From an uncultured Brevinema sp. (GTDB lineage Bacteria; Spirochaetota; Brevinematia; Brevinematales; Brevinemataceae): 64,000 bases of DNA. Shown piece by piece: positions 1-64,000 of this stretch; within the stretch, counting starts at the first letter, position 1; each line of letters opens with the position of its first letter. The notes beneath the pieces were generated by a model. That model searched no databases, had not been told where the DNA came from, and saw only the letters and a list, made by a program, of their open reading frames with translations. A program made the position numbers and the translations under genes. The stretch spans positions 1 to 64,000 of the forward strand of contig CAMQVI010000001.1 of assembly GCA_947038195.1 (NCBI GenBank), read 5' to 3'.

Positions 1-181
1 AGTTATTAAAGAGATTTTTAAAATGTTCTTCATGCTCGTTATTTTCAATAGCTGTGTTTATTTGTGATTGGTAGGTGTTTATTTGCTTTTGAAATAATGA
101 TAAAGTTTCGGATTGGTTAGGGATGGGGGAGAATAGGTAGGGTTTGATGTAGTGTTCTAAAGAGATGATAGAGTTTTTCAT
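1..181 (-). CDS. N-terminal fragment of an unknown protein (possible type IIG restriction-methylase)
   Basis: An open frame reads leftward from an ATG at 181 and runs off the window edge, giving about 60 residues that begin MKNSIISLEHYIKPYLF. A GAGG ribosome site lies about nine bases upstream of the ATG. The segment is charged and apparently helical, with a QINTYQSQIN stretch followed by ENNEHEEHFKNLF. This resembles the N-terminal leader of large Eco57I-like restriction-modification enzymes, in which a 'xEEHxKNLxxxFL' element precedes the methylase, but the recognition is from memory and weak. No catalytic motif lies inside the window. It is divergent from the regulator gene at 592. Confidence 0.45.
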   Translation of the reverse strand, partial: MKNSIISLEHYIKPYLFSPIPNQSETLSLFQKQINTYQSQINTAIENNEHEEHFKNLFNN

Positions 182-325
182 GGATAGCAACCTCGTTATA
201 TAATAAATATTATACTATCCTTTATACATAAACGCAATAAGAATGGAGTATTAATTGAGGGGGGATTGATAATACTAGGGGTAGTTATTATAGGAATGAG
301 CTTTTTTGATTGCTATGATAATAAT

Positions 326-345
326 AAAAAACTGTGATCTTATGG
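326..345 (+). repeat. 20-bp direct repeat, left copy
   Basis: Six A residues followed by CTGTGATCTTATGG. The same 20 bases occur at 6719-6738, just after the last gene of the PTS/SIS operon, and both copies are followed at similar distance by ATATTTCTTTA. The two copies bracket the whole gfr-like cluster. Confidence 0.7.
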
Positions 346-516
346 GATAGTCGTAAAGCTTTTATATTTCTTTATATCAAAGGGTGGGGGGATTTATTAT
401 AATATATTACACTAGTAGTGTTTCTACTTTGAATAGTAGGTGCGATCCCATAATATTAACTTTAATTGTATGTATATTAAATAATAATAACAATATTCTC
501 ATTTAATAAAAAACAA

Positions 517-544
517 TTGACTTTAATAATATATATGATATAAT
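517..544 (+). promoter_or_regulatory. Promoter of the gfr-like operon
   Basis: TTGACT at 517-522 and TATAAT at 539-544 are separated by 16 bp. Transcription would start near 551. A TTG at 553 would then be almost leaderless and has no ribosome site, which favours the GTG at 592 as the true start of the first regulator. Confidence 0.7.
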
Positions 545-591
545 TAGATAAATTGGTTTTAGAAAAAAAACATTTTATCAAGGACAATCAA

Positions 592-1323
592 GTGAATTTA
601 GATAAAATACAACCTAGAGACGAAGCGGAAGAGAAATTACTACAATATATTGAAAATGAAAATATTCCACCCCATGCGGCTCTTTTATCAGAAAGAGATT
701 TGGAAAGTTATTTGAATATAAGTCGTACTACCTTGAATTTTGCGATACAGAGACTGAAAAGACAGGGTATTTTATATAGTAAAAGAGGGGCAGGGAACTA
801 TGTCAGTGAACCTAAATATCTAAAAAATTTACATACTTTAGACTCATGGACAGACTTTTCAAATCAATATCAATTGGAATTGGTTTCAAAAATAAGAGAA
901 TTTTCGATAATTGAAGCGGATAAACCTCTTGCTCAAAAATTAGGAATAATGTTAGGGGATGCTATCTATAAATTATCTCGTATTCAATTTATTAATGGAG
1001 AACCCCTGATTTCTGAAACAACATATTTACCTGCTCATAGATTTGACAATCTGGATAAATATGATTTTTCAAAAGTATCATTGTATCAAGTTTTAGAGAA
1101 AGACTATAATACAAAAGCTTATAAAGGAAGTGAAAGTATCCAAGTAATATTATTAAATGTAGAGGAAGCGAAGATACTACAAGTATCTCATAGAGATCCT
1201 GCTTTTAGTACGGATGCCTTAATTTTGGATATAGATGGTATTCCTATGGAGTTTGTCCATTCAATTACTAGGGCTGATAAATTTGAATTTGGGAATATTA
1301 TATATAGTGAAAATAAATCATGA
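592..1323 (+). CDS. GntR/HutC-family regulator with UTRA domain (first of a tandem pair)
   Basis: Transcription factor with an N-terminal winged-helix domain (about residues 15-75, with LSERDLESYLNISRTTLNFAIQRLKRQG) and a C-terminal UTRA ligand-binding domain (about 90-240, containing YKLSRIQFINGEPLISETTYLP). UTRA domains sense small molecules, often sugar phosphates, so the natural ligand here is a PTS or SIS intermediate. I chose GTG at 592 because AAGGA lies seven bases upstream; the in-frame TTG at 553 has no ribosome site and sits at the predicted transcription start. The stop overlaps the next start as ATGA, so the two regulators are translationally coupled. It leads the PTS operon and probably controls it. 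Confidence 0.85.
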   Translation: MNLDKIQPRDEAEEKLLQYIENENIPPHAALLSERDLESYLNISRTTLNFAIQRLKRQGILYSKRGAGNYVSEPKYLKNLHTLDSWTDFSNQYQLELVSKIREFSIIEADKPLAQKLGIMLGDAIYKLSRIQFINGEPLISETTYLPAHRFDNLDKYDFSKVSLYQVLEKDYNTKAYKGSESIQVILLNVEEAKILQVSHRDPAFSTDALILDIDGIPMEFVHSITRADKFEFGNIIYSENKS

Positions 1324-2066
1324 AAAACACAAAAATACCTTTATATGATCAAATAGCCAATTTGATACGTAAAAAAATCAAAGATAATGAGTGGGGGGTG
1401 GGCGATAGAGTGCCTGCAATTACAGAGCTAGCAGCTAAGTATAAGATTTCTATAAATACGGTACGAACAGCTATTAGCAAATTGGAAAAAGAAGGGCGTA
1501 TTATTCGCTTAACAGACAAACAATTATATATAGCAAATTCTAATTTGAAAAATCTTAATTCAAAGCACAAATTAGAACTTTCTTCCTATTTTACAGAGGT
1601 AGTTATTGATCAATCTAATATGGAAAAGTTATGGTGTAAGATTGTAAAGAAACAAACTCATATAGCGGGAGAGATATATTCTAAAAAATTTGATATAGCA
1701 CCAGTAGAGCATATTTTATATGTGAAAAAAGTATTATATGTAGATAAAACACCTGTGGCAATAGAATATATTTATATACCAAAAAACAAGATTCCAAAAA
1801 TTGATGGAATAGACTTATCTATTTTTTCGTTTAATGAAATTTATACTTTATATGGTATACATACAAAAGAGATTCATCAATCATTATCCACGATACAGCT
1901 TGATAAGAAGGATGCTAAATTATTAAATCTGGAAGAAGGAAGTGTAGCGATGTTTTTGAAAAGCTCAACATACGATAATAATGATGCTCTTATAGAGCTC
2001 AAAAAAATATATGTCAATATAGATAAAATTTCATTTGATGTTAATTTTAATTTTGTTAAAAAATAG
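1320..2066 (+). CDS. Second GntR-family regulator with UTRA-like domain
   Basis: A 248-residue protein with a canonical GntR helix-turn-helix at the N terminus (IPLYDQIANLIRKKIKDNEW, then VPAITELAAKYKISINTVRTAISKLEKEGRI). The C-terminal half is UTRA-like, with VEHILYVKKVLYVDKTPVAIEYIYIP near residues 125-150. It starts inside the stop of the previous regulator (ATGA overlap) and ends ten bases before the IIA gene, so it belongs to the same transcript. The two proteins share architecture but have diverged a lot, and may form a heteromeric pair or respond to two ligands. Its binding site and ligand cannot be told from sequence. Confidence 0.85.
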   Translation: MKNTKIPLYDQIANLIRKKIKDNEWGVGDRVPAITELAAKYKISINTVRTAISKLEKEGRIIRLTDKQLYIANSNLKNLNSKHKLELSSYFTEVVIDQSNMEKLWCKIVKKQTHIAGEIYSKKFDIAPVEHILYVKKVLYVDKTPVAIEYIYIPKNKIPKIDGIDLSIFSFNEIYTLYGIHTKEIHQSLSTIQLDKKDAKLLNLEEGSVAMFLKSSTYDNNDALIELKKIYVNIDKISFDVNFNFVKK

Positions 2067-2075
2067 GGGGCAAAA

Positions 2076-2495
2076 ATGCGACATTACCTACTAATATCTC
2101 ATGGGACTTTAGCAGAAGGCATGAAATCATCTGTGGAATTAATCACAGGAAAACAAGAGAATTTATACTTTATTAATGCATATATTGATGGAAATACCAA
2201 TATACCTCAAGAAGTTTCTAAAATAATTGATCAATATATCGCTCAAGGAGATGAGTTACTTATTTTTACTGATATTTTAGGAGGGAGTGTTAATAATGCT
2301 GTAACAGAATTCACTCAAAACCCACAAATACATATTATTACGGGGATGAATTTACCATTAGTTTTAAATATATTATTAGAGGATAACGGTACTATTGGTG
2401 CAGATATTGAAAGTTCCCTTGAATTGGCAAAAGAAAATATGTGCTATTATAACAAATATATAAAAAATACAGTTATATTGGATGAAGATTTTTAA
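2076..2495 (+). CDS. gfrA: PTS mannose-family EIIA (GfrA-like)
   Basis: A 139-residue cytoplasmic EIIA of the mannose/fructose/sorbose family that accepts phosphate from HPr and passes it to EIIB. The phosphorylated histidine is H9 in the N-terminal LISHGTLAEGM motif, and the family's second signature appears as FTDILGGSVNNA near residues 64-75. A ribosome site GGGGC precedes the ATG. The order IIA-IIB-IIC-IID followed by two SIS proteins is that of the gfr glucoselysine/fructoselysine operons, so the symbol is given by context. Other mannose-family substrates remain possible because EIIA does not set specificity. Confidence 0.85.
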   Translation: MRHYLLISHGTLAEGMKSSVELITGKQENLYFINAYIDGNTNIPQEVSKIIDQYIAQGDELLIFTDILGGSVNNAVTEFTQNPQIHIITGMNLPLVLNILLEDNGTIGADIESSLELAKENMCYYNKYIKNTVILDEDF

Positions 2496-2510
2496 AAATA
2501 GGAGGTAATT

Positions 2511-2993
2511 ATGATAAAGCTTTTACGTGTAGATCATAGATTATTACATGGACAAGTAGCATTTTCATGGACTCAACAAATAGGGGTGGATTGTATTCTT
2601 CTTGCTAATGATGATCTTATGAAGGATGAATTACAAAAAACGACCATTAAACTTGCCAAACCAAATGGGGTGAAACTTGTTATGAAGAATATAGAAGATT
2701 CTATACAAGCACTAAATAATGGGACGACTGATTCTTATAAATTATTTATCATAGTGAAGTCTATTGAAGATGCTTATAAACTAGCAATGAATGTATCTGC
2801 TATTACAGAAATCAATCTAGGGGGAGTAAAGGAAGATCCTGAGTTACAAGTGATTTCTAAGACAATTTGTGTGTCGTCAGAAGATATTAAAATGCTAAAA
2901 GAGTTAGAGGGGAAAAATATAACATCTTTTATTCAGCAAGTTCCCACAGAACAAAAAACATTAATAAAAAATATTATTGATAAAATATCATAA
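2511..2993 (+). CDS. gfrB: PTS mannose-family EIIB (GfrB-like)
   Basis: A 160-residue EIIB with the hallmark RVDHRLLHGQV at residues 6-16. H13 is the expected phosphorylated histidine that transfers phosphate to the incoming substrate during transport. Length matches the family (about 160). The gene has a strong AGGAGG site and lies 15 bp after EIIA. GVDCILLANDD and the ITEINLGG segment are typical of the fold. Substrate assignment to lysine Amadori products rests on the two downstream deglycase-like genes. Confidence 0.88.
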   Translation: MIKLLRVDHRLLHGQVAFSWTQQIGVDCILLANDDLMKDELQKTTIKLAKPNGVKLVMKNIEDSIQALNNGTTDSYKLFIIVKSIEDAYKLAMNVSAITEINLGGVKEDPELQVISKTICVSSEDIKMLKELEGKNITSFIQQVPTEQKTLIKNIIDKIS

Positions 2994-3013
2994 TAAATAA
3001 TAAGGAGTTATTT

Positions 3014-3775
3014 ATGTTAACAGAATCAATATTGGTGGGGTTAGTCGCACTAGGAGCTACTTTTGAGTGGTTTTTAGGAACCAGTCTTATTTCTCGCCCA
3101 ATTATTCTAGGTCCAATTATAGGACTATTATTTGGAGATTTACAGACAGGTATTATACTAGGCGCTACTTTAGAGTTAGTGTTTCTAGGTAGTATCTCTA
3201 TAGGAGCTGCAATTCCTCCAGATGTAATTTCAGGAAGTATTTTAGCAACAGCTTTTGCTATTAAATCTGGACAAGGCACAGAAGTTGCCCTTACATTAGC
3301 GTTACCTATTGCAACACTAATGCTTGTTATTAAAAATGCATTATTTGTTTTTGTCTATCCTTTATGGATTCGTCTAGCAGATAGATATGCAGAAAATGGA
3401 GATGTGAAAGGAGTGGAATTCACTCACTTGGCAGCTGGATTTTTCACGGGTAGTGTGCCTATGTTTCTTTTTGTGACAATTTCTTATTATCTCGGATCTG
3501 GGGTAATGGAACAATTCCTAAATACAATTCCAGAATTTGTTAAAACGGGATTACAAATTGCAACAGGGATGTTACCAGCACTCGGCTTTGCAGTGTTAAT
3601 GACTATGATTTTATCCAAGAATGTAGTTTCTTTTTATTTCTTAGGGTTTATTTTGTCTGCATATCTTAAATTACCAATACTTGCTATAGCAGTTATTGCA
3701 GGAGTCATTGTTCATGTTATAGTATCAAATCCATTAAGAATATCTATGAAAGGAGGAAATGATGATGAATTCTAA
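3014..3775 (+). CDS. gfrC: PTS mannose-family EIIC permease subunit (GfrC-like)
   Basis: A 253-residue hydrophobic protein with many membrane segments. The early motif SRPIILGPIIGLLFGDLQTGI (about residues 28-48) followed by GATLELVFLGSISIGAAIPPD is diagnostic of mannose-family EIIC. With EIID it forms the transmembrane channel for the sugar derivative. AAGGAG precedes the ATG. Its 3' end overlaps the beginning of EIID. Confidence 0.9.
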   Translation: MLTESILVGLVALGATFEWFLGTSLISRPIILGPIIGLLFGDLQTGIILGATLELVFLGSISIGAAIPPDVISGSILATAFAIKSGQGTEVALTLALPIATLMLVIKNALFVFVYPLWIRLADRYAENGDVKGVEFTHLAAGFFTGSVPMFLFVTISYYLGSGVMEQFLNTIPEFVKTGLQIATGMLPALGFAVLMTMILSKNVVSFYFLGFILSAYLKLPILAIAVIAGVIVHVIVSNPLRISMKGGNDDEF

Positions 3776-4580
3776 TTCTCGTTTAGATACAAAAGATTTA
3801 CAAAGAGTATTTTTACGTTCATTTACATTAGAGTGGTCATGGAATTATGAACGTATGGGAAGCATGGGGTTTGCTTATGCTATGGCTCCAATTATTAATA
3901 AACTTTATTCTAAGAAAGAAGACAAGGTCAAAGCATTGCAACGACATCTAGAATTTTTTAATACCACTCCTCATGTAAGCACTTTAATAATGGGTGTAGC
4001 CACTGCGTTAGAAGAAAAGAATTCTTCAGAAGAGAATTTTGACGCTAAAACTATTAGTAATATTAAAATATCTCTAATGGGACCTTTGGCTGGATTAGGG
4101 GACTCAATATTCTGGGGAACTATTCGGATTATTGCAACAGGTGTGGGGACATCTTTAGCATTACAAGGAAACATTTTAGGCCCAATCTTGTTTTTACTTA
4201 TTTTTAACATACCCCATGTTATCCTCAGATATTATCTCATGATGGAAGGGTATAAAGTAGGGACACAGCTACTTGGTGATTTTGAGAAAAAAGGAATTAT
4301 GGATAGTATTACCTATGGTGCTGCTGTTTTAGGGTTGACAATTGTTGGAGCTATGACAGCAGATATGGTTTATATTAATACAGGCGTTACTTTTGGAGTG
4401 GGAGAATTTTCTTCTACCTTACAATCCGTATTAGATGGAATTATGCCAAAACTACTCCCCCTCGGAGCAACATTTGGTATATATGCCCTTTTACGTAAAA
4501 ATGTACCCGTCCTTTATATTCTATTAGGAATTACCGTAATTGGGATTTTAGGGTCTTATTTTGGAATCTTGGTTCCATAG
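3765..4580 (+). CDS. gfrD: PTS mannose-family EIID permease subunit (GfrD-like)
   Basis: EIID membrane subunit of about 271 residues, partner of EIIC. Conserved features include RSFTLEWSWNYERMGSMGFAYAM at the N terminus, FFNTTPHVSTLIMGVATALEE and GPLAGLGDSIFWGT, with the membrane helices towards the C terminus. Three ATG codons in a row (3759, 3762, 3765) follow an AGGAGG at 3751-3756; the third gives the best spacing (eight bases) and is used here. The start lies inside the end of EIIC, consistent with coupled translation. Confidence 0.9.
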   Translation: MNSNSRLDTKDLQRVFLRSFTLEWSWNYERMGSMGFAYAMAPIINKLYSKKEDKVKALQRHLEFFNTTPHVSTLIMGVATALEEKNSSEENFDAKTISNIKISLMGPLAGLGDSIFWGTIRIIATGVGTSLALQGNILGPILFLLIFNIPHVILRYYLMMEGYKVGTQLLGDFEKKGIMDSITYGAAVLGLTIVGAMTADMVYINTGVTFGVGEFSSTLQSVLDGIMPKLLPLGATFGIYALLRKNVPVLYILLGITVIGILGSYFGILVP

Positions 4581-4592
4581 GAGTAATGTTAT

Positions 4593-5642
4593 ATGAACAA
4601 AATAACCATGGTAGATTATATAAATGAACAAAGTGCAGTTTGCCAAAATATTATACAGGATAGAAAGCAATTATTAACAGATTTTACGGATACCATAAGC
4701 TTAACTAAAACACAATGGGTTTTTTTAGCGACTGGCTCATCATTAAATGCTGTTAATAGTGTTAAGTATTTTATAGAGAGTATCTGTGATATTGAAATTA
4801 GTATTTATGATCCATCTGCATTTGTTCATTACATGGAACATTGGAATAAAAATTCTGTGTTTTTTGTAATATCACAAAGTGGAAAAAGTGCTTCGACTCT
4901 TAATGCGATTAAGAAATTACAGTCAAATAATGTTAGTGATATTTTTTTATTAACTGCAAACCATACCATACATCAATCTTTGAAAAAAATTATTATTAAT
5001 TGTGGAGAGGAAAAGGTAGGATTTGTAACAAAGGGATTTACATCAACAGTAATAACTTTAATTTTAATGGCATTAGAGTATGCGTATAAAGCACAAAAGA
5101 TATCAAAGGAGCTGTATGATTTAGAAATTGAAAAATTAATACAACATACTTCTTTAATAGATGAGCTTATAAAGCGCTCTTTCACGTGGTATGAACAAAA
5201 TAAACAGGGTCTTATTCAAGCAAATCGATATATTATTTTGGCTTATGGAGATCAGTTAGGTATTGCTAATGAAGCAACAACAAAATTAATTGAAACAGTC
5301 CGTTACCCAACTTCTTCTTATGAGTTAGAGGAATATATGCACGGTCCTTATTTAGAATTAAATTCTAATCATTGTATATTTTTTATAGAATCTAGTGGTT
5401 CTTTATTGGAAAGAGCAAAACTCTTGAAAAAATATGTACAAGATCAAGGAGCTAAATGCTACTCTATCTCACTGGAGAGTAGCAAAGAAAATTTAACATT
5501 GACGAAAGAAGGTTTTGATTTCCCTATATGTAGTATTATACTATTTCAAGTAATATCCGTACTATTATCTAAAGATAAAGGGATCGATATTCAAATACCT
5601 ATATTCAGTGATTTTGATGGCGTTTTAAAAAGTAAAGTTTAG
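4593..5642 (+). CDS. gfrE: SIS-domain deglycase, GfrE-like
   Basis: A 349-residue cytoplasmic protein with two SIS domains of the GlmS-isomerase/AgaS/FrlB superfamily. The first carries FLATGSS (45-51) and the phosphosugar loop SQSGKSAST (94-102); KGFTSTV (147-153) and EEYMHGP (246-252) follow. In gfr operons GfrE splits 6-phosphoglucoselysine into glucosamine 6-phosphate-type and amine products. The gene lies directly after the PTS subunits and ten bases before a second SIS gene. The specific substrate is inferred from gene order; an AgaS-like amino-sugar isomerase is the main alternative. Confidence 0.72.
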   Translation: MNKITMVDYINEQSAVCQNIIQDRKQLLTDFTDTISLTKTQWVFLATGSSLNAVNSVKYFIESICDIEISIYDPSAFVHYMEHWNKNSVFFVISQSGKSASTLNAIKKLQSNNVSDIFLLTANHTIHQSLKKIIINCGEEKVGFVTKGFTSTVITLILMALEYAYKAQKISKELYDLEIEKLIQHTSLIDELIKRSFTWYEQNKQGLIQANRYIILAYGDQLGIANEATTKLIETVRYPTSSYELEEYMHGPYLELNSNHCIFFIESSGSLLERAKLLKKYVQDQGAKCYSISLESSKENLTLTKEGFDFPICSIILFQVISVLLSKDKGIDIQIPIFSDFDGVLKSKV

Positions 5643-5651
5643 GAGAAACTA

Positions 5652-6662
5652 ATGGCAGTATTTGATAATACTAAATATTTGAAAAATGGCGAACAAGCCT
5701 ACGGATGTCGAGAAGATGTAGAAAAAATTGCGGCTAAAATCCATAAAGATGGATATAAAAACGTATTTTTTGTAGGAACAGGGGGCTCTTTAGCAGTTCT
5801 GCAATCTATGTATTCTATGTGGAAAAAAATGGGATCTATTCCTGCATATCTAGAAGTAGCTAGTGAATTGATTTTAACAGGACACAAACAATTAACAAAA
5901 GATTCTATTGTGATCCTTGCTTCTAAATCTGGTGACACAAAGGAAACTGTTGAAGCAGCGACTGATTTTCAAAAAAAAGGTATTCGCTGTGTAACATTAT
6001 TAGGGAAAAAAGACACTCCTTTAGAAAAAATTTCAAATTATGTTATGTATAATATAATTGAAGATGGTCTTGAATTCCAATATATGCAGTTTTATTTCCT
6101 TTTGTTTTCTCTCATGCATTTACAAGGAGATTTTCCTGACTATAAAAAATTTGCAGATCAACTGAAAAACTTGACTCCAGCATTGTTAAAAGCAAAAGAT
6201 CAGTTTGACCCTATTGCAAAGAATTACGCCCAAACTTATAAAGATGTAGATTATCAATTATGGATTGGTGGTGGAATGCTTTGGGGAGAAGTCTCTCTAT
6301 ATGCTATGTGTATTCTAGAAGAAATGCAATGGATGAGAGCTAAAGCTGTATCTTCTGCTGAGTTTTTCCATGGGACACTTGAAATTGTTGAAGAAGATAC
6401 TTGTGTGGTCTTAGTCAAGGGAGAAGATGAAACGAGACCTTTAGATGAAAGGGTGGAAAGATTTATTACTAAAATCTCTAAGAACACAACAATTGTTGAC
6501 TCTAAAGAGTATGCTTTAGAAGGGATAGACGATAAATTTAGACCTTATTTAGCACAATGTATTATTTCAGCGATCCTTGTAGAACGACTAAGCTCTCACC
6601 TCGAAAGAGAAAGAAATCACTCATTGGATCTCAGACGATATTATAGAGTCGTAGAATATTAG
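5652..6662 (+). CDS. gfrF: SIS-domain fructoselysine-6-phosphate deglycase-like protein (GfrF/FrlB)
   Basis: A 336-residue SIS protein similar throughout to E. coli FrlB: FVGTGGSLAV (40-49), the SIS loop SKSGDTKETV (91-100), the conserved SAEFFHGTLEIVEE (235-248) with its ExxHG motif, GEDETRPLDERVERF, and a C terminus LRRYYRVVEY that mirrors the FrlB ending RRYYGGLVEY. FrlB-type enzymes cleave fructoselysine 6-phosphate to glucose 6-phosphate and lysine. It ends the operon, with the start preceded by AGGAGAAACTA. Released lysine could feed the aminomutase encoded at the other end of the window. Confidence 0.78.
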   Translation: MAVFDNTKYLKNGEQAYGCREDVEKIAAKIHKDGYKNVFFVGTGGSLAVLQSMYSMWKKMGSIPAYLEVASELILTGHKQLTKDSIVILASKSGDTKETVEAATDFQKKGIRCVTLLGKKDTPLEKISNYVMYNIIEDGLEFQYMQFYFLLFSLMHLQGDFPDYKKFADQLKNLTPALLKAKDQFDPIAKNYAQTYKDVDYQLWIGGGMLWGEVSLYAMCILEEMQWMRAKAVSSAEFFHGTLEIVEEDTCVVLVKGEDETRPLDERVERFITKISKNTTIVDSKEYALEGIDDKFRPYLAQCIISAILVERLSSHLERERNHSLDLRRYYRVVEY

Positions 6663-6718
6663 ACTGAAAAGTTATTAACCACAATAACAGATAACTAATA
6701 TTAGAGTAAGTGTTATAA

Positions 6719-6738
6719 AAAAAACTGTGATCTTATGG
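6719..6738 (+). repeat. 20-bp direct repeat, right copy
   Basis: Second copy of the A6-CTGTGATCTTATGG element found at 326-345. It directly precedes the operon terminator. Confidence 0.7.
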
Positions 6739-6743
6739 AATGG

Positions 6744-6785
6744 GCTCTCATATTTCTTTAATTAGGGATATGGGAGCTTTTTTTT
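6744..6785 (+). terminator. Rho-independent terminator of the gfr-like operon
   Basis: GCTCTCATAT (6744-6753) pairs with ATATGGGAGC (6768-6777), with one G-U pair, followed by eight T residues. It lies 81 bp after the last SIS gene. Confidence 0.8.
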
Positions 6786-6910
6786 GGTATAGAGAATAGC
6801 TATTAATAACCATTTAAAAGAGGGCTCTTCCTAGAGATGTATAGGGGGAATCATTGAGTTTTATTAGTAGTTAGTAACAGAGGTTTTAGGTATATTGTCC
6901 AAAAGAATCT

Positions 6911-8443
6911 TTATAATGTCTTATCGTATTCTTTATGATTTTTGAGCATCTTGAATCCTGAGTATAGACTAAGTATGGATAGATATAGGATAGGGATACC
7001 CGCTAATGTTCCTATTCTTTTAGTTAGATTGATTGCATTATTCAAATTATCGAGAGTTCCTAAAATGGAAAATAAAGTAACAGCGGCTATTAAAACAATC
7101 CAAAAAACTCTTATTGTTTTAGGGGCATCTATAGTCCCACTGGTGTTTTTTACGGTAACATAGCTGATAGAGTTTACCATAGAATCTAATAAAGTAGCCA
7201 TCGATAGGAAAATAACAATAATGAATACAACATTGATAAATTCTGTTAGGGGAAGCGTTTCAAAGAAGGCGTAAACACCACTTTCGAATCCAAATTCTTT
7301 GATAGAATTAATAATACTCATATCTTGTATATCAGCATAAATCGCAGCTCCTCCAAAGACAGTGAACCATAAAAATCCTGATCCTGCCATCGTAAGGAGA
7401 TTGACGGAGATAAATTCTTTTAAAGTACGTCCATAAGATATTTTAGCAAAAAACATTCCTAATAAAGGAGCATACGATAACCACACTGCCCAATAATAGA
7501 TAGACCAATCAATAGCCCAATTGGAGTTTTCTATGGGGCTGGTATGGAGAGATAGGGTGAAAAAATTTTTAAGATAATAGCCTAAAGATGTCGTGGCTAG
7601 AGACGTAACAAAAGATCGATTCGTAAATAATAAAACAAATATTAGGAGAAATATATAAAAATAAGCGTTAACTTGAGAGACTCTTTTGAGACCACCTCTT
7701 ATGCCTTTGAGATTTATGTAGAGTACAAAAATAGTGAAGAACAAAATGATTCCTGTGAGACTGGTACCGTTAGTAGGTAGTCCAGAAACCACTCCTAATC
7801 CTTTGTTGAGAAGGAGGACGCTTTGACCAAAATTAGAGGCAACTCCCCCAATAATAGCAATAGTACAAATCGTATCAATAATATCCCCTACCCAATAGTC
7901 CGTTTTATTTTTGAAGATGGGGTGTAAAATAGAGCTGATACGATCTGATAATTTAGCGTTATGGATTGCGAATCCGAGGAGTACTCCATAAAAACAATAT
8001 AAAGAATAGGGTGTTAATGTCCAGTGGAGAAAGACTTGAGCCATAGAAGCTATAGCAGCTCGTTCCGATCCTGATGCAACTCCCCATTCACTAGGAGGTG
8101 ATCTGAAGTGCCATACAGGCTCTGAAATCCCCCATATAACAATTCCCACAGCAATCCCTGAGCATAGAGTGATGGCGACCCAAGAAAAGGTACTAAACAA
8201 GGGTTGGGCATCTTTTCCTCCAAGACGAATAGAACCGTATTGTGAAAAACCAATATATAAAGTAGCAAATAAAAGAAGTAAACTAACTATTTGAAAAAGC
8301 CACCCAATATGTTTAAGAAACCAAATGGTGAGCAGATCCATATTTTTCACTAAGAGCCGAGAGTCTTGCAATCCTAGAATGATAAATATTAAACACACAG
8401 TAACGAGAGGAATAAATACATTCCAGCGTATAGCTTTGTTCAT
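6911..8443 (-). CDS. BCCT-family betaine/carnitine/choline transporter
   Basis: A 510-residue inner-membrane carrier with about twelve hydrophobic segments, as usual for this family. The BCCT signature appears as NWAIDWSIYYWAVWLSYAPL, a variant of the family's GxWTxxYWxWW core, followed by GMFFAKISYGRTLKEF. Earlier segments such as GIAVGIVIWGISEPVWHF are also typical. Substrate could be glycine betaine, carnitine or choline; the residues that separate sodium-coupled from proton-coupled or exchange transport were not resolved. The ATG follows an AAGGAG. It lies downstream of the FGGY kinase on the same strand, but a strong hairpin stands between them, so it may be separately transcribed. Confidence 0.88.
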   Translation of the reverse strand: MNKAIRWNVFIPLVTVCLIFIILGLQDSRLLVKNMDLLTIWFLKHIGWLFQIVSLLLLFATLYIGFSQYGSIRLGGKDAQPLFSTFSWVAITLCSGIAVGIVIWGISEPVWHFRSPPSEWGVASGSERAAIASMAQVFLHWTLTPYSLYCFYGVLLGFAIHNAKLSDRISSILHPIFKNKTDYWVGDIIDTICTIAIIGGVASNFGQSVLLLNKGLGVVSGLPTNGTSLTGIILFFTIFVLYINLKGIRGGLKRVSQVNAYFYIFLLIFVLLFTNRSFVTSLATTSLGYYLKNFFTLSLHTSPIENSNWAIDWSIYYWAVWLSYAPLLGMFFAKISYGRTLKEFISVNLLTMAGSGFLWFTVFGGAAIYADIQDMSIINSIKEFGFESGVYAFFETLPLTEFINVVFIIVIFLSMATLLDSMVNSISYVTVKNTSGTIDAPKTIRVFWIVLIAAVTLFSILGTLDNLNNAINLTKRIGTLAGIPILYLSILSLYSGFKMLKNHKEYDKTL

Positions 8444-8490
8444 AAAAACTCCTTATTATTAATGATATAAATTTTATAGGAACTTGTATA

Positions 8491-8528
8491 AAAAACAAGT
8501 GGTGAACTATAAATTCACCACTTGTTTT
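8491..8528 (-). terminator. Strong terminator after the FGGY kinase gene
   Basis: A perfect 15-bp inverted repeat (8492-8506 with 8514-8528, stem AAAACAAGTGGTGAA) with a 7-base loop. Read leftward it is followed by a T run, so it should end ygcW-ygcE transcription before the BCCT gene. Confidence 0.8.
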
Positions 8529-8539
8529 GGTATAGATAT

Positions 8540-10030
8540 TTATTTTGATCCAAATATCTCATGAGATTTTTGCAAAACATCATCAAGAGTTTTAGGAAGA
8601 ACGGAGTACACTTCTTTATTGATGCGAGTATATAGAATATGATTTTCTTCAATGGGTTTGAATGTATCTTTTATTCTCACCATTTTAGAGACAGCTGTTT
8701 TGAAATCAGGATATATTCCTGTGGCTACGGCAACACATATTGCAGAACCTACTCCAGCAGCGCCGTTAACTTCATTTCTATAGGAAGGACATCCAAATAC
8801 ATCTGCGATAATTTGCATAAACACATCACTATTGGACCCCCCACCAGATACAAGTACCTTTCTGTTGCTAATATTTAATTCTTCATACATAGGTTTAATG
8901 TTATTGTACATTGTGTAAGTAATAGCTTCGAGTAAGGCTCTATAAATATGAGCTCTTGTATGTCTAATATCAAATCCTATCATAGTACCTCTTTTGTGTA
9001 GCTCTGAAGGTTTAGGTAACCATTCTAAAACCATCATAAGACCACCACTACCTGCTGGAACATGTTGAGCTTCTAGCCCTAAATATTCTTCGGCAGAGAT
9101 GTTTTTTTGTTCGGCTTTAGCCACAAGGTCTATATTAAGAAGATCTTTTAACCATGTTATCATCCACATACCACGACGTATTCCAGACATACTCTCGTAC
9201 ATATAGACACCAGGAACGGATGATGTAGTCGTCCAAAAACTGGTGGAATCAGGAATATAGTCATAACCGAGAGTTAGGGCAGAAATATAAGTACCTAAGG
9301 AAAGTACGATGGTACCTTCTTTAGTTTGAGCTTCTCCAAGGTTACCACTTTGAGCTTTTCCAGAAGGAGATACAGGGGCAATACCCGTACCTAGAGTTTC
9401 TGTGCCTTTATCATTAGCGGTAGCTATAACAGGTAATCCTTCAGGAAGTCCCGTTAGTTTAGCTGTTTCTTTAGTGATATAACCTAAAATTTCGCCAGGT
9501 TGTTTTAGCTCAGGAAGCATATCTAAAGGAATATTCATATTTTTGATTACGTTAGGGTCTGTGCTCCATTTCCATGTTAGAGTATCTAAGGGCCAGTTTC
9601 CTTCATAATTAGCGGAAGTGTCTTTAAATTCCCCTGTTAAACGATGGGTAATGTATCCCGAAGTTTGACAAACAAAACCTACTTCAGGATTGTCGTGTTG
9701 AAATGGAGTAGCAATCCGTAAATCCATCCAGTTGATGATATTTTCAGCTAAGGAATAGTCTTTTTTTAGTAATACACGACAACAACGAATTTCGCAAATG
9801 CCTATTCCGACAATATCTTTAACATCTCCCGTGAATTTATCCAAAGCAATTTTAGTGGCTCCTTGTAAGGCATCCCACAAATCATCACCAGGATGTTCGG
9901 CAATACCAGGGACTGGGCAATACAAATGTTTGAGATTTTGCTTACCCTCACAAATGAGTTTCCCTTCTATATCAAAAATACTGACTTTAGTACTTTGTGT
10001 ACCACCATCTATACCCATTAAATATTTCAT
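8540..10030 (-). CDS. ygcE: FGGY-family carbohydrate kinase, YgcE-like
   Basis: A 496-residue sugar kinase of the actin-like FGGY family. Its N-terminal phosphate loop MGIDGGTQSTKVSIFD (about 5-20) and C-terminal VSGGGSNSDVFMQIIADVFGCP are the two FGGY nucleotide-site motifs. Length agrees with E. coli YgcE (about 492), and the neighbours (YgcW-, YgcU-, EtfBA- and YqcE-like) make this the counterpart of that uncharacterised kinase. It should phosphorylate a ketose or polyol product of the adjacent dehydrogenase; the substrate is unknown. The start is preceded by AAGGAG. The gene follows the SDR gene by 27 bp and ends at a terminator. Confidence 0.85.
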   Translation of the reverse strand: MKYLMGIDGGTQSTKVSIFDIEGKLICEGKQNLKHLYCPVPGIAEHPGDDLWDALQGATKIALDKFTGDVKDIVGIGICEIRCCRVLLKKDYSLAENIINWMDLRIATPFQHDNPEVGFVCQTSGYITHRLTGEFKDTSANYEGNWPLDTLTWKWSTDPNVIKNMNIPLDMLPELKQPGEILGYITKETAKLTGLPEGLPVIATANDKGTETLGTGIAPVSPSGKAQSGNLGEAQTKEGTIVLSLGTYISALTLGYDYIPDSTSFWTTTSSVPGVYMYESMSGIRRGMWMITWLKDLLNIDLVAKAEQKNISAEEYLGLEAQHVPAGSGGLMMVLEWLPKPSELHKRGTMIGFDIRHTRAHIYRALLEAITYTMYNNIKPMYEELNISNRKVLVSGGGSNSDVFMQIIADVFGCPSYRNEVNGAAGVGSAICVAVATGIYPDFKTAVSKMVRIKDTFKPIEENHILYTRINKEVYSVLPKTLDDVLQKSHEIFGSK

Positions 10031-10057
10031 ATTTTCTCCTTGATTTTAAAATTTAAT

Positions 10058-10852
10058 TTATCGAACGAGGTATCCACCATCGACATCAAGAAGTGTTCCG
10101 TTAACATAATTAGCAGCAGCACTTGCAAGGAAAACAGTAGCACCCATAAGATCGGAAGTGTAGCCCCAACGATCAGCAGCAATGTGACTTAATACACGTT
10201 GATTGGCTTCTGGGTTGTTACGTGTTTTTGTGGTAAGTTCTGTAGCAAAATATCCTGGAGCAATAGCATTAACATTAATGTTAAATTGAGCTAATTCATC
10301 ACAATATGCTTTTGTTAATCCAGCAATACCATGTTTGGTAGCGGCGTAAGCAGGACTCCATTGTCCACCTAGGTAAGAGAACATAGAACCAATATTAATT
10401 ATTTTTCCACTTTTTTGAGGAATCATAAATTTAGCACATTCGTGGCTCATTTCAAAAGCTGCTGTTAGATTGATAGCAACCATTGGATCCCATTTGGATC
10501 TATCAAATTTTAAAACATCGGGTTCATTAATACAAATACCAGCACAGTTTACAAGAATATCTACAGAACCATAAGTTTTCACACAAGTTTCTACAACAGT
10601 TTTACAAGAACCTTCTTTAGTGATGTCTGCTTTGATAGAGTTGTATTTGACTCCTACTTTTTCAATTTCAGCTTTGAAGCTTCCATCATCATCTATGATA
10701 GTAGTAACAAAAACATTAGCTCCAGCTTTAGCTAAAGCCATAGAGAATGCTTGTCCTAATCCTGTATTACCACCAGTGATGATAGCATTTTTACCTTTAA
10801 GAGAGAATAAGTCCATATTGAATTCTGTGATTTTTTGGTCGTCTTTAAACAT
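10058..10852 (-). CDS. ygcW: SDR-family oxidoreductase, YgcW-like
   Basis: A 264-residue NAD(P)-dependent short-chain dehydrogenase. The cofactor motif is GGNTGLG (27-33), followed by NCAG (102-105), S156, and the catalytic pair Y169/K173 in AYAATK. It closely resembles E. coli YgcW along its length, including YLGGQWSPAYxATKH, TKAYCDEL and a C terminus VDGGYLVR. Within the SDR family it sits near KduD and gluconate 5-dehydrogenase, so it probably interconverts a keto group and a secondary alcohol of a sugar acid or polyol. AGGAGG precedes the ATG. It is the first gene of a two-gene unit with the kinase. Confidence 0.87.
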   Translation of the reverse strand: MFKDDQKITEFNMDLFSLKGKNAIITGGNTGLGQAFSMALAKAGANVFVTTIIDDDGSFKAEIEKVGVKYNSIKADITKEGSCKTVVETCVKTYGSVDILVNCAGICINEPDVLKFDRSKWDPMVAINLTAAFEMSHECAKFMIPQKSGKIINIGSMFSYLGGQWSPAYAATKHGIAGLTKAYCDELAQFNINVNAIAPGYFATELTTKTRNNPEANQRVLSHIAADRWGYTSDLMGATVFLASAAANYVNGTLLDVDGGYLVR

Positions 10853-10909
10853 GACAGACCTCCTAAATTAATTTGAGGTATTTTTATTATTAATAAATAT
10901 CCCAATATT

Positions 10910-10937
10910 ATTATAGTATAATTGACAAATTTTTCAA
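10910..10937 (-). promoter_or_regulatory. Promoter of ygcW-ygcE
   Basis: On the minus strand TTGAAA (10937-10932) and TATAAT (10915-10910) are 16 bp apart, 58 bp upstream of ygcW. A dyad AATTGT-N6-ACAATT lies behind it at 10973-10990 and could bind the adjacent DeoR-type protein. Confidence 0.65.
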
Positions 10938-11026
10938 TATAAAATGTTAAAAAAATATATATAGGTGTAATTAATTGTATAACAACAATTTAATAAAAAT
11001 ATTTTGAAAACCCATTTAAATGTTAT

Positions 11027-11055
11027 TTGATTTATTGTATTTTTTCATCTATAAT
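11027..11055 (+). promoter_or_regulatory. Promoter of the first DeoR-type regulator (leaderless)
   Basis: TTGATT (11027-11032), a 17-bp spacer and TATAAT (11050-11055). The ATG of the regulator is at 11063, so transcription should begin at or within a base or two of the start codon. Confidence 0.65.
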
Positions 11056-11062
11056 AGTAGTA

Positions 11063-11845
11063 ATGAAAAAAATAGTAGATAAAGAAGATGTCTTAGTTTA
11101 TATTTACCAGCATATTGAAGTTCCCGTGAAAGATATATTGAATATCTTTAATATAAGTGAATCCACGGCTCATCGAGTTTTGAAACAGCTTAGCCAAGAA
11201 AACTGGATAATTATTGAACAACATATTATATATTACAAACCATTTACCCTTTTTCCTTATAAGGACAAAGAAAAAGCGATTTTAATTAACGCTCTTGCAT
11301 GGAATGCTACTAAAATTATTAATGAAGGCGATGTTATCTGTCTGTCTGGTGGTTCAACCTCAATAGCTGTAATACTCCCCTTCATTATACTAACAAAAAA
11401 AAATATCACCATTATCTCTAACTCCTCTTTAGTATTTCAATATTATTTATTACTGCATCTCAAAGCCTCAGAACAAAATATCACTCTTCTCACGATAGGA
11501 GGGATACTAAGGCAACATTTTTATTCTTTCGGTGGGGAATATGCAGATGAAATCATCGATCATTTTAATATTTCAAAAACATTTTTAGGAGCTGAAAGTA
11601 TCAATGTCAATCAAGGTCTTTTTACGGATACCTTGGGAGAATCTTTTGTAGAGACAGCATTTATGAATGTATCAAAAGCTACGTATCTTGTAGCCACAAG
11701 TGATAAGTTTAGCTCCAAAGGTAAGTATAAATGGGCAGACTGGGGGCAATTCAAGGGAATCATTAGTGATTATAATTTAGATATATTCAAAAAAAATAAA
11801 GTTTTTGAAATTTATCAAGTAGATACTAAAAATATTTGGCAATAA
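11063..11845 (+). CDS. DeoR/GlpR-type transcriptional regulator A
   Basis: A 260-residue regulator with an N-terminal helix-turn-helix (VKDILNIFNISESTAHRVLKQLSQENWI) and a DeoR-type effector domain from about residue 75: GDVICLSGGSTSIAVILPFI is the phosphosugar-binding loop, followed by ITLLTIGG and KTFLGAESIN. An upstream TTG would extend the frame, but it lies in the -35 element and ATG 11063 fits the start seen in its paralogue at 15351-16124. There is no ribosome site. It stands divergent from ygcW and just upstream of ygcU, so control of this locus is likely, with a phosphorylated pathway intermediate as the probable effector. Confidence 0.85.
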   Translation: MKKIVDKEDVLVYIYQHIEVPVKDILNIFNISESTAHRVLKQLSQENWIIIEQHIIYYKPFTLFPYKDKEKAILINALAWNATKIINEGDVICLSGGSTSIAVILPFIILTKKNITIISNSSLVFQYYLLLHLKASEQNITLLTIGGILRQHFYSFGGEYADEIIDHFNISKTFLGAESINVNQGLFTDTLGESFVETAFMNVSKATYLVATSDKFSSKGKYKWADWGQFKGIISDYNLDIFKKNKVFEIYQVDTKNIWQ

Positions 11846-11872
11846 AAACCTCTTCCACGGAAGGGGTTTTTT
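11845..11872 (+). terminator. Terminator after DeoR-type regulator A
   Basis: AAAACCTCTTCC pairs with GGAAGGGGTTTT (one G-U pair) around a 4-base loop and ends in T residues. It begins within the stop codon of the regulator. Confidence 0.8.
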
Positions 11873-11930
11873 AATGTATATTGTTTTATATCAATATTTT
11901 ATATTATTTTTATTTTTTATCACAATGCTA

Positions 11931-11988
11931 TTGACATTTTATTCATAAAAGTTATAATATTATTGAATATTAATTCAGTATATGAATT
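11931..11988 (+). promoter_or_regulatory. Promoter and putative operator of ygcU
   Basis: TTGACA (11931-11936) and TATAAT (11953-11958) with a 16-bp spacer. Just downstream of the expected transcription start is a perfect dyad AATTCA-GTATA-TGAATT (11972-11988), placed where a repressor would block elongation. Assigning it to a DeoR-type protein is inference. Confidence 0.7.
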
Positions 11989-12032
11989 GAATTAATAAAA
12001 TATGCACATATTTATGTGAAAAGGAGTTTATT

Positions 12033-13484
12033 ATGTCCATGGCTCGTGAAGACATTGTCAAAAATCTAAAGTCTATTGTGGGAGACAATAAAATTTATAC
12101 TGACTTACCTACTCTACAAGAAAGTAGCAGAGATCGCTTTTTAAAATATACCGGAGCACACGGAATTTATGTAGCACCTCTTGCATCAGCTGTAGTAAAA
12201 GCTGAATCTGTAGAAGATGTAGTAAAAGTGTTAAAATTCGCTAACGAACATTCATTAAATGTAGTTCCTAGATCTGGAGGTACTGCTACAGAAGGTGGTT
12301 TAGAATGTGGTGTTGTGGATTCTATCGTTCTTGATTGTGCTAGTATGAATAAAATCATTAAGATTGATCCTTATAATATGCAAGCTACTGTTCAAGCTGG
12401 TGTTGTTTTGGAAACTCTTGAAGAAGACCTTCGTAAAATGGGATTAACCACAGGTCACTCCCCACAATCTAAACCTCAGGCTCAATTAGGCGGACTTGTT
12501 GCAACAAGAAGTATTGGACAATTCTCAACCCTTTATGGAGGAATTGAAGATATGCTTGTTGGTGTAGAAGCAGTTTTCCCAGATGGTCGCATTGCTCGTA
12601 TTAAAAATGTTCCTCGTCGTGCTGCAGGTCCAGACCTCAGACATATTATGATGGGTAACGAAGGGACTTTATGTGTTATCACAGAAGTTACTGTAAAATT
12701 ATTTAAATATATGCCAGAAAATAATAAATACTATGGTTATTTAGTAGATGATTTTGCTACAAGTGTGGAAATACTTCGTGAAGTAATCGTGTCTGGTTAT
12801 CGTCCATCCGTATCTCGTTCTTATTCTGAAGAAGATGCAAGACAACATTTTGCTCATTTCCATAAAGGAAAAAGCATTGTTATTTTTGTTGCAGAAGGTC
12901 CTAAAGGTATCACAGAAGCTATGGGAGACGCTATAGAAGAAATTGTGGCTAAATATCCAAAAACAGAACAAGTAGATTCTAAATTAATTGAAACATGGTT
13001 CTCTGATTTATGTTGGGGTGAGGATAAGATTGCAAAAGAAAAAGCAGATATGGTTGCCACCAAAATGTGTGGATTTACAGTAGAAGTTTCTGCTGAATGG
13101 AGTAAAATACCCCAACTTTACACAAATGCAATCAGCAGAGTTAAAAAAGATTTCCCAAGAATCAAAGATGTTACTATGTTAGGAGCTCACTCTTCACACA
13201 GTTATCAAAATGGAACAAATCTATACTTTGTGTTTGATTATAAAGTAGAATGTACCCCTGAAGAAGAATTAGCAACCTACCACTACCCAATTCATAGTCT
13301 AATTATCGAAGAAACCGTCAAAATCGGTGGCTCAATGGCTCACCATCATGGTGTTGGTAAATATAGAACTGAATGGATAGAAGAAGAGCATGGTAGTTCT
13401 TATTTCATGTTAGAAGTGCTTAAAAAAGCTTTCGATCCAAAAGGTATTATGAATGTTAATACCCTATATAAACCCAAAAAATAA
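12033..13484 (+). CDS. ygcU: FAD-linked oxidase, YgcU-like (GlcD/LctD family)
   Basis: A 483-residue flavoprotein of the vanillyl-alcohol-oxidase fold. The N-terminal FAD-binding domain contains VVPRSGGTATEGGL (about 70-83), HSPQSKPQAQLGGLVATRSIGQFSTLYGGIEDM and PRRAAGPDLRHIMMGNEGTLC; the C-terminal substrate domain ends with HHHGVGKYR and FDPKGIMNVNTLY. It is very similar in length and motifs to E. coli YgcU (484). Related enzymes oxidise 2-hydroxyacids and pass electrons to ETF, as LctD does with LctBC. The etfBA genes follow after a terminator, which supports such a complex. AAGGAG lies six bases before the ATG. The physiological substrate is unknown. Confidence 0.88.
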   Translation: MSMAREDIVKNLKSIVGDNKIYTDLPTLQESSRDRFLKYTGAHGIYVAPLASAVVKAESVEDVVKVLKFANEHSLNVVPRSGGTATEGGLECGVVDSIVLDCASMNKIIKIDPYNMQATVQAGVVLETLEEDLRKMGLTTGHSPQSKPQAQLGGLVATRSIGQFSTLYGGIEDMLVGVEAVFPDGRIARIKNVPRRAAGPDLRHIMMGNEGTLCVITEVTVKLFKYMPENNKYYGYLVDDFATSVEILREVIVSGYRPSVSRSYSEEDARQHFAHFHKGKSIVIFVAEGPKGITEAMGDAIEEIVAKYPKTEQVDSKLIETWFSDLCWGEDKIAKEKADMVATKMCGFTVEVSAEWSKIPQLYTNAISRVKKDFPRIKDVTMLGAHSSHSYQNGTNLYFVFDYKVECTPEEELATYHYPIHSLIIEETVKIGGSMAHHHGVGKYRTEWIEEEHGSSYFMLEVLKKAFDPKGIMNVNTLYKPKK

Positions 13485-13511
13485 TTGATTTTTTGTATTA
13501 ATTATTATAAA

Positions 13512-13556
13512 AATTTAGAGTGGTCTCATTATGAAACCACTCTAAATTATTTTTTA
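13512..13556 (+). terminator. Terminator between ygcU and etfB
   Basis: A perfect 13-bp stem, AATTTAGAGTGGT (13512-13524) with ACCACTCTAAATT (13536-13548), followed by a T run. It should make ygcU transcript abundance exceed that of etfBA, or separate the two. Confidence 0.8.
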
Positions 13557-13576
13557 TAAATTCAAAGGTGCGTATT

Positions 13577-14350
13577 ATGAAAATAGTTGTATGTATGAAA
13601 CAAGTTCCTAATACAGCTCAAATAGATATTGATCCCATAAGTGGGGCATTAAGAAGAGATGGGGTTACAAGTATTACCAATCCTGATGACCTTTATGCTT
13701 TAGAAGAGGCATTAAAGTTAAAAGATCAATTTAATGCAAAGGTAACAGTAATAACGATGAGCCTTCCTCAAGCTGAAGTTATCTTAAGGGAAGCGATGGC
13801 TATGGGTGCTGATGATTCTGTATTATTAACAGATAAAGAATTTGCTGGAGCAGACACTTACGCAACCTCAAAAACATTAGCAAGCGCCATTAAAAAAATC
13901 AATCCAGACCTTGTATTTACAGGGCGACAAGCAATAGATGGAGATACTGCTCAAGTAGGACCTCAAATCGCTGAATTTTTGGACTATCCCCAAGTAAGTT
14001 ATGTAAATAAAATTACTACTACAGACGGGAAAACTTTTACCGTCAGCCGAAAACTGGGTAGTACACAACAAGTAGTTGAAGTTTCTTCACCTTGTGTGTT
14101 TACTATTTTAAGTCATATTAATCAACCTCGCTTTATGGGAGGAGGGTATTCTAAACCCATACAATATTATAATGCAGAAGATCTAAATTTATCTGTAGAT
14201 AGTGTTGGGCAAAAAGGATCTCCAACCAAAGTATTTAGCTCTCACACCAAACAAGCTCGGGGCTCTTGTCAGATATTCGAAAAATCTCCAGAGGAATCTG
14301 TAGAGATTATTTATGACTATCTACAAAAGATCCATTTGATAAAGGAGTAG
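13577..14350 (+). CDS. ygcR: Electron transfer flavoprotein beta subunit (YgcR-like)
   Basis: EtfB of about 257 residues. The N terminus MKIVVCMKQVPNT and the segment GRQAIDGDTAQVGPQIAEFL are diagnostic; the latter form is the one I associate with bifurcating-type ETFs of anaerobes (established for CarDE/Bcd partners, inferred here). ATG 13577 is preferred over the in-frame GTG nine bases upstream because AAAGGTG then serves as ribosome site. It precedes etfA by three bases. With EtfA it should carry electrons from the YgcU-like oxidase to NAD or another acceptor; no ETF:quinone oxidoreductase is in the window. Confidence 0.88.
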   Translation: MKIVVCMKQVPNTAQIDIDPISGALRRDGVTSITNPDDLYALEEALKLKDQFNAKVTVITMSLPQAEVILREAMAMGADDSVLLTDKEFAGADTYATSKTLASAIKKINPDLVFTGRQAIDGDTAQVGPQIAEFLDYPQVSYVNKITTTDGKTFTVSRKLGSTQQVVEVSSPCVFTILSHINQPRFMGGGYSKPIQYYNAEDLNLSVDSVGQKGSPTKVFSSHTKQARGSCQIFEKSPEESVEIIYDYLQKIHLIKE

Positions 14351-14353
14351 GTA

Positions 14354-15358
14354 GTGAATTTAACAGATTATAAAGGAATACTAGTATATATAGAATATGA
14401 AAACAAGAGTATTTGTCAAATCTCTTTAGAATTATTACAAGAAGCTAGAGTATTAGCTGATATTTTTAATGAAGATGTTATAGCCGTTGTTTTAGGGTAT
14501 GATATAAAAGATTTAGCAGATCAATGTGTTTATTATGGAGCTGATATTGTTTGGTATGCTGATAATATTCTTCTTGAAGAATATCTCACAGAACCGTGCA
14601 CAGATGCTCTAGAATTTTTAGTAAAAAGAATAAATCCAAGCTCTCTTTTGATTGGTTCTAGCTATCAAGGACGGGATTTTGCTCCTAGGCTTGCTATTCG
14701 TCTTGGTACAGGATTGACAGCAGATTGTACTGAATTAGGGGTTAAAGTTTTGGACGATGGGACAGCAGATCCCAATCAAGGAATATTAATGACTAGACCC
14801 ACTTATGGGGGCAATCTTATTGCAACAATAGTTTGCGAGAATCATAGGCCACAAATGGCAACAGTACGATCAAGTATGAAAATTATAAAAGATACAACAA
14901 GAGAAGGTATAGTGAATGAGTTCTCTCCTCTTTTGAAAAAATCTAGGGTTAAGATATTAGAAACAATTATAGAAAAAACAACAGAAAAAAAAATAAGCGA
15001 AGAATCAGTATTAGTAGTAGGTGGAAATGGTGTAGGCACTGAATCCATGTTTAAAGAGCTTTATTCATTAGCAAAAATTTTGAATGGAGGGGTGGGGGTA
15101 ACTCGCTCTTTAGTAGAAAAAGAATGGGCAGAGCATAGGATCCAAATAGGTCAGACAGGAACAATTGTTCGTCCTGAATTATATATATCCTTTGGAGTTT
15201 TGGGAGCAATTCAACATATTACAGGGATGGAAAATTCAAGCTGTATTATTGCTATAAATAAAGATAGGGACGCCCCTATATTTAAATTTTCTCATGTGGG
15301 AATAGTGGGAAGCACAGAAAAAATACTTCCTAAGTTAATAGAAAGGCTTTCTAAGTAA
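14354..15358 (+). CDS. ygcQ: Electron transfer flavoprotein alpha subunit (YgcQ-like)
   Basis: EtfA of 334 residues starting at GTG with AAAGGAG just upstream, overlapping the end of etfB. The N-terminal domain is EtfA-like (SLLIGSSYQGRDFAPRLAIRLGTGLTADC). The C-terminal FAD domain has GVTRSLVEKEWAEHRIQIGQTG, VRPELYISFGVLGAIQHITGM and IIAINKDRDAPIF, matching the universal EtfA signature. It lacks the N-terminal ferredoxin extension of LctC. Its last eight bases overlap the 3' end of the convergent DeoR-type gene. Confidence 0.88.
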   Translation: MNLTDYKGILVYIEYENKSICQISLELLQEARVLADIFNEDVIAVVLGYDIKDLADQCVYYGADIVWYADNILLEEYLTEPCTDALEFLVKRINPSSLLIGSSYQGRDFAPRLAIRLGTGLTADCTELGVKVLDDGTADPNQGILMTRPTYGGNLIATIVCENHRPQMATVRSSMKIIKDTTREGIVNEFSPLLKKSRVKILETIIEKTTEKKISEESVLVVGGNGVGTESMFKELYSLAKILNGGVGVTRSLVEKEWAEHRIQIGQTGTIVRPELYISFGVLGAIQHITGMENSSCIIAINKDRDAPIFKFSHVGIVGSTEKILPKLIERLSK

Positions 15359-16124
15359 ATAAATTAGTAAAAGGATCACTGAGAATCACTTGAAATCCTT
15401 CTCTCTGATGGAGAGGAGCCGTGTAATCTGTTATAATTCCATCAAATTCTTTCCATTCACCCCATCTGAAAAGAAGTTCTTTACCGAATTTCTCTTTATT
15501 TGCGAGAATATAATTTTTATGTGAATTTTCTAAGAAACATTTCTCCACATAAGCATAACTTAGTTCGTTCACAAAAAATCCTCTTTTATTAACACTTTGA
15601 GTGCTAATAAAAGTTTTATCTATACTGAAATTTTTAATAAGATTAAGGGCGTATTCTCCTGTTAAAGAAAAAGAATCATATTGAAAAAGCCCTCCGACAA
15701 TAAGGATGGATATATTTTTGGCTAATGCAATATCACGAAGAGCTAAATATAATGATATAGCATAAATATTATTGGTAATAATAAAAACATTTTGAGAGTG
15801 AAGAATAATAAAAGGAACCATAAGAGCAATGGTAGTGGATCCCCCAGCAAGGCATATAGTATCATCATCTTGTACTAGTTTAGTAGCTTTGTAGGCGATT
15901 GCATTTTTATTTTGTTCATATGCTAAATCTTTATATTTAAAATGAGAAAAAGGCATATAGATAACTTTGTTTTTATCTATTTTCACCCAAGGGTGCAAAG
16001 ATTTTAAAATACGGTGAATGGTAGATAAGCTAATATCAAAATGCTTTTGAAGAGTGTAAAAATCAACAACAATATGTTGGCATATGTAGTGCAAAACACT
16101 TTCATCGCGAATAATTTTTTTCAT
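15351..16124 (-). CDS. DeoR/GlpR-type transcriptional regulator B
   Basis: A 257-residue paralogue of the regulator at 11063: the same start MKKI, a helix-turn-helix with HFDISLSTIHRILKSL, then DDTICLAGGSTTIALMVPFI as effector loop and ISILIVGG further on. The two differ enough to bind different sites or ligands. The start ATG is five bases after a TAAAAT -10 element, with no ribosome site, so it is probably leaderless. It is divergent from the MFS carrier and convergent with etfA, overlapping it by eight bases. Confidence 0.85.
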   Translation of the reverse strand: MKKIIRDESVLHYICQHIVVDFYTLQKHFDISLSTIHRILKSLHPWVKIDKNKVIYMPFSHFKYKDLAYEQNKNAIAYKATKLVQDDDTICLAGGSTTIALMVPFIILHSQNVFIITNNIYAISLYLALRDIALAKNISILIVGGLFQYDSFSLTGEYALNLIKNFSIDKTFISTQSVNKRGFFVNELSYAYVEKCFLENSHKNYILANKEKFGKELLFRWGEWKEFDGIITDYTAPLHQREGFQVILSDPFTNLFT

Positions 16125-16129
16125 GACTT

Positions 16130-16158
16130 ATTTTACAATGTTTTCTTTCATTAAGCAA
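16130..16158 (-). promoter_or_regulatory. Promoter of DeoR-type regulator B (leaderless)
   Basis: On the minus strand TTGCTT (16158-16153), a 17-bp spacer and TAAAAT (16135-16130). Only five bases, AAGTC, separate the -10 element from the start codon. Confidence 0.6.
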
Positions 16159-16196
16159 GTATAAATAATAAAATTTATTAAAAAGAGAGGTCTATT

Positions 16197-17459
16197 ATGA
16201 TAAACAAACGATATGTACAGTTGGGGATAGTTACCCTAGCTGCTGGGGGGATTTACCCTGTTATTTACCTAAGAACAAATTTCCAGACACCCTTACTAGA
16301 AATATTTGGAATGGATGTATCTACTTTAGGTAGTTTATACGGTATCTTAGGAATGATGAATTTGATAGGATATATTCCTAGTGGTTGGTTAGCAGACAGA
16401 ATGTCTTCTAAGTTATTGTTGGCAATTTCATTATTATTAACAGGTTTAGCTGGTCTATGGTACGCTCAAGTACCTCCTATAGAACATGTTCGTATAATCT
16501 TTCTTATCTGGGGATTTTCTGCTGTCTTGACTTTCTGGGGCTCGCATATGAAAATTGTAAAACTTCTTGCCGAAAAAGATGAACAAGGTAGATTCTTTGG
16601 TATTCTTGATGGTGGTAGAGGTTTTGTTGAAGCAGTTTTAGCAACTATAGCGGTAGCTGTTTTTGGTTTTATCCTAGGATCTGATCCAACAGATAGTGCC
16701 CTAACTCGAACAGCTTTAGTCACAGTTATTTATGGCTATTCTTTTCTCAATATTGGTTTAGCAATTTTGGTTTTAATTATCTTGGAAGATAAAAAAGATA
16801 CAGAAGCTAATGAAGGGAAGGAACAATCCCTAACTATCATGCAAGGTATTAAAAAAGCGTTTTTAATACCTGAAGTGTGGCTTATGTGTGCCATTATCTT
16901 TTGTGGATATACTGTTTTCTGGACAGGATATTACATAGGAGGCTATCTCACAACTAATCATGGGCTTAGTGAAATCCTCGTAGGGGTTATAACTGTGATT
17001 ATTTTATGGATGAGACCTTTGGGGGGAATTGTAGGTGGTTTTCTTGCAGATAAATACGGTAGAACTGTTGTCTTAGGTGCTGCTCTTGCTGTGGGCTCTT
17101 TATCCCTCTTTGCATTAGCGACTTATGCCAAAGGCACTAATTTTTATCTTATTTCAGGAACTGTTATTCTTGTAGGTTTGTGTTTTTACTTTATCAGAGG
17201 TCTGTATTGGTCTTTATTGGACTATTGCGACTTACCCCCATCTATTACAGGCTTTGCAATAGGGATAGTGTCTTTTCTAGGGTATACCCCAGATATATTT
17301 ATTCCTCAATGGAGCGGACCTATCTTTTCACAATATCAAGATGGACCTCAAGCCTATTCTCTCTATTTTCTAATCTCTGGTATATTTGGATTGTTAGGGA
17401 TAATGTTTATTTATATTTTGTATAAAAGAATTAAAAAGTCCCAGAAATTCGTCAACTAA
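16197..17459 (+). CDS. yqcE: MFS transporter, YqcE/YihN-like
   Basis: A 420-residue major-facilitator protein with about twelve membrane segments. The loop motif GWLADRMSSKLLL after the second helix and GGFLADKYGRTVVL in the second half are the duplicated MFS signatures. Length matches YqcE (about 425) and YihN (about 421), carriers next to carbohydrate gene clusters. It stands at the end of the ygc-like locus, so it likely imports the substrate processed by the SDR, kinase and YgcU-Etf proteins. AGAGAGG precedes the ATG. Transported compound unknown. Confidence 0.82.
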   Translation: MINKRYVQLGIVTLAAGGIYPVIYLRTNFQTPLLEIFGMDVSTLGSLYGILGMMNLIGYIPSGWLADRMSSKLLLAISLLLTGLAGLWYAQVPPIEHVRIIFLIWGFSAVLTFWGSHMKIVKLLAEKDEQGRFFGILDGGRGFVEAVLATIAVAVFGFILGSDPTDSALTRTALVTVIYGYSFLNIGLAILVLIILEDKKDTEANEGKEQSLTIMQGIKKAFLIPEVWLMCAIIFCGYTVFWTGYYIGGYLTTNHGLSEILVGVITVIILWMRPLGGIVGGFLADKYGRTVVLGAALAVGSLSLFALATYAKGTNFYLISGTVILVGLCFYFIRGLYWSLLDYCDLPPSITGFAIGIVSFLGYTPDIFIPQWSGPIFSQYQDGPQAYSLYFLISGIFGLLGIMFIYILYKRIKKSQKFVN

Positions 17460-17537
17460 TTTCTATTTATAACGATTAATCAAGTCCTACAATTTAGTTA
17501 AAAATTGGGATAGATACCTTTATAATTTTATCAATAA

Positions 17538-17577
17538 AAAGTAACCCCACCCAAAATTAAATGGGTGGGGTTACTTT
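17538..17577. terminator. Bidirectional terminator between MFS and membrane-protein genes
   Basis: Perfect 16-bp stem, AAAGTAACCCCACCCA (17538-17553) with its complement at 17562-17577, and an 8-base loop. A/T runs on both sides allow it to serve the two convergent genes. Confidence 0.8.
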
Positions 17578-17620
17578 ATTACTACAGGACTATAAAAATG
17601 AAGCTTATAATGGGGCTCTT

Positions 17621-19045
17621 TTAGAGCACTTTAAGTTCTCCAGAGACGTACATTTCCTTATACGTTTTCCCTGTTGTTTTATCTACAAAATCAATACTTT
17701 CTACCTTATAGTAGTGAGCCATGTTATCTAAAATCCAATCTTGTGAGAAAAAATAATCACTCCAACGAAGATATAAAGATTTAGGTATGGTGTACAGTTC
17801 TGTTTCTACTCTAATATTTTTTATCCCGTCGTCTTTATGTTTTTGTATTTCTACAAAAATAGGGGTAAAATGATTTCTGTACTTGATAATTTCTACTATA
17901 TGGATAGAACCTATAAAAACAACAAGGGCACAAAGAATAGGTATTAATTTTTTCTTTGGAGTATAAATAAAATTCAAATAATATTGTAAGGAAAATCCAG
18001 CACTTAATATGAAAAAGAAAGTGAAGATGATCCATGCTCTAGGGGGGAGTAAATTCCAGAGCATGATAGCAAACATAAAGGCAGTAAATACTCCCATTAA
18101 TAAAAATCCAAGGATAGAAGAAGAAGTTTTTCTTTGTTGAGGATTATTTTTTTTGATATGTGCTAAAGCTAATAAAGATGGAATCGACAAGGGGAGACTA
18201 ACAGCGATGTAAATCCCAAACCAAGCACTTGTTTTTAGAAGAAGTTCTTGAATGGGGATTTCCCAAATAGGTCTATAATATCCTGATCCTGAATTCCTAA
18301 GCCTATGACCGGGACCAAAAAAGACCAAACACCACCCTATAAAAATCATGATACCACCAAGATAAAACCATAGGGGTAGTTTTTGTTTTTTGATGAAAGT
18401 GTAATAACAAAATATCACTGCTAAAGTAACTAGGATAACAGGTCCTAAAAGCTCTGAGCCCCAACCTGTGAGAAGACCAAAAAACAGTACTGAAAAATAG
18501 AGTAGAAAAGGATGCATTGTTTTTTTATCAGGATAACACATAAAAGAATAATAAGGAATTATTGCTAATAAAGCAAAAAAGATAGTCCAAAAATAAGTTA
18601 TAGCACCAGGTTGATTAATATAACTTTGATTAAAATGCCCTGAGATATAGATACATACAGATATACCTATAAATAAAAAGGAATCTTTCTTATTATCCAT
18701 TGTTTTTTTTGCATTCATTAAAGAATAGAGCAACCATAAAAACAACATAAAAACAATACTGTTTATGGTTCCAAAAACAATCTGTTCTAAAAAAATATTA
18801 TCTTGAAATATATAAAGAAAAACTCTAGAAATAACATCACCAAGTCTTGAATTTTCAGTGAAATAACGAGAAATAATATAGTAAGGTCCTTCTTTAATTG
18901 AAGGATCACCAATTTGATTCCACTCATCCGTCATAGGGTATTGGAGGATATTTAGTATAAAAACCCACAGTGCAATAAATACACAGGGGATATAATATCT
19001 TATATTTTTGTTAAACAATTTTTGCCATGTATTGAAAATTTTCAT
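17621..19045 (-). CDS. Polytopic membrane protein, DUF6056/GT-C-like
   Basis: About 474 residues with ten or more hydrophobic segments. After the first helix the external loop carries YPMTDEWNQ, and near the middle is FGPGHRLRNSGSGYYRP; an acidic first loop plus a 'PGxxxR' element is what I recall of DUF6056 proteins, often encoded near surface-glycan genes. Two further proteins in this window (51946 and 53667) share the general layout. The ATG at 19045 is preferred over the one at 19063 because AAGG then lies at proper spacing. It is monocistronic between two terminator/promoter regions. Role in surface polysaccharide assembly is inference. Confidence 0.6.
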   Translation of the reverse strand: MKIFNTWQKLFNKNIRYYIPCVFIALWVFILNILQYPMTDEWNQIGDPSIKEGPYYIISRYFTENSRLGDVISRVFLYIFQDNIFLEQIVFGTINSIVFMLFLWLLYSLMNAKKTMDNKKDSFLFIGISVCIYISGHFNQSYINQPGAITYFWTIFFALLAIIPYYSFMCYPDKKTMHPFLLYFSVLFFGLLTGWGSELLGPVILVTLAVIFCYYTFIKKQKLPLWFYLGGIMIFIGWCLVFFGPGHRLRNSGSGYYRPIWEIPIQELLLKTSAWFGIYIAVSLPLSIPSLLALAHIKKNNPQQRKTSSSILGFLLMGVFTAFMFAIMLWNLLPPRAWIIFTFFFILSAGFSLQYYLNFIYTPKKKLIPILCALVVFIGSIHIVEIIKYRNHFTPIFVEIQKHKDDGIKNIRVETELYTIPKSLYLRWSDYFFSQDWILDNMAHYYKVESIDFVDKTTGKTYKEMYVSGELKVL

Positions 19046-19382
19046 AAAAACACCCTTCTTCATTTTCTCTAAATATAAATTTACTAGTTATTATACTACA
19101 ATTTTATTTAAATAACAACAGCACTTACTAATTAATCCTACTATTTTCTGAGAGTATCATAACCCTTAATTCGATACTTCTGACTTGAGATTATAGTTGA
19201 TATATTGGATTGCTTGAAACTTACCATGTGATAGCTCCTTCAAAATTTTATAACTAGCCTTCTTATCTAAACAAATTTTATGAGAAATAGGGGGATATAA
19301 TCCTTAAAACAGAAATTATCATTTGACATTAATCTTAGATATTACTATAATATAGCAATATCTTCTAAAAGGATTTTTTTTA
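19046..19382. promoter_or_regulatory. Intergenic region with consensus promoter for the ankyrin gene
   Basis: TTGACA (19323-19328), a 17-bp spacer and TATAAT (19346-19351) form a full-consensus promoter, followed by AAAAGGA before the ATG at 19383. Further left is an AGTATC/GATACT imperfect hairpin near 19154-19179. Nothing else is recognisable in the 337 bp. Confidence 0.7.
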
Positions 19383-20609
19383 ATGAAAAAGAGATTTTCT
19401 CTATTTTTTCTATTTTCGCTATTAATGAACTCTATTGTTTATGGACAAGAAATGTATAAGGCAGTCTACGAAGCTAGTATAGCGACGGTGCAGAAAGCCG
19501 ATTTGAAAACGATTGATCTCCCCGATTCTTCTGGACGCACTCCTTTAATGTTAGCTGCTAGAGAGGGTTTGATAGAAATTGTTGATTATTTGCTTTTACA
19601 AGGAGCCAATCCCAATCTCCCCAACCCTTCTGCTAATGACTGGACAGCCTTGATGTGCGCTGCTTTTTATGATCAATACGACATTGTACAACACCTCGTA
19701 GAACAAGCTCCTAAATTAGATATAAACCAAAGAGATAACAATAATAGTACGGCTTTAATGATTGCTGTAAGAGCTGGGAATTTAGAGATTGTTCGCTATC
19801 TTGTAAATAGAGGGATGAATCTCGATAAAGAGGAAGATAAAGAACAATGGACCCCCCTTATGTGGTCTTTACGATGGGGACATAGGGATATGGTGGAATA
19901 TCTCCTCGATGAAGGGGTAGCACTGAACAACACGAACGAAAATGGCTCTGCATTATCTATTGCTATAGAAAATAATAGATTCGACCTAGTCGAATCCCTC
20001 ATCAAAAAAGGAGCCGACGTCAATCAAGAAGTCTTTGGGCATACTCCTTTACTTATTGCCTCATATACCAAACACGTCCCTATCATGGTCTTTCTTATTG
20101 ATTCGGGAGCGAGTGTGGATGATTTTAATTTAGATGATAGAACGGCTCTTATGGAAGCTGCTCGATGGGATGGAGTGGAGATTGTTAAAGCCCTTGTACA
20201 AAAAGGGGCTAATATAGACTTACAAAATAGCAAGGGACAAACAGCCCTAGCTATTGCTGTAGAACAAAATTCTCCAGAAACTTTAAAATATCTAATCCTA
20301 AAAGGTGCTAATCTTAATCTTAAAGACAAAAAAGGGAATAGCCCTCTAGCAAAAGCTATTATGGTAAACAATCCAGAATTTGCTCTTATACTTATAGAAA
20401 AAAAGGCGGATATCAATAGTGCCAATAAAGTGGGAGACACACCCTTAATGCTAGCGACTAGAGAACAGAATAAAACGATGGTAGTCCATCTTGTACAAAA
20501 AGGAGCTACTACAACTCTTAAAAATAAAAAAAAGCAAACAGCCCTAAAAATTGCCGAAAAATCACGAAATAAAAGTATTATTCAATATCTCGAAAAATTT
20601 TCTAAATAG
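19383..20609 (+). CDS. Secreted ankyrin-repeat protein
   Basis: A 408-residue protein with a signal peptide (MKKRFSLFFLFSLLMNSIVYGQ, cleavage near residue 22) and then about ten tandem ankyrin repeats filling the rest. Repeat hallmarks such as SGRTPLMLAAREGLIEIVDYL, TALMIAVRAGNLEIVRYLV and DRTALMEAARWDGVEIVKAL recur every 33 residues. No catalytic domain is present. Ankyrin proteins bind other proteins; a periplasmic one may scaffold envelope partners or act on host surfaces, but nothing here selects between these. It has its own strong promoter. Confidence 0.9.
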   Translation: MKKRFSLFFLFSLLMNSIVYGQEMYKAVYEASIATVQKADLKTIDLPDSSGRTPLMLAAREGLIEIVDYLLLQGANPNLPNPSANDWTALMCAAFYDQYDIVQHLVEQAPKLDINQRDNNNSTALMIAVRAGNLEIVRYLVNRGMNLDKEEDKEQWTPLMWSLRWGHRDMVEYLLDEGVALNNTNENGSALSIAIENNRFDLVESLIKKGADVNQEVFGHTPLLIASYTKHVPIMVFLIDSGASVDDFNLDDRTALMEAARWDGVEIVKALVQKGANIDLQNSKGQTALAIAVEQNSPETLKYLILKGANLNLKDKKGNSPLAKAIMVNNPEFALILIEKKADINSANKVGDTPLMLATREQNKTMVVHLVQKGATTTLKNKKKQTALKIAEKSRNKSIIQYLEKFSK

Positions 20610-20683
20610 GACTTTTTTTCATTGATATTTAATAATATATATATTATACTCAAGGGTATATGTTTATCTATATAGGGAGTACA

Positions 20684-21886
20684 ATGAAAAACTTCAAAGA
20701 AATAATAATCACTGCCAGCGTTTACATGGCTCTTAATATTGGGGCAGGTTTTACCTCAGGACAAGAAATACTACAATTTTTTTCTTCCTATGGATGGGCA
20801 GGATTTGTAGGTATTTTTTTAGCTTGTATGATAATGTTCTATGGTGGGGAATCTATTATAGATGCAGGGTGGATATGTCGTGATAACCCCAACTCATCTG
20901 TTTTTGATTATTTTGGTGGTTCTATTATAGGTAAGATTTATACAGTGCTTATTCCTATTGCGCTATATGGTTCTTATACCATGATGATAGCAGGAGCAGG
21001 AGCGGTCTTAGAACAGTTTTTTGGTCTTCCCAATTTTATAGGAAGACTTATTGCAATAGTCTTATCCGTAGGTAGTATTTTCTTGCGTTTTCAATATATA
21101 GCTAAATTTGTCAGCCATATCGCCAAAATTATTTCTGCTATTATTTTAGTAATTTGTATTATTGTTATTTTCAATGGATTAGACAATATATCTTCTGTAA
21201 ATATTTTCTTTAAAAACAATACTATAGATGGTGCTTTAGATAGCTTTTATAGTGCAGGTATTGTCTATGGTGGTACTATTATGCTAACCTCTTGTCAATT
21301 CCTCTTTGAAGTGGGACGGGGGCTTGAAAAAAGAAATAGTGGGGGTTATGGTACTTTCTTTGGAGCCTTAGCTTACACTACTCTATTAGCCATTATTCAC
21401 CTTGCTATTCTCTTATATATAGAAGATATTTATCAGCTTCCTATTATAACAATTTATTTCGCCGAATTAATGTCTCCTATTGCAGCCTTTGTGATGTCTA
21501 TATTGTTATTTGTCGCTATGTATTCGGCAAGTACTACTTGCTTATGGTCTGTAAGTAATGTTATCCGTAAAAAACTTTCTCGTGGACGATTAAGATATCT
21601 TACTATTATTATCGGGCTAGGGGCAGGGTGTTTCTTATTATCAGCCGTGTCTTTTGAACAGATAGTTGGTGTTTTATATCCTATTAATGGTATGTTTGGT
21701 TGTTTCTTAGTAGTGCTTATTATTTTGAAAAATCGTAAAAAAGCTTATGTTTACGATAAAGGGGCGGATGTTCTCAATAGCCCTGAAGAATTAACTCAAA
21801 CAAATATCCCAGATAACCACGAAGAGTCAATTCCCAAAGATTTCGAAGATGATTCAACAGAAGAACAAGATATAAATAATAATTAG
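20684..21886 (+). CDS. YkvI-like membrane transporter
   Basis: A membrane protein of about 400 residues, with ten or more helices, resembling the YkvI family of the APC superfamily. The N-terminal segment ALNIGAGFTSGQEILQFFSSYGWAG gives the unwound-helix GAGFxxGQE signature, and SAGIVYGGTIMLTSCQFLFEVGRGL follows mid-protein. The ATG at 20684 has GGGAG upstream; the ATG at 20660 lacks a ribosome site. The C terminus is an unusual acidic, low-complexity tail of about 40 residues (ending EEQDINNN) that is probably cytoplasmic. Substrate unknown; sodium-coupled amino-acid-like transport is plausible. Confidence 0.72.
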   Translation: MKNFKEIIITASVYMALNIGAGFTSGQEILQFFSSYGWAGFVGIFLACMIMFYGGESIIDAGWICRDNPNSSVFDYFGGSIIGKIYTVLIPIALYGSYTMMIAGAGAVLEQFFGLPNFIGRLIAIVLSVGSIFLRFQYIAKFVSHIAKIISAIILVICIIVIFNGLDNISSVNIFFKNNTIDGALDSFYSAGIVYGGTIMLTSCQFLFEVGRGLEKRNSGGYGTFFGALAYTTLLAIIHLAILLYIEDIYQLPIITIYFAELMSPIAAFVMSILLFVAMYSASTTCLWSVSNVIRKKLSRGRLRYLTIIIGLGAGCFLLSAVSFEQIVGVLYPINGMFGCFLVVLIILKNRKKAYVYDKGADVLNSPEELTQTNIPDNHEESIPKDFEDDSTEEQDINNN

Positions 21887-21948
21887 CTCTTATCTAAAAA
21901 TAAATACTACCGATAAAATTTTAATAGATTTTTATGAAGGTAGTATTT

Positions 21949-22557
21949 ATGTACCTCAAACGACTCCTCCTTATCAGCAGTACGCTCTTAATTACAAGCT
22001 CTGGATTTCCTTTTGATAACGATAAAATTGCACGATTGCAATTTGCTGATGTTCCTGTCAAAAACTCTCTAAAAGAAAAAGTTCCTTACCTCTTACATGG
22101 AGCAAACCCCCAACTAAAACTAACAGAGAGAAATCTCTTTACTCTTATTTTTAGCCCTGAAGAACATACATATAGAAATTTTTCTCGAATCACAGGAATT
22201 AGTATTTTCAATGCTAAATTCACCGTATCTTGGTATGTTTTTACCAATAGTTCCCAAATTCCCGACTCCACTAGAAAAACCTTAGAATTATTAAATACGG
22301 AAAAACCTCTTATTTTTTCCTCTATAAATTATATTAATGGAAAATGGTCTGCTATAGCAGATCTTCCTTACTACGCTAATCTAGAAGACGTTTTTATCTA
22401 CGCTTATGTTGCTTTTCCTAATATGGCTGGGGTACTTGTTCCTTTAGCTGGACAATCTTTTTATAGAGATAGGGTAGTAGGAGACGCAAAGAGGATACAA
22501 AAAGCGACTCTAAGCGGGGATATATTACAATTTTGGGATCAAGAAGGTTACTTCTAA
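21949..22557 (+). CDS. Small secreted protein of unknown function
   Basis: About 202 residues. The ATG at 21949 is preferred because AAGGT lies seven bases upstream, inside the longer frame from 21934. A signal peptide (MYLKRLLLISSTLLITSSGFP) is followed by a soluble domain with several aromatic strands such as FTVSWYVFTNSSQIP and VFIYAYVAFPNMAGVLVPLAG. I do not recognise the family. There is no lipobox cysteine, so it should be periplasmic or released. It follows the YkvI-like gene by about 60 bp and may share its transcript. Confidence 0.7.
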   Translation: MYLKRLLLISSTLLITSSGFPFDNDKIARLQFADVPVKNSLKEKVPYLLHGANPQLKLTERNLFTLIFSPEEHTYRNFSRITGISIFNAKFTVSWYVFTNSSQIPDSTRKTLELLNTEKPLIFSSINYINGKWSAIADLPYYANLEDVFIYAYVAFPNMAGVLVPLAGQSFYRDRVVGDAKRIQKATLSGDILQFWDQEGYF

Positions 22558-22616
22558 TAATTCCCTCTTATTTCTTATATATTTTATAAAGAAAATAATA
22601 CTATAAAAAAATCCAT

Positions 22617-22649
22617 AAAAAAACACCTCTCAAAAGAGGTGTTTTTTTT
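22617..22649. terminator. Bidirectional terminator between secreted-protein gene and tRNA
   Basis: Seven A residues, CACCTCT, a CAAA loop, AGAGGTG and eight T residues. It can end both the rightward transcript and the leftward tRNA transcript. Confidence 0.85.
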
Positions 22650-22723
22650 CATGCCTATTAGGAATCGAACCTAAGGCCTTTGGAACCGCAATCCAATGCT
22701 CTATCCAGCTGAGCTATAGGCAC
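22650..22723 (-). tRNA. tRNA-Arg (anticodon GCG)
   Basis: Read on the minus strand it folds as a full cloverleaf. The acceptor is GTGCCTA with TAGGCAT (a G1-U72 wobble), the D stem GCTC/GAGC, the anticodon stem TTGGA/TCCAA around loop TTGCGGT, and the T stem TTAGG/CCTAA around TTCGATT, with discriminator G73. The anticodon is GCG, reading CGC and CGU. CCA is not encoded. Most bacteria use ACG (modified to ICG) for this box, so GCG is noteworthy. Confidence 0.9.
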
Positions 22724-22780
22724 ACATGTTTATTATTATAGCAGACTTTTTTTTATTTGTCAATAGATAAAAATATTATT

Positions 22781-24205
22781 TTAATCCCAACATTCCACAT
22801 TCTCTATCCCTGTAATACTTGTTTTCTTAAAAACAGGGTCTTTATTTTGGGCTATTTGAGCTTTGAAATCTAGCATAGCTTCTCTGACATGTCTGGATAA
22901 TCTAATGAGAGCATAGAGATTAATAAGAGCCATAATTCCCATAAGGAGATCAGCAATATTCCATACAAGGGAAAAAGAACTAATAGACCCTAAAAATACA
23001 GAAGCTATAACCATAAAACGGAAAACAAGCATAAGTATAGGATTTTTACTGAGGAAGAGCATACTATTTTGAGCATAAAAGTAATTACCTAAGACGGAAG
23101 AGAAAGCCAATAAAAAGATACAGATGGATAAAAATATACCACCAAAACTCCCAAAATAGGAGCTTAAAGCTTCTTGAGTGAGGGTAATACCAGAAGCCCC
23201 AGAATTAGCAAAATCTATTCCAGAGAAGAGAATGAGAAATCCTGTAGAAGAACAAATAATAATGGTATCAAAAAACACCCCACATGCTTGGATGAATCCT
23301 TGCTTTACAGGGTGAGAGGTGGATGCAGTCGCTGCGGCATTAGGGGCTGAACCCATACCAGCTTCGTTAGAGAAAAGACCTCTTTGCACCCCTGTAATGA
23401 TAGTTCCTGTCAAGGTACCTACTCCAAATTCTCTTAATCCAAAAGCATTGGCAAAAATCATGTTAAATACTTCGGGTAGGCGTTGAATATTGGCTCCTAT
23501 GACGAAAAGACAGAGAGCGAGATAGAGTATAGCCATAACAGGTACAATAAGAGCAGTAGCTTTAGCAATACTAGGTAATCCCTTGAAGATAAATATAGCG
23601 GTAAGCCCTGCGAGGACAATAGCATTTATATAGGTAGGGATATTAAAACTATTATTAAAAGCTTGTGATATGGTGTTGGCTTGTACAGCATTGAAAGAAA
23701 ATCCAAATACAAGGACGAGAATAAGAGCGAATACACTCCCTAAAAATTTAGAGTTAAGCCCTTGAGTGATATAGTAAGAAGGTCCTCCCGTATAGTGGGT
23801 ATTAGTCTTATCAGTACCAGTATCTCTGACCTTATAAATCTGAGCTAAGGTAGATTCAGCGAAGGCTAGAGCTCCTCCTAAGAGAGCCGTAATCCACATC
23901 CAAAAAATAGCTCCAGGCCCCCCTACGGTAATAGCAATAGCTACACCAGCAAGATTTCCTGTTCCTACACGAGAAGCAGTAGTTACAGCAAAAGCCTCAA
24001 AGGGGGATAATTTTCTGTCTTTTGAGTCAGAACTACTGATTCCCTCTTTAAAGGCTTTACTAGCATTTTTGAAGTCAAATTGGATAAAATTAGAGGTAAT
24101 TGTAAAATACACCCCAGTACCTAATAATACGAATATTAGGATATAAGAATAAAGGTAGCCATTTAATGAGCTAACGATGGAATTAATAGACGTTGTAATA
24201 TCCAT
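22781..24205 (-). CDS. AGCS-family sodium:alanine/glycine symporter
   Basis: A membrane carrier of about 474 residues. Family motifs include SPFEAFAVTTASRVGTGNLAGVAIAITVGGPGAIFWMWITALLGGALAFAESTLAQ near the N terminus, YTGGPSYYITQGL, and GVQRGLFSNEAGMGSAPNAAATA. It couples uptake of small neutral amino acids to sodium. A longer frame starts at 24301, but the ATG at 24205 has GGAGG upstream and gives the usual N terminus; the longer reading would also pass through the promoter. Confidence 0.9.
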   Translation of the reverse strand: MDITTSINSIVSSLNGYLYSYILIFVLLGTGVYFTITSNFIQFDFKNASKAFKEGISSSDSKDRKLSPFEAFAVTTASRVGTGNLAGVAIAITVGGPGAIFWMWITALLGGALAFAESTLAQIYKVRDTGTDKTNTHYTGGPSYYITQGLNSKFLGSVFALILVLVFGFSFNAVQANTISQAFNNSFNIPTYINAIVLAGLTAIFIFKGLPSIAKATALIVPVMAILYLALCLFVIGANIQRLPEVFNMIFANAFGLREFGVGTLTGTIITGVQRGLFSNEAGMGSAPNAAATASTSHPVKQGFIQACGVFFDTIIICSSTGFLILFSGIDFANSGASGITLTQEALSSYFGSFGGIFLSICIFLLAFSSVLGNYFYAQNSMLFLSKNPILMLVFRFMVIASVFLGSISSFSLVWNIADLLMGIMALINLYALIRLSRHVREAMLDFKAQIAQNKDPVFKKTSITGIENVECWD

Positions 24206-24236
24206 AAAACCCTCCTGTGATTTTTTATTGTCTCTT

Positions 24237-24265
24237 ATTATATCAAATAATATGCAGTTTGTCAA
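24237..24265 (-). promoter_or_regulatory. Consensus promoter of the AGCS symporter gene
   Basis: On the minus strand TTGACA (24265-24260), a 17-bp spacer and TATAAT (24242-24237), about 30 bp before the ATG. Confidence 0.8.
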
Positions 24266-24574
24266 GATTGCTACTATTTTTTGCAAAACAACAATAAACA
24301 TGCGCTTTAAGGGTGCTTTTGATTACAAATCAGACAAATACTTGTGATATTTGTAATGAAAATTAATAAAAAGGTTTATTGTAAAGCGCTTTAAAGGAAG
24401 TGGTAAAAAGTCCGATAGGCAAAGATAGAGATACTTGCAAAAATCCATATTTTATTGATTTGAGACTTGTATCTAATTTAAAAATAGTGTATAATAATTT
24501 GTGTTCTTTGACTTTATTGTTGGAAGAACATGAAAATAAATATAAATAAATAAGAAAAATAAGTGGAGTTCCCC
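24266..24574 (+). promoter_or_regulatory. Upstream region and promoter of the giant lipoprotein gene
   Basis: TTGTAT (24467-24472), a 17-bp spacer and TATAAT (24490-24495) should start the giant gene's transcript near 24502, giving a leader of about 70 bases. Upstream there is a 10-bp palindrome AAAGCGCTTT (24383-24392) and a related GCGCTTTAAGG at about 24303, possible operator halves. No other gene is seen. Confidence 0.6.
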
Positions 24575-27500
24575 ATGAAAAAAATACAATTAGTCATTAT
24601 ATCTATGATTTTATTAGGTTCTTGTGAGGTTACAGGTAGAGAGTCGTTCAATCTTGAATATAAAACTCAACAAATACTCAACACTTTAGCCAAGTATCCT
24701 TTGAAATCTGTAGGGCCAGAAGGGGTGTTTTCTCAATTAAATCACACTTCTTTCGAATTTTCCACTTCTCCCTCAACAGTGATTGTCACAGAGCGAGAAG
24801 AAGGTGTTGATGTATCTAAGCATCGCTATAATGTTGAAGTAGTACAAGATATGAGTGTTTCAGAAGGGACTATTCGCTTATATGGTGGTGGGCCTTTAGG
24901 TAATAAATTCCTAGGAGTGCATGCAGTAGTGGGTGAAGGTGGAGCCTTTGTTAAATTTAGCATACAAGATGTTTCTGATGGTGCAATTGCTACTGCGAGT
25001 GCTAAACCATTTTGGGAGTATGTCTCCGAGCCTGTTATGTATCGTATTCACAATAGACAAAATAAAATCCATGAAGGCGAACGATTTGTTTCTCTTAGTG
25101 ACGAGGGTTTTTTAATAGATGATGACTTCAATCATTTTACTCCTAGAATTAATCTTGATGCTCTCACTGGAGAGATATTATATACTTTAGACTGGGGGCA
25201 AGTCACTGGAACAACAGATACCCCTAAACAAGAGATGAAATTAGTGGGAACAACAGTTGTTCCCCTCGCCTTAGAAGTTTTTTCAATAGAGGGGCATAAT
25301 TTTCCTGAGCCTAGTGCTAAATTCATGGCTGTAGAGTACCATGAAAATGGTACGAACACTCTCATGAAAATAAAATTCGGTACTACTTATGATGATGCTG
25401 TCCGAAAGGTAGAAAATAGTACTAAATATAATTATATAAGAGAATCACATGCTCAACGTCCTAATACAGTACTCAAAAAACTGGAAAATCAAAGAATTGC
25501 TCTTTTAAATTCAGACAAACTTTATGATTGGAATGGTGCTGATGAATTGGTTTTTGACACGGATAATATGACACTTCGTCTTACGACTACTCGGTTTATT
25601 AATGCGGACGGTGGGTCTATCCCCACAGGAAGAACGAATACCTCACTATACAATGTGAGAATGTTAAAAGATATAAGGGGAAGAGCTATAGCCACTGATG
25701 AGGTGTATGAGGGTATCTTCCTATTAACTAGCCCTGGAGGCGTGGGCTTATATCACAATAAGATAATAGGATTTTCTGTGATGCATATTGCAAATACGCA
25801 TCCTAAGTACAATCCTAATCTCCCTACAGACACAGACAAACAAATTTATGCTCTCTTTTATAATTCTAAAATCGACTACGTTGATGCTAACGCAGCCGCC
25901 CAGATAATAGCCGCAGAAGAAGCGTTAACAGACGCTGTTGTAAATTTTGATAACTTAACCTACCAGTCTCTTAATACAGCAAGACGTTCTTATGCCTTAC
26001 CTAATAATATGGTCATAATTGGTAAAGAATGGGTGAAACTTAAAGATAGTGGAGATGGAAGCATGACCTTCGATGCTCAAAATACAGAGATTTTATCTTT
26101 TAACGTGGAGAAACCTGTTGGGGGTGGAACTATTGTTAAAGATAGACGTATTACTATTACCACAATTGTTACGGGTACATCAAGTATAGGTTTTTATAAA
26201 TTTGCTATTGTAGAGGTAGTTAATTCTACTAATGCCGTAGGGCAATTATTTGGGTATGTGGATCCTACTAGTGAAACTTTAAATACAGCAGCTGCGTACC
26301 ACGGTAAATATGTAGCTTTTGATTTGGGCTCTAAATTATATAATACCCAAGGTAAATATGCTATAGCTGATGATATAGCTTCAGCTAAGAGTGCTGTAAG
26401 GAATCTCCGTAACTTTAACCTTCACGAAAAAGTAAACTTACCTTCCGAGTATAAAGTTATCAACACCATGGAAGGTTTCGAACCATGGGTAGCTTTAACA
26501 TATCAGACCCTTGACGGAGGGGCTTTATTAGAACCTGGGGATGTTACTCCATGGCTTACTACAGAGGCAATTGCTCCAGCAGGTAGTTATAATAAAAACA
26601 AAACTTATAAATTTGAATTTGACACAGGTACTGTAGTCCCTAGAATAACTGTGTCAAAAGTGATTCCAGGCACAGGGCTAGTAGGTATTGCTACATATGA
26701 ACTCACCCCTTACACAGCTAATAAAAATATCGTTTTCTCTGCACTTTATGGAGCTTACACTATCACAAGACTAAATGGTACTGGTGATAATCCTTTACCT
26801 AATCTTGATGCTGAAGTTATCGTAGTACGTACAGGGGGTCAAGGACCTGATGGGGGCAGAGGACATATATTATTCCTTGCCACTGCGGATGTTGATAAAG
26901 CTCATACAACAATTGATGTCATGGCAAATAAAAATTTATATAACTATGTAGGGGAAGCTAATGCTCCTATTGCCCCTTCAGTGCTATTTACTATAAATAA
27001 TAATACTTATGTTCGTTATACTAGAAATAATGCTGGTACAGCACCAAACGTTTATAGCGGAACGATTACCCCTCAAACTACAGACCATATCACTTTTCAC
27101 TCCATTTCAAGTACTGTAGATGTAGAGAGACGTTACGCCACTAAAGCTTCTGACAAACTAACCTTAAAATTAACTATGATACAAGATGATGGAGATTATT
27201 CTGGGGTCTTTGTCCTAAGCTCTGAAGATGCGTCGCCTATTACTGTCGATTACAACAAAAAAATATTCCGTTTAGATGTCCAAAAAAATGGCGCTCCTGT
27301 TCCAGCATTAAATGATGCTAGTGGTACAGGAGAAAAAATCTACCTGAGGGTTTTCAATGAAGGTGATGACGAAGCAGCCAAAGCGAGTATTCCTCAAGTA
27401 GGAATCTTTACCGACATAGCTACAACAAGTCATATTATAGATAAGAAAATAGAGGCAGCTTTATCTCAGGTCGAGCTCCCTGCAGTACTTCTTAAACTCG

Positions 27501-30500
27501 ATGGGGATGTTAGATATAGTCTCTTAGATAATAACTTCTTAGATAGAAGAAAACACACAAGATACACTATTGCAGCTACAGGTGTGGAAAGAAAAATTAC
27601 TATAGACACAGTTGTAAACAGTGAGGCAATCTTGACTGCCACTATAGGGTATTCTATTTATCAGATTGAGAGTCTAGGGACTGGCTATAAGGCTGTCTTG
27701 AAATTGGATACTCCTTTCAACGGCAATAACTTTCTTGCAATAAATATGCTTGGTGGTGCTATTCCTAAAGTACAAGAATATCCTCCTACTACTAAGTATC
27801 GTAAACCTTTGATTGTTGCTCAGGGCATTACCTTTAATGATGCTACAACGGCTATGGGTACTACTACCCCTTCAGCTGAAACGGAGCTTGTACCTGAAAC
27901 TCTTAATCCTGTTATCCAAGGTTTAGTCATAGCGTTTTTAGAAGGCTTAACTGCTGAAGAACGAGGTTTCAAAAGAATGAAGAAAAACGGAATCATAATA
28001 GATACTGGAGCTGATGAAACATGGATTTTTACTAAAGATACAGAAGGTGGATACATAGCTGCTGTTACGGGAACAGGTGTTGCTGAGACAGTAGCTGGAG
28101 ATGGTACAGGTAGATATCATATGCATCTCGAAAGTGTAAAATCAGATGCTACTAGCGGAATTGAGAGTATTAGATTCTATCTTAGTGATGGAGTCGAAAC
28201 TCCTGACGGTGCTTACCGTAAATGGTTTATCACCTTCAATGCTAAAGCGGGAGAAACTCTTGATACCCCTAAAAAAGAATTTAATCTAAGAGCATCCTTT
28301 AGATATGATTTCATTACCGAGATTGGTGATGTTGTTGATGTAGACGAGCGAGCTTTCCCTATGAAAGATACGGTGTCTGCAACGGCTACATCCGATGCTT
28401 TCACTAGTTTAGCTATATTTGGACCTGAGTGGGTTAAATTAGATGAGAATTATGACTATGATAAAGACGTTCCTATAGAAAAATGGAAATTTGATATGGA
28501 TGGTCAAACAGTAACGGTTACTAAAGGTGCTAATACCGCAATATACACAGGTGTTTATCATAAAAAAAATGGTAACACTTTCACCTACACCTTGGGTACA
28601 GGGGATGCGGATGCTGTAGGATATGGTGGTAAAGTAATAGCCATACGTCAAGGTGTCAAAGCTGATGATAAAACATCTACTGTTATAGAGCTTGATAAGG
28701 ATGTTTCATACGTGATTCCTACTACTACTATAGCTAATTTCCGTGCCAAACAAATAGCGGAGCTACCTTTTACCGCCAACATAGATAAACTAGCTGAACA
28801 GGGTTTCCAAGGGCTTGTAAGACTTGAAAAAGGCATTGCAAATGACATGACTGTCTCTGGAACCTATGACTATGATAGGGCTAATACTCAATACTGGAGA
28901 TTTAAAAAAGGAGCTACATTAAATGTTGGTGGGTCATTTAACCATACCTTACAAGTAAAAAATACTCCTAGCTATGCTTCTCCTGCCCGTCCTGTTGATA
29001 CTGGTTTAGATGCCGCAGCACCGAATACGGGTGAATTTGATGTTAATCTTACTCCTGATGCTAGCTATTCTATAATATTACTTGAGAATACAACTGAAAC
29101 AACTGTGCAATTCCAAGTCATCAACAAGACTGGTGCTGTTGCTGGTGTTGACCCTAATAATAAGTTTGTCTTTATTCAAAGAGGTATAGGTACTGATGCA
29201 GGACTATTCCGTATTGGAATGAGTGATACGAGTATATCTGTAGCCAGTGCAGAAGTGACGAAGCTAACGGGTGAGGGTGTCTATAACTGGGCTACCTACG
29301 AAAGAGCTAAAGCTGAAAAACATAATCATTTATTTAAAGACACTACATCTAAAATCTTGTTATACGATAAAGCATGGACTCTTACCAGAAAAGATGCCGA
29401 AACAGTGATTACTGGTAGTTCTAAACATGCTCCGAGCACAGCTAATGGTTACTATGTAACAGGCTACACAGACTTCACTTCAAGACCTGTCTATAAGCAA
29501 GAAAACAATCTAGGTATAAGCTTTAGAGAAGGAGATGCGACTACTCCTATACAGATGTTAGTGCGTAATGTACGAAATGAGGCTGATTTAGATCCTTTGG
29601 TTACTCCTACACAGACTTACGGTATAAAAGCTGTTGATACTTCGATAACTACTTTTATTGATCCTGATGGAGAAAATGAAACAAAACCAAGACAAGGTAT
29701 TTTCCTTATCCAAGGTAATGGTGAGTATAATAAACATTTCATGTACATAGCTACTGCAGAGCAAGACTCTGGTGCTGGGGAAAATGATGGAAGACGAGCT
29801 AAGTTAATTATTGATGAAGATATTAATGCCCTTAAAGCTAAAATTAGAGTTAGTGAAAGTAACCCTGGTGCTGACACCTATAATAAAGATAATGATCTCT
29901 ATAATTTCTTCCTTACAGAATGGTTATTCCCTCCTTCTGATTTTCTAGGTCAGATACGAAATATTACGACGGGTACTATCCCTCCTACTACTTTAGTAAC
30001 GGTAGATACTGGATTTACTAACGTTCCTAACCCTAGTTATATGCTAGATCGACGAAATCATATAGAATGGATCTTTAATACTGTTGTAGTTGGCGAAACA
30101 CCTTCTGTATCTATTAAAGAATTTGATAATGGTAATAGTGTAACAGATACCTATTCTTTGAATTCTCTTTTCGATAAAGTGGTAGGTGGTAGCAAGTACG
30201 ATGGTGCTTTCAGTTTAACTCTTGGTACTAAGGTTCGCTTTTTTGGTATTGTCTTTAGAGGTAATGGTATTGGAGAGGATCTTGCTGGTGCTACGGTTAA
30301 TACAGCCCCTTATTTCGAATTAAAAGAGTTTGATTCCGATATAAATGCTATAGCTTGGGTAAACACTACGATTCCTGTTGAGGGTAATGCTACTGGAGAA
30401 AAACCTAATACTGAAAAACACCTTTTTGTTCGCTCTCAGATTACAGAAGACTATAATTTACCTATAAATCTCGATAGCCAAACTCTTTTAGAGTTAGATA

Positions 30501-33500
30501 AAGATGCTATTTATTTAGGACATGATACAAGAGAATATCAATTTATCCCTGCAGCGGGTACTCTTATAGTTACGACTCATCATACAGTGTGGAGTACTGG
30601 TAATGCCACTAAAACTACCCATACCTACTATTATCACCCTGTAAAAGGTGCTACACCGACTAGTATGGATGTTGATAGTAAAACAGATCGTCAGAGAGCT
30701 ATTTATCTCCTTAAAGGTATAAATACAGGAGACCCTCTTAATGATAAACTTCTCGCTTTAGAAATAAATAGAGAAGGCTACAATCATGATAGCAGTGTAG
30801 ATGCAGCAGCTACAGTTATTACAGATATTCCTGACTATGCTTATGGTAAATTCCATATTTATGCTAAAACAGCAGATGAAGATAGTAAAATTGAAGCCAT
30901 AGATACTATAGCTGGTATAAATGCAGACTTAACCGAAAATGAGCTATCTCGTTATACTGCTCTTCGCCGAGATGTTGTGCTTGATGATAGTACAGAAACT
31001 GCCTTCGAAACATGGATGACTGCCTCTGCTAATCAGGGGTATGGTACCACAGCCCTAGGGGGAGGTAACTTCAACTACATACCTAACAATACTAGTGAAT
31101 ATATTGTGGATACTAAAAATAGAGTAGCTATTATAGTAGATAATACAGGTGTAAACCATACTAATTTTGTCCGACTAGAAATGATAAAAAAAGATCTCCA
31201 ATTGAAGGACGGCAACATAAGTGAGGACAATAAAGAAAGACTTCCTAGTACCTTCGCTTTCCGTATTAGAAAAAATACAAGAAATGATATAAAATTCCAA
31301 AATAAAGCTACCATTATACCTACTGCTACTGGAACTACCGCTGGTGCTCATACTATTACTGGATTAGACGATATAAAGATTGGACATATTAGTAAAGGCA
31401 ATGCAGATGAGGGCGCTTACTTCAATAAATGGGTAATATCAATACGTTATGGAGAAGGTATTAAGACCACTTCTTCTCTCCTCGGTGCAGTAAGCTCGAC
31501 ATCGGCGATAAATAACTCTATAGCTAATAGAGATGGTACGGGTGGAGTACCAGATGCTAAATTATTTAATAGAAGTGTATTAAAACGTCCTGCACAAACT
31601 TTAAACGCTTTGTATACTGATAATCCCACTGCTCATGCAGGTACTGAAGGGGGCTGGTTTATCCCAGTCGATATTTTAAACCAAGTTATACCCTATGGAG
31701 CAGGTACTGTAGATTTAGGTATACAAATATTAAACACTACTTCAGATGATTTAAATATTCACGATATAGCTTTTACCAAGGACCCTACCTCAACTGTTGC
31801 AGACACTATAGCAGGTGGTAGACAATACTATCATTCAAGAATTATATCAGATACAGAAGGAGAAGAGTCTGTTATTAGGGTTAATCGTAAAATAAAAAAA
31901 GCAAATGGTAGCTCATACCCTGCTACCGATAATAAAAATAATCATACCTACCAAACAGATGTTACAAACCAATTCATCGCTCTCCGTAGAGGTGTCCTTG
32001 AAAATGAGAGACGTTATAAAATATCTTTTGGACTTACAGAAGATATTGCGAAAGATAACTTAGCTAAACTTAGTCATTGGAATTACTTATCTTATAAAAC
32101 TGTAATGGCGACGAAAGACGTACTAAAAACCTTACTAACTAATACTGTCCCTGAGCCAGATATATTAGATCCTAAATGGATATATTATAGTATACCCGCT
32201 ACGGATAAACCTTCCCTCCCAGGAGAAAGTGCGAGAGATCGCTTCACATTCTCCACTCGTGGAACAGTACCAGGAAAGGAAGAATACCTAGTATCGAGAG
32301 ATAAAGGTACTGTCTCAGAAAATTATAGTATCACTCTCTTAGAGGGTACTGCTACTGAGGGATTAGGACAGCTCATAGGGTTTGGAGAATACCATGGACA
32401 GTATATAAAAATTAAAGATTTCGCTGCTGTAGATGGTAAAGCTAATCAAAAAGTAAGAATAGCCATAGGTAGGACTATACTAGAAGCTAACGATCGTATG
32501 GGAGAGATTGTTGCTAGTACAGGACATAACTTATTCAGAGAATCTTCTTTAATAGATGATATTCCTATACTAGCAGAAATGGCTGGGAAAATATACCATC
32601 TTACTAGACCTTTGAAAGTAGGGACTACTGAGTTATTTATCCGTGATGCGCGAGCACATGTAGAATACGGTATTACTAAAGTATCTATACTTCCTCCTGT
32701 TTATAATATATCTATTACAAAACGTACCGCTACGTCCTTAGATGTAAGTACTTATACCCTAGACCAAGTAGATGCAGATGCATCTACAGATACGAGAGCT
32801 TACTTTAAGTTACTGGGTACAGGTCTTGACAAAGATCAACATATAGGTATTAATAAAGGTGCTACTAAAAAAAGTCTCCCTCATATGGCTGATGGAGATA
32901 AAAAAACATATTATATGATAGCGATCACGGGACAGCCTCAAAATGAGATATTCCCAGCACTCTTAAATAATAGTGGTGTACTTGCTGGCACACAGCCTGG
33001 AGGCTCTGTACCTGTCGACCTAGTTGGACTTAAAACCTTTGTTAACAATAATGCCACTAGAGGTAATGTTTTCAATAGAGATGATCTTACAGATAATGCT
33101 AGTACTCTAGCTCCTTTAGGCACTATGGGACAAATAGTATCCTTAGCAAATGATGTATATAATCCTGATGATAATACTATTATTACTGTTAATAGTGATA
33201 ATAACGAATTACAGGTAGTTAAAGCTGGTAGCGTAAACCGTTACAACATTCTCATAGTGCATACTACCACTCATAGTACGAGTCCAGTAGTAGGTGCTAT
33301 CCTAGAGGGTGTTAATGCTGCATCAATAGCAGATACAGCTTGGCATAATAAACTCGTTTATTTCTCTAAAGAGGGTAATGATAGACTTATCCTTAAATCG
33401 AGTCATAGAGGTGATATAAGACCTAGTGGAGTTAATAACTCTATCTTAGGGGCACAAATAAAAGCTCAAATAGACTTAAAAGGTAGCTACTCTTACTCTT

Positions 33501-35317
33501 ACTGGAATTATCAAGTTTATAAAGATGTCGTTAAGGATAATATCGTACTAGAAAAACTAATAAATATAGGTGTTGAACGTGAAATCCCTAATAAGAAGGT
33601 TGGGAGCTTAGTAAAAGTAACTAACTTTGTATTTTTTGCTGATGATAGACTCTTTAAAGACCCCCTTTCTGGCGAAAGTCGTGTTGGTAAAAAACCTGGT
33701 GATAGGAAAATAGCAAATGGTACTGCTGCTGGTGGTAATGTTGGGGGTGGATATAGGGATGAACGTGGAGGAGTATTTAACCCATCTGATACCTACCAGT
33801 TATTGATGGTGCCTATTACGGGTGCTAAGCCTTATGGACAAGTACAAATCCGAAGAATATATGGTGCACCTGGGACTACGGTTACTGAGAGAGGAACAGA
33901 ACTCTTTAATTTCAAAATCTTAAAGAATATTGATGATAAAAAGGCTGTAATACAATTACTCCCTGTTAATCATGCTGGAGATTCCGAGCTTATAAAAACA
34001 TTTGCTAATGCGGTATTAGCCATAGACTTAGGGCCGAGAGATTTGAATACGGATAACATTAAATTCGGCTATGCTAAACCTAGTAGCTATAGTGATTTAA
34101 TAAATCCAGCTAACCCAGGAGGAACTGGAGGAGATGGAGGAACTATCCCAAGAGCCTTAAAAGATTTAGAAAGCGAAAACATAGGCTATAAAAAATATGT
34201 TCCTCGTCTCGTCCCCACCTATATAGCATATGCAGATACTGGGGTATTCGATACTATAGCTAATAGAACTAAATCGGAGCTTCTAAACGAAAGATGGACA
34301 CCTAATGGACAGAGACCTTTAACTACTACCGAGTGGGGTGGGGACTATAAGATTGATAATAACAATCATCTACTCTTTACTGTTACAGACCCTAATAATC
34401 CTCTTGAAGATAAAAAATTGGGAAGCCCCTTACCTCAGCAAACGTGGGGCTCTATGTATGGACCTCAATACACAGGTTCTGGTGCTGCCTCAATATCGGC
34501 CGGTGTTCATGCTAGTATCCGTATAGGAAACTTTCGAGGCTATACGATGACATGGCGTAGTAAAACTGAAGCTGGTATAGCTAGTCTGGGTTCAGGTAAC
34601 GGTAATAATGAGTACGGACAATATGGCAGCACGGTAACGACCTTCCTAAGACCTGTTAAAACAGATACCTCGGGAAATACCATAGTCTTTAGAGTCCATA
34701 GCCCTGATACTACAATAAGAACGATAGGGAAGATAGAAGAGACGGCTACTCAGACGAGCATATACGATCCTTATCATGCCCTAACAGCAGGAGAAAATGA
34801 ATTTTTAGGACTCTATAAATACGCTAAGGCAGCTAGTGCTGATCTCGCAGAGTCTGAAGCTATGAGGCTTACATATTATAACTATGGTACAGGTCTAGCC
34901 TCTAACCCTGCAAGATTTGGACTTTATAATTGGTTTATTAATAATGGTAAATCTATAAAACAAGTCGTATTTAATACGGGAGACCCAAAACCAGCTGGAA
35001 TAACTGAAAGAAAATGGACATTTTCAGAAGAGGGCGGTAAATATATCGTTAATACTATAGAAACTGGTAGTGGTAAAACTAGTTTAGGGGCTTACCAATT
35101 ACTAAGTAAAGATGGTTTTGGTACTGGTGACTCTAGGGCTGTCTTTGCCCTATCAGGAATAGGATCCTTATCAGGCCATCATATAGGTTTGGTGCGTGAC
35201 CATTTAAAACCCGCCTACATAGGTGTCGTTGTGAGAAAGGCAACTACTGCTGCAGAGCTAGATAGTTTGGTTAATGTAATTTTGGGAGTACCTTCTGATT
35301 CAGGAAGCATAGACTAA
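24575..35317 (+). CDS. Giant repetitive lipoprotein (about 3,580 residues)
   Basis: A single uninterrupted frame of 10.7 kb. The start at ATG 24575 has TGGAG six bases upstream and gives a lipoprotein signal, MKKIQLVIISMILLGSC, with C17 as lipid anchor. That cysteine is the only one I can find in the whole protein. The rest is a long series of degenerate modules, by eye about 18-20 units of roughly 180 residues. Each has a W-x-F or similar beta segment, a short sensor-like strand, then an 'I-F-L-L-x-G-x-G ... x-I-G' element, and ends in an alanine-rich helix; for example GIFLIQGNGEYNKHF, AIYLLKGINTG, FIALRRGV and AVFALSGIGSLSGHHIG. There is no C-terminal beta-barrel, sortase or transmembrane segment. 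It should be an exported, membrane-anchored fibre or surface structure. I recognise no family. Confidence 0.85.
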   Translation: MKKIQLVIISMILLGSCEVTGRESFNLEYKTQQILNTLAKYPLKSVGPEGVFSQLNHTSFEFSTSPSTVIVTEREEGVDVSKHRYNVEVVQDMSVSEGTIRLYGGGPLGNKFLGVHAVVGEGGAFVKFSIQDVSDGAIATASAKPFWEYVSEPVMYRIHNRQNKIHEGERFVSLSDEGFLIDDDFNHFTPRINLDALTGEILYTLDWGQVTGTTDTPKQEMKLVGTTVVPLALEVFSIEGHNFPEPSAKFMAVEYHENGTNTLMKIKFGTTYDDAVRKVENSTKYNYIRESHAQRPNTVLKKLENQRIALLNSDKLYDWNGADELVFDTDNMTLRLTTTRFINADGGSIPTGRTNTSLYNVRMLKDIRGRAIATDEVYEGIFLLTSPGGVGLYHNKIIGFSVMHIANTHPKYNPNLPTDTDKQIYALFYNSKIDYVDANAAAQIIAAEEALTDAVVNFDNLTYQSLNTARRSYALPNNMVIIGKEWVKLKDSGDGSMTFDAQNTEILSFNVEKPVGGGTIVKDRRITITTIVTGTSSIGFYKFAIVEVVNSTNAVGQLFGYVDPTSETLNTAAAYHGKYVAFDLGSKLYNTQGKYAIADDIASAKSAVRNLRNFNLHEKVNLPSEYKVINTMEGFEPWVALTYQTLDGGALLEPGDVTPWLTTEAIAPAGSYNKNKTYKFEFDTGTVVPRITVSKVIPGTGLVGIATYELTPYTANKNIVFSALYGAYTITRLNGTGDNPLPNLDAEVIVVRTGGQGPDGGRGHILFLATADVDKAHTTIDVMANKNLYNYVGEANAPIAPSVLFTINNNTYVRYTRNNAGTAPNVYSGTITPQTTDHITFHSISSTVDVERRYATKASDKLTLKLTMIQDDGDYSGVFVLSSEDASPITVDYNKKIFRLDVQKNGAPVPALNDASGTGEKIYLRVFNEGDDEAAKASIPQVGIFTDIATTSHIIDKKIEAALSQVELPAVLLKLDGDVRYSLLDNNFLDRRKHTRYTIAATGVERKITIDTVVNSEAILTATIGYSIYQIESLGTGYKAVLKLDTPFNGNNFLAINMLGGAIPKVQEYPPTTKYRKPLIVAQGITFNDATTAMGTTTPSAETELVPETLNPVIQGLVIAFLEGLTAEERGFKRMKKNGIIIDTGADETWIFTKDTEGGYIAAVTGTGVAETVAGDGTGRYHMHLESVKSDATSGIESIRFYLSDGVETPDGAYRKWFITFNAKAGETLDTPKKEFNLRASFRYDFITEIGDVVDVDERAFPMKDTVSATATSDAFTSLAIFGPEWVKLDENYDYDKDVPIEKWKFDMDGQTVTVTKGANTAIYTGVYHKKNGNTFTYTLGTGDADAVGYGGKVIAIRQGVKADDKTSTVIELDKDVSYVIPTTTIANFRAKQIAELPFTANIDKLAEQGFQGLVRLEKGIANDMTVSGTYDYDRANTQYWRFKKGATLNVGGSFNHTLQVKNTPSYASPARPVDTGLDAAAPNTGEFDVNLTPDASYSIILLENTTETTVQFQVINKTGAVAGVDPNNKFVFIQRGIGTDAGLFRIGMSDTSISVASAEVTKLTGEGVYNWATYERAKAEKHNHLFKDTTSKILLYDKAWTLTRKDAETVITGSSKHAPSTANGYYVTGYTDFTSRPVYKQENNLGISFREGDATTPIQMLVRNVRNEADLDPLVTPTQTYGIKAVDTSITTFIDPDGENETKPRQGIFLIQGNGEYNKHFMYIATAEQDSGAGENDGRRAKLIIDEDINALKAKIRVSESNPGADTYNKDNDLYNFFLTEWLFPPSDFLGQIRNITTGTIPPTTLVTVDTGFTNVPNPSYMLDRRNHIEWIFNTVVVGETPSVSIKEFDNGNSVTDTYSLNSLFDKVVGGSKYDGAFSLTLGTKVRFFGIVFRGNGIGEDLAGATVNTAPYFELKEFDSDINAIAWVNTTIPVEGNATGEKPNTEKHLFVRSQITEDYNLPINLDSQTLLELDKDAIYLGHDTREYQFIPAAGTLIVTTHHTVWSTGNATKTTHTYYYHPVKGATPTSMDVDSKTDRQRAIYLLKGINTGDPLNDKLLALEINREGYNHDSSVDAAATVITDIPDYAYGKFHIYAKTADEDSKIEAIDTIAGINADLTENELSRYTALRRDVVLDDSTETAFETWMTASANQGYGTTALGGGNFNYIPNNTSEYIVDTKNRVAIIVDNTGVNHTNFVRLEMIKKDLQLKDGNISEDNKERLPSTFAFRIRKNTRNDIKFQNKATIIPTATGTTAGAHTITGLDDIKIGHISKGNADEGAYFNKWVISIRYGEGIKTTSSLLGAVSSTSAINNSIANRDGTGGVPDAKLFNRSVLKRPAQTLNALYTDNPTAHAGTEGGWFIPVDILNQVIPYGAGTVDLGIQILNTTSDDLNIHDIAFTKDPTSTVADTIAGGRQYYHSRIISDTEGEESVIRVNRKIKKANGSSYPATDNKNNHTYQTDVTNQFIALRRGVLENERRYKISFGLTEDIAKDNLAKLSHWNYLSYKTVMATKDVLKTLLTNTVPEPDILDPKWIYYSIPATDKPSLPGESARDRFTFSTRGTVPGKEEYLVSRDKGTVSENYSITLLEGTATEGLGQLIGFGEYHGQYIKIKDFAAVDGKANQKVRIAIGRTILEANDRMGEIVASTGHNLFRESSLIDDIPILAEMAGKIYHLTRPLKVGTTELFIRDARAHVEYGITKVSILPPVYNISITKRTATSLDVSTYTLDQVDADASTDTRAYFKLLGTGLDKDQHIGINKGATKKSLPHMADGDKKTYYMIAITGQPQNEIFPALLNNSGVLAGTQPGGSVPVDLVGLKTFVNNNATRGNVFNRDDLTDNASTLAPLGTMGQIVSLANDVYNPDDNTIITVNSDNNELQVVKAGSVNRYNILIVHTTTHSTSPVVGAILEGVNAASIADTAWHNKLVYFSKEGNDRLILKSSHRGDIRPSGVNNSILGAQIKAQIDLKGSYSYSYWNYQVYKDVVKDNIVLEKLINIGVEREIPNKKVGSLVKVTNFVFFADDRLFKDPLSGESRVGKKPGDRKIANGTAAGGNVGGGYRDERGGVFNPSDTYQLLMVPITGAKPYGQVQIRRIYGAPGTTVTERGTELFNFKILKNIDDKKAVIQLLPVNHAGDSELIKTFANAVLAIDLGPRDLNTDNIKFGYAKPSSYSDLINPANPGGTGGDGGTIPRALKDLESENIGYKKYVPRLVPTYIAYADTGVFDTIANRTKSELLNERWTPNGQRPLTTTEWGGDYKIDNNNHLLFTVTDPNNPLEDKKLGSPLPQQTWGSMYGPQYTGSGAASISAGVHASIRIGNFRGYTMTWRSKTEAGIASLGSGNGNNEYGQYGSTVTTFLRPVKTDTSGNTIVFRVHSPDTTIRTIGKIEETATQTSIYDPYHALTAGENEFLGLYKYAKAASADLAESEAMRLTYYNYGTGLASNPARFGLYNWFINNGKSIKQVVFNTGDPKPAGITERKWTFSEEGGKYIVNTIETGSGKTSLGAYQLLSKDGFGTGDSRAVFALSGIGSLSGHHIGLVRDHLKPAYIGVVVRKATTAAELDSLVNVILGVPSDSGSID

Positions 35318-35341
35318 ACCCATAAAATTTTAAGCTTATAA

Positions 35342-35376
35342 AAAAAGCCCCTTAGTTACACACTAGGGGGCTTTTT
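35342..35376 (+). terminator. Terminator of the giant lipoprotein gene
   Basis: AAAAAGCCCCTTAGT (35342-35356) pairs with ACTAGGGGGCTTTTT (35362-35376), with one G-U pair and a 5-base loop. Confidence 0.85.
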
Positions 35377-35428
35377 ATTTAGGCTAAGGAGATAAAAATC
35401 TAGGGATAGCTAGATATTTAAACAAATA

Positions 35429-35456
35429 TTGACAATTCTCCCTTTTATGCTATAAT
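35429..35456 (+). promoter_or_regulatory. Promoter of phoU
   Basis: TTGACA (35429-35434), a 16-bp spacer and TATAAT (35451-35456), followed by AAAGAGAG before the phoU ATG. Confidence 0.75.
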
Positions 35457-35489
35457 ATTATATAATAATATAAAAAAAGAGAGACGAAT

Positions 35490-36149
35490 ATGCCTATTGT
35501 AGATATAAAAATCCAAGAAATGAAAGACCTCGTTCATGCTAATATAGGACTCATAGAAAAAATGTTACTACAGACGGTAGAGTCAGCCACCACAGGGAAG
35601 TGGGAGCTTGCTCGAGAAGTTATCGATGTCCTCGAACCTCAGGCTAACACCTTTAAATTAGAAATTGCTCAAGAATGTCTCGGTATTCTTGCCTTATATC
35701 ACCCCGAAGCTGGGGATCTCCGTAAAATCATTAAGATGTCAGGCATAGGGGGAGACTTAGAAAGAATGGGCGACATGGTAACGAAAATCGCTTTTATTGC
35801 TTACACGTGGCGAGAAAATATAAACCTCAACGACTACCCCATACTCCTACAAATGATCACCGAAACCCATAAAATGCTTTCTAATGTCCGTAATGCTTTT
35901 GTGGAAGAGAGTAGCTTGGTAGCTGTTACCGTGATTCAACAGGACGATAGAGTGGACGCTCTTCGTACGAAAAGTATTAAAGCCCTCATTAAAGAAATGA
36001 ATCTTACGGAAGACGTAGAGCCCCTCATTCAAGTCCTCAATATCACGAGACATATAGAAAGAATGGCAGACCATTGTACTCATTTCGCAGAAGATATTAT
36101 CTTTATGAAAGAAGGACTAGTCCCCAATAAAGATAAAGTCGACCAATAA
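35490..36149 (+). CDS. phoU: PhoU-like phosphate-signalling protein
   Basis: A 219-residue all-helical protein with the two PhoU repeats. E/D-rich metal-binding signatures are seen as GDLERMGDMVTKIA (about 88-101) and RHIERMADHCTHFAEDIIFM (about 188-207). PhoU restrains Pst transport and Pho signalling. Unusually it is not the last gene of the pst operon but lies on the opposite strand, 2.5 kb away, with its own promoter and coupled to a glycosyltransferase gene four bases downstream. Confidence 0.92.
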   Translation: MPIVDIKIQEMKDLVHANIGLIEKMLLQTVESATTGKWELAREVIDVLEPQANTFKLEIAQECLGILALYHPEAGDLRKIIKMSGIGGDLERMGDMVTKIAFIAYTWRENINLNDYPILLQMITETHKMLSNVRNAFVEESSLVAVTVIQQDDRVDALRTKSIKALIKEMNLTEDVEPLIQVLNITRHIERMADHCTHFAEDIIFMKEGLVPNKDKVDQ

Positions 36150-36153
36150 GACA

Positions 36154-37263
36154 GTGAAAGATTCTTTAAAGATACTCGTCTTAAATTGGCGAGACCCTCT
36201 CCACCCAGAGGCTGGGGGAGCTGAGGTGCATTTGGATCAGATTCTATCTTATTTGTCCCCTAAGCATGATATCACCTTAGTTAGCACTAGGATTTCTCCT
36301 AAAGAAGAGCATTTTGAATATCATGGCTATCAAGTGCATAGAGTGGGGCATCCTCACCTCTTTAACTTCCATTTCAAAAGACTTTGGAATAAAAGATATA
36401 AAAAAGAAAATTATGATCTCATTATAGATGATATTTCTAAAATAGGCTTACAAACACCCCTCTACATCAAGGATATACCAATTCTTGCAATATTTCATCA
36501 TATTCATGGGCATACCCTCTTCCAATTACTCCCTTATCCTGTGGCACTCTATGTCTCTCTAATGGAGCGTTTCGCCCTAAAATCCTACCTCAATACCCCT
36601 ATGATTGTGGTGTCCGATAGCTCTAAAGAAGAATTATTAAGTCTAGCCCCCTTTAAAAATCTCACGGTAATCCCTAATGGTATCAATCCATCCTACCTAA
36701 AAATCAAAAATCCCACTAAAATTCCTTATACGATATGCTCCATAGGACGTTTAACCTATGCCAAGAGGGTGGATTTATCGATAATAGCATTCGCCAAGGT
36801 GCTAAAGACATTCCCTGATGCTTGTTTTCTAATCGCTGGTAAAGGCGACGATAAAGAACGTCTGGAAGAGCTCGTCTATCAGCTCGATCTCGAAGATTCC
36901 GTATATTTTTTGGATTATATCACAGAAGAAGAGAAAGTAATACTTTTAGAAAGCTCAGAGGCGATGTTATTTACTTCGGAGAAAGAAGGGTGGGGTATCA
37001 CCGTAATCGAAGCCTCAGCCCATTTCACACCAGTATTTGCCTTTGATGTTCAAGGGATAAGAGACTCCATTTCACAAGGCATCAACGGTTATTTGGTGAC
37101 TCCTTTTGGAGATACGGATAAACTCGCTGACATGCTTGTAAAATACCTAGACGATCCCCTACAAAGATCCCTACAAGCATCCTCTTATTGCCATGCTAAA
37201 AACTACGACTACCAAAAAATAGCCCAAGAGTTTGAGCTATTCTGCTATAATCTAATCCCCTAA
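36154..37263 (+). CDS. GT4-family glycosyltransferase
   Basis: A 369-residue GT-B enzyme starting at GTG four bases after phoU. The N-terminal acceptor domain opens with ILVLNWRDPLHPEAGGAEVH. The C-terminal nucleotide-sugar domain carries ICSIGRLTYAKRVDLSIIAFAKV and the E-x7-E catalytic signature in FTSEKEGWGITVIEASAH. It should transfer a hexose from a nucleotide sugar to a lipid or surface glycan. A decayed copy of its 3' end lies about 190 bp downstream. Confidence 0.88.
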   Translation: MKDSLKILVLNWRDPLHPEAGGAEVHLDQILSYLSPKHDITLVSTRISPKEEHFEYHGYQVHRVGHPHLFNFHFKRLWNKRYKKENYDLIIDDISKIGLQTPLYIKDIPILAIFHHIHGHTLFQLLPYPVALYVSLMERFALKSYLNTPMIVVSDSSKEELLSLAPFKNLTVIPNGINPSYLKIKNPTKIPYTICSIGRLTYAKRVDLSIIAFAKVLKTFPDACFLIAGKGDDKERLEELVYQLDLEDSVYFLDYITEEEKVILLESSEAMLFTSEKEGWGITVIEASAHFTPVFAFDVQGIRDSISQGINGYLVTPFGDTDKLADMLVKYLDDPLQRSLQASSYCHAKNYDYQKIAQEFELFCYNLIP

Positions 37264-37512
37264 TCATCTATGCCAATTTAAAACAATCTAATTATCTATA
37301 AAAAGTCGAAATATTCCAAATATATAAAAGCAATCCAATCATCTGTGCCAAGTTAAAAATCCCTACAAGCCTCCTCTTATTGCCAAGTTAAAATCTCCAC
37401 AAAAAAAACAGCCCAAGAGTTTGAGCTATTTTATTTATAATCACTGTATTAAAACAATCTAATCGTCTATGCAAAGTCAAAATTTTTTTCAATCATCTGT
37501 CCCAAGTTAAAA
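37262..37512 (+). repeat. Four dispersed 22-bp repeats after the glycosyltransferase
   Basis: Copies start at 37262, 37337, 37461 and 37491; the core is AATCATCTATGCCAAGTTAA with one to four substitutions. The spacing is irregular (75, 124 and 30 bp), so this is not a CRISPR array. The second copy abuts the decayed duplicate of the glycosyltransferase end. Confidence 0.75.
37359..37430 (+). pseudogene. Decayed duplicate of the glycosyltransferase 3' end
   Basis: This 72-bp stretch matches 37167-37241 inside the glycosyltransferase gene. Both begin ATCCCTACAAGC, contain CCTCTTATTGCCA and end GCCCAAGAGTTTGAGCTATT; the middle has diverged and frames are lost. Confidence 0.75.
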
Positions 37513-37628
37513 AATTTCAAATATGTGCCCGTTATTTAGTGAAATTCTCCAATCGTGAATCTCTAGCCGAAATCCCCTAGACACGGAGCCTCTCAAACAC
37601 GAACCCCAACAAACAGAGCCACCAAGTA

Positions 37629-37800
37629 TGCCCCAGCCCCAACTGTGAGCCTGCCCCAAATACGAGAGCCCCACAGATGCGACCCAGCCCCAATTGCAAA
37701 CCTCTCCGAAACAGAAGCCAGCCCTCCTAAGGACGATCCTGCCCCAAATACGAGCCCCACAGACACGACCCAGCCCCAATTGGGAACCTCTCCCAAATAG
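37629..37800. repeat. C-rich minisatellite between convergent genes
   Basis: An 88-bp period gives two near copies (37651-37713 and 37739-37800), both starting CTGCCCCAAATACGAG and containing GACCCAGCCCCAATTG. A shorter third piece lies near 37629. The strand is strongly C-rich against an A/T-rich background. Minus-strand frames across it read as Gly/Trp-rich low complexity and I do not regard them as genes. Together with the 22-bp repeats it fills the 542 bp between the glycosyltransferase and pstB. Confidence 0.75.
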
Positions 37801-37805
37801 GAGAC

Positions 37806-38618
37806 TTAGCCGAATTTCCCAGTGAGATATTCTTCTGTTCTTTTATCTTTAGGGACGGTAAACATTTTTTTAGTGGTGTCGTATTCTACGAGCTCACCGA
37901 GATACATAAAAGCGCTATAATCAGCCACACGACCTGCCTGAGCTATGTTATGTGTTACTAAAACGATAGTAACGGTATCCTTTAAATCTAAGAGTAGGGA
38001 TTCTATCATAGAGGTAGACTTAGGATCGAGAGCAGATGTAGGCTCATCTAAGAGTAAAACTTCTGGGTTCATGGCAAGGGTACGAGCGATACAGAGTCTT
38101 TGTTGTTGTCCTCCAGAGAGGAAAGAGCCTTTATCGTGGAGTTTATTTTTCACTTCGTCCCAGAGAGCAGCTTTTTTTAGGGATTCTTCTACAATTTGGT
38201 CGCTTTCATTTTTAGTGAGTTTAGCTCCGTTTAAGGTATAACCAGCGACGACATTTTGATAAATACTCATGGTGGGGAAAGGGTTAGGGTGTTGGAAGAC
38301 CATGCCGACCTTTCTTCTCAAATCAATAGAGTCCATGTTAAAGATATTTTGTCCTTTTAGGTAGACTTTTCCTTGATTATGACAGCCTTCAATTAATTCA
38401 TTCATTCTGTTAAAAGTACGAAGTAAAGTAGATTTTCCACAGCCTGAGGGACCCATAATAGCAACAATCCTATTTTCAGGGATGTGCATACTTACGGATT
38501 GGATAACTTGAGTAGAGCCATAAAAGACACTCAGCTCTTCCACGTCAATAATACCGTTCTTTGTAATACGTTGAGAAGGGTTCAAACTGCTAATAAATTT
38601 TTTATTTCCTATATCCAT
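37806..38618 (-). CDS. pstB: Phosphate ABC transporter ATPase PstB
   Basis: A 270-residue ABC ATPase. Walker A is GPSGCGKST, the signature motif is LSGGQQQR, Walker B is LLLDEPTSALDP, and the switch histidine sits in LVTHN. The N terminus carries an extra 20 or so residues before the usual ELSVFYG start. Last gene of the leftward pstS2-pstS-pstC-pstA-pstB operon; AGGAAAAG precedes the ATG. Confidence 0.96.
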   Translation of the reverse strand: MDIGNKKFISSLNPSQRITKNGIIDVEELSVFYGSTQVIQSVSMHIPENRIVAIMGPSGCGKSTLLRTFNRMNELIEGCHNQGKVYLKGQNIFNMDSIDLRRKVGMVFQHPNPFPTMSIYQNVVAGYTLNGAKLTKNESDQIVEESLKKAALWDEVKNKLHDKGSFLSGGQQQRLCIARTLAMNPEVLLLDEPTSALDPKSTSMIESLLLDLKDTVTIVLVTHNIAQAGRVADYSAFMYLGELVEYDTTKKMFTVPKDKRTEEYLTGKFG

Positions 38619-38626
38619 TACTTTTC

Positions 38627-39520
38627 CTAAAACCTTATTTTTATTTTTTCGATTAAGGGTTTTACCATTAAATTAAGCCCAAGAATGATAACCACCAGCG
38701 CAAGAGACGATCCCCACGCATTAGCGATGAGATTGGCATTAGGCGAGGTGGCATTTTTGTATATTTGCATAGCGACTGTTTCCATAGGGGCTAAAATATC
38801 CATAGAAAAATAGGGGTTTCCAAAGGCGGTAAAAAGGAGGGGTGCCGTTTCCCCAAGAACACGAGAAACACCTAGTAATACCCCAGAAGCTATTCCTCCC
38901 CCAGCGGCAGGTAGGACGATCTTAAATAAGACCTTACTATAAGGCACTCCCAAGGCTAAAGCCGATTCTTTAAGAGCTATGGGAATGAGGACGAGGGTTT
39001 CGTAAGAGCTTTTAATAATAATAGGGAGCATCATAATCATCAGGGCAAAACTCCCTGACAAGGCGCTATAAGATTTGAAGGTTAAAACTACCCAAAGATT
39101 GGCTAAAATCCCAAAGATAATAGAAGGAATCCCCTGTAAGGAATCCACGCATAAGAGAGTGATTTTACTGAGGAGAGTGGTTTTATTTTCAGAAAGATAA
39201 ATGGCGACTAATATTCCAAAAGGTATAGCCCCTAAAGACGCTAATCCCACGATTATAATCATTCCTACGAAGGAATTTCTAATCCCTCCCACAGCGCTAT
39301 AAATAGTAGAAGAGGTTAGAGAAAAGAAATCATTATCTCCCATAGGAGCTGGAGAATCGAGTATAAAAAAAAGAGGGCTAATATAGGTAATTCCTCTAGC
39401 CAAAATGAAGAAAATTATTAAAAACAAGGGAATCAAGGCACAAAAGGACAATAAATAGATGAATAATTTAAATACACCTTCTTTGATACGGATTTCTTTT
39501 GCTGAAGTGAATTTTATCAT
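38627..39520 (-). CDS. pstA: Phosphate ABC transporter permease PstA
   Basis: A 297-residue permease with six membrane helices. The binding-protein-dependent transport signature appears as ESALALGVPYSKVLFKIVLPAAGGGIASGVLLGVSRVLGETAPLL. It starts within the pstC stop (ATGA overlap), with GAGGTGATAAA as ribosome site, and pairs with PstC in the membrane channel. Confidence 0.95.
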   Translation of the reverse strand: MIKFTSAKEIRIKEGVFKLFIYLLSFCALIPLFLIIFFILARGITYISPLFFILDSPAPMGDNDFFSLTSSTIYSAVGGIRNSFVGMIIIVGLASLGAIPFGILVAIYLSENKTTLLSKITLLCVDSLQGIPSIIFGILANLWVVLTFKSYSALSGSFALMIMMLPIIIKSSYETLVLIPIALKESALALGVPYSKVLFKIVLPAAGGGIASGVLLGVSRVLGETAPLLFTAFGNPYFSMDILAPMETVAMQIYKNATSPNANLIANAWGSSLALVVIILGLNLMVKPLIEKIKIRF

Positions 39521-40746
39521 TTTATCACCTCATTTTTTTGATGAGAGTCATTCATATATCTAATAAAAAATCGTCCTAAAAGAGAAAATACAAGGGTAAT
39601 AATAATCAGTACAAATCCCGCCTCTATTAAGGCACTTTGTTTCAATCCACTAGCTTCGCCGTATTCATTAGCGATAAGACTAGCTATGGTTTGAGCGGGG
39701 TCTGAAAGAGAAGTAGGGATTTGATTTCGATTCCCTATAACCATTGTAACGGCTAAGGTTTCTCCGAGAGCACGTCCTAAAGTCAATAACATTCCTGCAA
39801 TAATCCCAGACCTAGCATAGGGGAGCATTATTGTTTTTATTACTTTATAACGAGAAGCCCCTAAGCCAAAGCCAGCTTGTTTTAATTTATCAGGCACAAG
39901 AGAAATAGCCTCTTTTGTGAGGGAGGCAGCATAGGGCATTATCATTATAGCTAATACCAGAGACGCCGTCCCCAAATTAGCTCCGAATCTAGGTACAATA
40001 AAGAATAATCCCCAAAGTCCAAAAATAATAGAAGGAATCCCTGCTAAGAGATCTATTAAAATAGCGAAAGTTTTTGCAAATTTAGAATCAGGATGAGAAA
40101 ACTCTGTAAGATAAAGAGCCACTGCCATTGCAATAGGAAATGCAATAAATAAGGCTATAATAGAGCTCAAAACTGTTCCCATAATAAAAGGAAGAATCCC
40201 AAAATGTCTTTCATTTTCATTTTGGGTAGGTCCCCTAATAAGGCCTGTTTGTGAGCCTAGGATTTTAGGCTTAATGAGTTTTTTGTTTTTTAAAGTGCCT
40301 GTCCAAGTAATATCTTGACCTAACTCATACCCACTTTCGTCTTTTAATTCAGAAGCAAGATTTATGGTATAATCTCCATTATCACTGATAGGATTTAGAG
40401 GAGTTAAGACTAAAGAATTTCTGGAGAGTAGAGAGCTATGTTCTATTTTTTGCCCATCAGAAGATAGGGACACAAGGGCATTAAAATCATCTTCTTGTAG
40501 AGCTACGGTAAAAGTAACATAAAAGGAATCGTTTTTTAATTGCACTCGTGATAATTCGAGGAATTTCACGTTCCAATTAGTACTAGTGAAAAATGATAAA
40601 CCAAAACGCTGGATAGAAGAAGAGCTATTCCATAATAAAGAACTTACTAGAAGTACCACAAGAGCGATAAATAGAATGGTTGCACTTAGACTTAGAGAGT
40701 TAGTGATTTTATCGCTAAGGGATTTTTTTGACATATTTAAATCCAT
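39517..40746 (-). CDS. pstC: Phosphate ABC transporter permease PstC with extra periplasmic domain
   Basis: The C-terminal 230 residues are an ordinary PstC permease (FGILPFIMGTVLSSIIALFIAFPIAMAVALYLTEF, then KQAGFGLGASRYKVIKTIMLPYARSGIIAGMLLTLGRALGET). Total length is 409 instead of about 300-320. The excess lies at residues 60-180, between the first helix and the core: a beta-rich, Ig-like stretch (FYVTFTVALQEDD, LVLTPLNPISDNGDYTINLASEL) that should face the periplasm. It may contact one of the two PstS proteins. Confidence 0.93.
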   Translation of the reverse strand: MDLNMSKKSLSDKITNSLSLSATILFIALVVLLVSSLLWNSSSSIQRFGLSFFTSTNWNVKFLELSRVQLKNDSFYVTFTVALQEDDFNALVSLSSDGQKIEHSSLLSRNSLVLTPLNPISDNGDYTINLASELKDESGYELGQDITWTGTLKNKKLIKPKILGSQTGLIRGPTQNENERHFGILPFIMGTVLSSIIALFIAFPIAMAVALYLTEFSHPDSKFAKTFAILIDLLAGIPSIIFGLWGLFFIVPRFGANLGTASLVLAIMIMPYAASLTKEAISLVPDKLKQAGFGLGASRYKVIKTIMLPYARSGIIAGMLLTLGRALGETLAVTMVIGNRNQIPTSLSDPAQTIASLIANEYGEASGLKQSALIEAGFVLIIITLVFSLLGRFFIRYMNDSHQKNEVIK

Positions 40747-40791
40747 AATCTCTGTCCCTATAATTAGAGACAGAGATATTATTATTGTTGT

Positions 40792-41847
40792 TTATAGAGT
40801 GTCTACTACAGCTTTTCCATCATAAGTAATTTGACCTATAATATTGAGCCCTAGTTGTACTACATTTTTTGGTAATGGTGCGAAATAAAGCTCTGTATGA
40901 CTAGCTTGCACTTCAGGCGTATACATCCATTGTAGTAATTTCACTAACTCTTGAGCTTGTTCAAGGGAGCGTTTATTATAGTTTTGTTCTTTACGTACTA
41001 AAAGATAAGAGAAAGTTGCCATAGGAGCAGCCTTTTGTCCTGCAGTATAGGTAAGAGAAACCCTAGTATCTTTAGGAATTTGAGCACCTAAAGCTGCTAG
41101 GGTGGCATTTTCTACGTCACCAATAACGTAATTACCAGCTTTGTTTTTGATTTTTGCTACGGGGAAACCATTTTGTCGTGCATAAACAAGATCAACATAA
41201 GCAATAGCTCCTGGATTTTCTTTAGCAAAGCCCATCATAGAGGAGTTTCCTTTTTGACCGACACCAGTGACCCAATTAATAGTTTTACTCGTTCCAAAGG
41301 TTGATTCCCAATCTTCGTTAGCTTTGCTCATGAATTCAGCCATAATAAAAGTAGTACCACTACTATCAGATCGATAGACAGGGATAATTTCTAACTCAGG
41401 AAGATTAAGGACGGGATTGAGGGCTTGAATTTTAGGATCATTCCAATAAGTAATATCTCCATTGTAGATAGCATATATTGTAGCGGGGTCTAAAGAAAGG
41501 ACATCACCTTCCTCTATACCAGGGACATGGTAGGTGAAATTCACTGCAGCTAATACGCCGGGGATATGGAGGAGTTCGTTTGTTTGTTCTGCTATTTCTT
41601 GATCAGATAAGAAAGCATCTGTAGCTCCAATATCGACAATACCAGAGGCAATATTTTGAATACCACCACCAGAGCCTATTCCTTGATAACTAACAGAGAC
41701 ATCTGTTTCTGCTTTATAGTCAGCAAATACTTTATTATATAAAGGTGCGGGGAAAGTAGCTCCAGCTCCTTGTATAAGCTGTGTAGTAGATCCACCACAA
41801 GCGCTTAAAAACAAGACACTCATGATATACAAACCAATCTTTTTCAT
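40792..41847 (-). CDS. pstS: Phosphate-binding lipoprotein PstS
   Basis: A 351-residue lipoprotein (lipobox LSAC, C17). Phosphate-pocket motifs are conserved: GAGATFPAPLY, GIGSGGGI, DIGATDAFLS and YRSDSSGTTFI. It delivers phosphate to PstCA. AAGGAG precedes the ATG. It lies between a second, diverged PstS-like gene and pstC. Confidence 0.95.
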   Translation of the reverse strand: MKKIGLYIMSVLFLSACGGSTTQLIQGAGATFPAPLYNKVFADYKAETDVSVSYQGIGSGGGIQNIASGIVDIGATDAFLSDQEIAEQTNELLHIPGVLAAVNFTYHVPGIEEGDVLSLDPATIYAIYNGDITYWNDPKIQALNPVLNLPELEIIPVYRSDSSGTTFIMAEFMSKANEDWESTFGTSKTINWVTGVGQKGNSSMMGFAKENPGAIAYVDLVYARQNGFPVAKIKNKAGNYVIGDVENATLAALGAQIPKDTRVSLTYTAGQKAAPMATFSYLLVRKEQNYNKRSLEQAQELVKLLQWMYTPEVQASHTELYFAPLPKNVVQLGLNIIGQITYDGKAVVDTL

Positions 41848-41879
41848 AATTTCTCCTTTGAAAAAATGTGTTTATTGTT

Positions 41880-43028
41880 TTATTTTCTGTTTGTTCTTTC
41901 AGGAGAAGGAGTTAATGCCTCTCCATTGTAGGTCATTTTGGCTAAGGTAGCTCTAGAAGTTTTTCTAAATTTAGGGGTAAGTCCTGCAAAAAAGATAGGG
42001 TCTAATTGTATTTGAGCGACAGGAGACAAAAGCCAACTCAATAAATCCACCGTAGCCTGAGCTTGTTCTTTGGTTCTATTATTGTAATTTTGTTCTTTAC
42101 GGACAATCATATACATAAAAGCAGTAGCGACGGCTGCTTCTTTTCCTAAGCTTGGGTGTTGAGGGTAGGTAAGGTCTATTCTATTATCAGCAGTAGGTTC
42201 AGCGACTTTCATCGCCTCTAAAGACCTAAAGTTACAACCTCTTCCGTAAGTCCCTAAGAAGTTTCTAACTCTAGCAAGGGGCATATTATTTTGCAGTCCA
42301 TAAATCATTGTTGTATAAGTAAAAGCGCCAGGGGTTTGAACATGGTGTTGCATAAGGTCTAGGGCTGTGTCCCCTGTTATACCTATTTCCCAGTCTAATT
42401 TACTTAAAACCTTTGTACCCACTTCTTTTCTCCATACGGGGCTGGCTTTGGAGAGAAATCGTGAGAGTAAAACGGTATCCCCAGCATTATCAGCTCTATG
42501 GATGATAACAATATCCAAATCAGGCAGGACACGATCTTTGTCTATAGCTACTTTCTTGTTAATAGCAACAATCTCAGGATCATTCCACTTTGTAATTTGT
42601 CCCAAGTACATTTTAGCGATGATATCAGGGGTGAGATATATAGGATCATCTTGCATAGAAAACCCATCTTCTTTTATATGATAGGCAAAATTAACACCAG
42701 CGACTGCTATAGGGATATGTAGAATTTCTGCTTGATCTTTTAATTGTTTATCATTCATGTAGATTTCACTTAGAGCAAAATCAGCAGTACCTTCGAGGAT
42801 AGCAGTCATTCCGAGATAAGAATTATCAGCGGTATAATCTACAGCGATATCTTTTTTCTCTTGAAAATCTTTAAAAAGCTCGGAAGACATTGGAAGTACG
42901 AAACTAGACCCTACCCCTTTAAGAGTAGCGATGTTTTCTGTTTGAGCTCTTCTCATAGGGGGGGAGCAGGATACAAGGGTATAAAATATAATCAAAAAAG
43001 AGTAAAAATATTTCATTCTAAAAAGCAT
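41880..43028 (-). CDS. Diverged PstS-like lipoprotein
   Basis: A 382-residue lipoprotein (lipobox LVSC, C21) homologous to PstS along its length, for example VAGVNFAYHI and MYMIVRKEQNYNNRTKEQAQATVDLLSWL. Yet the phosphate loops are altered: GAGATFPAP becomes GVGSSFVLP, GSGGG becomes DNSYLG, and SDSSGTT becomes RADNAGDT. It is the first gene of the pst operon. It may bind another oxyanion or organophosphate, or act as a sensor or decoy; sequence cannot decide. Confidence 0.85.
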   Translation of the reverse strand: MLFRMKYFYSFLIIFYTLVSCSPPMRRAQTENIATLKGVGSSFVLPMSSELFKDFQEKKDIAVDYTADNSYLGMTAILEGTADFALSEIYMNDKQLKDQAEILHIPIAVAGVNFAYHIKEDGFSMQDDPIYLTPDIIAKMYLGQITKWNDPEIVAINKKVAIDKDRVLPDLDIVIIHRADNAGDTVLLSRFLSKASPVWRKEVGTKVLSKLDWEIGITGDTALDLMQHHVQTPGAFTYTTMIYGLQNNMPLARVRNFLGTYGRGCNFRSLEAMKVAEPTADNRIDLTYPQHPSLGKEAAVATAFMYMIVRKEQNYNNRTKEQAQATVDLLSWLLSPVAQIQLDPIFFAGLTPKFRKTSRATLAKMTYNGEALTPSPERTNRK

Positions 43029-43273
43029 ACTTTTTCCTTAAATATGTATTTACAAATACCAATAGAAGTATACTATTTTTCATAAAAGTTGTCAATCTTA
43101 TACCCTTTTTTACTTTATTAGGGTTTTTACAAGACTTTATCTCTTTCCCTTTGTATGTTCTAAAGCCTTAAATATTAATAAAGTATTAAAATATATAATC
43201 TTACGATATCAAAAATAATAATCAAAATACAATGGATTTTTTTATAGTTATATAGTATAATAAGATATAAAAG

Positions 43274-43507
43274 GTGATAGTTATCAAAGAAATCAATCTA
43301 GTTACCATTCTTGAACATGTAGATGACACGGTGATAATAAAAATCAATGAAAATGTTTTGCAGGCACGTTTAGATAAAAGTATAAAAAAAATAAAAATTG
43401 GTGATTCTTTTCTTGCACTATTAGAAAAAAATGCCGATAGTATACTTATAAAACCGATTAATAAAAATGTGTTAGATTATAAGGCTAATTTAAATATTAT
43501 TTCTTAA
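43274..43507 (+). CDS. Small protein of unknown function (77 residues)
   Basis: Starts at GTG 43274, twelve bases after a TATAAT (43256-43261), so its leader is very short and lacks a clear ribosome site. The sequence alternates hydrophobic and charged residues (VTILEHVDDTVIIKINENVLQARL), suggesting a small beta-barrel. I do not recognise a family. It precedes the HD-GYP-like gene by 42 bp on the same strand and is probably co-transcribed. Confidence 0.55.
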   Translation: MIVIKEINLVTILEHVDDTVIIKINENVLQARLDKSIKKIKIGDSFLALLEKNADSILIKPINKNVLDYKANLNIIS

Positions 43508-43549
43508 AGAGTTTTGTAATAATAAAATCTATCAAAACATGAGGTAATT

Positions 43550-44737
43550 ATGGCCATACAAAAATTTATACCTTTGGCTGCTTTAAAAGAGGGTATGGTA
43601 TTTGATGCTCCTCTCTATAATAAAAAAAAAGAATGTGTACTACCTCAATACCATATGATTTATAAAACCTATTTACTAGAATGGGAGATAGATAGATCAG
43701 AAGGGGTTTGGACACATGGTAAACCTATTACTAAGGCAGAAGATTATACTCCTAGTTTACCAGGGTATATGGATATAGAGCTTAGACAATTACTACAGCA
43801 CTATTACGATAGTTTAGCCATCCTATCTGTACAATACACTAATCTTAAATCTCTAGACTTAGGCCAGATACAAAAAGTAGCTTCTTTTTGGGCTACTTAT
43901 GTTAAAAATAATAACAATGCTTATATGCTTCTCAAGATCATACGCTACTCTGTTCCTAAAGCGGAATACAATTACATCCATCCTCTAGACGTGATGCTCT
44001 TATCTATTGGTATTTATACTAAATACGACCCTTCCTATACGACTGTATCTTTAATGCAGGTTGCTATGGGGGCTTTGTTATTTGATGTGGGAATGTTTTT
44101 ACTTCCTGAAGAGCTTCTAACAGCCAATACCTTAAGCCCAGAACAAAGACGTCAAATAGAACGACATACCGTTCTTGGGTATCAATTTTTAGTAGATGAC
44201 CTAAAAGTACCTAATATTTTTGCCATATCTTCTTTAGAACACCACGAAAGACCTGACGGCAGTGGTTATCCTAGAGCTTTACAACATGATAGACTCCATC
44301 CTAATAGTATGATTGTGGCCTTAGCCGATATGGCAAGTTCTCAAATTCGCCTAAGATCATTTAAAAGCAGTAGAGAACCTGCCGAAATATTAAAAGACTT
44401 TTTAGACAGTACGATGCCTGTATTTATCGACCAATTTAAGCAACATATCAGTGCTTTTGTTGCGTTTGTTACCGTATATCCTGTTACAAGTATTGTCGAA
44501 TTGACCACAGGGGAAGTTGCTATTGTGGTGCAAGCTAATGAAGAAAATTCCAGAAGACCAGTAGTAATGCCCATATTAGACGCTAAGCAAAAACCCATAG
44601 TTATGGGGGAAATTCTCTACTTAACAGAAGAGGCGAATGAACATATTATGATTTCTAAGATGTATACTAAAGAAATGTTTGACAGTCTTCCTAATTTAGA
44701 AATTCCACTTTGCCTTGGTCACGATGTTGTATTATAG
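43550..44737 (+). CDS. HD-GYP-like protein with degenerate catalytic motif
   Basis: A 395-residue cytoplasmic protein. The central region follows the HD-GYP phosphodiesterase pattern: LLFDVGMFLLPEELL where active members have HDxGK, IERHTVLGYQFL with its helix histidine, then HHERPDGSGYP, the intact GYP motif, and ALADMASSQI. Loss of the first metal histidine (H to F) and the lysine (K to M) suggests it no longer cleaves cyclic di-GMP, or does so with altered metals. The first 130 residues are a DUF3391-like lead-in. TGAGGTAATT precedes the ATG. Confidence 0.8.
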   Translation: MAIQKFIPLAALKEGMVFDAPLYNKKKECVLPQYHMIYKTYLLEWEIDRSEGVWTHGKPITKAEDYTPSLPGYMDIELRQLLQHYYDSLAILSVQYTNLKSLDLGQIQKVASFWATYVKNNNNAYMLLKIIRYSVPKAEYNYIHPLDVMLLSIGIYTKYDPSYTTVSLMQVAMGALLFDVGMFLLPEELLTANTLSPEQRRQIERHTVLGYQFLVDDLKVPNIFAISSLEHHERPDGSGYPRALQHDRLHPNSMIVALADMASSQIRLRSFKSSREPAEILKDFLDSTMPVFIDQFKQHISAFVAFVTVYPVTSIVELTTGEVAIVVQANEENSRRPVVMPILDAKQKPIVMGEILYLTEEANEHIMISKMYTKEMFDSLPNLEIPLCLGHDVVL

Positions 44738-44774
44738 ATTTTAAAGCATAAAATATAGTTATAAGGGTAAAGAA

Positions 44775-46196
44775 TTGAGTGAGATTTCTTTTATCAACCA
44801 TCAAGATTCTATTATTTTAGATTTTCCTCATAAAGATTCTGTACTATATGATGATATTTCCCACGAAAAATCAGAAAAAGCGTTTATATCTATCGAAAAT
44901 CATAAAAATAGAGATAAACTCTTCTCCCCTAAACAATTTCACAATTGGAGCATAGTATCATCTGATACGATGCAGCCCATTTCCCAATTATCTATTGATA
45001 ATAATTTCTTATTTAAAGGAAATAATTTAATAGTCCTTCATTCTATAGCCCCTATTTTTCAAAATAAAATTAAGCTCATTTACATAGACCCTCCTTATAA
45101 TACAGGCAATACATTCATCTATAAAGATAAATTTTCTAGAGCAGAGTGGCTCTTGTTTATGAAAAATAGACTAGAGATTTCTCGTTTATTCCTCCAAGAA
45201 GACGGAATATTAGTGATACAATGTGACGAAAACGAACATGCTTATCTAAAGATTTTACTAGATGAGTTATATGGAGAAGAAAACTTTCTAGGTTCTATTA
45301 CCGTATTAACGAACCCTAGTGGAAGAGACTATAGATCCCTTGCCCGTACTCACGAATATTTATTAGTGTATGGTAATAGACCTGAAGCTCAATTATACCC
45401 TCTTATCTTAGATAAAGAATTTAAGTTTGAGGATAATCTAGGTGGTTTTGATCTCCGCAGTCTTAGAAATGGAAATATTAGATTTCATGAAGGGAATAGA
45501 CCCAATCTACATTACCCCTTTTATGTAAATTCTACCATAAAAGATTCCTTTGAACACCACCCTGTATCTACCACCCCTAAAAAAGGCTGGATAGAAGTAC
45601 GCCCTAGAATGTCTCAAGGGATTAATACGGTATGGCGTTGGGGTAAAGAAAAAGCAGAGAACAATATAAAAGATAATACCTTGAATTCTAATCTCATCGC
45701 TAGAAAATCTAAAGATAGTTTTTTAATCTTCGAAAAATATCGTAATAATACGAGGTTAGCTCGTACGATATGGGATGAAAAAAGCTTTCATACCACTAAA
45801 GGTACCAAACACATAAAACAAATGTTCGGCGAGTCTGTTTTTGATTACCCTAAACCAGAAGAGCTAATTGCTCGTATTATAGATATTGCCACTAAAAAAG
45901 GTGATAGAGTAATGGACTTTTTTCTAGGATCTGGTACCACAGCAGCTGTGGCTCATAAAGCAGGACGTAAATGGATAGGTATAGAGCAATTGGACTATAT
46001 AGAGACAGTGACCATCCCAAGACTCCAAAAAATGCTTTCAGGAGAAGAGGGGGGAGCTAGCAGTCATTATCACTGGAAAGGTGGTGGTGATTTTGTGTAC
46101 ACCTCTTTATTAAAACGTAAGGACGCTAAATTCCCTTACTATGCAGATAAAAATGATAAAGATGGGGTGGTAACGTCCTTTTACGAATTAAAATAA
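44775..46196 (+). CDS. Orphan beta-class DNA methyltransferase
   Basis: A 473-residue amino-methyltransferase starting at TTG with AAGGGTAAAG upstream. Motif IV, DPPYNTG (105-111), precedes motif I, MDFFLGSGTTAAVAHKAGRKWIGIE (about 385), which defines the beta class (N6-adenine or N4-cytosine) as in type III Mod subunits. The region between is the target-recognition domain. No restriction subunit adjoins it. This points to a solitary regulatory or epigenetic methylase, or the remnant of a restriction system. Its last 22 bp are duplicated just downstream. Confidence 0.87.
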   Translation: MSEISFINHQDSIILDFPHKDSVLYDDISHEKSEKAFISIENHKNRDKLFSPKQFHNWSIVSSDTMQPISQLSIDNNFLFKGNNLIVLHSIAPIFQNKIKLIYIDPPYNTGNTFIYKDKFSRAEWLLFMKNRLEISRLFLQEDGILVIQCDENEHAYLKILLDELYGEENFLGSITVLTNPSGRDYRSLARTHEYLLVYGNRPEAQLYPLILDKEFKFEDNLGGFDLRSLRNGNIRFHEGNRPNLHYPFYVNSTIKDSFEHHPVSTTPKKGWIEVRPRMSQGINTVWRWGKEKAENNIKDNTLNSNLIARKSKDSFLIFEKYRNNTRLARTIWDEKSFHTTKGTKHIKQMFGESVFDYPKPEELIARIIDIATKKGDRVMDFFLGSGTTAAVAHKAGRKWIGIEQLDYIETVTIPRLQKMLSGEEGGASSHYHWKGGGDFVYTSLLKRKDAKFPYYADKNDKDGVVTSFYELK

Positions 46197-46237
46197 GAGG
46201 AAGATAAGATTGTCAGTCCTTTTACGAATTAAAATAA
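46175..46237 (+). repeat. 22-bp direct repeat at the methyltransferase 3' end
   Basis: The last 22 bases of the gene (46175-46196, ending TTTTACGAATTAAAATAA) recur exactly at 46216-46237, 41 bp later. Confidence 0.85.
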
Positions 46238-46308
46238 ATTATATATAAATATTATTTATAGATTTCCGATTCATAGATAAGAATACAATTAAAATGAGGA
46301 AATAAAAA

Positions 46309-46662
46309 ATGTCCTATAAACACTTATTTTTGATATTAACGCTAACCCTGAGCTCTTGTACTGTCGATCCTGGTACTAGTTATAAAAACAGAGTGAGAGG
46401 ACGTCAAGCTCAAGATGTGACCGATTCCAAAATTATGGTCCTTTTTGATCAAAAAGCTAATGTAGAGACCGATAGTATTATCCAATATACGTACTTTAAA
46501 GAACACACTCCTAATAGTGCTATCTATCAATATACCGATGGGGGATACTATGGTTTTGTTATAAATCAAGGGGACGTTATTTTTCTCACGGCTCCTTCCT
46601 CTTCTCCGGGTGGAATCAATTTTACTGCTAGTGCACCAACATGGCAATTAATTCCAGAATAG
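46309..46662 (+). CDS. Small lipoprotein of unknown function
   Basis: A 117-residue protein with a lipoprotein signal, MSYKHLFLILTLTLSSC (C17), then a short soluble domain with no recognised motif (DVTDSKIMVLFDQKANVETD; DGGYYGFVINQGDVIFL). GAGGAAATAAAA precedes the ATG. It ends at a strong terminator. Confidence 0.75.
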   Translation: MSYKHLFLILTLTLSSCTVDPGTSYKNRVRGRQAQDVTDSKIMVLFDQKANVETDSIIQYTYFKEHTPNSAIYQYTDGGYYGFVINQGDVIFLTAPSSSPGGINFTASAPTWQLIPE

Positions 46663-46681
46663 TAAATTTATCTAATATTAT

Positions 46682-46716
46682 AAAAAAGACCACCTAATTT
46701 TTAGGTGGTCTTTTTT
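46682..46716. terminator. Bidirectional terminator
   Basis: Perfect 16-bp stem AAAAAAGACCACCTAA with TTAGGTGGTCTTTTTT around a TTT loop, between the convergent lipoprotein and HEAT-repeat genes. Confidence 0.88.
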
Positions 46717-46726
46717 TATTATCTAT

Positions 46727-47854
46727 TTATCTATTATCTTTTCTTTCTTGTTCCAGCGCATCCACATCTACATCCATTTCTTGTAGAGCTTTTTTAGCCT
46801 CTCTTCTTACGATAGCTTCAGGGTCATTAAAGGCCTTATATTCCAAAATATCTTGAGCCCCCACTGCTTTCATACGCCCTAAACTTTTAATAGATTCTGT
46901 TCTAATCGCCGTATTATCACTTTTCGTTAATTGTTCCAAAATAGGCAAGAGTTCTTCATCCCCTACATAACCTAAGCCAGCGATACTATTAAGACGTACC
47001 GTTTGTTCTTCTTGCTCATCTGTAGCAATAGGAGAGAGGATGGTTATAGCGATAGGATTTTCTGTTCTTCCTATAGCGAGAGCTGCATAACGGCGTATAA
47101 TACGAGATTCAATGGTATTAGTTAAAAACCCTTGTAAGAGAGGAATAAGCGTCTCATCTTGATACATACCAAGAGCGACTACAGAAGCACTACGAAGGTC
47201 TTGGTGATTGGTGATATTGGTAGCTAATTCTGTAATCATGGGCAAAGCTTCTGGTGCTTTTAATTTACCAAGAGCTTGCACAGCAGAGGCATTAAAACGC
47301 ATCGCTTTAGGATCTGCCATATTATTGCTAAGGGCTGTGAAGACACTAGGAGCCACAGGAATATCCATTAATTCAACGGCATAAGCAGCTCTTTGGAGGA
47401 CGATGAGATTTTTCTCATTAGCAAATAGAGTATCCCAAAAAGGAGTATTACCGCTATGTTCCATATCAATAAAAGTATAAATAATTTCTTCTTTTACCGT
47501 ACTACTTCCATCTTCAGGAAAAGACTCTTCTAAGAGAGCCAAAGCATTAGTAGATTTATCAATACGTATTCTTTTTACGGTAGCGAGTCTTTGATCGGAG
47601 ATTCCATACTGCATGGTTTCTGCCCACTGTTCTAGCTTTTTAGTTTCCATTTCAGCTGCTGCTGCTATATCTGCTGCTGCTTTCTCGTCTGCTGCAGCTT
47701 GTTCTTCTGGTGTCATCGTTTCTTCTGGTGTCACGGGATCTTCTGCTATCATCTCTGGAGTTTCAGCAGCTTCTACACCCTCTACAGCCTCTTCTTGAGC
47801 GTAGTGGTTGGTAACTAATAAAAAACTCATCAATAGTAAGCTTATATATTTCAT
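46727..47854 (-). CDS. Secreted HEAT-repeat protein
   Basis: A 375-residue protein with a signal peptide (MKYISLLLMSFLLVTNHYAQ), an Ala/Glu/Pro-rich linker (residues 20-75, many E, A and P) and then about seven HEAT/PBS-lyase-type repeats. Examples are SVVALGMYQDETLIPLLQGFL, LNSIAGLGYVGDEELLPILEQL and ESIKSLGRMKAVGAQDILEYK. It is a protein-binding solenoid, probably periplasmic. AGGGAGAAGAC precedes the ATG. No catalytic residues are seen. Confidence 0.85.
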   Translation of the reverse strand: MKYISLLLMSFLLVTNHYAQEEAVEGVEAAETPEMIAEDPVTPEETMTPEEQAAADEKAAADIAAAAEMETKKLEQWAETMQYGISDQRLATVKRIRIDKSTNALALLEESFPEDGSSTVKEEIIYTFIDMEHSGNTPFWDTLFANEKNLIVLQRAAYAVELMDIPVAPSVFTALSNNMADPKAMRFNASAVQALGKLKAPEALPMITELATNITNHQDLRSASVVALGMYQDETLIPLLQGFLTNTIESRIIRRYAALAIGRTENPIAITILSPIATDEQEEQTVRLNSIAGLGYVGDEELLPILEQLTKSDNTAIRTESIKSLGRMKAVGAQDILEYKAFNDPEAIVRREAKKALQEMDVDVDALEQERKDNR

Positions 47855-47997
47855 GTCTTCTCCCTGATCTTATAAAAAATAGAATTCTCTTATATAAGAA
47901 TCGGATTTTTTTCAAAAAAGATGATATATTATAACAGAAACATAGGTTTTTTACTAACTATTAAGCTATTATTATTATTTTATTAATTTATTATAAC

Positions 47998-48014
47998 TTG
48001 GCACGATATTTGCT
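47998..48014 (+). promoter_or_regulatory. Sigma-54-type promoter upstream of grpE
   Basis: TTGGCACGATATTTGCT matches the -24/-12 consensus TGGCAC-N5-TTGCW exactly, with the required ten bases between GG (48000-48001) and GC (48012-48013). Transcription would start near 48025, where a perfect dyad TAAATAGA-N13-TCTATTTA (48025-48053) begins. No CIRCE element is present in 47855-48098. Confidence 0.65.
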
Positions 48015-48098
48015 ATATAAATGTTAAATAGAATAATTTGATTTTTCTATTTAGAAATAGTAATTTTAATGATATATTATATAAAGTAGGAGGGATAA

Positions 48099-48680
48099 GT
48101 GTCTCATAAACATAAATCTCAACAAGAACCAGTAGAATCTCAGGAAGAAGCAGAAGTTGTAGAAGTTGAGGGAAATATTCTTAACGAAGAAGAAGTTTCA
48201 GAAATAGTAGAAGAAGAGTTAGATCCTATTGCTATCCTCGAAAGAGAAAAGCTAGAGTTAAAAGACGCTTACCTTCGCCTCTCTGCCGAAACGGACAATT
48301 ACCGTAAACGAATGCAGTTAGAAAAAGAAAATTTCAAAAAAATCGCTGTTAAAGACATAGTAGAAAGACTACTACCCGTCATAGATAATATGGAACGCAG
48401 TATTAATGTGGGAGATAATACTGATAATATTGCTTCTTTTCAAGAAGGAATACAATTAGTCCTTCAACAATTTGAAGGTGTGCTAAAAGACGCAGGTTTA
48501 GAGACCGTAGAAGTACAAACAGGAGACGAATTTGACCCTCAATACTGTGAAGCAGTGATGATGGAAGAAAGGGATGATGTGGAGCACTCTATGACCATAG
48601 TGGATGTTTTTGAAAAAGGCAGAAAGCTAGGGGGACAAGTAATCCGCACGGCGAAAGTTAAAGTAGCTAAAAAAATCTAA
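48099..48680 (+). CDS. grpE: Nucleotide exchange factor GrpE
   Basis: A 193-residue GrpE starting at GTG with AGGAGG eight bases upstream. It has an acidic N-terminal tail (about 50 residues, mostly E and V), a long coiled coil (RLSAETDNYRKRMQLEKENF) and the C-terminal beta domain (EFDPQYCEAVMMEERDDVEHSMTIVDVFEKGRKLGGQVIRTAKVKVAK). It releases ADP from DnaK, which is encoded 27 bp downstream. Confidence 0.95.
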   Translation: MSHKHKSQQEPVESQEEAEVVEVEGNILNEEEVSEIVEEELDPIAILEREKLELKDAYLRLSAETDNYRKRMQLEKENFKKIAVKDIVERLLPVIDNMERSINVGDNTDNIASFQEGIQLVLQQFEGVLKDAGLETVEVQTGDEFDPQYCEAVMMEERDDVEHSMTIVDVFEKGRKLGGQVIRTAKVKVAKKI

Positions 48681-48707
48681 AAAATATAAATTAATGAGGA
48701 GACTATC

Positions 48708-50591
48708 ATGTCAAAAATCATAGGAATCGACTTAGGTACTACTAACTCCGTAGTATCTGTTATTGAAAATGGTAAACCAGTAGTTATTGCTAACCTTGAA
48801 GGTGCTAGAACTATGCCATCTATTGTGGCTTTTACCGAAAAAGGAGAAACCTTAGTAGGTGCTCCTGCGAAAAACCAAATGGTAACGAACCCAGAAAATA
48901 CCATTTACTCTGCAAAACGTTTTATTGGACATAGATTTGACGAAGTATCCAAAGAAAGAACCCCTTATGTGATAAAAAAAGGTTCTCAAGACCACGTTGC
49001 TTTTGCTACTCGTATTGGAGATCAAACTCCAGAACAAATTTCAGCTTTAATTCTTATCAAATTAAAAGAAGCAGCTGAAGCATACCTTGGGATGAAAGTA
49101 ACGAAAGCTGTTATTACGGTACCAGCCTATTTTAACGACTCCCAACGTCAAGCTACTAAAGATGCTGGCACTATTGCTGGTTTAGAAGTAGAACGTATCA
49201 TTAATGAGCCTACTGCTGCTGCTTTGGCTTATGGCTTAGAAAAAAACAATGAAGAAATTGTCGCTGTTTATGACTTTGGTGGTGGTACTTTTGATATTTC
49301 TATCTTAGAAATTGGAGATGGGGTATTTGAAGTTAAAGCGACTAATGGTGATACTCATCTCGGTGGTGATGACCTTGACAACGCTATCATTGATCATATT
49401 ATTCAAAGCTACAAAAAAGATTCAGGTATTGATTTATCTAATGATTCTATGGCTATGCAAAGACTAAAAGAAGCTGGAGAAAAAGCTAAAATCGAATTAT
49501 CCTCTAAAGCAGATACCCAGATCAATTTACCTTTTATCACAGCAGACGCTTCTGGTCCTAAACATTTAAATATCAATATGACAAGAGCAGAGCTAGAAAA
49601 TATCGTACGTCCTATTGTTGAACGTTCTTTAATTCCTTGTGAAAAAGTATTAAAAGATGCTGGTGTCTCTAAAGCTGATATTAAAGAAGTTATCTTAGTC
49701 GGTGGACAAACACGTATGCCTCTTATTATCGATACCGTTAAACAATTCTTCGGCAAAGAGCCTTCTAAAGGTGTAAACCCAGATGAAGTTGTATCCTTAG
49801 GAGCTGCTATTCAAGCTGGTGTATTAAATAAAGAAGTAAACGAAATACTACTTTTAGACGTCACTCCATTATCTTTAGGGATAGAAACCTTAGGAGGAGT
49901 ACATACGGTTTTAATTGCTCGTAATACTACTATTCCCGCTTCTAAATCACAAGTATTCTCTACAGCGGCAGATAACCAAACAGCTGTAACGATACAAGTA
50001 CTACAAGGGGAAAGACCAATGGCATCTGATAACAGAGTATTGGCTAACTTTAACCTCGAAGGTATTCAGCCTGCACCTCGTGGTATCCCCCAAATTGAAG
50101 TTACCTTTGATATTGATGCCAACGGTATCCTTCACGTTTCTGCTAAAGATTCTGGTTCTGGTAAAGAACAAAAAATCACTATTGAATCCTCTGGTACCTT
50201 AAGCCCTGAAGACATCAAAAAAATGCAAGAAGAAGCCGAAGCTAATGCTGATTCAGATAAAAAAGTCAGAGAAACCATAGAGCTTAAAAACCAAGCTAGT
50301 TCTGTTCAATATGGAATCGAAAAACTTATTAAAGACGATGGCGATAAAATTGCTGAAGCTGATAAAACAGAGTTAGAAGAGAAGAACGAAGAGCTCAAAA
50401 AAGCTTTAGAGGGAGACGATGCTACAGCTATAGAAGCAGCTATGAAAGCCCTAGAGCCTGTATCTACTAGAGTCTACCAACACCTCGCTGCTCAAAATCA
50501 AGCCGATGCTGACGCTAAAGGTGATGCACCTTCCCCAGAAGAAGATGTTATTGATGCTGAAGTTGTTGAAGACGAAGAGAAAAAAGATTAG
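48708..50591 (+). CDS. dnaK: Chaperone DnaK (Hsp70)
   Basis: A 627-residue Hsp70. [11 protein letters not shown] is the phosphate-1 motif, [10 protein letters not shown] phosphate-2, and [10 protein letters not shown] the adenosine motif; the interdomain linker is [17 protein letters not shown]. The C-terminal tail is acidic ([17 protein letters not shown]). GAGGAG precedes the ATG. With GrpE and DnaJ it folds nascent and heat-damaged proteins. Confidence 0.98.
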
Positions 50592-50610
50592 TAATAGCGT
50601 ACAAGAATTC

Positions 50611-50645
50611 AATATAGGAGTAAGTATAACACTTACTCCTATATT
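50611..50645 (+). terminator. Hairpin between dnaK and dnaJ
   Basis: A perfect 15-bp inverted repeat, AATATAGGAGTAAGT and its complement, around a 5-base loop. The following T run is short, so it may act as a partial terminator or mRNA-end stabiliser and lower dnaJ expression relative to dnaK. Confidence 0.65.
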
Positions 50646-50674
50646 TTATGAAAATTGGGATTACAAAAAATTAA

Positions 50675-50703
50675 TTGACAAGTACTGTTAATTAAGTCAT
50701 AAT
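50675..50703 (+). promoter_or_regulatory. Separate promoter of dnaJ
   Basis: TTGACA (50675-50680), a 17-bp spacer and CATAAT (50698-50703), about 26 bp before the ATG at 50730. Confidence 0.65.
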
Positions 50704-50729
50704 ATTACTAAAAATAAAAGGTGGGTGTA

Positions 50730-51794
50730 ATGGCAGATTATTATGGTTTGATCGGTGTAGGCAACTCTGCAAGTCAAGATGAAATTAAAAAAGCCTTTCG
50801 TAAACAAGCAATGAAATACCATCCTGATAAAAATCCAGGAGATAAAGAAGCTGAAGCTAAATTCAAAGAAATTGGTAAAGCCTATGAGGTATTATCAGAT
50901 CCTCAAAAAAGACAAATGTACGACCAATACGGTGAAGCAGCCTTCCAAGGCGGCGGCGGACAAGGTGGTGGTTTTGAAGATGTATTCCGTGGCTTTGGTG
51001 GTGGTGGACAAGGCGGTGGCTTTGAAGACCTCTTCGAGAGTTTTTTTGGTGGACGTAGCCAATCTCCTAGAGAAGCAAGAGGCGCCGATATACAAACAGA
51101 AGTTTCTTTTCACTTAAAAGATGTTCTCACTAAACAAACAGCCGACGTAAAAATCCGAAGACAAGAACCTTGTGATACTTGTAAAGGTACGGGCTCTCAA
51201 TCTAAAAAAGCTCCTATTACGTGTGGTACTTGTCGTGGACAGGGTAGAGTACAAGTTAGTCAAGGTTTCTTTGCTATGACACAGCCTTGTCCTAAATGTC
51301 ATGGTGCTGGTAAAATGGTAGCAGACCCTTGCCATACCTGTAAAGGGGAAAGCACGGTAGTTAAGACCGTTCCTGTATCGGCAGTAGTTCCTGCTGGGGT
51401 AGATGATGGTATGAAACTTCGTGTATCTGGAGAAGGACATGCTGCTCCTTTTAACGGACTGAAAGGGGATTTATATCTCTATATCAGTATCCGTAATGAT
51501 AGCCGTTTTATGAGAGATGGAGATACCCTCTATTCTAAACTTCCTATTTCCTACACCAGAGCTGTTTTAGGGGGAGAAATAGAGCTAGACACCTTGGACT
51601 CTAAAAAGAAGATAAAACTTCCAGAGGGAGTACAACCGGGACAACGTATAAAACTAGACGGAGAAGGTATGCCTAATGTCCGAAATGGACGTAGAGGGAA
51701 CATCATCTTTGAAGCTCATATAGAAGTCCCGAAAAAAGTTAATAGTAAAGCTAAAGAGCTCCTCAAAGAATACGCTAAAGAAATGAAAGAATAA
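50730..51794 (+). CDS. dnaJ: Chaperone DnaJ (Hsp40)
   Basis: A 354-residue type I J-protein. The J domain contains the HPD tripeptide in [10 protein letters not shown], followed by a Gly/Phe-rich linker ([20 protein letters not shown]). Four zinc-binding repeats follow, [24 protein letters not shown] and CHTCKGES, the last lacking its final glycine. ATG 50730 is chosen over the GTG nine bases earlier because AAAGGTG then serves as ribosome site. Confidence 0.96.
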
Positions 51795-51798
51795 TCAA

Positions 51799-51854
51799 AT
51801 TAGTTACAATACCCCAAAAAAGCTAGTCCCATAAAGGCTAGCTTTTTTGATTTT
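51799..51854 (+). repeat. About 55-bp direct repeat containing a terminator, left copy
   Basis: Runs from ATTAGTTACAATA through the terminator to TTTGATTTT. Compared with 55860-55914 it shows a handful of substitutions and a 1-bp length difference. The motif TTATAAGTTTATTGA, which carries the -35 of the next promoter (51877-51891), also recurs after the right copy, at 56048-56061. Confidence 0.85.
51816..51848 (+). terminator. Terminator of dnaJ (first duplicated copy)
   Basis: AAAAAAGCTAG (51816-51826) pairs with CTAGCTTTTTT (51838-51848). The surrounding 56 bp (51799-51854) recur almost unchanged at 55860-55914. Confidence 0.85.
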
Positions 51855-51886
51855 ATGAGACTAGCTTATGCAGTGTTATAAGTTTA

Positions 51887-51915
51887 TTGACAAATAGCAT
51901 AGAAAATAGTACAAT
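51887..51915 (+). promoter_or_regulatory. Promoter of the membrane-protein pair
   Basis: TTGACA (51887-51892), a 17-bp spacer and TACAAT (51910-51915), about 30 bp before the ATG at 51946. Confidence 0.7.
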
Positions 51916-51945
51916 AATCATTAGTGTAAAAGAGGGAGTAAGAAG

Positions 51946-53625
51946 ATGAATGCTGTTAGACGAAGTTTTAATTACTTAATATTTATAGGAATTGTAATTA
52001 GTGTAGCATATTTTTTACGCTTTGATATTTATGAACATGATGATTTCTATAATTCATTTTTTTATACATCAGATTGGTGGGAAATTATTAAATCTGCAGA
52101 TCATGGAAGATATTTTAGCTGGGTTTATCAGAAATTAGCAGTGCACGGATCTTCCCTATTGCTAAATACTCACCCTAATGACAATCTTGTTCTTAGATTT
52201 ATTGTAGGTTTTAACATAGCCTTAGTAGTACTGTTTATCAGTCAATTTTCAACCAAACCCTTTCACAAAAAAACCTCTCCCGTAATGATGATTATTACTG
52301 CTTTAGTGTTATCGCATTTATATACTATTAGCATACAAAATATAACTCGTTACAATCAACACTTTGCTTATCAGTCCAATTTAATCATTTTTTTCTTTAT
52401 CTGGGGAATTATAGGGACGTATTTTATTAATAATACCCTACCACAAGCTAAACATCTAGTGAAAAACAGTGTGTTGGCTCTTATATTAGGATTGTCAGCT
52501 CATTTTAATATTTTTTCTTCTATAGGATCCATAGGATTTTTGGTGATTTATGGGGGAGTTTCTTTCGGTAGAGAAGAGGCTTGGGATTTTATAAAGATTA
52601 TCAATCGTTTTAAGCAATTAGGTAAGGGTATATATATTCCATTGTTGTTTTTTGTAATAGGGATGGTAGGATATTTTTCTGCTCCTCATTTCCAATACTT
52701 ACTTGGAGAGAGGTCTCCTAGTGGAAACAATAGAATTTTAGAAGCCTTGAAATTATTACCTGAATTTATTCCTCAATGGATTATAAAAGTTTTCATTGGA
52801 CAAAGTGCCATATTATTAGTGTTCTCAGGTATAATAGGTATATGGGTGATTATTTGGCATCATATTAGATATGGTGTTAAAGAAGAGTCTTTAGTTTTAT
52901 CCTTGGACAACAAGGAAAATAGTGGAAAAAGCATAAGAGTGGTTGTTTTTGCATTAGCTTTAGTTGTTGGAGCGGCCTTTTTTAACGGGGCACTCTTGAT
53001 GAGTGGCAAATCATATTATGGGCAAGATCTTTTTTGGCTTGTTCATCCAGATCTTGCAGTATTAACAAGGATGATTTTTTTTAGTGCTGTATTGATTTTA
53101 GTGGGGTATATTTTCACGATACAATCAAGTCAAAAAGAAATTAAAACTAAAAGAGTGTTGTTAATTTTAACTATTTTTTTAGCGTGTACTCAAATATCTT
53201 TCTATAAAAATGAATATAAATATATTATGGGGCAAAGAACACAGTGGTATCAAACAGAGAAGATATATCGATTTTATTCTTTACAAGGTAAAGAAGCTAT
53301 TTTACCAGCTTCTAGTTATGATGAAGAAAGAAACCTTTTATGGCACAAGCAACTAGGGGGCAACTATCCCCAGGGTTGGCCAGGAGAAGGTTATGTAAAT
53401 CTAAATTATCCTGTAGTATATTATAAAGATATAGATGATGTTGAGTCACGAATGGGTATTCCTGTGCCAAGACCGAAGGCGCTTATCCCTTATATATTAA
53501 CGAATTCCAATATAGCCTTACAGCTATTTAAGGATGCTGGAGGCGAAATTACAGAAGAAGAGTTGAAAGATCCTGTTTTTGATAGACTTTTTGATGAAGA
53601 TTTCGTGTTGAATAAAAAAGATTAA
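51946..53625 (+). CDS. Polytopic membrane protein, GT-C-like, first of a pair
   Basis: A 559-residue protein with about eleven hydrophobic segments and a soluble C-terminal tail of about 140 residues. After the first helix comes an acidic external loop (FDIYEHDDFYNSFFY), the position of the catalytic carboxylate in GT-C glycosyltransferases, and later SAPHFQYLLGERSPSGNNR. It shares this layout with the DUF6056-like protein at 17621-19045. Assignment to surface-glycan synthesis is inference. GAGGGAG precedes the ATG. Confidence 0.6.
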   Translation: MNAVRRSFNYLIFIGIVISVAYFLRFDIYEHDDFYNSFFYTSDWWEIIKSADHGRYFSWVYQKLAVHGSSLLLNTHPNDNLVLRFIVGFNIALVVLFISQFSTKPFHKKTSPVMMIITALVLSHLYTISIQNITRYNQHFAYQSNLIIFFFIWGIIGTYFINNTLPQAKHLVKNSVLALILGLSAHFNIFSSIGSIGFLVIYGGVSFGREEAWDFIKIINRFKQLGKGIYIPLLFFVIGMVGYFSAPHFQYLLGERSPSGNNRILEALKLLPEFIPQWIIKVFIGQSAILLVFSGIIGIWVIIWHHIRYGVKEESLVLSLDNKENSGKSIRVVVFALALVVGAAFFNGALLMSGKSYYGQDLFWLVHPDLAVLTRMIFFSAVLILVGYIFTIQSSQKEIKTKRVLLILTIFLACTQISFYKNEYKYIMGQRTQWYQTEKIYRFYSLQGKEAILPASSYDEERNLLWHKQLGGNYPQGWPGEGYVNLNYPVVYYKDIDDVESRMGIPVPRPKALIPYILTNSNIALQLFKDAGGEITEEELKDPVFDRLFDEDFVLNKKD

Positions 53626-53666
53626 TCTAGTTGTCTTAATCTATACTAAATCCCTAAGGAATAACA

Positions 53667-55682
53667 ATGAAATTAAAATTTATTTATGTAGCTCCTTTGA
53701 TAATACTACCTCTAATAATCTTACTAAAGGTAGCTATTTCTAGTGTACATCCTTATTATACCTACTGGGATTCTAGTCTTTTATATGCTACGGATAGTTT
53801 ATTAATTAATGGAGGATTAACACCAGCCCATTTGTTTCATCCAGATATTGGAGCTTTGTGGTTTGAAAAGTTTTTCATATTTCCTGCAGCTAAGTTTTTT
53901 GGATTGATTTCTATATCCACCATACAAGAATTTCAAGCCTCCTACAATCCTTATTTAAATATGGCAGATGTCGTTTCTTTTCTCTTGTTATTAAGGGCTA
54001 GTTATGTTTATATAGGGTGTTCTTTTGTATATTTTTTCACCATAAAACTATTGGAACAAGAATTAATAACAGGCTCAGTGTTTCAGCGTTTTGTTTTGTG
54101 TTTGGGAGCTACTGTTTTTAGTTTTTCTAGTGCTGTACTAGTAAATACTATTAATATACGGTATGAGTATGTGGGCTTTATGTGGTGGTCTATAGCCTTA
54201 GTGTTGCTTCTAAACGCTGTTAAGACCAATAAAAATATTTATATTATAGCAATGGGATTTTTTGCGGGTTGGGCATTTCTTTCTAAAATCGTACTATTAC
54301 CCAATGTTATCCTTCTTGTTTTACTATATTATGTACTATCTTCTTTTTATAATAAGGAGTCCTTAGAGAGCTCTGCACAAGAAAGAAAAACGAGTGCTAT
54401 TTTAAGTTTTGTTTATTTAGTGATTGTGGGAATATCACTGGGCTTTATAGGGATCGTCCTTATCAGAGAAGAGTTGATTGGAAATATATTAGATAGGAGT
54501 GCTTTTTTAGGACATCTTCAGCCTGTGCACTTTTTATTGTTTGGAAGTATATTTCCTATATATTTAGGATTACAGACTTTACTAGGAATATATTTATATA
54601 AAAAAGATAAAACATTCCCCACAGTATCGTATTATTTCCATCGTTTAGTGTTGTTCTCATTTTCATTTTACATACCAATGCTTATCATTCTCCTACAAAA
54701 AAAGGGAACTCATATTTTTACTAATGTTTATATATTTTCTTTTGCACTGGGACAAATACCTATGTCTTTAAGCACAGGCTACAACAGTACAGCTGGAAGA
54801 GTAAACCCTAATACTATTATAGGGCTTTTAGGTACGGTATTAATTATTATAATCCCTTTAATTTTCTATCTATTTAAGCATAAAAAACACCCAAAATACA
54901 TACCTCTTTTAAAGAGTATAATGATGTTGGGGATAATAATCTTGTTAAATAAAGTATTTTTACGTGGTAATGAAGCTCAGCTGCCATTTTATAGTCTCTT
55001 TATTTCTTTTCTTGTTATTATACATATTCTCTATAATATATATGGAGATAAGAAGATTAAAATATTAATAACGATTTTCGTATTAGGAGCTAGTTTTTAT
55101 CAAATAAATACTTTAATAAAAATATGGAGACATCCTCCCAGCATAGGTGGGTCGACATTATTTCATTCTTTAAAAGACTGGTATGGTTTTTCTTATGGCG
55201 GGAATGGTCTGTTGTATCCCCAAACATTAACTAGAGTATATAAAAATCAAGAAAACTGGGAAAAAGCCTTTTTTTGGGCTAGAGATATTTACAAAACCAA
55301 AGGTTTAATACAAACACTACAAGAAAGTCCTAATCAATTACAAGATACGGCTATTCTTTTTCCTAATAGTCTCTTGTCAGGAGAGGAATCATTAGTAAAT
55401 ACCTCGTCAGAATTACGAAATGCTTTGAGTATTCCTATAAAAAATAACAGCACAATTTCTCTCCGATTAGATTACGATTTTTATATAGTCTCTTCTAAAA
55501 AAATAGAAAAACCTAATGATTTGCTTCAGCTTACAGATTTGAAATTTGAAACAGATAAAAATATTTTTTTTGTTTATAGTATTGCAAAGCCACAAGAAGA
55601 TCTTAACTATTTGCACACGGTATCTGATGATAATGCGTATAAGTATCTTGTAATTCAAGATAGACTTGCAAAGTCATTATAA
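53667..55682 (+). CDS. Large polytopic membrane protein, GT-C-like, second of a pair
   Basis: A 671-residue protein with twelve or so helices and a C-terminal soluble region. The first external loop is YYTYWDSSLLYATDSLLINGG, with acidic residues placed as in GT-C enzymes that use lipid-linked sugars. It follows the previous gene by 41 bp with AAGGAATAACA as ribosome site, so the two form an operon. No closer family recognised. Confidence 0.6.
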   Translation: MKLKFIYVAPLIILPLIILLKVAISSVHPYYTYWDSSLLYATDSLLINGGLTPAHLFHPDIGALWFEKFFIFPAAKFFGLISISTIQEFQASYNPYLNMADVVSFLLLLRASYVYIGCSFVYFFTIKLLEQELITGSVFQRFVLCLGATVFSFSSAVLVNTINIRYEYVGFMWWSIALVLLLNAVKTNKNIYIIAMGFFAGWAFLSKIVLLPNVILLVLLYYVLSSFYNKESLESSAQERKTSAILSFVYLVIVGISLGFIGIVLIREELIGNILDRSAFLGHLQPVHFLLFGSIFPIYLGLQTLLGIYLYKKDKTFPTVSYYFHRLVLFSFSFYIPMLIILLQKKGTHIFTNVYIFSFALGQIPMSLSTGYNSTAGRVNPNTIIGLLGTVLIIIIPLIFYLFKHKKHPKYIPLLKSIMMLGIIILLNKVFLRGNEAQLPFYSLFISFLVIIHILYNIYGDKKIKILITIFVLGASFYQINTLIKIWRHPPSIGGSTLFHSLKDWYGFSYGGNGLLYPQTLTRVYKNQENWEKAFFWARDIYKTKGLIQTLQESPNQLQDTAILFPNSLLSGEESLVNTSSELRNALSIPIKNNSTISLRLDYDFYIVSSKKIEKPNDLLQLTDLKFETDKNIFFVYSIAKPQEDLNYLHTVSDDNAYKYLVIQDRLAKSL

Positions 55683-56208
55683 AGCTTAAAAAATAGAGTT
55701 AAAGAGAGCTAATAATAGGTATTCAAAAAGTACTGATTCTTAATGATTAAAAGATTAGCCCCTAAAATAGCTGTACTCACTCCTTAGCATATATTTCTAC
55801 CTAGGAACACATGCTAGGGGCTACCGTATCAAGGGGGTGTTCTCAATTTCACCCATAAAATTAGTTATAATACTAAAAAAGCTAGTCTCATAAAGGCTAG
55901 CTTTTTTGATTTTCTATAGAAAAAATCTTTCGTTTTGTTCCTAGTGTCTAAATTTCTACTGTTTTTCAATTTTTCTAAGTATTCAAAAATTCTTTACTAT
56001 TAAAAAATTTAAAAATGTACTTTATGAGGGGGATTTTTTGTGATTATTATAAGTTTATTGATTTTTTAAATAAAAAGCTCAATAAAAATGAGCTATAAAA
56101 TGAGCTATTATTGAAAAAAAGCTCAAAAAAATGATAAAACAGTCAATTTAAATGAGCTTTTATGGCTTTTTATGATCATTTTTGTTAGAGAAAAAGTCTT
56201 TGGAAATA
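55683..56208. other. Intergenic region with nested hairpins and AGCTCA motif cluster
   Basis: This 526-bp gap contains a long-range stem TAGCCCCTA (55756-55764) with TAGGGGCTA (55815-55823), an inner AGCAT/ATGCT pair, a second hairpin GGGTG/CACCC (55835-55854) and then the duplicated terminator. Further on, AGCTCA or its complement TGAGCT occurs five times between 56076 and 56158. No protein-coding frame is convincing. The first part could be a structured 3' UTR or small RNA. Confidence 0.5.
55860..55914 (+). repeat. About 55-bp direct repeat containing a terminator, right copy
   Basis: Near copy of 51799-51854 with a functional-looking stem: AAAAAAGCTAG (55875-55885) with CTAGCTTTTTT (55897-55907). 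It ends the transcript of the two membrane proteins. Confidence 0.85.
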
Positions 56209-57525
56209 TTAGTGGACGAAACGTCTGCTATAAATATTTAGTAAAAGGGCAGAGCTCATAATACAAGTGAGATAAAAAGAACCCCCATAGCTAATAAAGG
56301 GTAGGGGTAAGCCTGTAACAGGGATTACACCTATGTTCATACCTATATTAATCCCTATATGAGTGATAAACATTGCCAAAATCCCCGATGCGATATAGGC
56401 GCCTTCAAGGTCTTTAGCAAGGTTTATTGTTTTCACGATGAGATAACTATAGAAAGCGTAGAGTGCCATCACCACAAAACACCCTACAAAGCCTGTCTCC
56501 TCCGCAATAATAGCGAATATAAAGTCAGTATGTTTTTCAGGTAAAAACCCTCGAAGGTTTTGAGAACCCTTAAATAAGCCCTGCCCAAACATGCCCCCAG
56601 CACCTATAGCAATTTGAGATTGAATGGTATTATATCCAGATCCTAGGCGGTCAAACTCTGGGTTTATAAAGACTAAGAGTCTATTCCATTGATAAGGTTT
56701 TAACACATAGCTAACAATCCCCATCGTAAGAAAAGCCAAGCCTGTAACCATGGAGGCTCTCGTAAATTTATTGATCCACGATGCAGGCTGTATAAGCTCA
56801 ATGATAAAAGTAATAGTAGCATAGAGTAATAGGATAGTAGCAATAGCAAAAAAGGTACTAGGGTGTAATAAGATATCTAGAATAGAAGAAGATTCTGGAG
56901 CTTGTACAATATAATAGAACTGGTAATAGGTATAAGCTAGCATCAATAGAGCAGTAATTATTCCTATCATAATGATATTTAACAAGATAGAAATATCTTT
57001 AAAGCCCATAAAACTCATAAAAGTGAAAATACTACAATATACAATGGCGGTACCCATATCAGGCTGTAGAAGAACTAGTACTAGAGGTACAAATAATACG
57101 CCTAGAGAGCGTATAAAAACGGATACGGTATGCTCATCCTTAGAGATGTTTTTCAAGAATTTCGCATAAAAAATAATGTAACAGATTTTCATAAATTCAG
57201 AGGCCTGTATTCCTAGTCCACCAATACCAAGCCAGCTTTTAGCTCCTTTGACTTCTCTTCCAAAAACCAAGGTGATCACTAATAATATAAGCCCTAAAAC
57301 GTAGTAGATAAAAGACGTTTCTACAATGTAGTAATAGTCTATGGATAAAATAAATCCAGCAATGACGATCCCCACACATATCCAAAGGATTTGTTTTAGA
57401 TAGAGATTCGTGTTGCCACCATTACTTAATTGACCTGTACTCAAAATGAAAACAATACCTATGATAGAAAGTACGAGAGGAACAATGATGAAGTATATAG
57501 AGTTGTTTTTAAAGATATCTTTCAT
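56209..57525 (-). CDS. rodA: Rod-shape SEDS glycosyltransferase RodA
   Basis: A 438-residue polytopic membrane protein of the SEDS family, which polymerises lipid II into glycan strands. The signature near the C terminus is GAGGMFGQGLFKGSQNLRGFLPEKHTDFIFAIIAEETGFVG, with the usual LPEKHTDFIF core, followed by GIxxGxxPVTGLPLPFISYGGS. Its ATG directly abuts the PBP2 stop codon. RodA works with PBP2 in sidewall elongation. Confidence 0.95.
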   Translation of the reverse strand: MKDIFKNNSIYFIIVPLVLSIIGIVFILSTGQLSNGGNTNLYLKQILWICVGIVIAGFILSIDYYYIVETSFIYYVLGLILLVITLVFGREVKGAKSWLGIGGLGIQASEFMKICYIIFYAKFLKNISKDEHTVSVFIRSLGVLFVPLVLVLLQPDMGTAIVYCSIFTFMSFMGFKDISILLNIIMIGIITALLMLAYTYYQFYYIVQAPESSSILDILLHPSTFFAIATILLLYATITFIIELIQPASWINKFTRASMVTGLAFLTMGIVSYVLKPYQWNRLLVFINPEFDRLGSGYNTIQSQIAIGAGGMFGQGLFKGSQNLRGFLPEKHTDFIFAIIAEETGFVGCFVVMALYAFYSYLIVKTINLAKDLEGAYIASGILAMFITHIGINIGMNIGVIPVTGLPLPFISYGGSFYLTCIMSSALLLNIYSRRFVH

Positions 57526-59349
57526 TTATTTCTTCTTTCTTTGAGGATTTTTTTCGGGATAAAGTACATCGAAATAATAATTGAATAATTCAGCTGCAAT
57601 ACGCACGGCATTCCCTGTTCTTGACTGCTCTAAGAGTACAGTAATAGCAATGGCATCATCTACATGTTCCATACCATAAGGAGCGTAGGCTGTAAAAAGC
57701 CCATTATTTTCTCTCGTAGAGCCTGTTTGAGCTGTCCCTGTTTTCCCAGCGACAGAAACTGTGTTATAACGACCAAGCCATCGTGCCGTTCCCTTAGGTC
57801 CTGCAATAGTATCACGCATACCTTCTTGTAAGATAGTAAAAATTTCTGGGGATAAGTTTAATACTTTTAAAGGGCTAGGATCTTGCTTCCACATAGAGGC
57901 TTTATCTCTAATACGTAGTCTTTCTTTCAACACATAAGGTTTATAGATTGTCCCACCATTAGCTACAATGGCAGTCATCATATTAATTTCCAAAGGAGTC
58001 GTGAGAACATCTCCTTGTCCAATAGAAATATTTGCCGTATCTCCCAAGGACCAATTACGTTTGTGTGTTTGTTTAAACCATTTATCATTGGGTAAGAAGC
58101 CAACTTTTTCATCAGGTAAATCAATACCATAGGGCTGGGTAAAACCAAACTCTTTTGCTGTGTTAAAAATATTGGCACGTCCTACAGACTGTGAGTAGTG
58201 ATAATAATATGCAGTAGCAGATACGGCAATAGCTTCTCTTATACCATCTACCATACCGTGATTTTTCCAATCTTTAAAGACACGATTTCCAATAGCATAA
58301 GAGCCAGTAGTAAGTAATTTTTTATCAGGGTCTACTCCGTTATTAAGAAAAGCTACGGAGCTAATAATTTTAAAAGTAGAGGCTGGTGGGTAATGGCCTT
58401 GTATTGCTCTATTGATAAAAGGGTGCAGAGGATCAAGGGTTAGCTCTCGGAAACGTTTTTGAGAATTTTGAGTGTTATCAAAAACTGCTGGATCTACAGA
58501 TGGGGTACTAACCAAAGCTAATATTTCCCCCGTATTGACTTGACTTACAATGACTGCACCTGTAAATTCTTTAGAGAGGTCATAAGCTTTTTGCTGTAAT
58601 AGTGCATCTATTGTTAGCACAAGGTGATCCCCTTGTACCGCTTCTCTAAAAATATCTTGCTGGAGAACTTGCCCTTTAGCATTGACAGTACGGATCAGAG
58701 TGCCTGATTTCCCTCTAATAGAGTTATCATACTGTTTTTCTATGCCTCTTTTCCCAATGGATGTTCCCAAGTAGTATTCGTCTTGATTTTTATATTGTTG
58801 ATATTCTTCAGGGTTTAAGAGACCTGTGTAGCCCACTACATGAAAGCCAGATTTCCCATAAGGATAAACTCTTTTAGGGAGATTCTCCCAAAAAACACCA
58901 GGAAAACTGTCTATTTGTTCTGCAAATTTAGCAATTGTTTCTATAGAGGCGTTATCTTGTAAGATAATAGGGGTATAAGGATCGATACCTTGTTCTTCAA
59001 TGATGGTATTAATAGCACTAGGAGTGGTTTCTAAAATATCTGCCATTTTTTTGAATTGATTGATTCTTTGTAGGGTATTTTCTGGGGGCAAGTTAGCTTC
59101 GATTACAGTAAGAGCTAGAGATCGTCTATTATAGGCCATTTTCAAATCTTTGTTTCTATCGTATATAATACTTCTATAAGAAGGGATGCGTAAAGCTCTT
59201 ATTTGATTTTGTTGAGCACGATTTTTAAATGTACTTCCTTCTAAGACTTGCAAATAAAAAAGACGTATAGCAAAAATAGGAAAAATAAGAGATAATAAAA
59301 TGATAAGAGCTGTAATACGAGTGCTAGGGATATTTTTTATATCTTGCAT
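57526..59349 (-). CDS. mrdA: Penicillin-binding protein 2 (class B transpeptidase)
   Basis: A 607-residue protein with one N-terminal membrane anchor (about 12-34), a pedestal domain and a transpeptidase domain. The catalytic serine S324 is in PPASTFKI (S-x-x-K), and the KTG motif lies in VAGKTGTAQTG near residue 540. The middle motif, usually S-x-N or S-x-D, appears as SATAYYYHYS. It cross-links the peptidoglycan made by RodA. The PBP2-RodA pair follows mcsB with ten-base spacing in one operon. Confidence 0.94.
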   Translation of the reverse strand: MQDIKNIPSTRITALIILLSLIFPIFAIRLFYLQVLEGSTFKNRAQQNQIRALRIPSYRSIIYDRNKDLKMAYNRRSLALTVIEANLPPENTLQRINQFKKMADILETTPSAINTIIEEQGIDPYTPIILQDNASIETIAKFAEQIDSFPGVFWENLPKRVYPYGKSGFHVVGYTGLLNPEEYQQYKNQDEYYLGTSIGKRGIEKQYDNSIRGKSGTLIRTVNAKGQVLQQDIFREAVQGDHLVLTIDALLQQKAYDLSKEFTGAVIVSQVNTGEILALVSTPSVDPAVFDNTQNSQKRFRELTLDPLHPFINRAIQGHYPPASTFKIISSVAFLNNGVDPDKKLLTTGSYAIGNRVFKDWKNHGMVDGIREAIAVSATAYYYHYSQSVGRANIFNTAKEFGFTQPYGIDLPDEKVGFLPNDKWFKQTHKRNWSLGDTANISIGQGDVLTTPLEINMMTAIVANGGTIYKPYVLKERLRIRDKASMWKQDPSPLKVLNLSPEIFTILQEGMRDTIAGPKGTARWLGRYNTVSVAGKTGTAQTGSTRENNGLFTAYAPYGMEHVDDAIAITVLLEQSRTGNAVRIAAELFNYYFDVLYPEKNPQRKKK

Positions 59350-59358
59350 GGATTATCC

Positions 59359-60378
59359 TTATTTTTTTTGCACAATATGGTTAAAAACTTGATTGAGCAA
59401 TTTAGCTCTGTGGTGATTACATTCTTCAAAATCCGCTATATGAGTGAAGATGGGGGAATGATTATGGAGTCTAAATATTTGTTCTTGCCATAGTTCAGGA
59501 TTCAAGATAGTATAAATCTTATTGTTAAATAACTCAACAAGAGCTATAACTTGAATACATTCTGAATAATTTAACTCAGTTTGCTGTAGTAAGTCTATAA
59601 TTTGGGTAATGAGTAGCTCAGATGATTCTGAATCTGAAAAAATTTCTTTTCGAGCAATATGTTCGGAGTTTTGAAGTTTTTGTAAGGTTTTATTCATATG
59701 GTCTATATGGTCTAGCTCACTAATTCCAAAAGAACCTATATTTTGAAGGTAATAAAAACTGTTATTTACTTGACCATCATAAGGAGATAGCGTATAGCCC
59801 ATTTCTTTGAATACACCAGTAAAAGCAGGTAAGGTACCTTGCATCTCCAAACCTACAAGATTTACTAATAAAGATAAGTAGAGACCGTTTCCTGCATAAG
59901 AAAGATCTCTTGTGAGAAAACCAAATTCTGAAGAGTAGGCGTAGTGAATATGAGAATCTAAAGACAATAGAACAGAATTCAATCTTTTATATATTTCTTT
60001 CAGGGAAGAGCCGTAATCAATAGAAAATATTTGGATATGATCTTTATTATTTGGTAAAACAATCCAACTACCATCTTTTTTTGCAAAGTAGGATTCACCA
60101 TGTTCTAAAAAGTGATTAGTAATAACTAAATCTGATTTTAATTGAAGACATTGAGTGGGAGTAAGGTTTTTGATGTTTATATGAGTTAATTCAGGCTCTA
60201 TCTCTTGTAATAATGACAAAAGACTTTCTTCTATCATTCTTTTTTTAGAGGGCGCTAAAGTAGCAGGAAATACTATTGCGTCAATATTTCTTGCGATACA
60301 AACACGGCTTGATATTACGATGGTATCTTTAACAGGAGATTTTGCACTTCTGTATCGGGGTAAAACTATTCTTTCCAT
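59359..60378 (-). CDS. McsB-like phosphagen-kinase-fold protein, catalytically degenerate
   Basis: A 339-residue protein aligned with the protein-arginine kinase McsB. Matching landmarks are IVISSRVCIARN for SSRIRLARN, LPNNKDHIQIF for LNEEDHIRIQ and YAYSSEFGFLTRDLSYAGNGLYLS for GYLTSCPTNVGTGLRAS. The nucleotide-site arginines, the NEED glutamates and the active-site cysteine are all replaced, so it is probably a pseudokinase. It follows mcsA by nine bases. It may retain binding to McsA or client proteins, and may regulate the downstream PBP2-RodA genes or their products. Confidence 0.78.
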   Translation of the reverse strand: MERIVLPRYRSAKSPVKDTIVISSRVCIARNIDAIVFPATLAPSKKRMIEESLLSLLQEIEPELTHINIKNLTPTQCLQLKSDLVITNHFLEHGESYFAKKDGSWIVLPNNKDHIQIFSIDYGSSLKEIYKRLNSVLLSLDSHIHYAYSSEFGFLTRDLSYAGNGLYLSLLVNLVGLEMQGTLPAFTGVFKEMGYTLSPYDGQVNNSFYYLQNIGSFGISELDHIDHMNKTLQKLQNSEHIARKEIFSDSESSELLITQIIDLLQQTELNYSECIQVIALVELFNNKIYTILNPELWQEQIFRLHNHSPIFTHIADFEECNHHRAKLLNQVFNHIVQKK

Positions 60379-60387
60379 TTATACCAT

Positions 60388-60963
60388 TTAATAAGAAATA
60401 AGAGCTATTTCAATTTTTTTTATTCGTTTATGAATTTTAGCTGCTTCTTCATAATTTTCATCTTTAAGAAGAGTACGCAATTTTAATCTCAATTTTTCTA
60501 GTTCTCTCTTCTTTAGATGGTGTTGTCTATAACGATCTGGTATTTGTCCAAGGTGATTTGGACCAAATTGGTATTGTAGTAGTTTATTTTTCAAGGTATC
60601 TTTAAAAGAATCATAACAAGCAGGACAACCAAGTACCCCATTTTTTTTTATATCGTTTAAATGAATATTACAAGAATTACATTGATGGGGAGCATTAGCA
60701 AAAGGTGTGTCAGGTTTTTGGGCAGCTTTACCGATGTGCCCTACAATATCTGTAAGAATATGACGCATTTCGTTTATCGTTTTAAGAATTTCATCGTTAG
60801 CCATACCAAAATTCATTCCATTACCTTCGGAGAAACGTTTAAGAGCACATTTTGGGCACAATCCTTCCTCTCCAACATGGTCTCCATTAAGAGTCCTGAA
60901 GAATAACATTGCAGGCTGAGTTCCACAAATATTGCATTTTTTAGAAAACATATCGTCGGACAT
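60388..60963 (-). CDS. mcsA: McsA-like zinc and UVR-motif protein
   Basis: A 191-residue protein with two zinc modules, CNICG plus LCPKCALK (N-terminal) and CNSCN plus GCPACYDSF (about 95-125). A C-terminal UVR motif follows (LRLKLRTLLKDENYEEAAKIHKRIKKIE). This is the McsA layout. In Firmicutes McsA activates McsB and bridges it to CtsR/ClpC; neither of those genes is adjacent here. It is the first gene of the mcsA-mcsB-mrdA-rodA operon, with GGAGG before the ATG. Confidence 0.87.
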   Translation of the reverse strand: MSDDMFSKKCNICGTQPAMLFFRTLNGDHVGEEGLCPKCALKRFSEGNGMNFGMANDEILKTINEMRHILTDIVGHIGKAAQKPDTPFANAPHQCNSCNIHLNDIKKNGVLGCPACYDSFKDTLKNKLLQYQFGPNHLGQIPDRYRQHHLKKRELEKLRLKLRTLLKDENYEEAAKIHKRIKKIEIALISY

Positions 60964-60986
60964 AAAACCTCCATATTGTATGCTAT

Positions 60987-61015
60987 ATTATAATTTTTTT
61001 TTTTAATTCTGTCAA
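60987..61015 (-). promoter_or_regulatory. Consensus promoter of the mcsA-mcsB-mrdA-rodA operon
   Basis: On the minus strand TTGACA (61015-61010), a 17-bp spacer and TATAAT (60992-60987), about 24 bp before mcsA. Confidence 0.82.
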
Positions 61016-61050
61016 GTTATATTTCAACAAAACCCCTATAGTGTTTGGAG

Positions 61051-61090
61051 AATAAAAAGTCTCCTACCTTGTGGTAAGAGACTTTTTATT
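61051..61090 (-). terminator. Terminator of the kam operon
   Basis: Stem AATAAAAAGTCTC (61051-61063) with GAGACTTTTTATT (61078-61090), extended by an inner TACC/GGTA pair. It lies 30 bp after kamE in the direction of transcription and is followed by T-rich sequence. Confidence 0.85.
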
Positions 61091-61120
61091 CTTGTTCGTT
61101 TGAGAGATAAGGGATATTTT

Positions 61121-61900
61121 TTACTGTTCTTCTACTTTTTTTATGATAAAAGTAGCTACATCATCAGCAAATTTTCCAGACCCAAATCCTGCGTCATAAC
61201 CCAGTTCTTTAGCTAATTCATTGGTGATTCTAGGTCCACCAGCAATAATAATAAAGCGTTCTCTTAAACCTTCAGCTTCTAGTAGCTCTATTAGGTTGGT
61301 TAGATTGGCTATATGGACGTCTTTTTGGGTAACAGTTTGAGACACCAAGAGAGCATCAGCGTTAAGCTCTACAGCCTTTTGAATGAACTCTTCATTAGGA
61401 ACTTGACTACCTAGATTGTAAGCTTCTATTCCTTTGTAACGTTCTAGTCCATAATGTCCAGCATAGCCTTTCATATTCATAATAGCATCAATACCGACGG
61501 TATGAGCATCTGTACCTGTACTAGCGCCTACAATGACAATTTCTTTTTTGATATTTTTGGCTATGTAGTCTTCACATTGATGCATATCCATCGTGTCAAT
61601 TTCAAGAGCTTCAACGGTGATTTCGTTATAGTTAATACTATAGGATGAGGAACCATAGAGCACATAAAAAGAAAATTCTTTATCTAAAGATTCAGAGTAA
61701 GCTACGGCAGCATCAGCGAGCCCCATTTTTTTAGCTAATTGAATAGCGGTTTCCACGCCTTTTTCATTATTAGGAATGGGTAGAGTAAAACTAAGTTGTA
61801 CTTTACCATCATTCATAGTATCGCCATAAGGCTTGATATTAGTAAGGTCTAAAGTTTTATCGAGTTCTTGACTACTTGTTGAGAGTGCTTTACCAGACAT
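61121..61900 (-). CDS. kamE: Lysine 5,6-aminomutase beta subunit
   Basis: A 259-residue B12- and PLP-binding subunit. The cobalamin motif is DAHTVG, with the cobalt-ligating H133; K144 in MNMKGYAG, eleven residues on, sits at the position of the PLP-linked lysine of the characterised enzyme, and both numbers coincide with it. The Rossmann B12 fold continues with LLVSQTVT and IIAGGPR. With KamD it moves the terminal amino group of lysine or beta-lysine. The start overlaps the kamD stop by one base (TAATG). Confidence 0.95.
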   Translation of the reverse strand: MSGKALSTSSQELDKTLDLTNIKPYGDTMNDGKVQLSFTLPIPNNEKGVETAIQLAKKMGLADAAVAYSESLDKEFSFYVLYGSSSYSINYNEITVEALEIDTMDMHQCEDYIAKNIKKEIVIVGASTGTDAHTVGIDAIMNMKGYAGHYGLERYKGIEAYNLGSQVPNEEFIQKAVELNADALLVSQTVTQKDVHIANLTNLIELLEAEGLRERFIIIAGGPRITNELAKELGYDAGFGSGKFADDVATFIIKKVEEQ

Positions 61901-63453
61901 TATTTTCCTCCTAGCATTTTTGAGATAAAGGGATTTTGGTAGCTAGCGCTTTTTTCAAACACGCCATCTAAGCCTTTTCCACCTGTGAAAGGACGTTTTA
62001 CCCCAGCAAAAATACCTTCTTCAATGGTTTTAAAGATTCCTTTTTGTTCAATGATTTTAAGAAGCTCTGTAGCTTTTTGAAGTACTTCACTAGCTCTGTT
62101 TACAATGAGTCCACCTTCTTTGAAGGTGATTTCATCACCGAAATCTTTCATGTTGTTGAAGATATATTTAGCATTTTCAATAGATAAAGCTCTATCAGAC
62201 ATAAGAGGTGTGTGAATAGCCTCTGTAAGCATTCCCAAAAGATGCACTTTTTGACCTGTCATAATAGTAACCATATTGAATAAAGTGTCTTGTATATGCC
62301 CTTTGAAGATATTACCTGTTTTGAATTTAGTAGGAGGCATATATTTTAGGGGAGCTTTAGGAAAAATTTCTCTTGCCAATTGAGCTTGAGATAATTCATA
62401 AAGGAACCCATTTTCTGTTTGAGGATCTATTTCAAAAGCATGTCCTAAGCCCATTTGTTCTTCAGGAAGACCAGCAGATAAGGCAAATTGCTCGTTGATA
62501 AATTGAGATGCCAATACGGTATGAGCTTCTTCAATGGCATCAGCCGTTGTAAGATAGTTATCTTCTCCAGTATTAATGATAACCCCTGCATAACCGTTGA
62601 TAATACGGGAGAAAAATTGGTCAACGAGAGTTCTTTGCATATTAATATCTCTAAAGAGAATACCATATAAAGCATCGTTTAACATCATATCAAGACGTTC
62701 GATAGCACCCATAGCAGCAATTTCAGGCATACATAGTCCAGAACAATAGTTACAAAGACGTACATAATGTCCTATTTCTTCTCCGACTTTATCTAAAGCG
62801 GCTCTCATAATATTGAAGTTTTCTTGGGTAGCAAAAGTACCACCGAATCCTTCTGTAGTGGGTCCGTAAGGAACATAATCTAGTAAGGATTGTCCTGTCG
62901 TACGAATTACGGCAATAACATCAGCTCCCTGTCTTGCTGCGGCGACTGCTTGAGTGATATCTTCATAGATATTACCAGTGGCTACAATTAAATAAAGGAA
63001 AGGACCTTCTGTATCTCCGTATTTTTTTAGGTAAGATTCTCTTGTTTCTCTATTGCCTTTGATTTTAGATACCATATCTTGAACAAGGGGCTCTAAAACC
63101 TTTGTGGTGTCAGCAACATCAAACCAATCTAATTTTGTGATATCTAATTCACCATTAGATACTTTTTCGGCAATTTCTTGAGGGGAAAGTTTAGTATGTA
63201 ACATTGCATTACCAATATACCTAGTAATACCTAGACTTAAATCACCATGTTCTTTAACATAGTCTACAAGGACGTTAGGAAGAGGCACTTCTACGCTATC
63301 TACTCCGTCAATTCCCAACAATCTACATATAGTTCTTTCTACGGTAACGGTACTATGCTTATCAATAAAACCCTGTACGTCGTTAGTGATTTTCTTGGCA
63401 GAGGAGCGAGCTTCGCTGACTAACTCCCAGTCGAGATTAAGCTTGTTTGTCAT
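61900..63453 (-). CDS. kamD: Lysine 5,6-aminomutase alpha subunit
   Basis: A 517-residue TIM-barrel subunit, of the exact expected size. Recognisable stretches are LVATGNIYEDITQAVAAARQGADVIAVIRTTGQSLLDYVPYGPT, which contacts PLP and adenosylcobalamin in this family, and CNYCSGLCMPEIAAMGAIERLDMMLNDA. It catalyses radical 1,2-amino migration with KamE in anaerobic lysine fermentation. AGGAG precedes the ATG; kamC lies three bases upstream. Confidence 0.95.
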   Translation of the reverse strand: MTNKLNLDWELVSEARSSAKKITNDVQGFIDKHSTVTVERTICRLLGIDGVDSVEVPLPNVLVDYVKEHGDLSLGITRYIGNAMLHTKLSPQEIAEKVSNGELDITKLDWFDVADTTKVLEPLVQDMVSKIKGNRETRESYLKKYGDTEGPFLYLIVATGNIYEDITQAVAAARQGADVIAVIRTTGQSLLDYVPYGPTTEGFGGTFATQENFNIMRAALDKVGEEIGHYVRLCNYCSGLCMPEIAAMGAIERLDMMLNDALYGILFRDINMQRTLVDQFFSRIINGYAGVIINTGEDNYLTTADAIEEAHTVLASQFINEQFALSAGLPEEQMGLGHAFEIDPQTENGFLYELSQAQLAREIFPKAPLKYMPPTKFKTGNIFKGHIQDTLFNMVTIMTGQKVHLLGMLTEAIHTPLMSDRALSIENAKYIFNNMKDFGDEITFKEGGLIVNRASEVLQKATELLKIIEQKGIFKTIEEGIFAGVKRPFTGGKGLDGVFEKSASYQNPFISKMLGGK

Positions 63454-63456
63454 TTT

Positions 63457-64000
63457 TTACTCCTGTATATATTCTTTTTGTATAATTTCTTCTAGCTCTT
63501 TATCCAATCCTATTAATTGGGCTACGTGAAGGGCATCTCTAGGTACTATCTGACTATCTATTTTTTCTAGTCTATAATCCATATATTCTTGAATCACATT
63601 CAAAGAAGAAGAACCTAAAGAAATTTTCTTTTTCAGTTTCTCTAAATTGATATTTTTCAATCCCACTATTTGGTAATGGGCAGCTTTTGAATCAATAACA
63701 CCATCAAAATGGCTGGTAATAACAGAGATAGACGAAAATTTATTGAGGAAAGTAATAAGACCTTTTACAAATTTTTGACCTTCTTGAGGGTTGGTACCTC
63801 GAGCAAATTCATCAAAAACAACAAAACATTGTTTTAGTCTAAGTAAAGGGTAGATTCTTTTAAGTTTATAGATTTCAGCTCCAAAAGAACTAATACCTTG
63901 AGTAACATCTTGCATATCATCAGATACAAATTCAATAAATTCCATGAGCGATAATTTAGCCTCTTCCACGGCGACAAAAAATCCATAATGAAAGAGTAGT
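63457..64000 (-). CDS. kamC: MutS-like ATPase KamC, C-terminal part (5' end outside window)
   Basis: The frame is open to the window edge. A GTG at 63969 is not the start, since upstream codons continue the MutS pattern (HYGFFVAVEEAKLSLMEF). Within the window lie the switch segment DDMQDVTQGISSFGAEI, Walker B with signature VVFDEFARGTNPQEG and the ITSHFDG switch histidine, all of the MutS C-terminal ATPase. In lysine-fermentation clusters such a MutS-like protein stands immediately before kamDE and is thought to help maintain the aminomutase. It is not a general mismatch-repair MutS by context. Confidence 0.85.
   Translation of the reverse strand, partial: LLFHYGFFVAVEEAKLSLMEFIEFVSDDMQDVTQGISSFGAEIYKLKRIYPLLRLKQCFVVFDEFARGTNPQEGQKFVKGLITFLNKFSSISVITSHFDGVIDSKAAHYQIVGLKNINLEKLKKKISLGSSSLNVIQEYMDYRLEKIDSQIVPRDALHVAQLIGLDKELEEIIQKEYIQE

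Follow-up and report, generated by a model that had tools for sequence, protein, structure and literature searches.

What does a gut-type spirochaete make of a single open reading frame of 10.7 kb? We addressed this question for the putative lipoprotein gene at 24575-35317 of the window, the 64,000-nucleotide stretch of uncultured Brevinema sp. DNA analyzed here.

A giant lipoprotein gene and its modules

The forward-strand frame of 3580 codons begins with an ATG at 24575 and ends with a stop codon at 35315-35317 (Table 1), and the opposite strand carries stops throughout in the frame tested. An earlier note on this DNA had described the 10.7-kb frame as encoding an exported lipoprotein anchored by C17; its coordinates, length and start were correct, and the sequence is consistent with the anchor, because an N-terminal signal peptide and a lipobox Cys, the hallmarks of bacterial lipoproteins, can both be recognized. 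Cys17, within MKKIQLVIISMILLGSC, is the sole cysteine of the protein, and the lipobox Cys is kept in all four relatives at position 16, 17 or 21. No transmembrane-like segment was found after the signal in the 3580 aa of the protein. Upstream of the giant gene, there are only weak sigma-70-type promoter matches; the two perfect (12/12) matches with a TG before the -10 element in the window lie before phoU (35429-35456, plus strand) and at the start of the Na/Ala symporter gene (24265-24237, minus strand).

The lack of any further cysteine had been judged very unlikely by chance and taken to suggest selection for folding outside the cytoplasm; the count is correct but its improbability was overstated. 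In a small sample of 15 proteins that look exported or lipoprotein-like, chosen by eye from this genome and its relatives, cysteine accounts for 0.12 % of the residues after the signal; for the other proteins of the window, the figure is 0.90 %. About 4 cysteines are therefore expected in the giant protein at the exported rate (32 at 0.90 %), and their complete absence after the signal has P~0.015. Within the 17,028 residues of all five family proteins, two cysteines lie clearly beyond the signal region (C788 in the protein of genome G001 and C54 in G003a). Cysteine avoidance is a trait of the exported proteome, which favours export but is not peculiar to the giant protein, and because low cysteine content is general among exported proteins here, its loss is weakened as a special signature.

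To delineate the modules, we seeded a hidden Markov model (HMM) with residues 28-190 and iterated it to convergence (~147 positions), which resulted in the identification of 94 modules across the five family proteins, including 18 in the window protein (E<0.001). A hold-out profile derived from the four other proteins only recovered 17 homologous modules along the window protein at E<0.001 and one more at 0.0019, as expected of a tandem repeat. The controls, which were 100 shuffles made globally, 100 made locally and the sequence in reverse, contained no module at E<0.001; the best domain score in the shuffles was 7.4 bits. Profile-profile comparison added two weak modules (~2155-2207 and ~3353-3437), for a total of about 20, and detected no module in the stretch 1116-1279. 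Plain self-BLAST of the window protein produced no internal match at E<0.001 because its modules are too diverged, and the DNA of the window copy contains no useful repeats, only short matches of 66-80 %.

The median spacing between module starts is 178 residues in the window protein, 151-154 in the relatives from G001 and G002 and 140-144 in those from G003, which shows that the module core spans ~140 residues, that the proposed period of 170-190 residues includes insertions and that the window protein is lengthened by insertions in loops. Of the ~18-20 degenerate modules of ~180 residues that had been proposed from the sequence, the number stands, as 18 clear and 2 weak ones, whereas the core is shorter. 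The HMM consensus comprises, in order, a WVsL strand, Y..NT..WxF, a TY strand, GxFxLxG, Ky.aI and an Ala-rich helix ending in WNY, in agreement with the motif order of the earlier note (WxF, GxFxLxG, a short KyxaI-type strand, Ala-rich helix); profile self-comparison, which that note had named as the check on whether there are repeats at all, does detect them.

No convincing match to a known family was found either for the whole protein (Pfam, NCBIfam, PHROGs, PADLOC and PDB sequences) or for the modules (Pfam, NCBIfam and PDB), consistent with the initial impression that the module fits no known family. A clear assignment of the entire protein to a described family, which by the earlier note would have spoken against its claim, did not turn up. 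With the full-length protein as query, Pfam returned nothing at E<=1; it gave no consistent match for 76 modules, no PDB chain matched the module profile at a meaningful E-value, and no Big_2-type Ig-like domain, characteristic of Lig proteins, was detected. A phage or plasmid origin was also considered, but there was no match to phage, plasmid or viral contigs. The module represents a genuine domain family without previous description, which serves as the bead of the giant lipoprotein.

Table 1 Features of the giant gene and its product (module numbers and residues refer to the protein)
Feature	Position in window	Strand	Basis
Putative ribosome-binding-site region, GGAG before ATG	24558..24574	+	sequence AATAAGTGGAGTTCCCCATG
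Putative giant lipoprotein gene, 3580 aa, 392 kDa, pI 5.6	24575..35317	+	sequence
Predicted lipoprotein signal peptide (residues 1-16) followed by lipobox Cys17 (LLGSC)	24575..24625	+	sequence; Cys in relatives
Module 1, 37-162	24683..25060	+	HMM E 1.9e-34
Module 2, partly matched, 176-300	25100..25474	+	HMM E 2.2e-14; hhalign prob 98.7%
Module 3, 302-448	25478..25918	+	HMM E 9e-20; first half of tandem model
Module 4, 480-629	26012..26461	+	HMM E 2.9e-31; AlphaFold2 model md32fe69fdc1a, pLDDT 90.8, pTM 0.84
Module 5, 657-803	26543..26983	+	HMM E 4e-15
Module 6, 816-958	27020..27448	+	HMM E 3.5e-13
Module 7, 974-1115	27494..27919	+	HMM E 6.5e-10; hold-out E 0.0019
Module 8, 1280-1402	28412..28780	+	HMM E 5.4e-11
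Module 9, 1418-1585	28826..29329	+	HMM E 4e-15
Module 10, 1625-1782	29447..29920	+	HMM E 2.8e-13
Module 11, partly matched, 1809-1942	29999..30400	+	HMM E 2.1e-8
Module 12, 1965-2138	30467..30988	+	HMM E 2.4e-17
Weak module, about 2155-2207	31037..31195	+	hhalign E 1.1e-4, prob 57%; hold-out HMM E 0.011
Module 13, 2375-2517	31697..32125	+	HMM E 6.8e-17
Module 14, 2534-2666	32174..32572	+	HMM E 3.8e-15
Module 15, 2680-2805	32612..32989	+	HMM E 2.4e-10
Module 16, 2848-2992	33116..33550	+	HMM E 6.2e-14
Module 17, 3053-3198	33731..34168	+	HMM E 1.5e-8
Weak module, about 3353-3437	34631..34885	+	hhalign E 3e-7, prob 93%; hold-out HMM E 0.026
Module 18, C-terminal, 3458-3580	34946..35314	+	HMM E 7.3e-8

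Predicted fold of the module

The AlphaFold2 model of residues 480-629, generated with 35 modules from the window protein and L021 as input, has a mean pLDDT of 90.8 and a pTM of 0.84. Modelling covered sequences from the window and L021; the modules that are conserved best are those of G003. In the model of residues 480-629, the strands (6-9, 18-20, 24-36, 40-53, 56-71, 74-82, 100-105 and 113-119) are followed by a helix (122-130) and then a short strand, so the module is predicted to be a compact antiparallel beta meander with one helix and a short strand, and the meander probably closes into a barrel-like body. For residues 302-641, a tandem model (pLDDT 70.8, pTM 0.53) has the same order of elements in both halves, with a pTM too low to place the modules relative to each other. 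Structure prediction had been suggested as a means to reveal a repeated fold, and both modelled stretches support one.

The order predicted in both models, a meander, then a helix and a short strand, is that of the lipocalin/calycin superfamily (e.g., Can f 1, siderocalin and retinol-binding protein), in which the up-and-down meander is closed into a barrel, as it may be in the module. Lipocalins, siderocalins and retinol-binding protein ranked first in the Foldseek search with the single module, but none of these matches to solved structures was significant (best E 0.06, TM<=0.42), and the tandem model produced mixed matches with similarly weak scores, including the two-barrel APCDD1, TbpB and avidin. 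Furthermore, the lipocalin GxW motif is absent from the first strand (5 of 62 modules compared with 3.6 in shuffles). No viral structure gave a significant match. The module is thus lipocalin-like in its predicted order of elements rather than a demonstrated lipocalin.

If the resemblance is more than superficial, a single lipid anchor might carry a series of about twenty lipocalin-like barrels, every one with a pocket of its own, which would make the protein a multi-ligand fibre built from a Brevinemataceae-born domain family. We entertain this possibility only tentatively; to our knowledge, multi-ligand fibres of tandem lipocalin-like barrels have not been described in bacteria. Rather unlikely, too, is a nutrient scavenger, as opposed to an adhesin, in which every module would be shaped like a lipocalin cup and the chain would soak up haem, small hydrophobic molecules or carrier proteins of the host: the order of elements, the top-ranking matches of the single module, some of the similarly weak matches of the tandem model and the location of the gene next to a phosphate-uptake locus in three genomes are compatible with such a role, but it has to contend with the lack of a significant Foldseek match, the absence of GxW and the location of the giant genes of G003 away from pst.

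Distribution, neighbourhood and divergence

Full-length relatives (2297-4186 aa) were found only in the other three Brevinemataceae genomes: one in each of two genomes of the same genus, G001 (3991 aa, joined from two contigs that overlap by about 46 residues) and G002 (4186 aa), and two in G003, a member of the same family (2974 and 2297 aa). The giant copy is single in each of the three genus-level genomes, and G003 has four related loci, two of them intact and two decayed. The decayed copies (L036:1630-9079 and L035:1666-4712) are split into many frames and the intact ones are located elsewhere. The HMM search of other spirochaetes that the earlier note had called for covered 393 Spirochaetota genomes and yielded module matches only in the four Brevinemataceae, with none in the 389 others; no module was detected in nine further members of the order or in five additional genomes from the class. 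An alignment-based profile scan of named genomes retrieved one contig, CAMRBT010000005.1 from an uncultured Brevinema sp. MAG, with the same content as contig C5 of G002, and a scan of the contigs of named genomes with a single sequence produced no match. The protein family seems to be confined to the Brevinema family.

In the three genus-level genomes, the giant gene adjoins phoU, a glycosyltransferase gene and the pst cluster. The phoU-glycosyltransferase pair follows the giant gene in the window (35490-37263) but is found upstream of it in G001 and G002 (L015:816-2591 and L017:1287-3066). We did not adopt a function by association with the phosphate locus, given that the giant genes of G003 lie elsewhere and that phoU has its own consensus promoter. 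The pst cluster of the window includes two different PstS-like lipoprotein genes in tandem (40792-43028), which are also present in G002, and an exported-looking protein of 408 aa consisting almost wholly of ankyrin repeats is encoded at 19383-20609.

The giant protein diverges far faster than the products of the neighbouring genes (27-44 % vs 55-91 % identity). Between the window and the other genomes, its identity is 27-30 % whereas that of PhoU, the glycosyltransferase, PstABC and PstS is 55-84 %; between G001 and G002, the respective values are 44 % and, for PhoU, the glycosyltransferase and PstABC, 81-91 %. In the latter pair, identity declines along the chain, from 50-56 % near the N terminus and its lipid to 33-36 % at the C terminus. 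Relatives gain modules by duplication of blocks: in G003a, residues 1387-2090 match 2095-2783 at an offset of 708, a five-module duplication (E 2e-72), and many further internal matches are offset by close to a multiple of ~142. Despite 27-44 % identity, open frames of about 7-12.7 kb are intact in four genomes. The breakdown of two further G003 copies into many frames suggests that unneeded copies decay, and the persistence of intact frames alongside them that the intact ones are being kept.

Possible role in the cell envelope

We consider it somewhat better than even (a probability of about 0.55) that the protein is a lipid-anchored, fast-evolving, beaded surface fibre of Brevinemataceae that functions in adhesion or ligand binding. 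Behind the signal peptide and lipobox, about 20 copies of the ~140-residue module would form a beads-on-a-string envelope protein in which each module is a compact, beta-rich bead, the helix leads towards the next module and the linkers are short. The N-terminal lipid would hold the chain in the outer membrane, from which it would reach outward, and the many diverged modules could bind host or mucus components, making the protein an adhesin or a ligand-capture fibre. Module number and sequence change rapidly as blocks are duplicated and diverge, which is to be expected if hosts or ligands vary. We infer the outer-membrane anchoring, the outward reach and the binding from the precedents of LigB, an elongated protein with 12 Ig-like domains that binds matrix molecules (PMC5749957), and of the spirochaete adhesin Tp0751, which contains a lipocalin domain (PMC5431505), and from the enrichment of Brevinema in salmon gut mucosa over digesta (PMC7934271). 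Against this reading, fluorescence in situ hybridization (FISH) did not find Brevinema on the char gut epithelium, and the authors list lack of adhesion among the possible reasons (PMC11092275).

The conservation of the lipobox Cys in all relatives, the modules recovered by the hold-out profile, the maintenance of the open frames, divergence above that of the neighbours, the block duplication of modules, the lack of a transmembrane-like segment and the common order of elements in the modelled stretches are all consistent with a surface fibre. Conversely, the lipid could equally hold the protein in the periplasm, the tandem model gives no reliable arrangement of modules and hence no fibre shape, and fast divergence also fits relaxed constraint on a spacer. 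In the periplasm, the chain might be a tether or ruler that remains beneath the outer membrane, where it would connect the envelope layers or set the distance between them, possibly around the flagella. Its export, lipid anchor and length would suit such a function, and the near-absence of cysteine suits any compartment outside the cytoplasm, but we regard a ruler as improbable because it should not tolerate changes by whole-module blocks between 2297 and 4186 aa, nor is faster divergence than in the PstS substrate-binding lipoprotein (30 % vs 55-69 % identity between the window and G002) in its favour, and about 20 modules stretched out would be expected to exceed the spirochaete periplasm. 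We give least credence to an immune decoy or variable antigen whose repeats chiefly present changing epitopes: the four G003 loci, module gain and loss and rapid divergence that rises towards the C terminus are in line with it, but each genus-level genome has one giant copy and the window copy has no DNA-level repeats for recombination switching.

As a surface fibre, the giant protein is best read, by analogy, as working like Leptospira LigB but with an unrelated module. As proposed here for the giant protein, LigA and LigB are exposed on the outer membrane of a spirochaete; their elongated chain consists of at least a dozen all-beta domains arranged in tandem and binds host matrix (PMC5749957, PMC3012076). 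Unlike them, the giant protein has neither a Big domain nor any Pfam match, and its module is predicted to be an antiparallel meander with a helix rather than an Ig sandwich. The Lig proteins are about 1200-1900 aa long, and the giant protein, at 3580 aa, is longer. Tp0751 of Treponema pallidum has a lipocalin domain (PMC5431505), and the module resembles lipocalins in its predicted order of elements, but Tp0751 has only one such domain, not twenty, and is absent among the 50 best fold matches to the module. The architecture, an envelope anchor followed by tandem beta domains, is already known in spirochaetes; what is new is the module, the length and the restriction to one lineage. The giant protein exemplifies an Ig-independent route, by module duplication, to a very long spirochaete envelope protein. 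Brevinema is common and mucosa-enriched in the gut communities of farmed salmonids, and the protein is a concrete target for asking how these spirochaetes meet the host.

The module also occurs, in one to three copies, in short proteins of this lineage encoded in the same genome as the window (contig C12, L032:5528-7861) and in G003 (L033:4930-7242), each just downstream of or near purA. As in the giant protein, the lipobox Cys is their only cysteine; unlike it, they have ~775 aa (777 and 770 aa, 26.5 % identical) and a kelch/BNR-type propeller behind the modules. They could represent an ancestral short form of the giant protein or relatives that bind glycans. A protein similar in appearance to the product of the N6/N4 DNA methylase gene of the window (44775-46196) is also encoded near purA in G003 (L033:510-1934).
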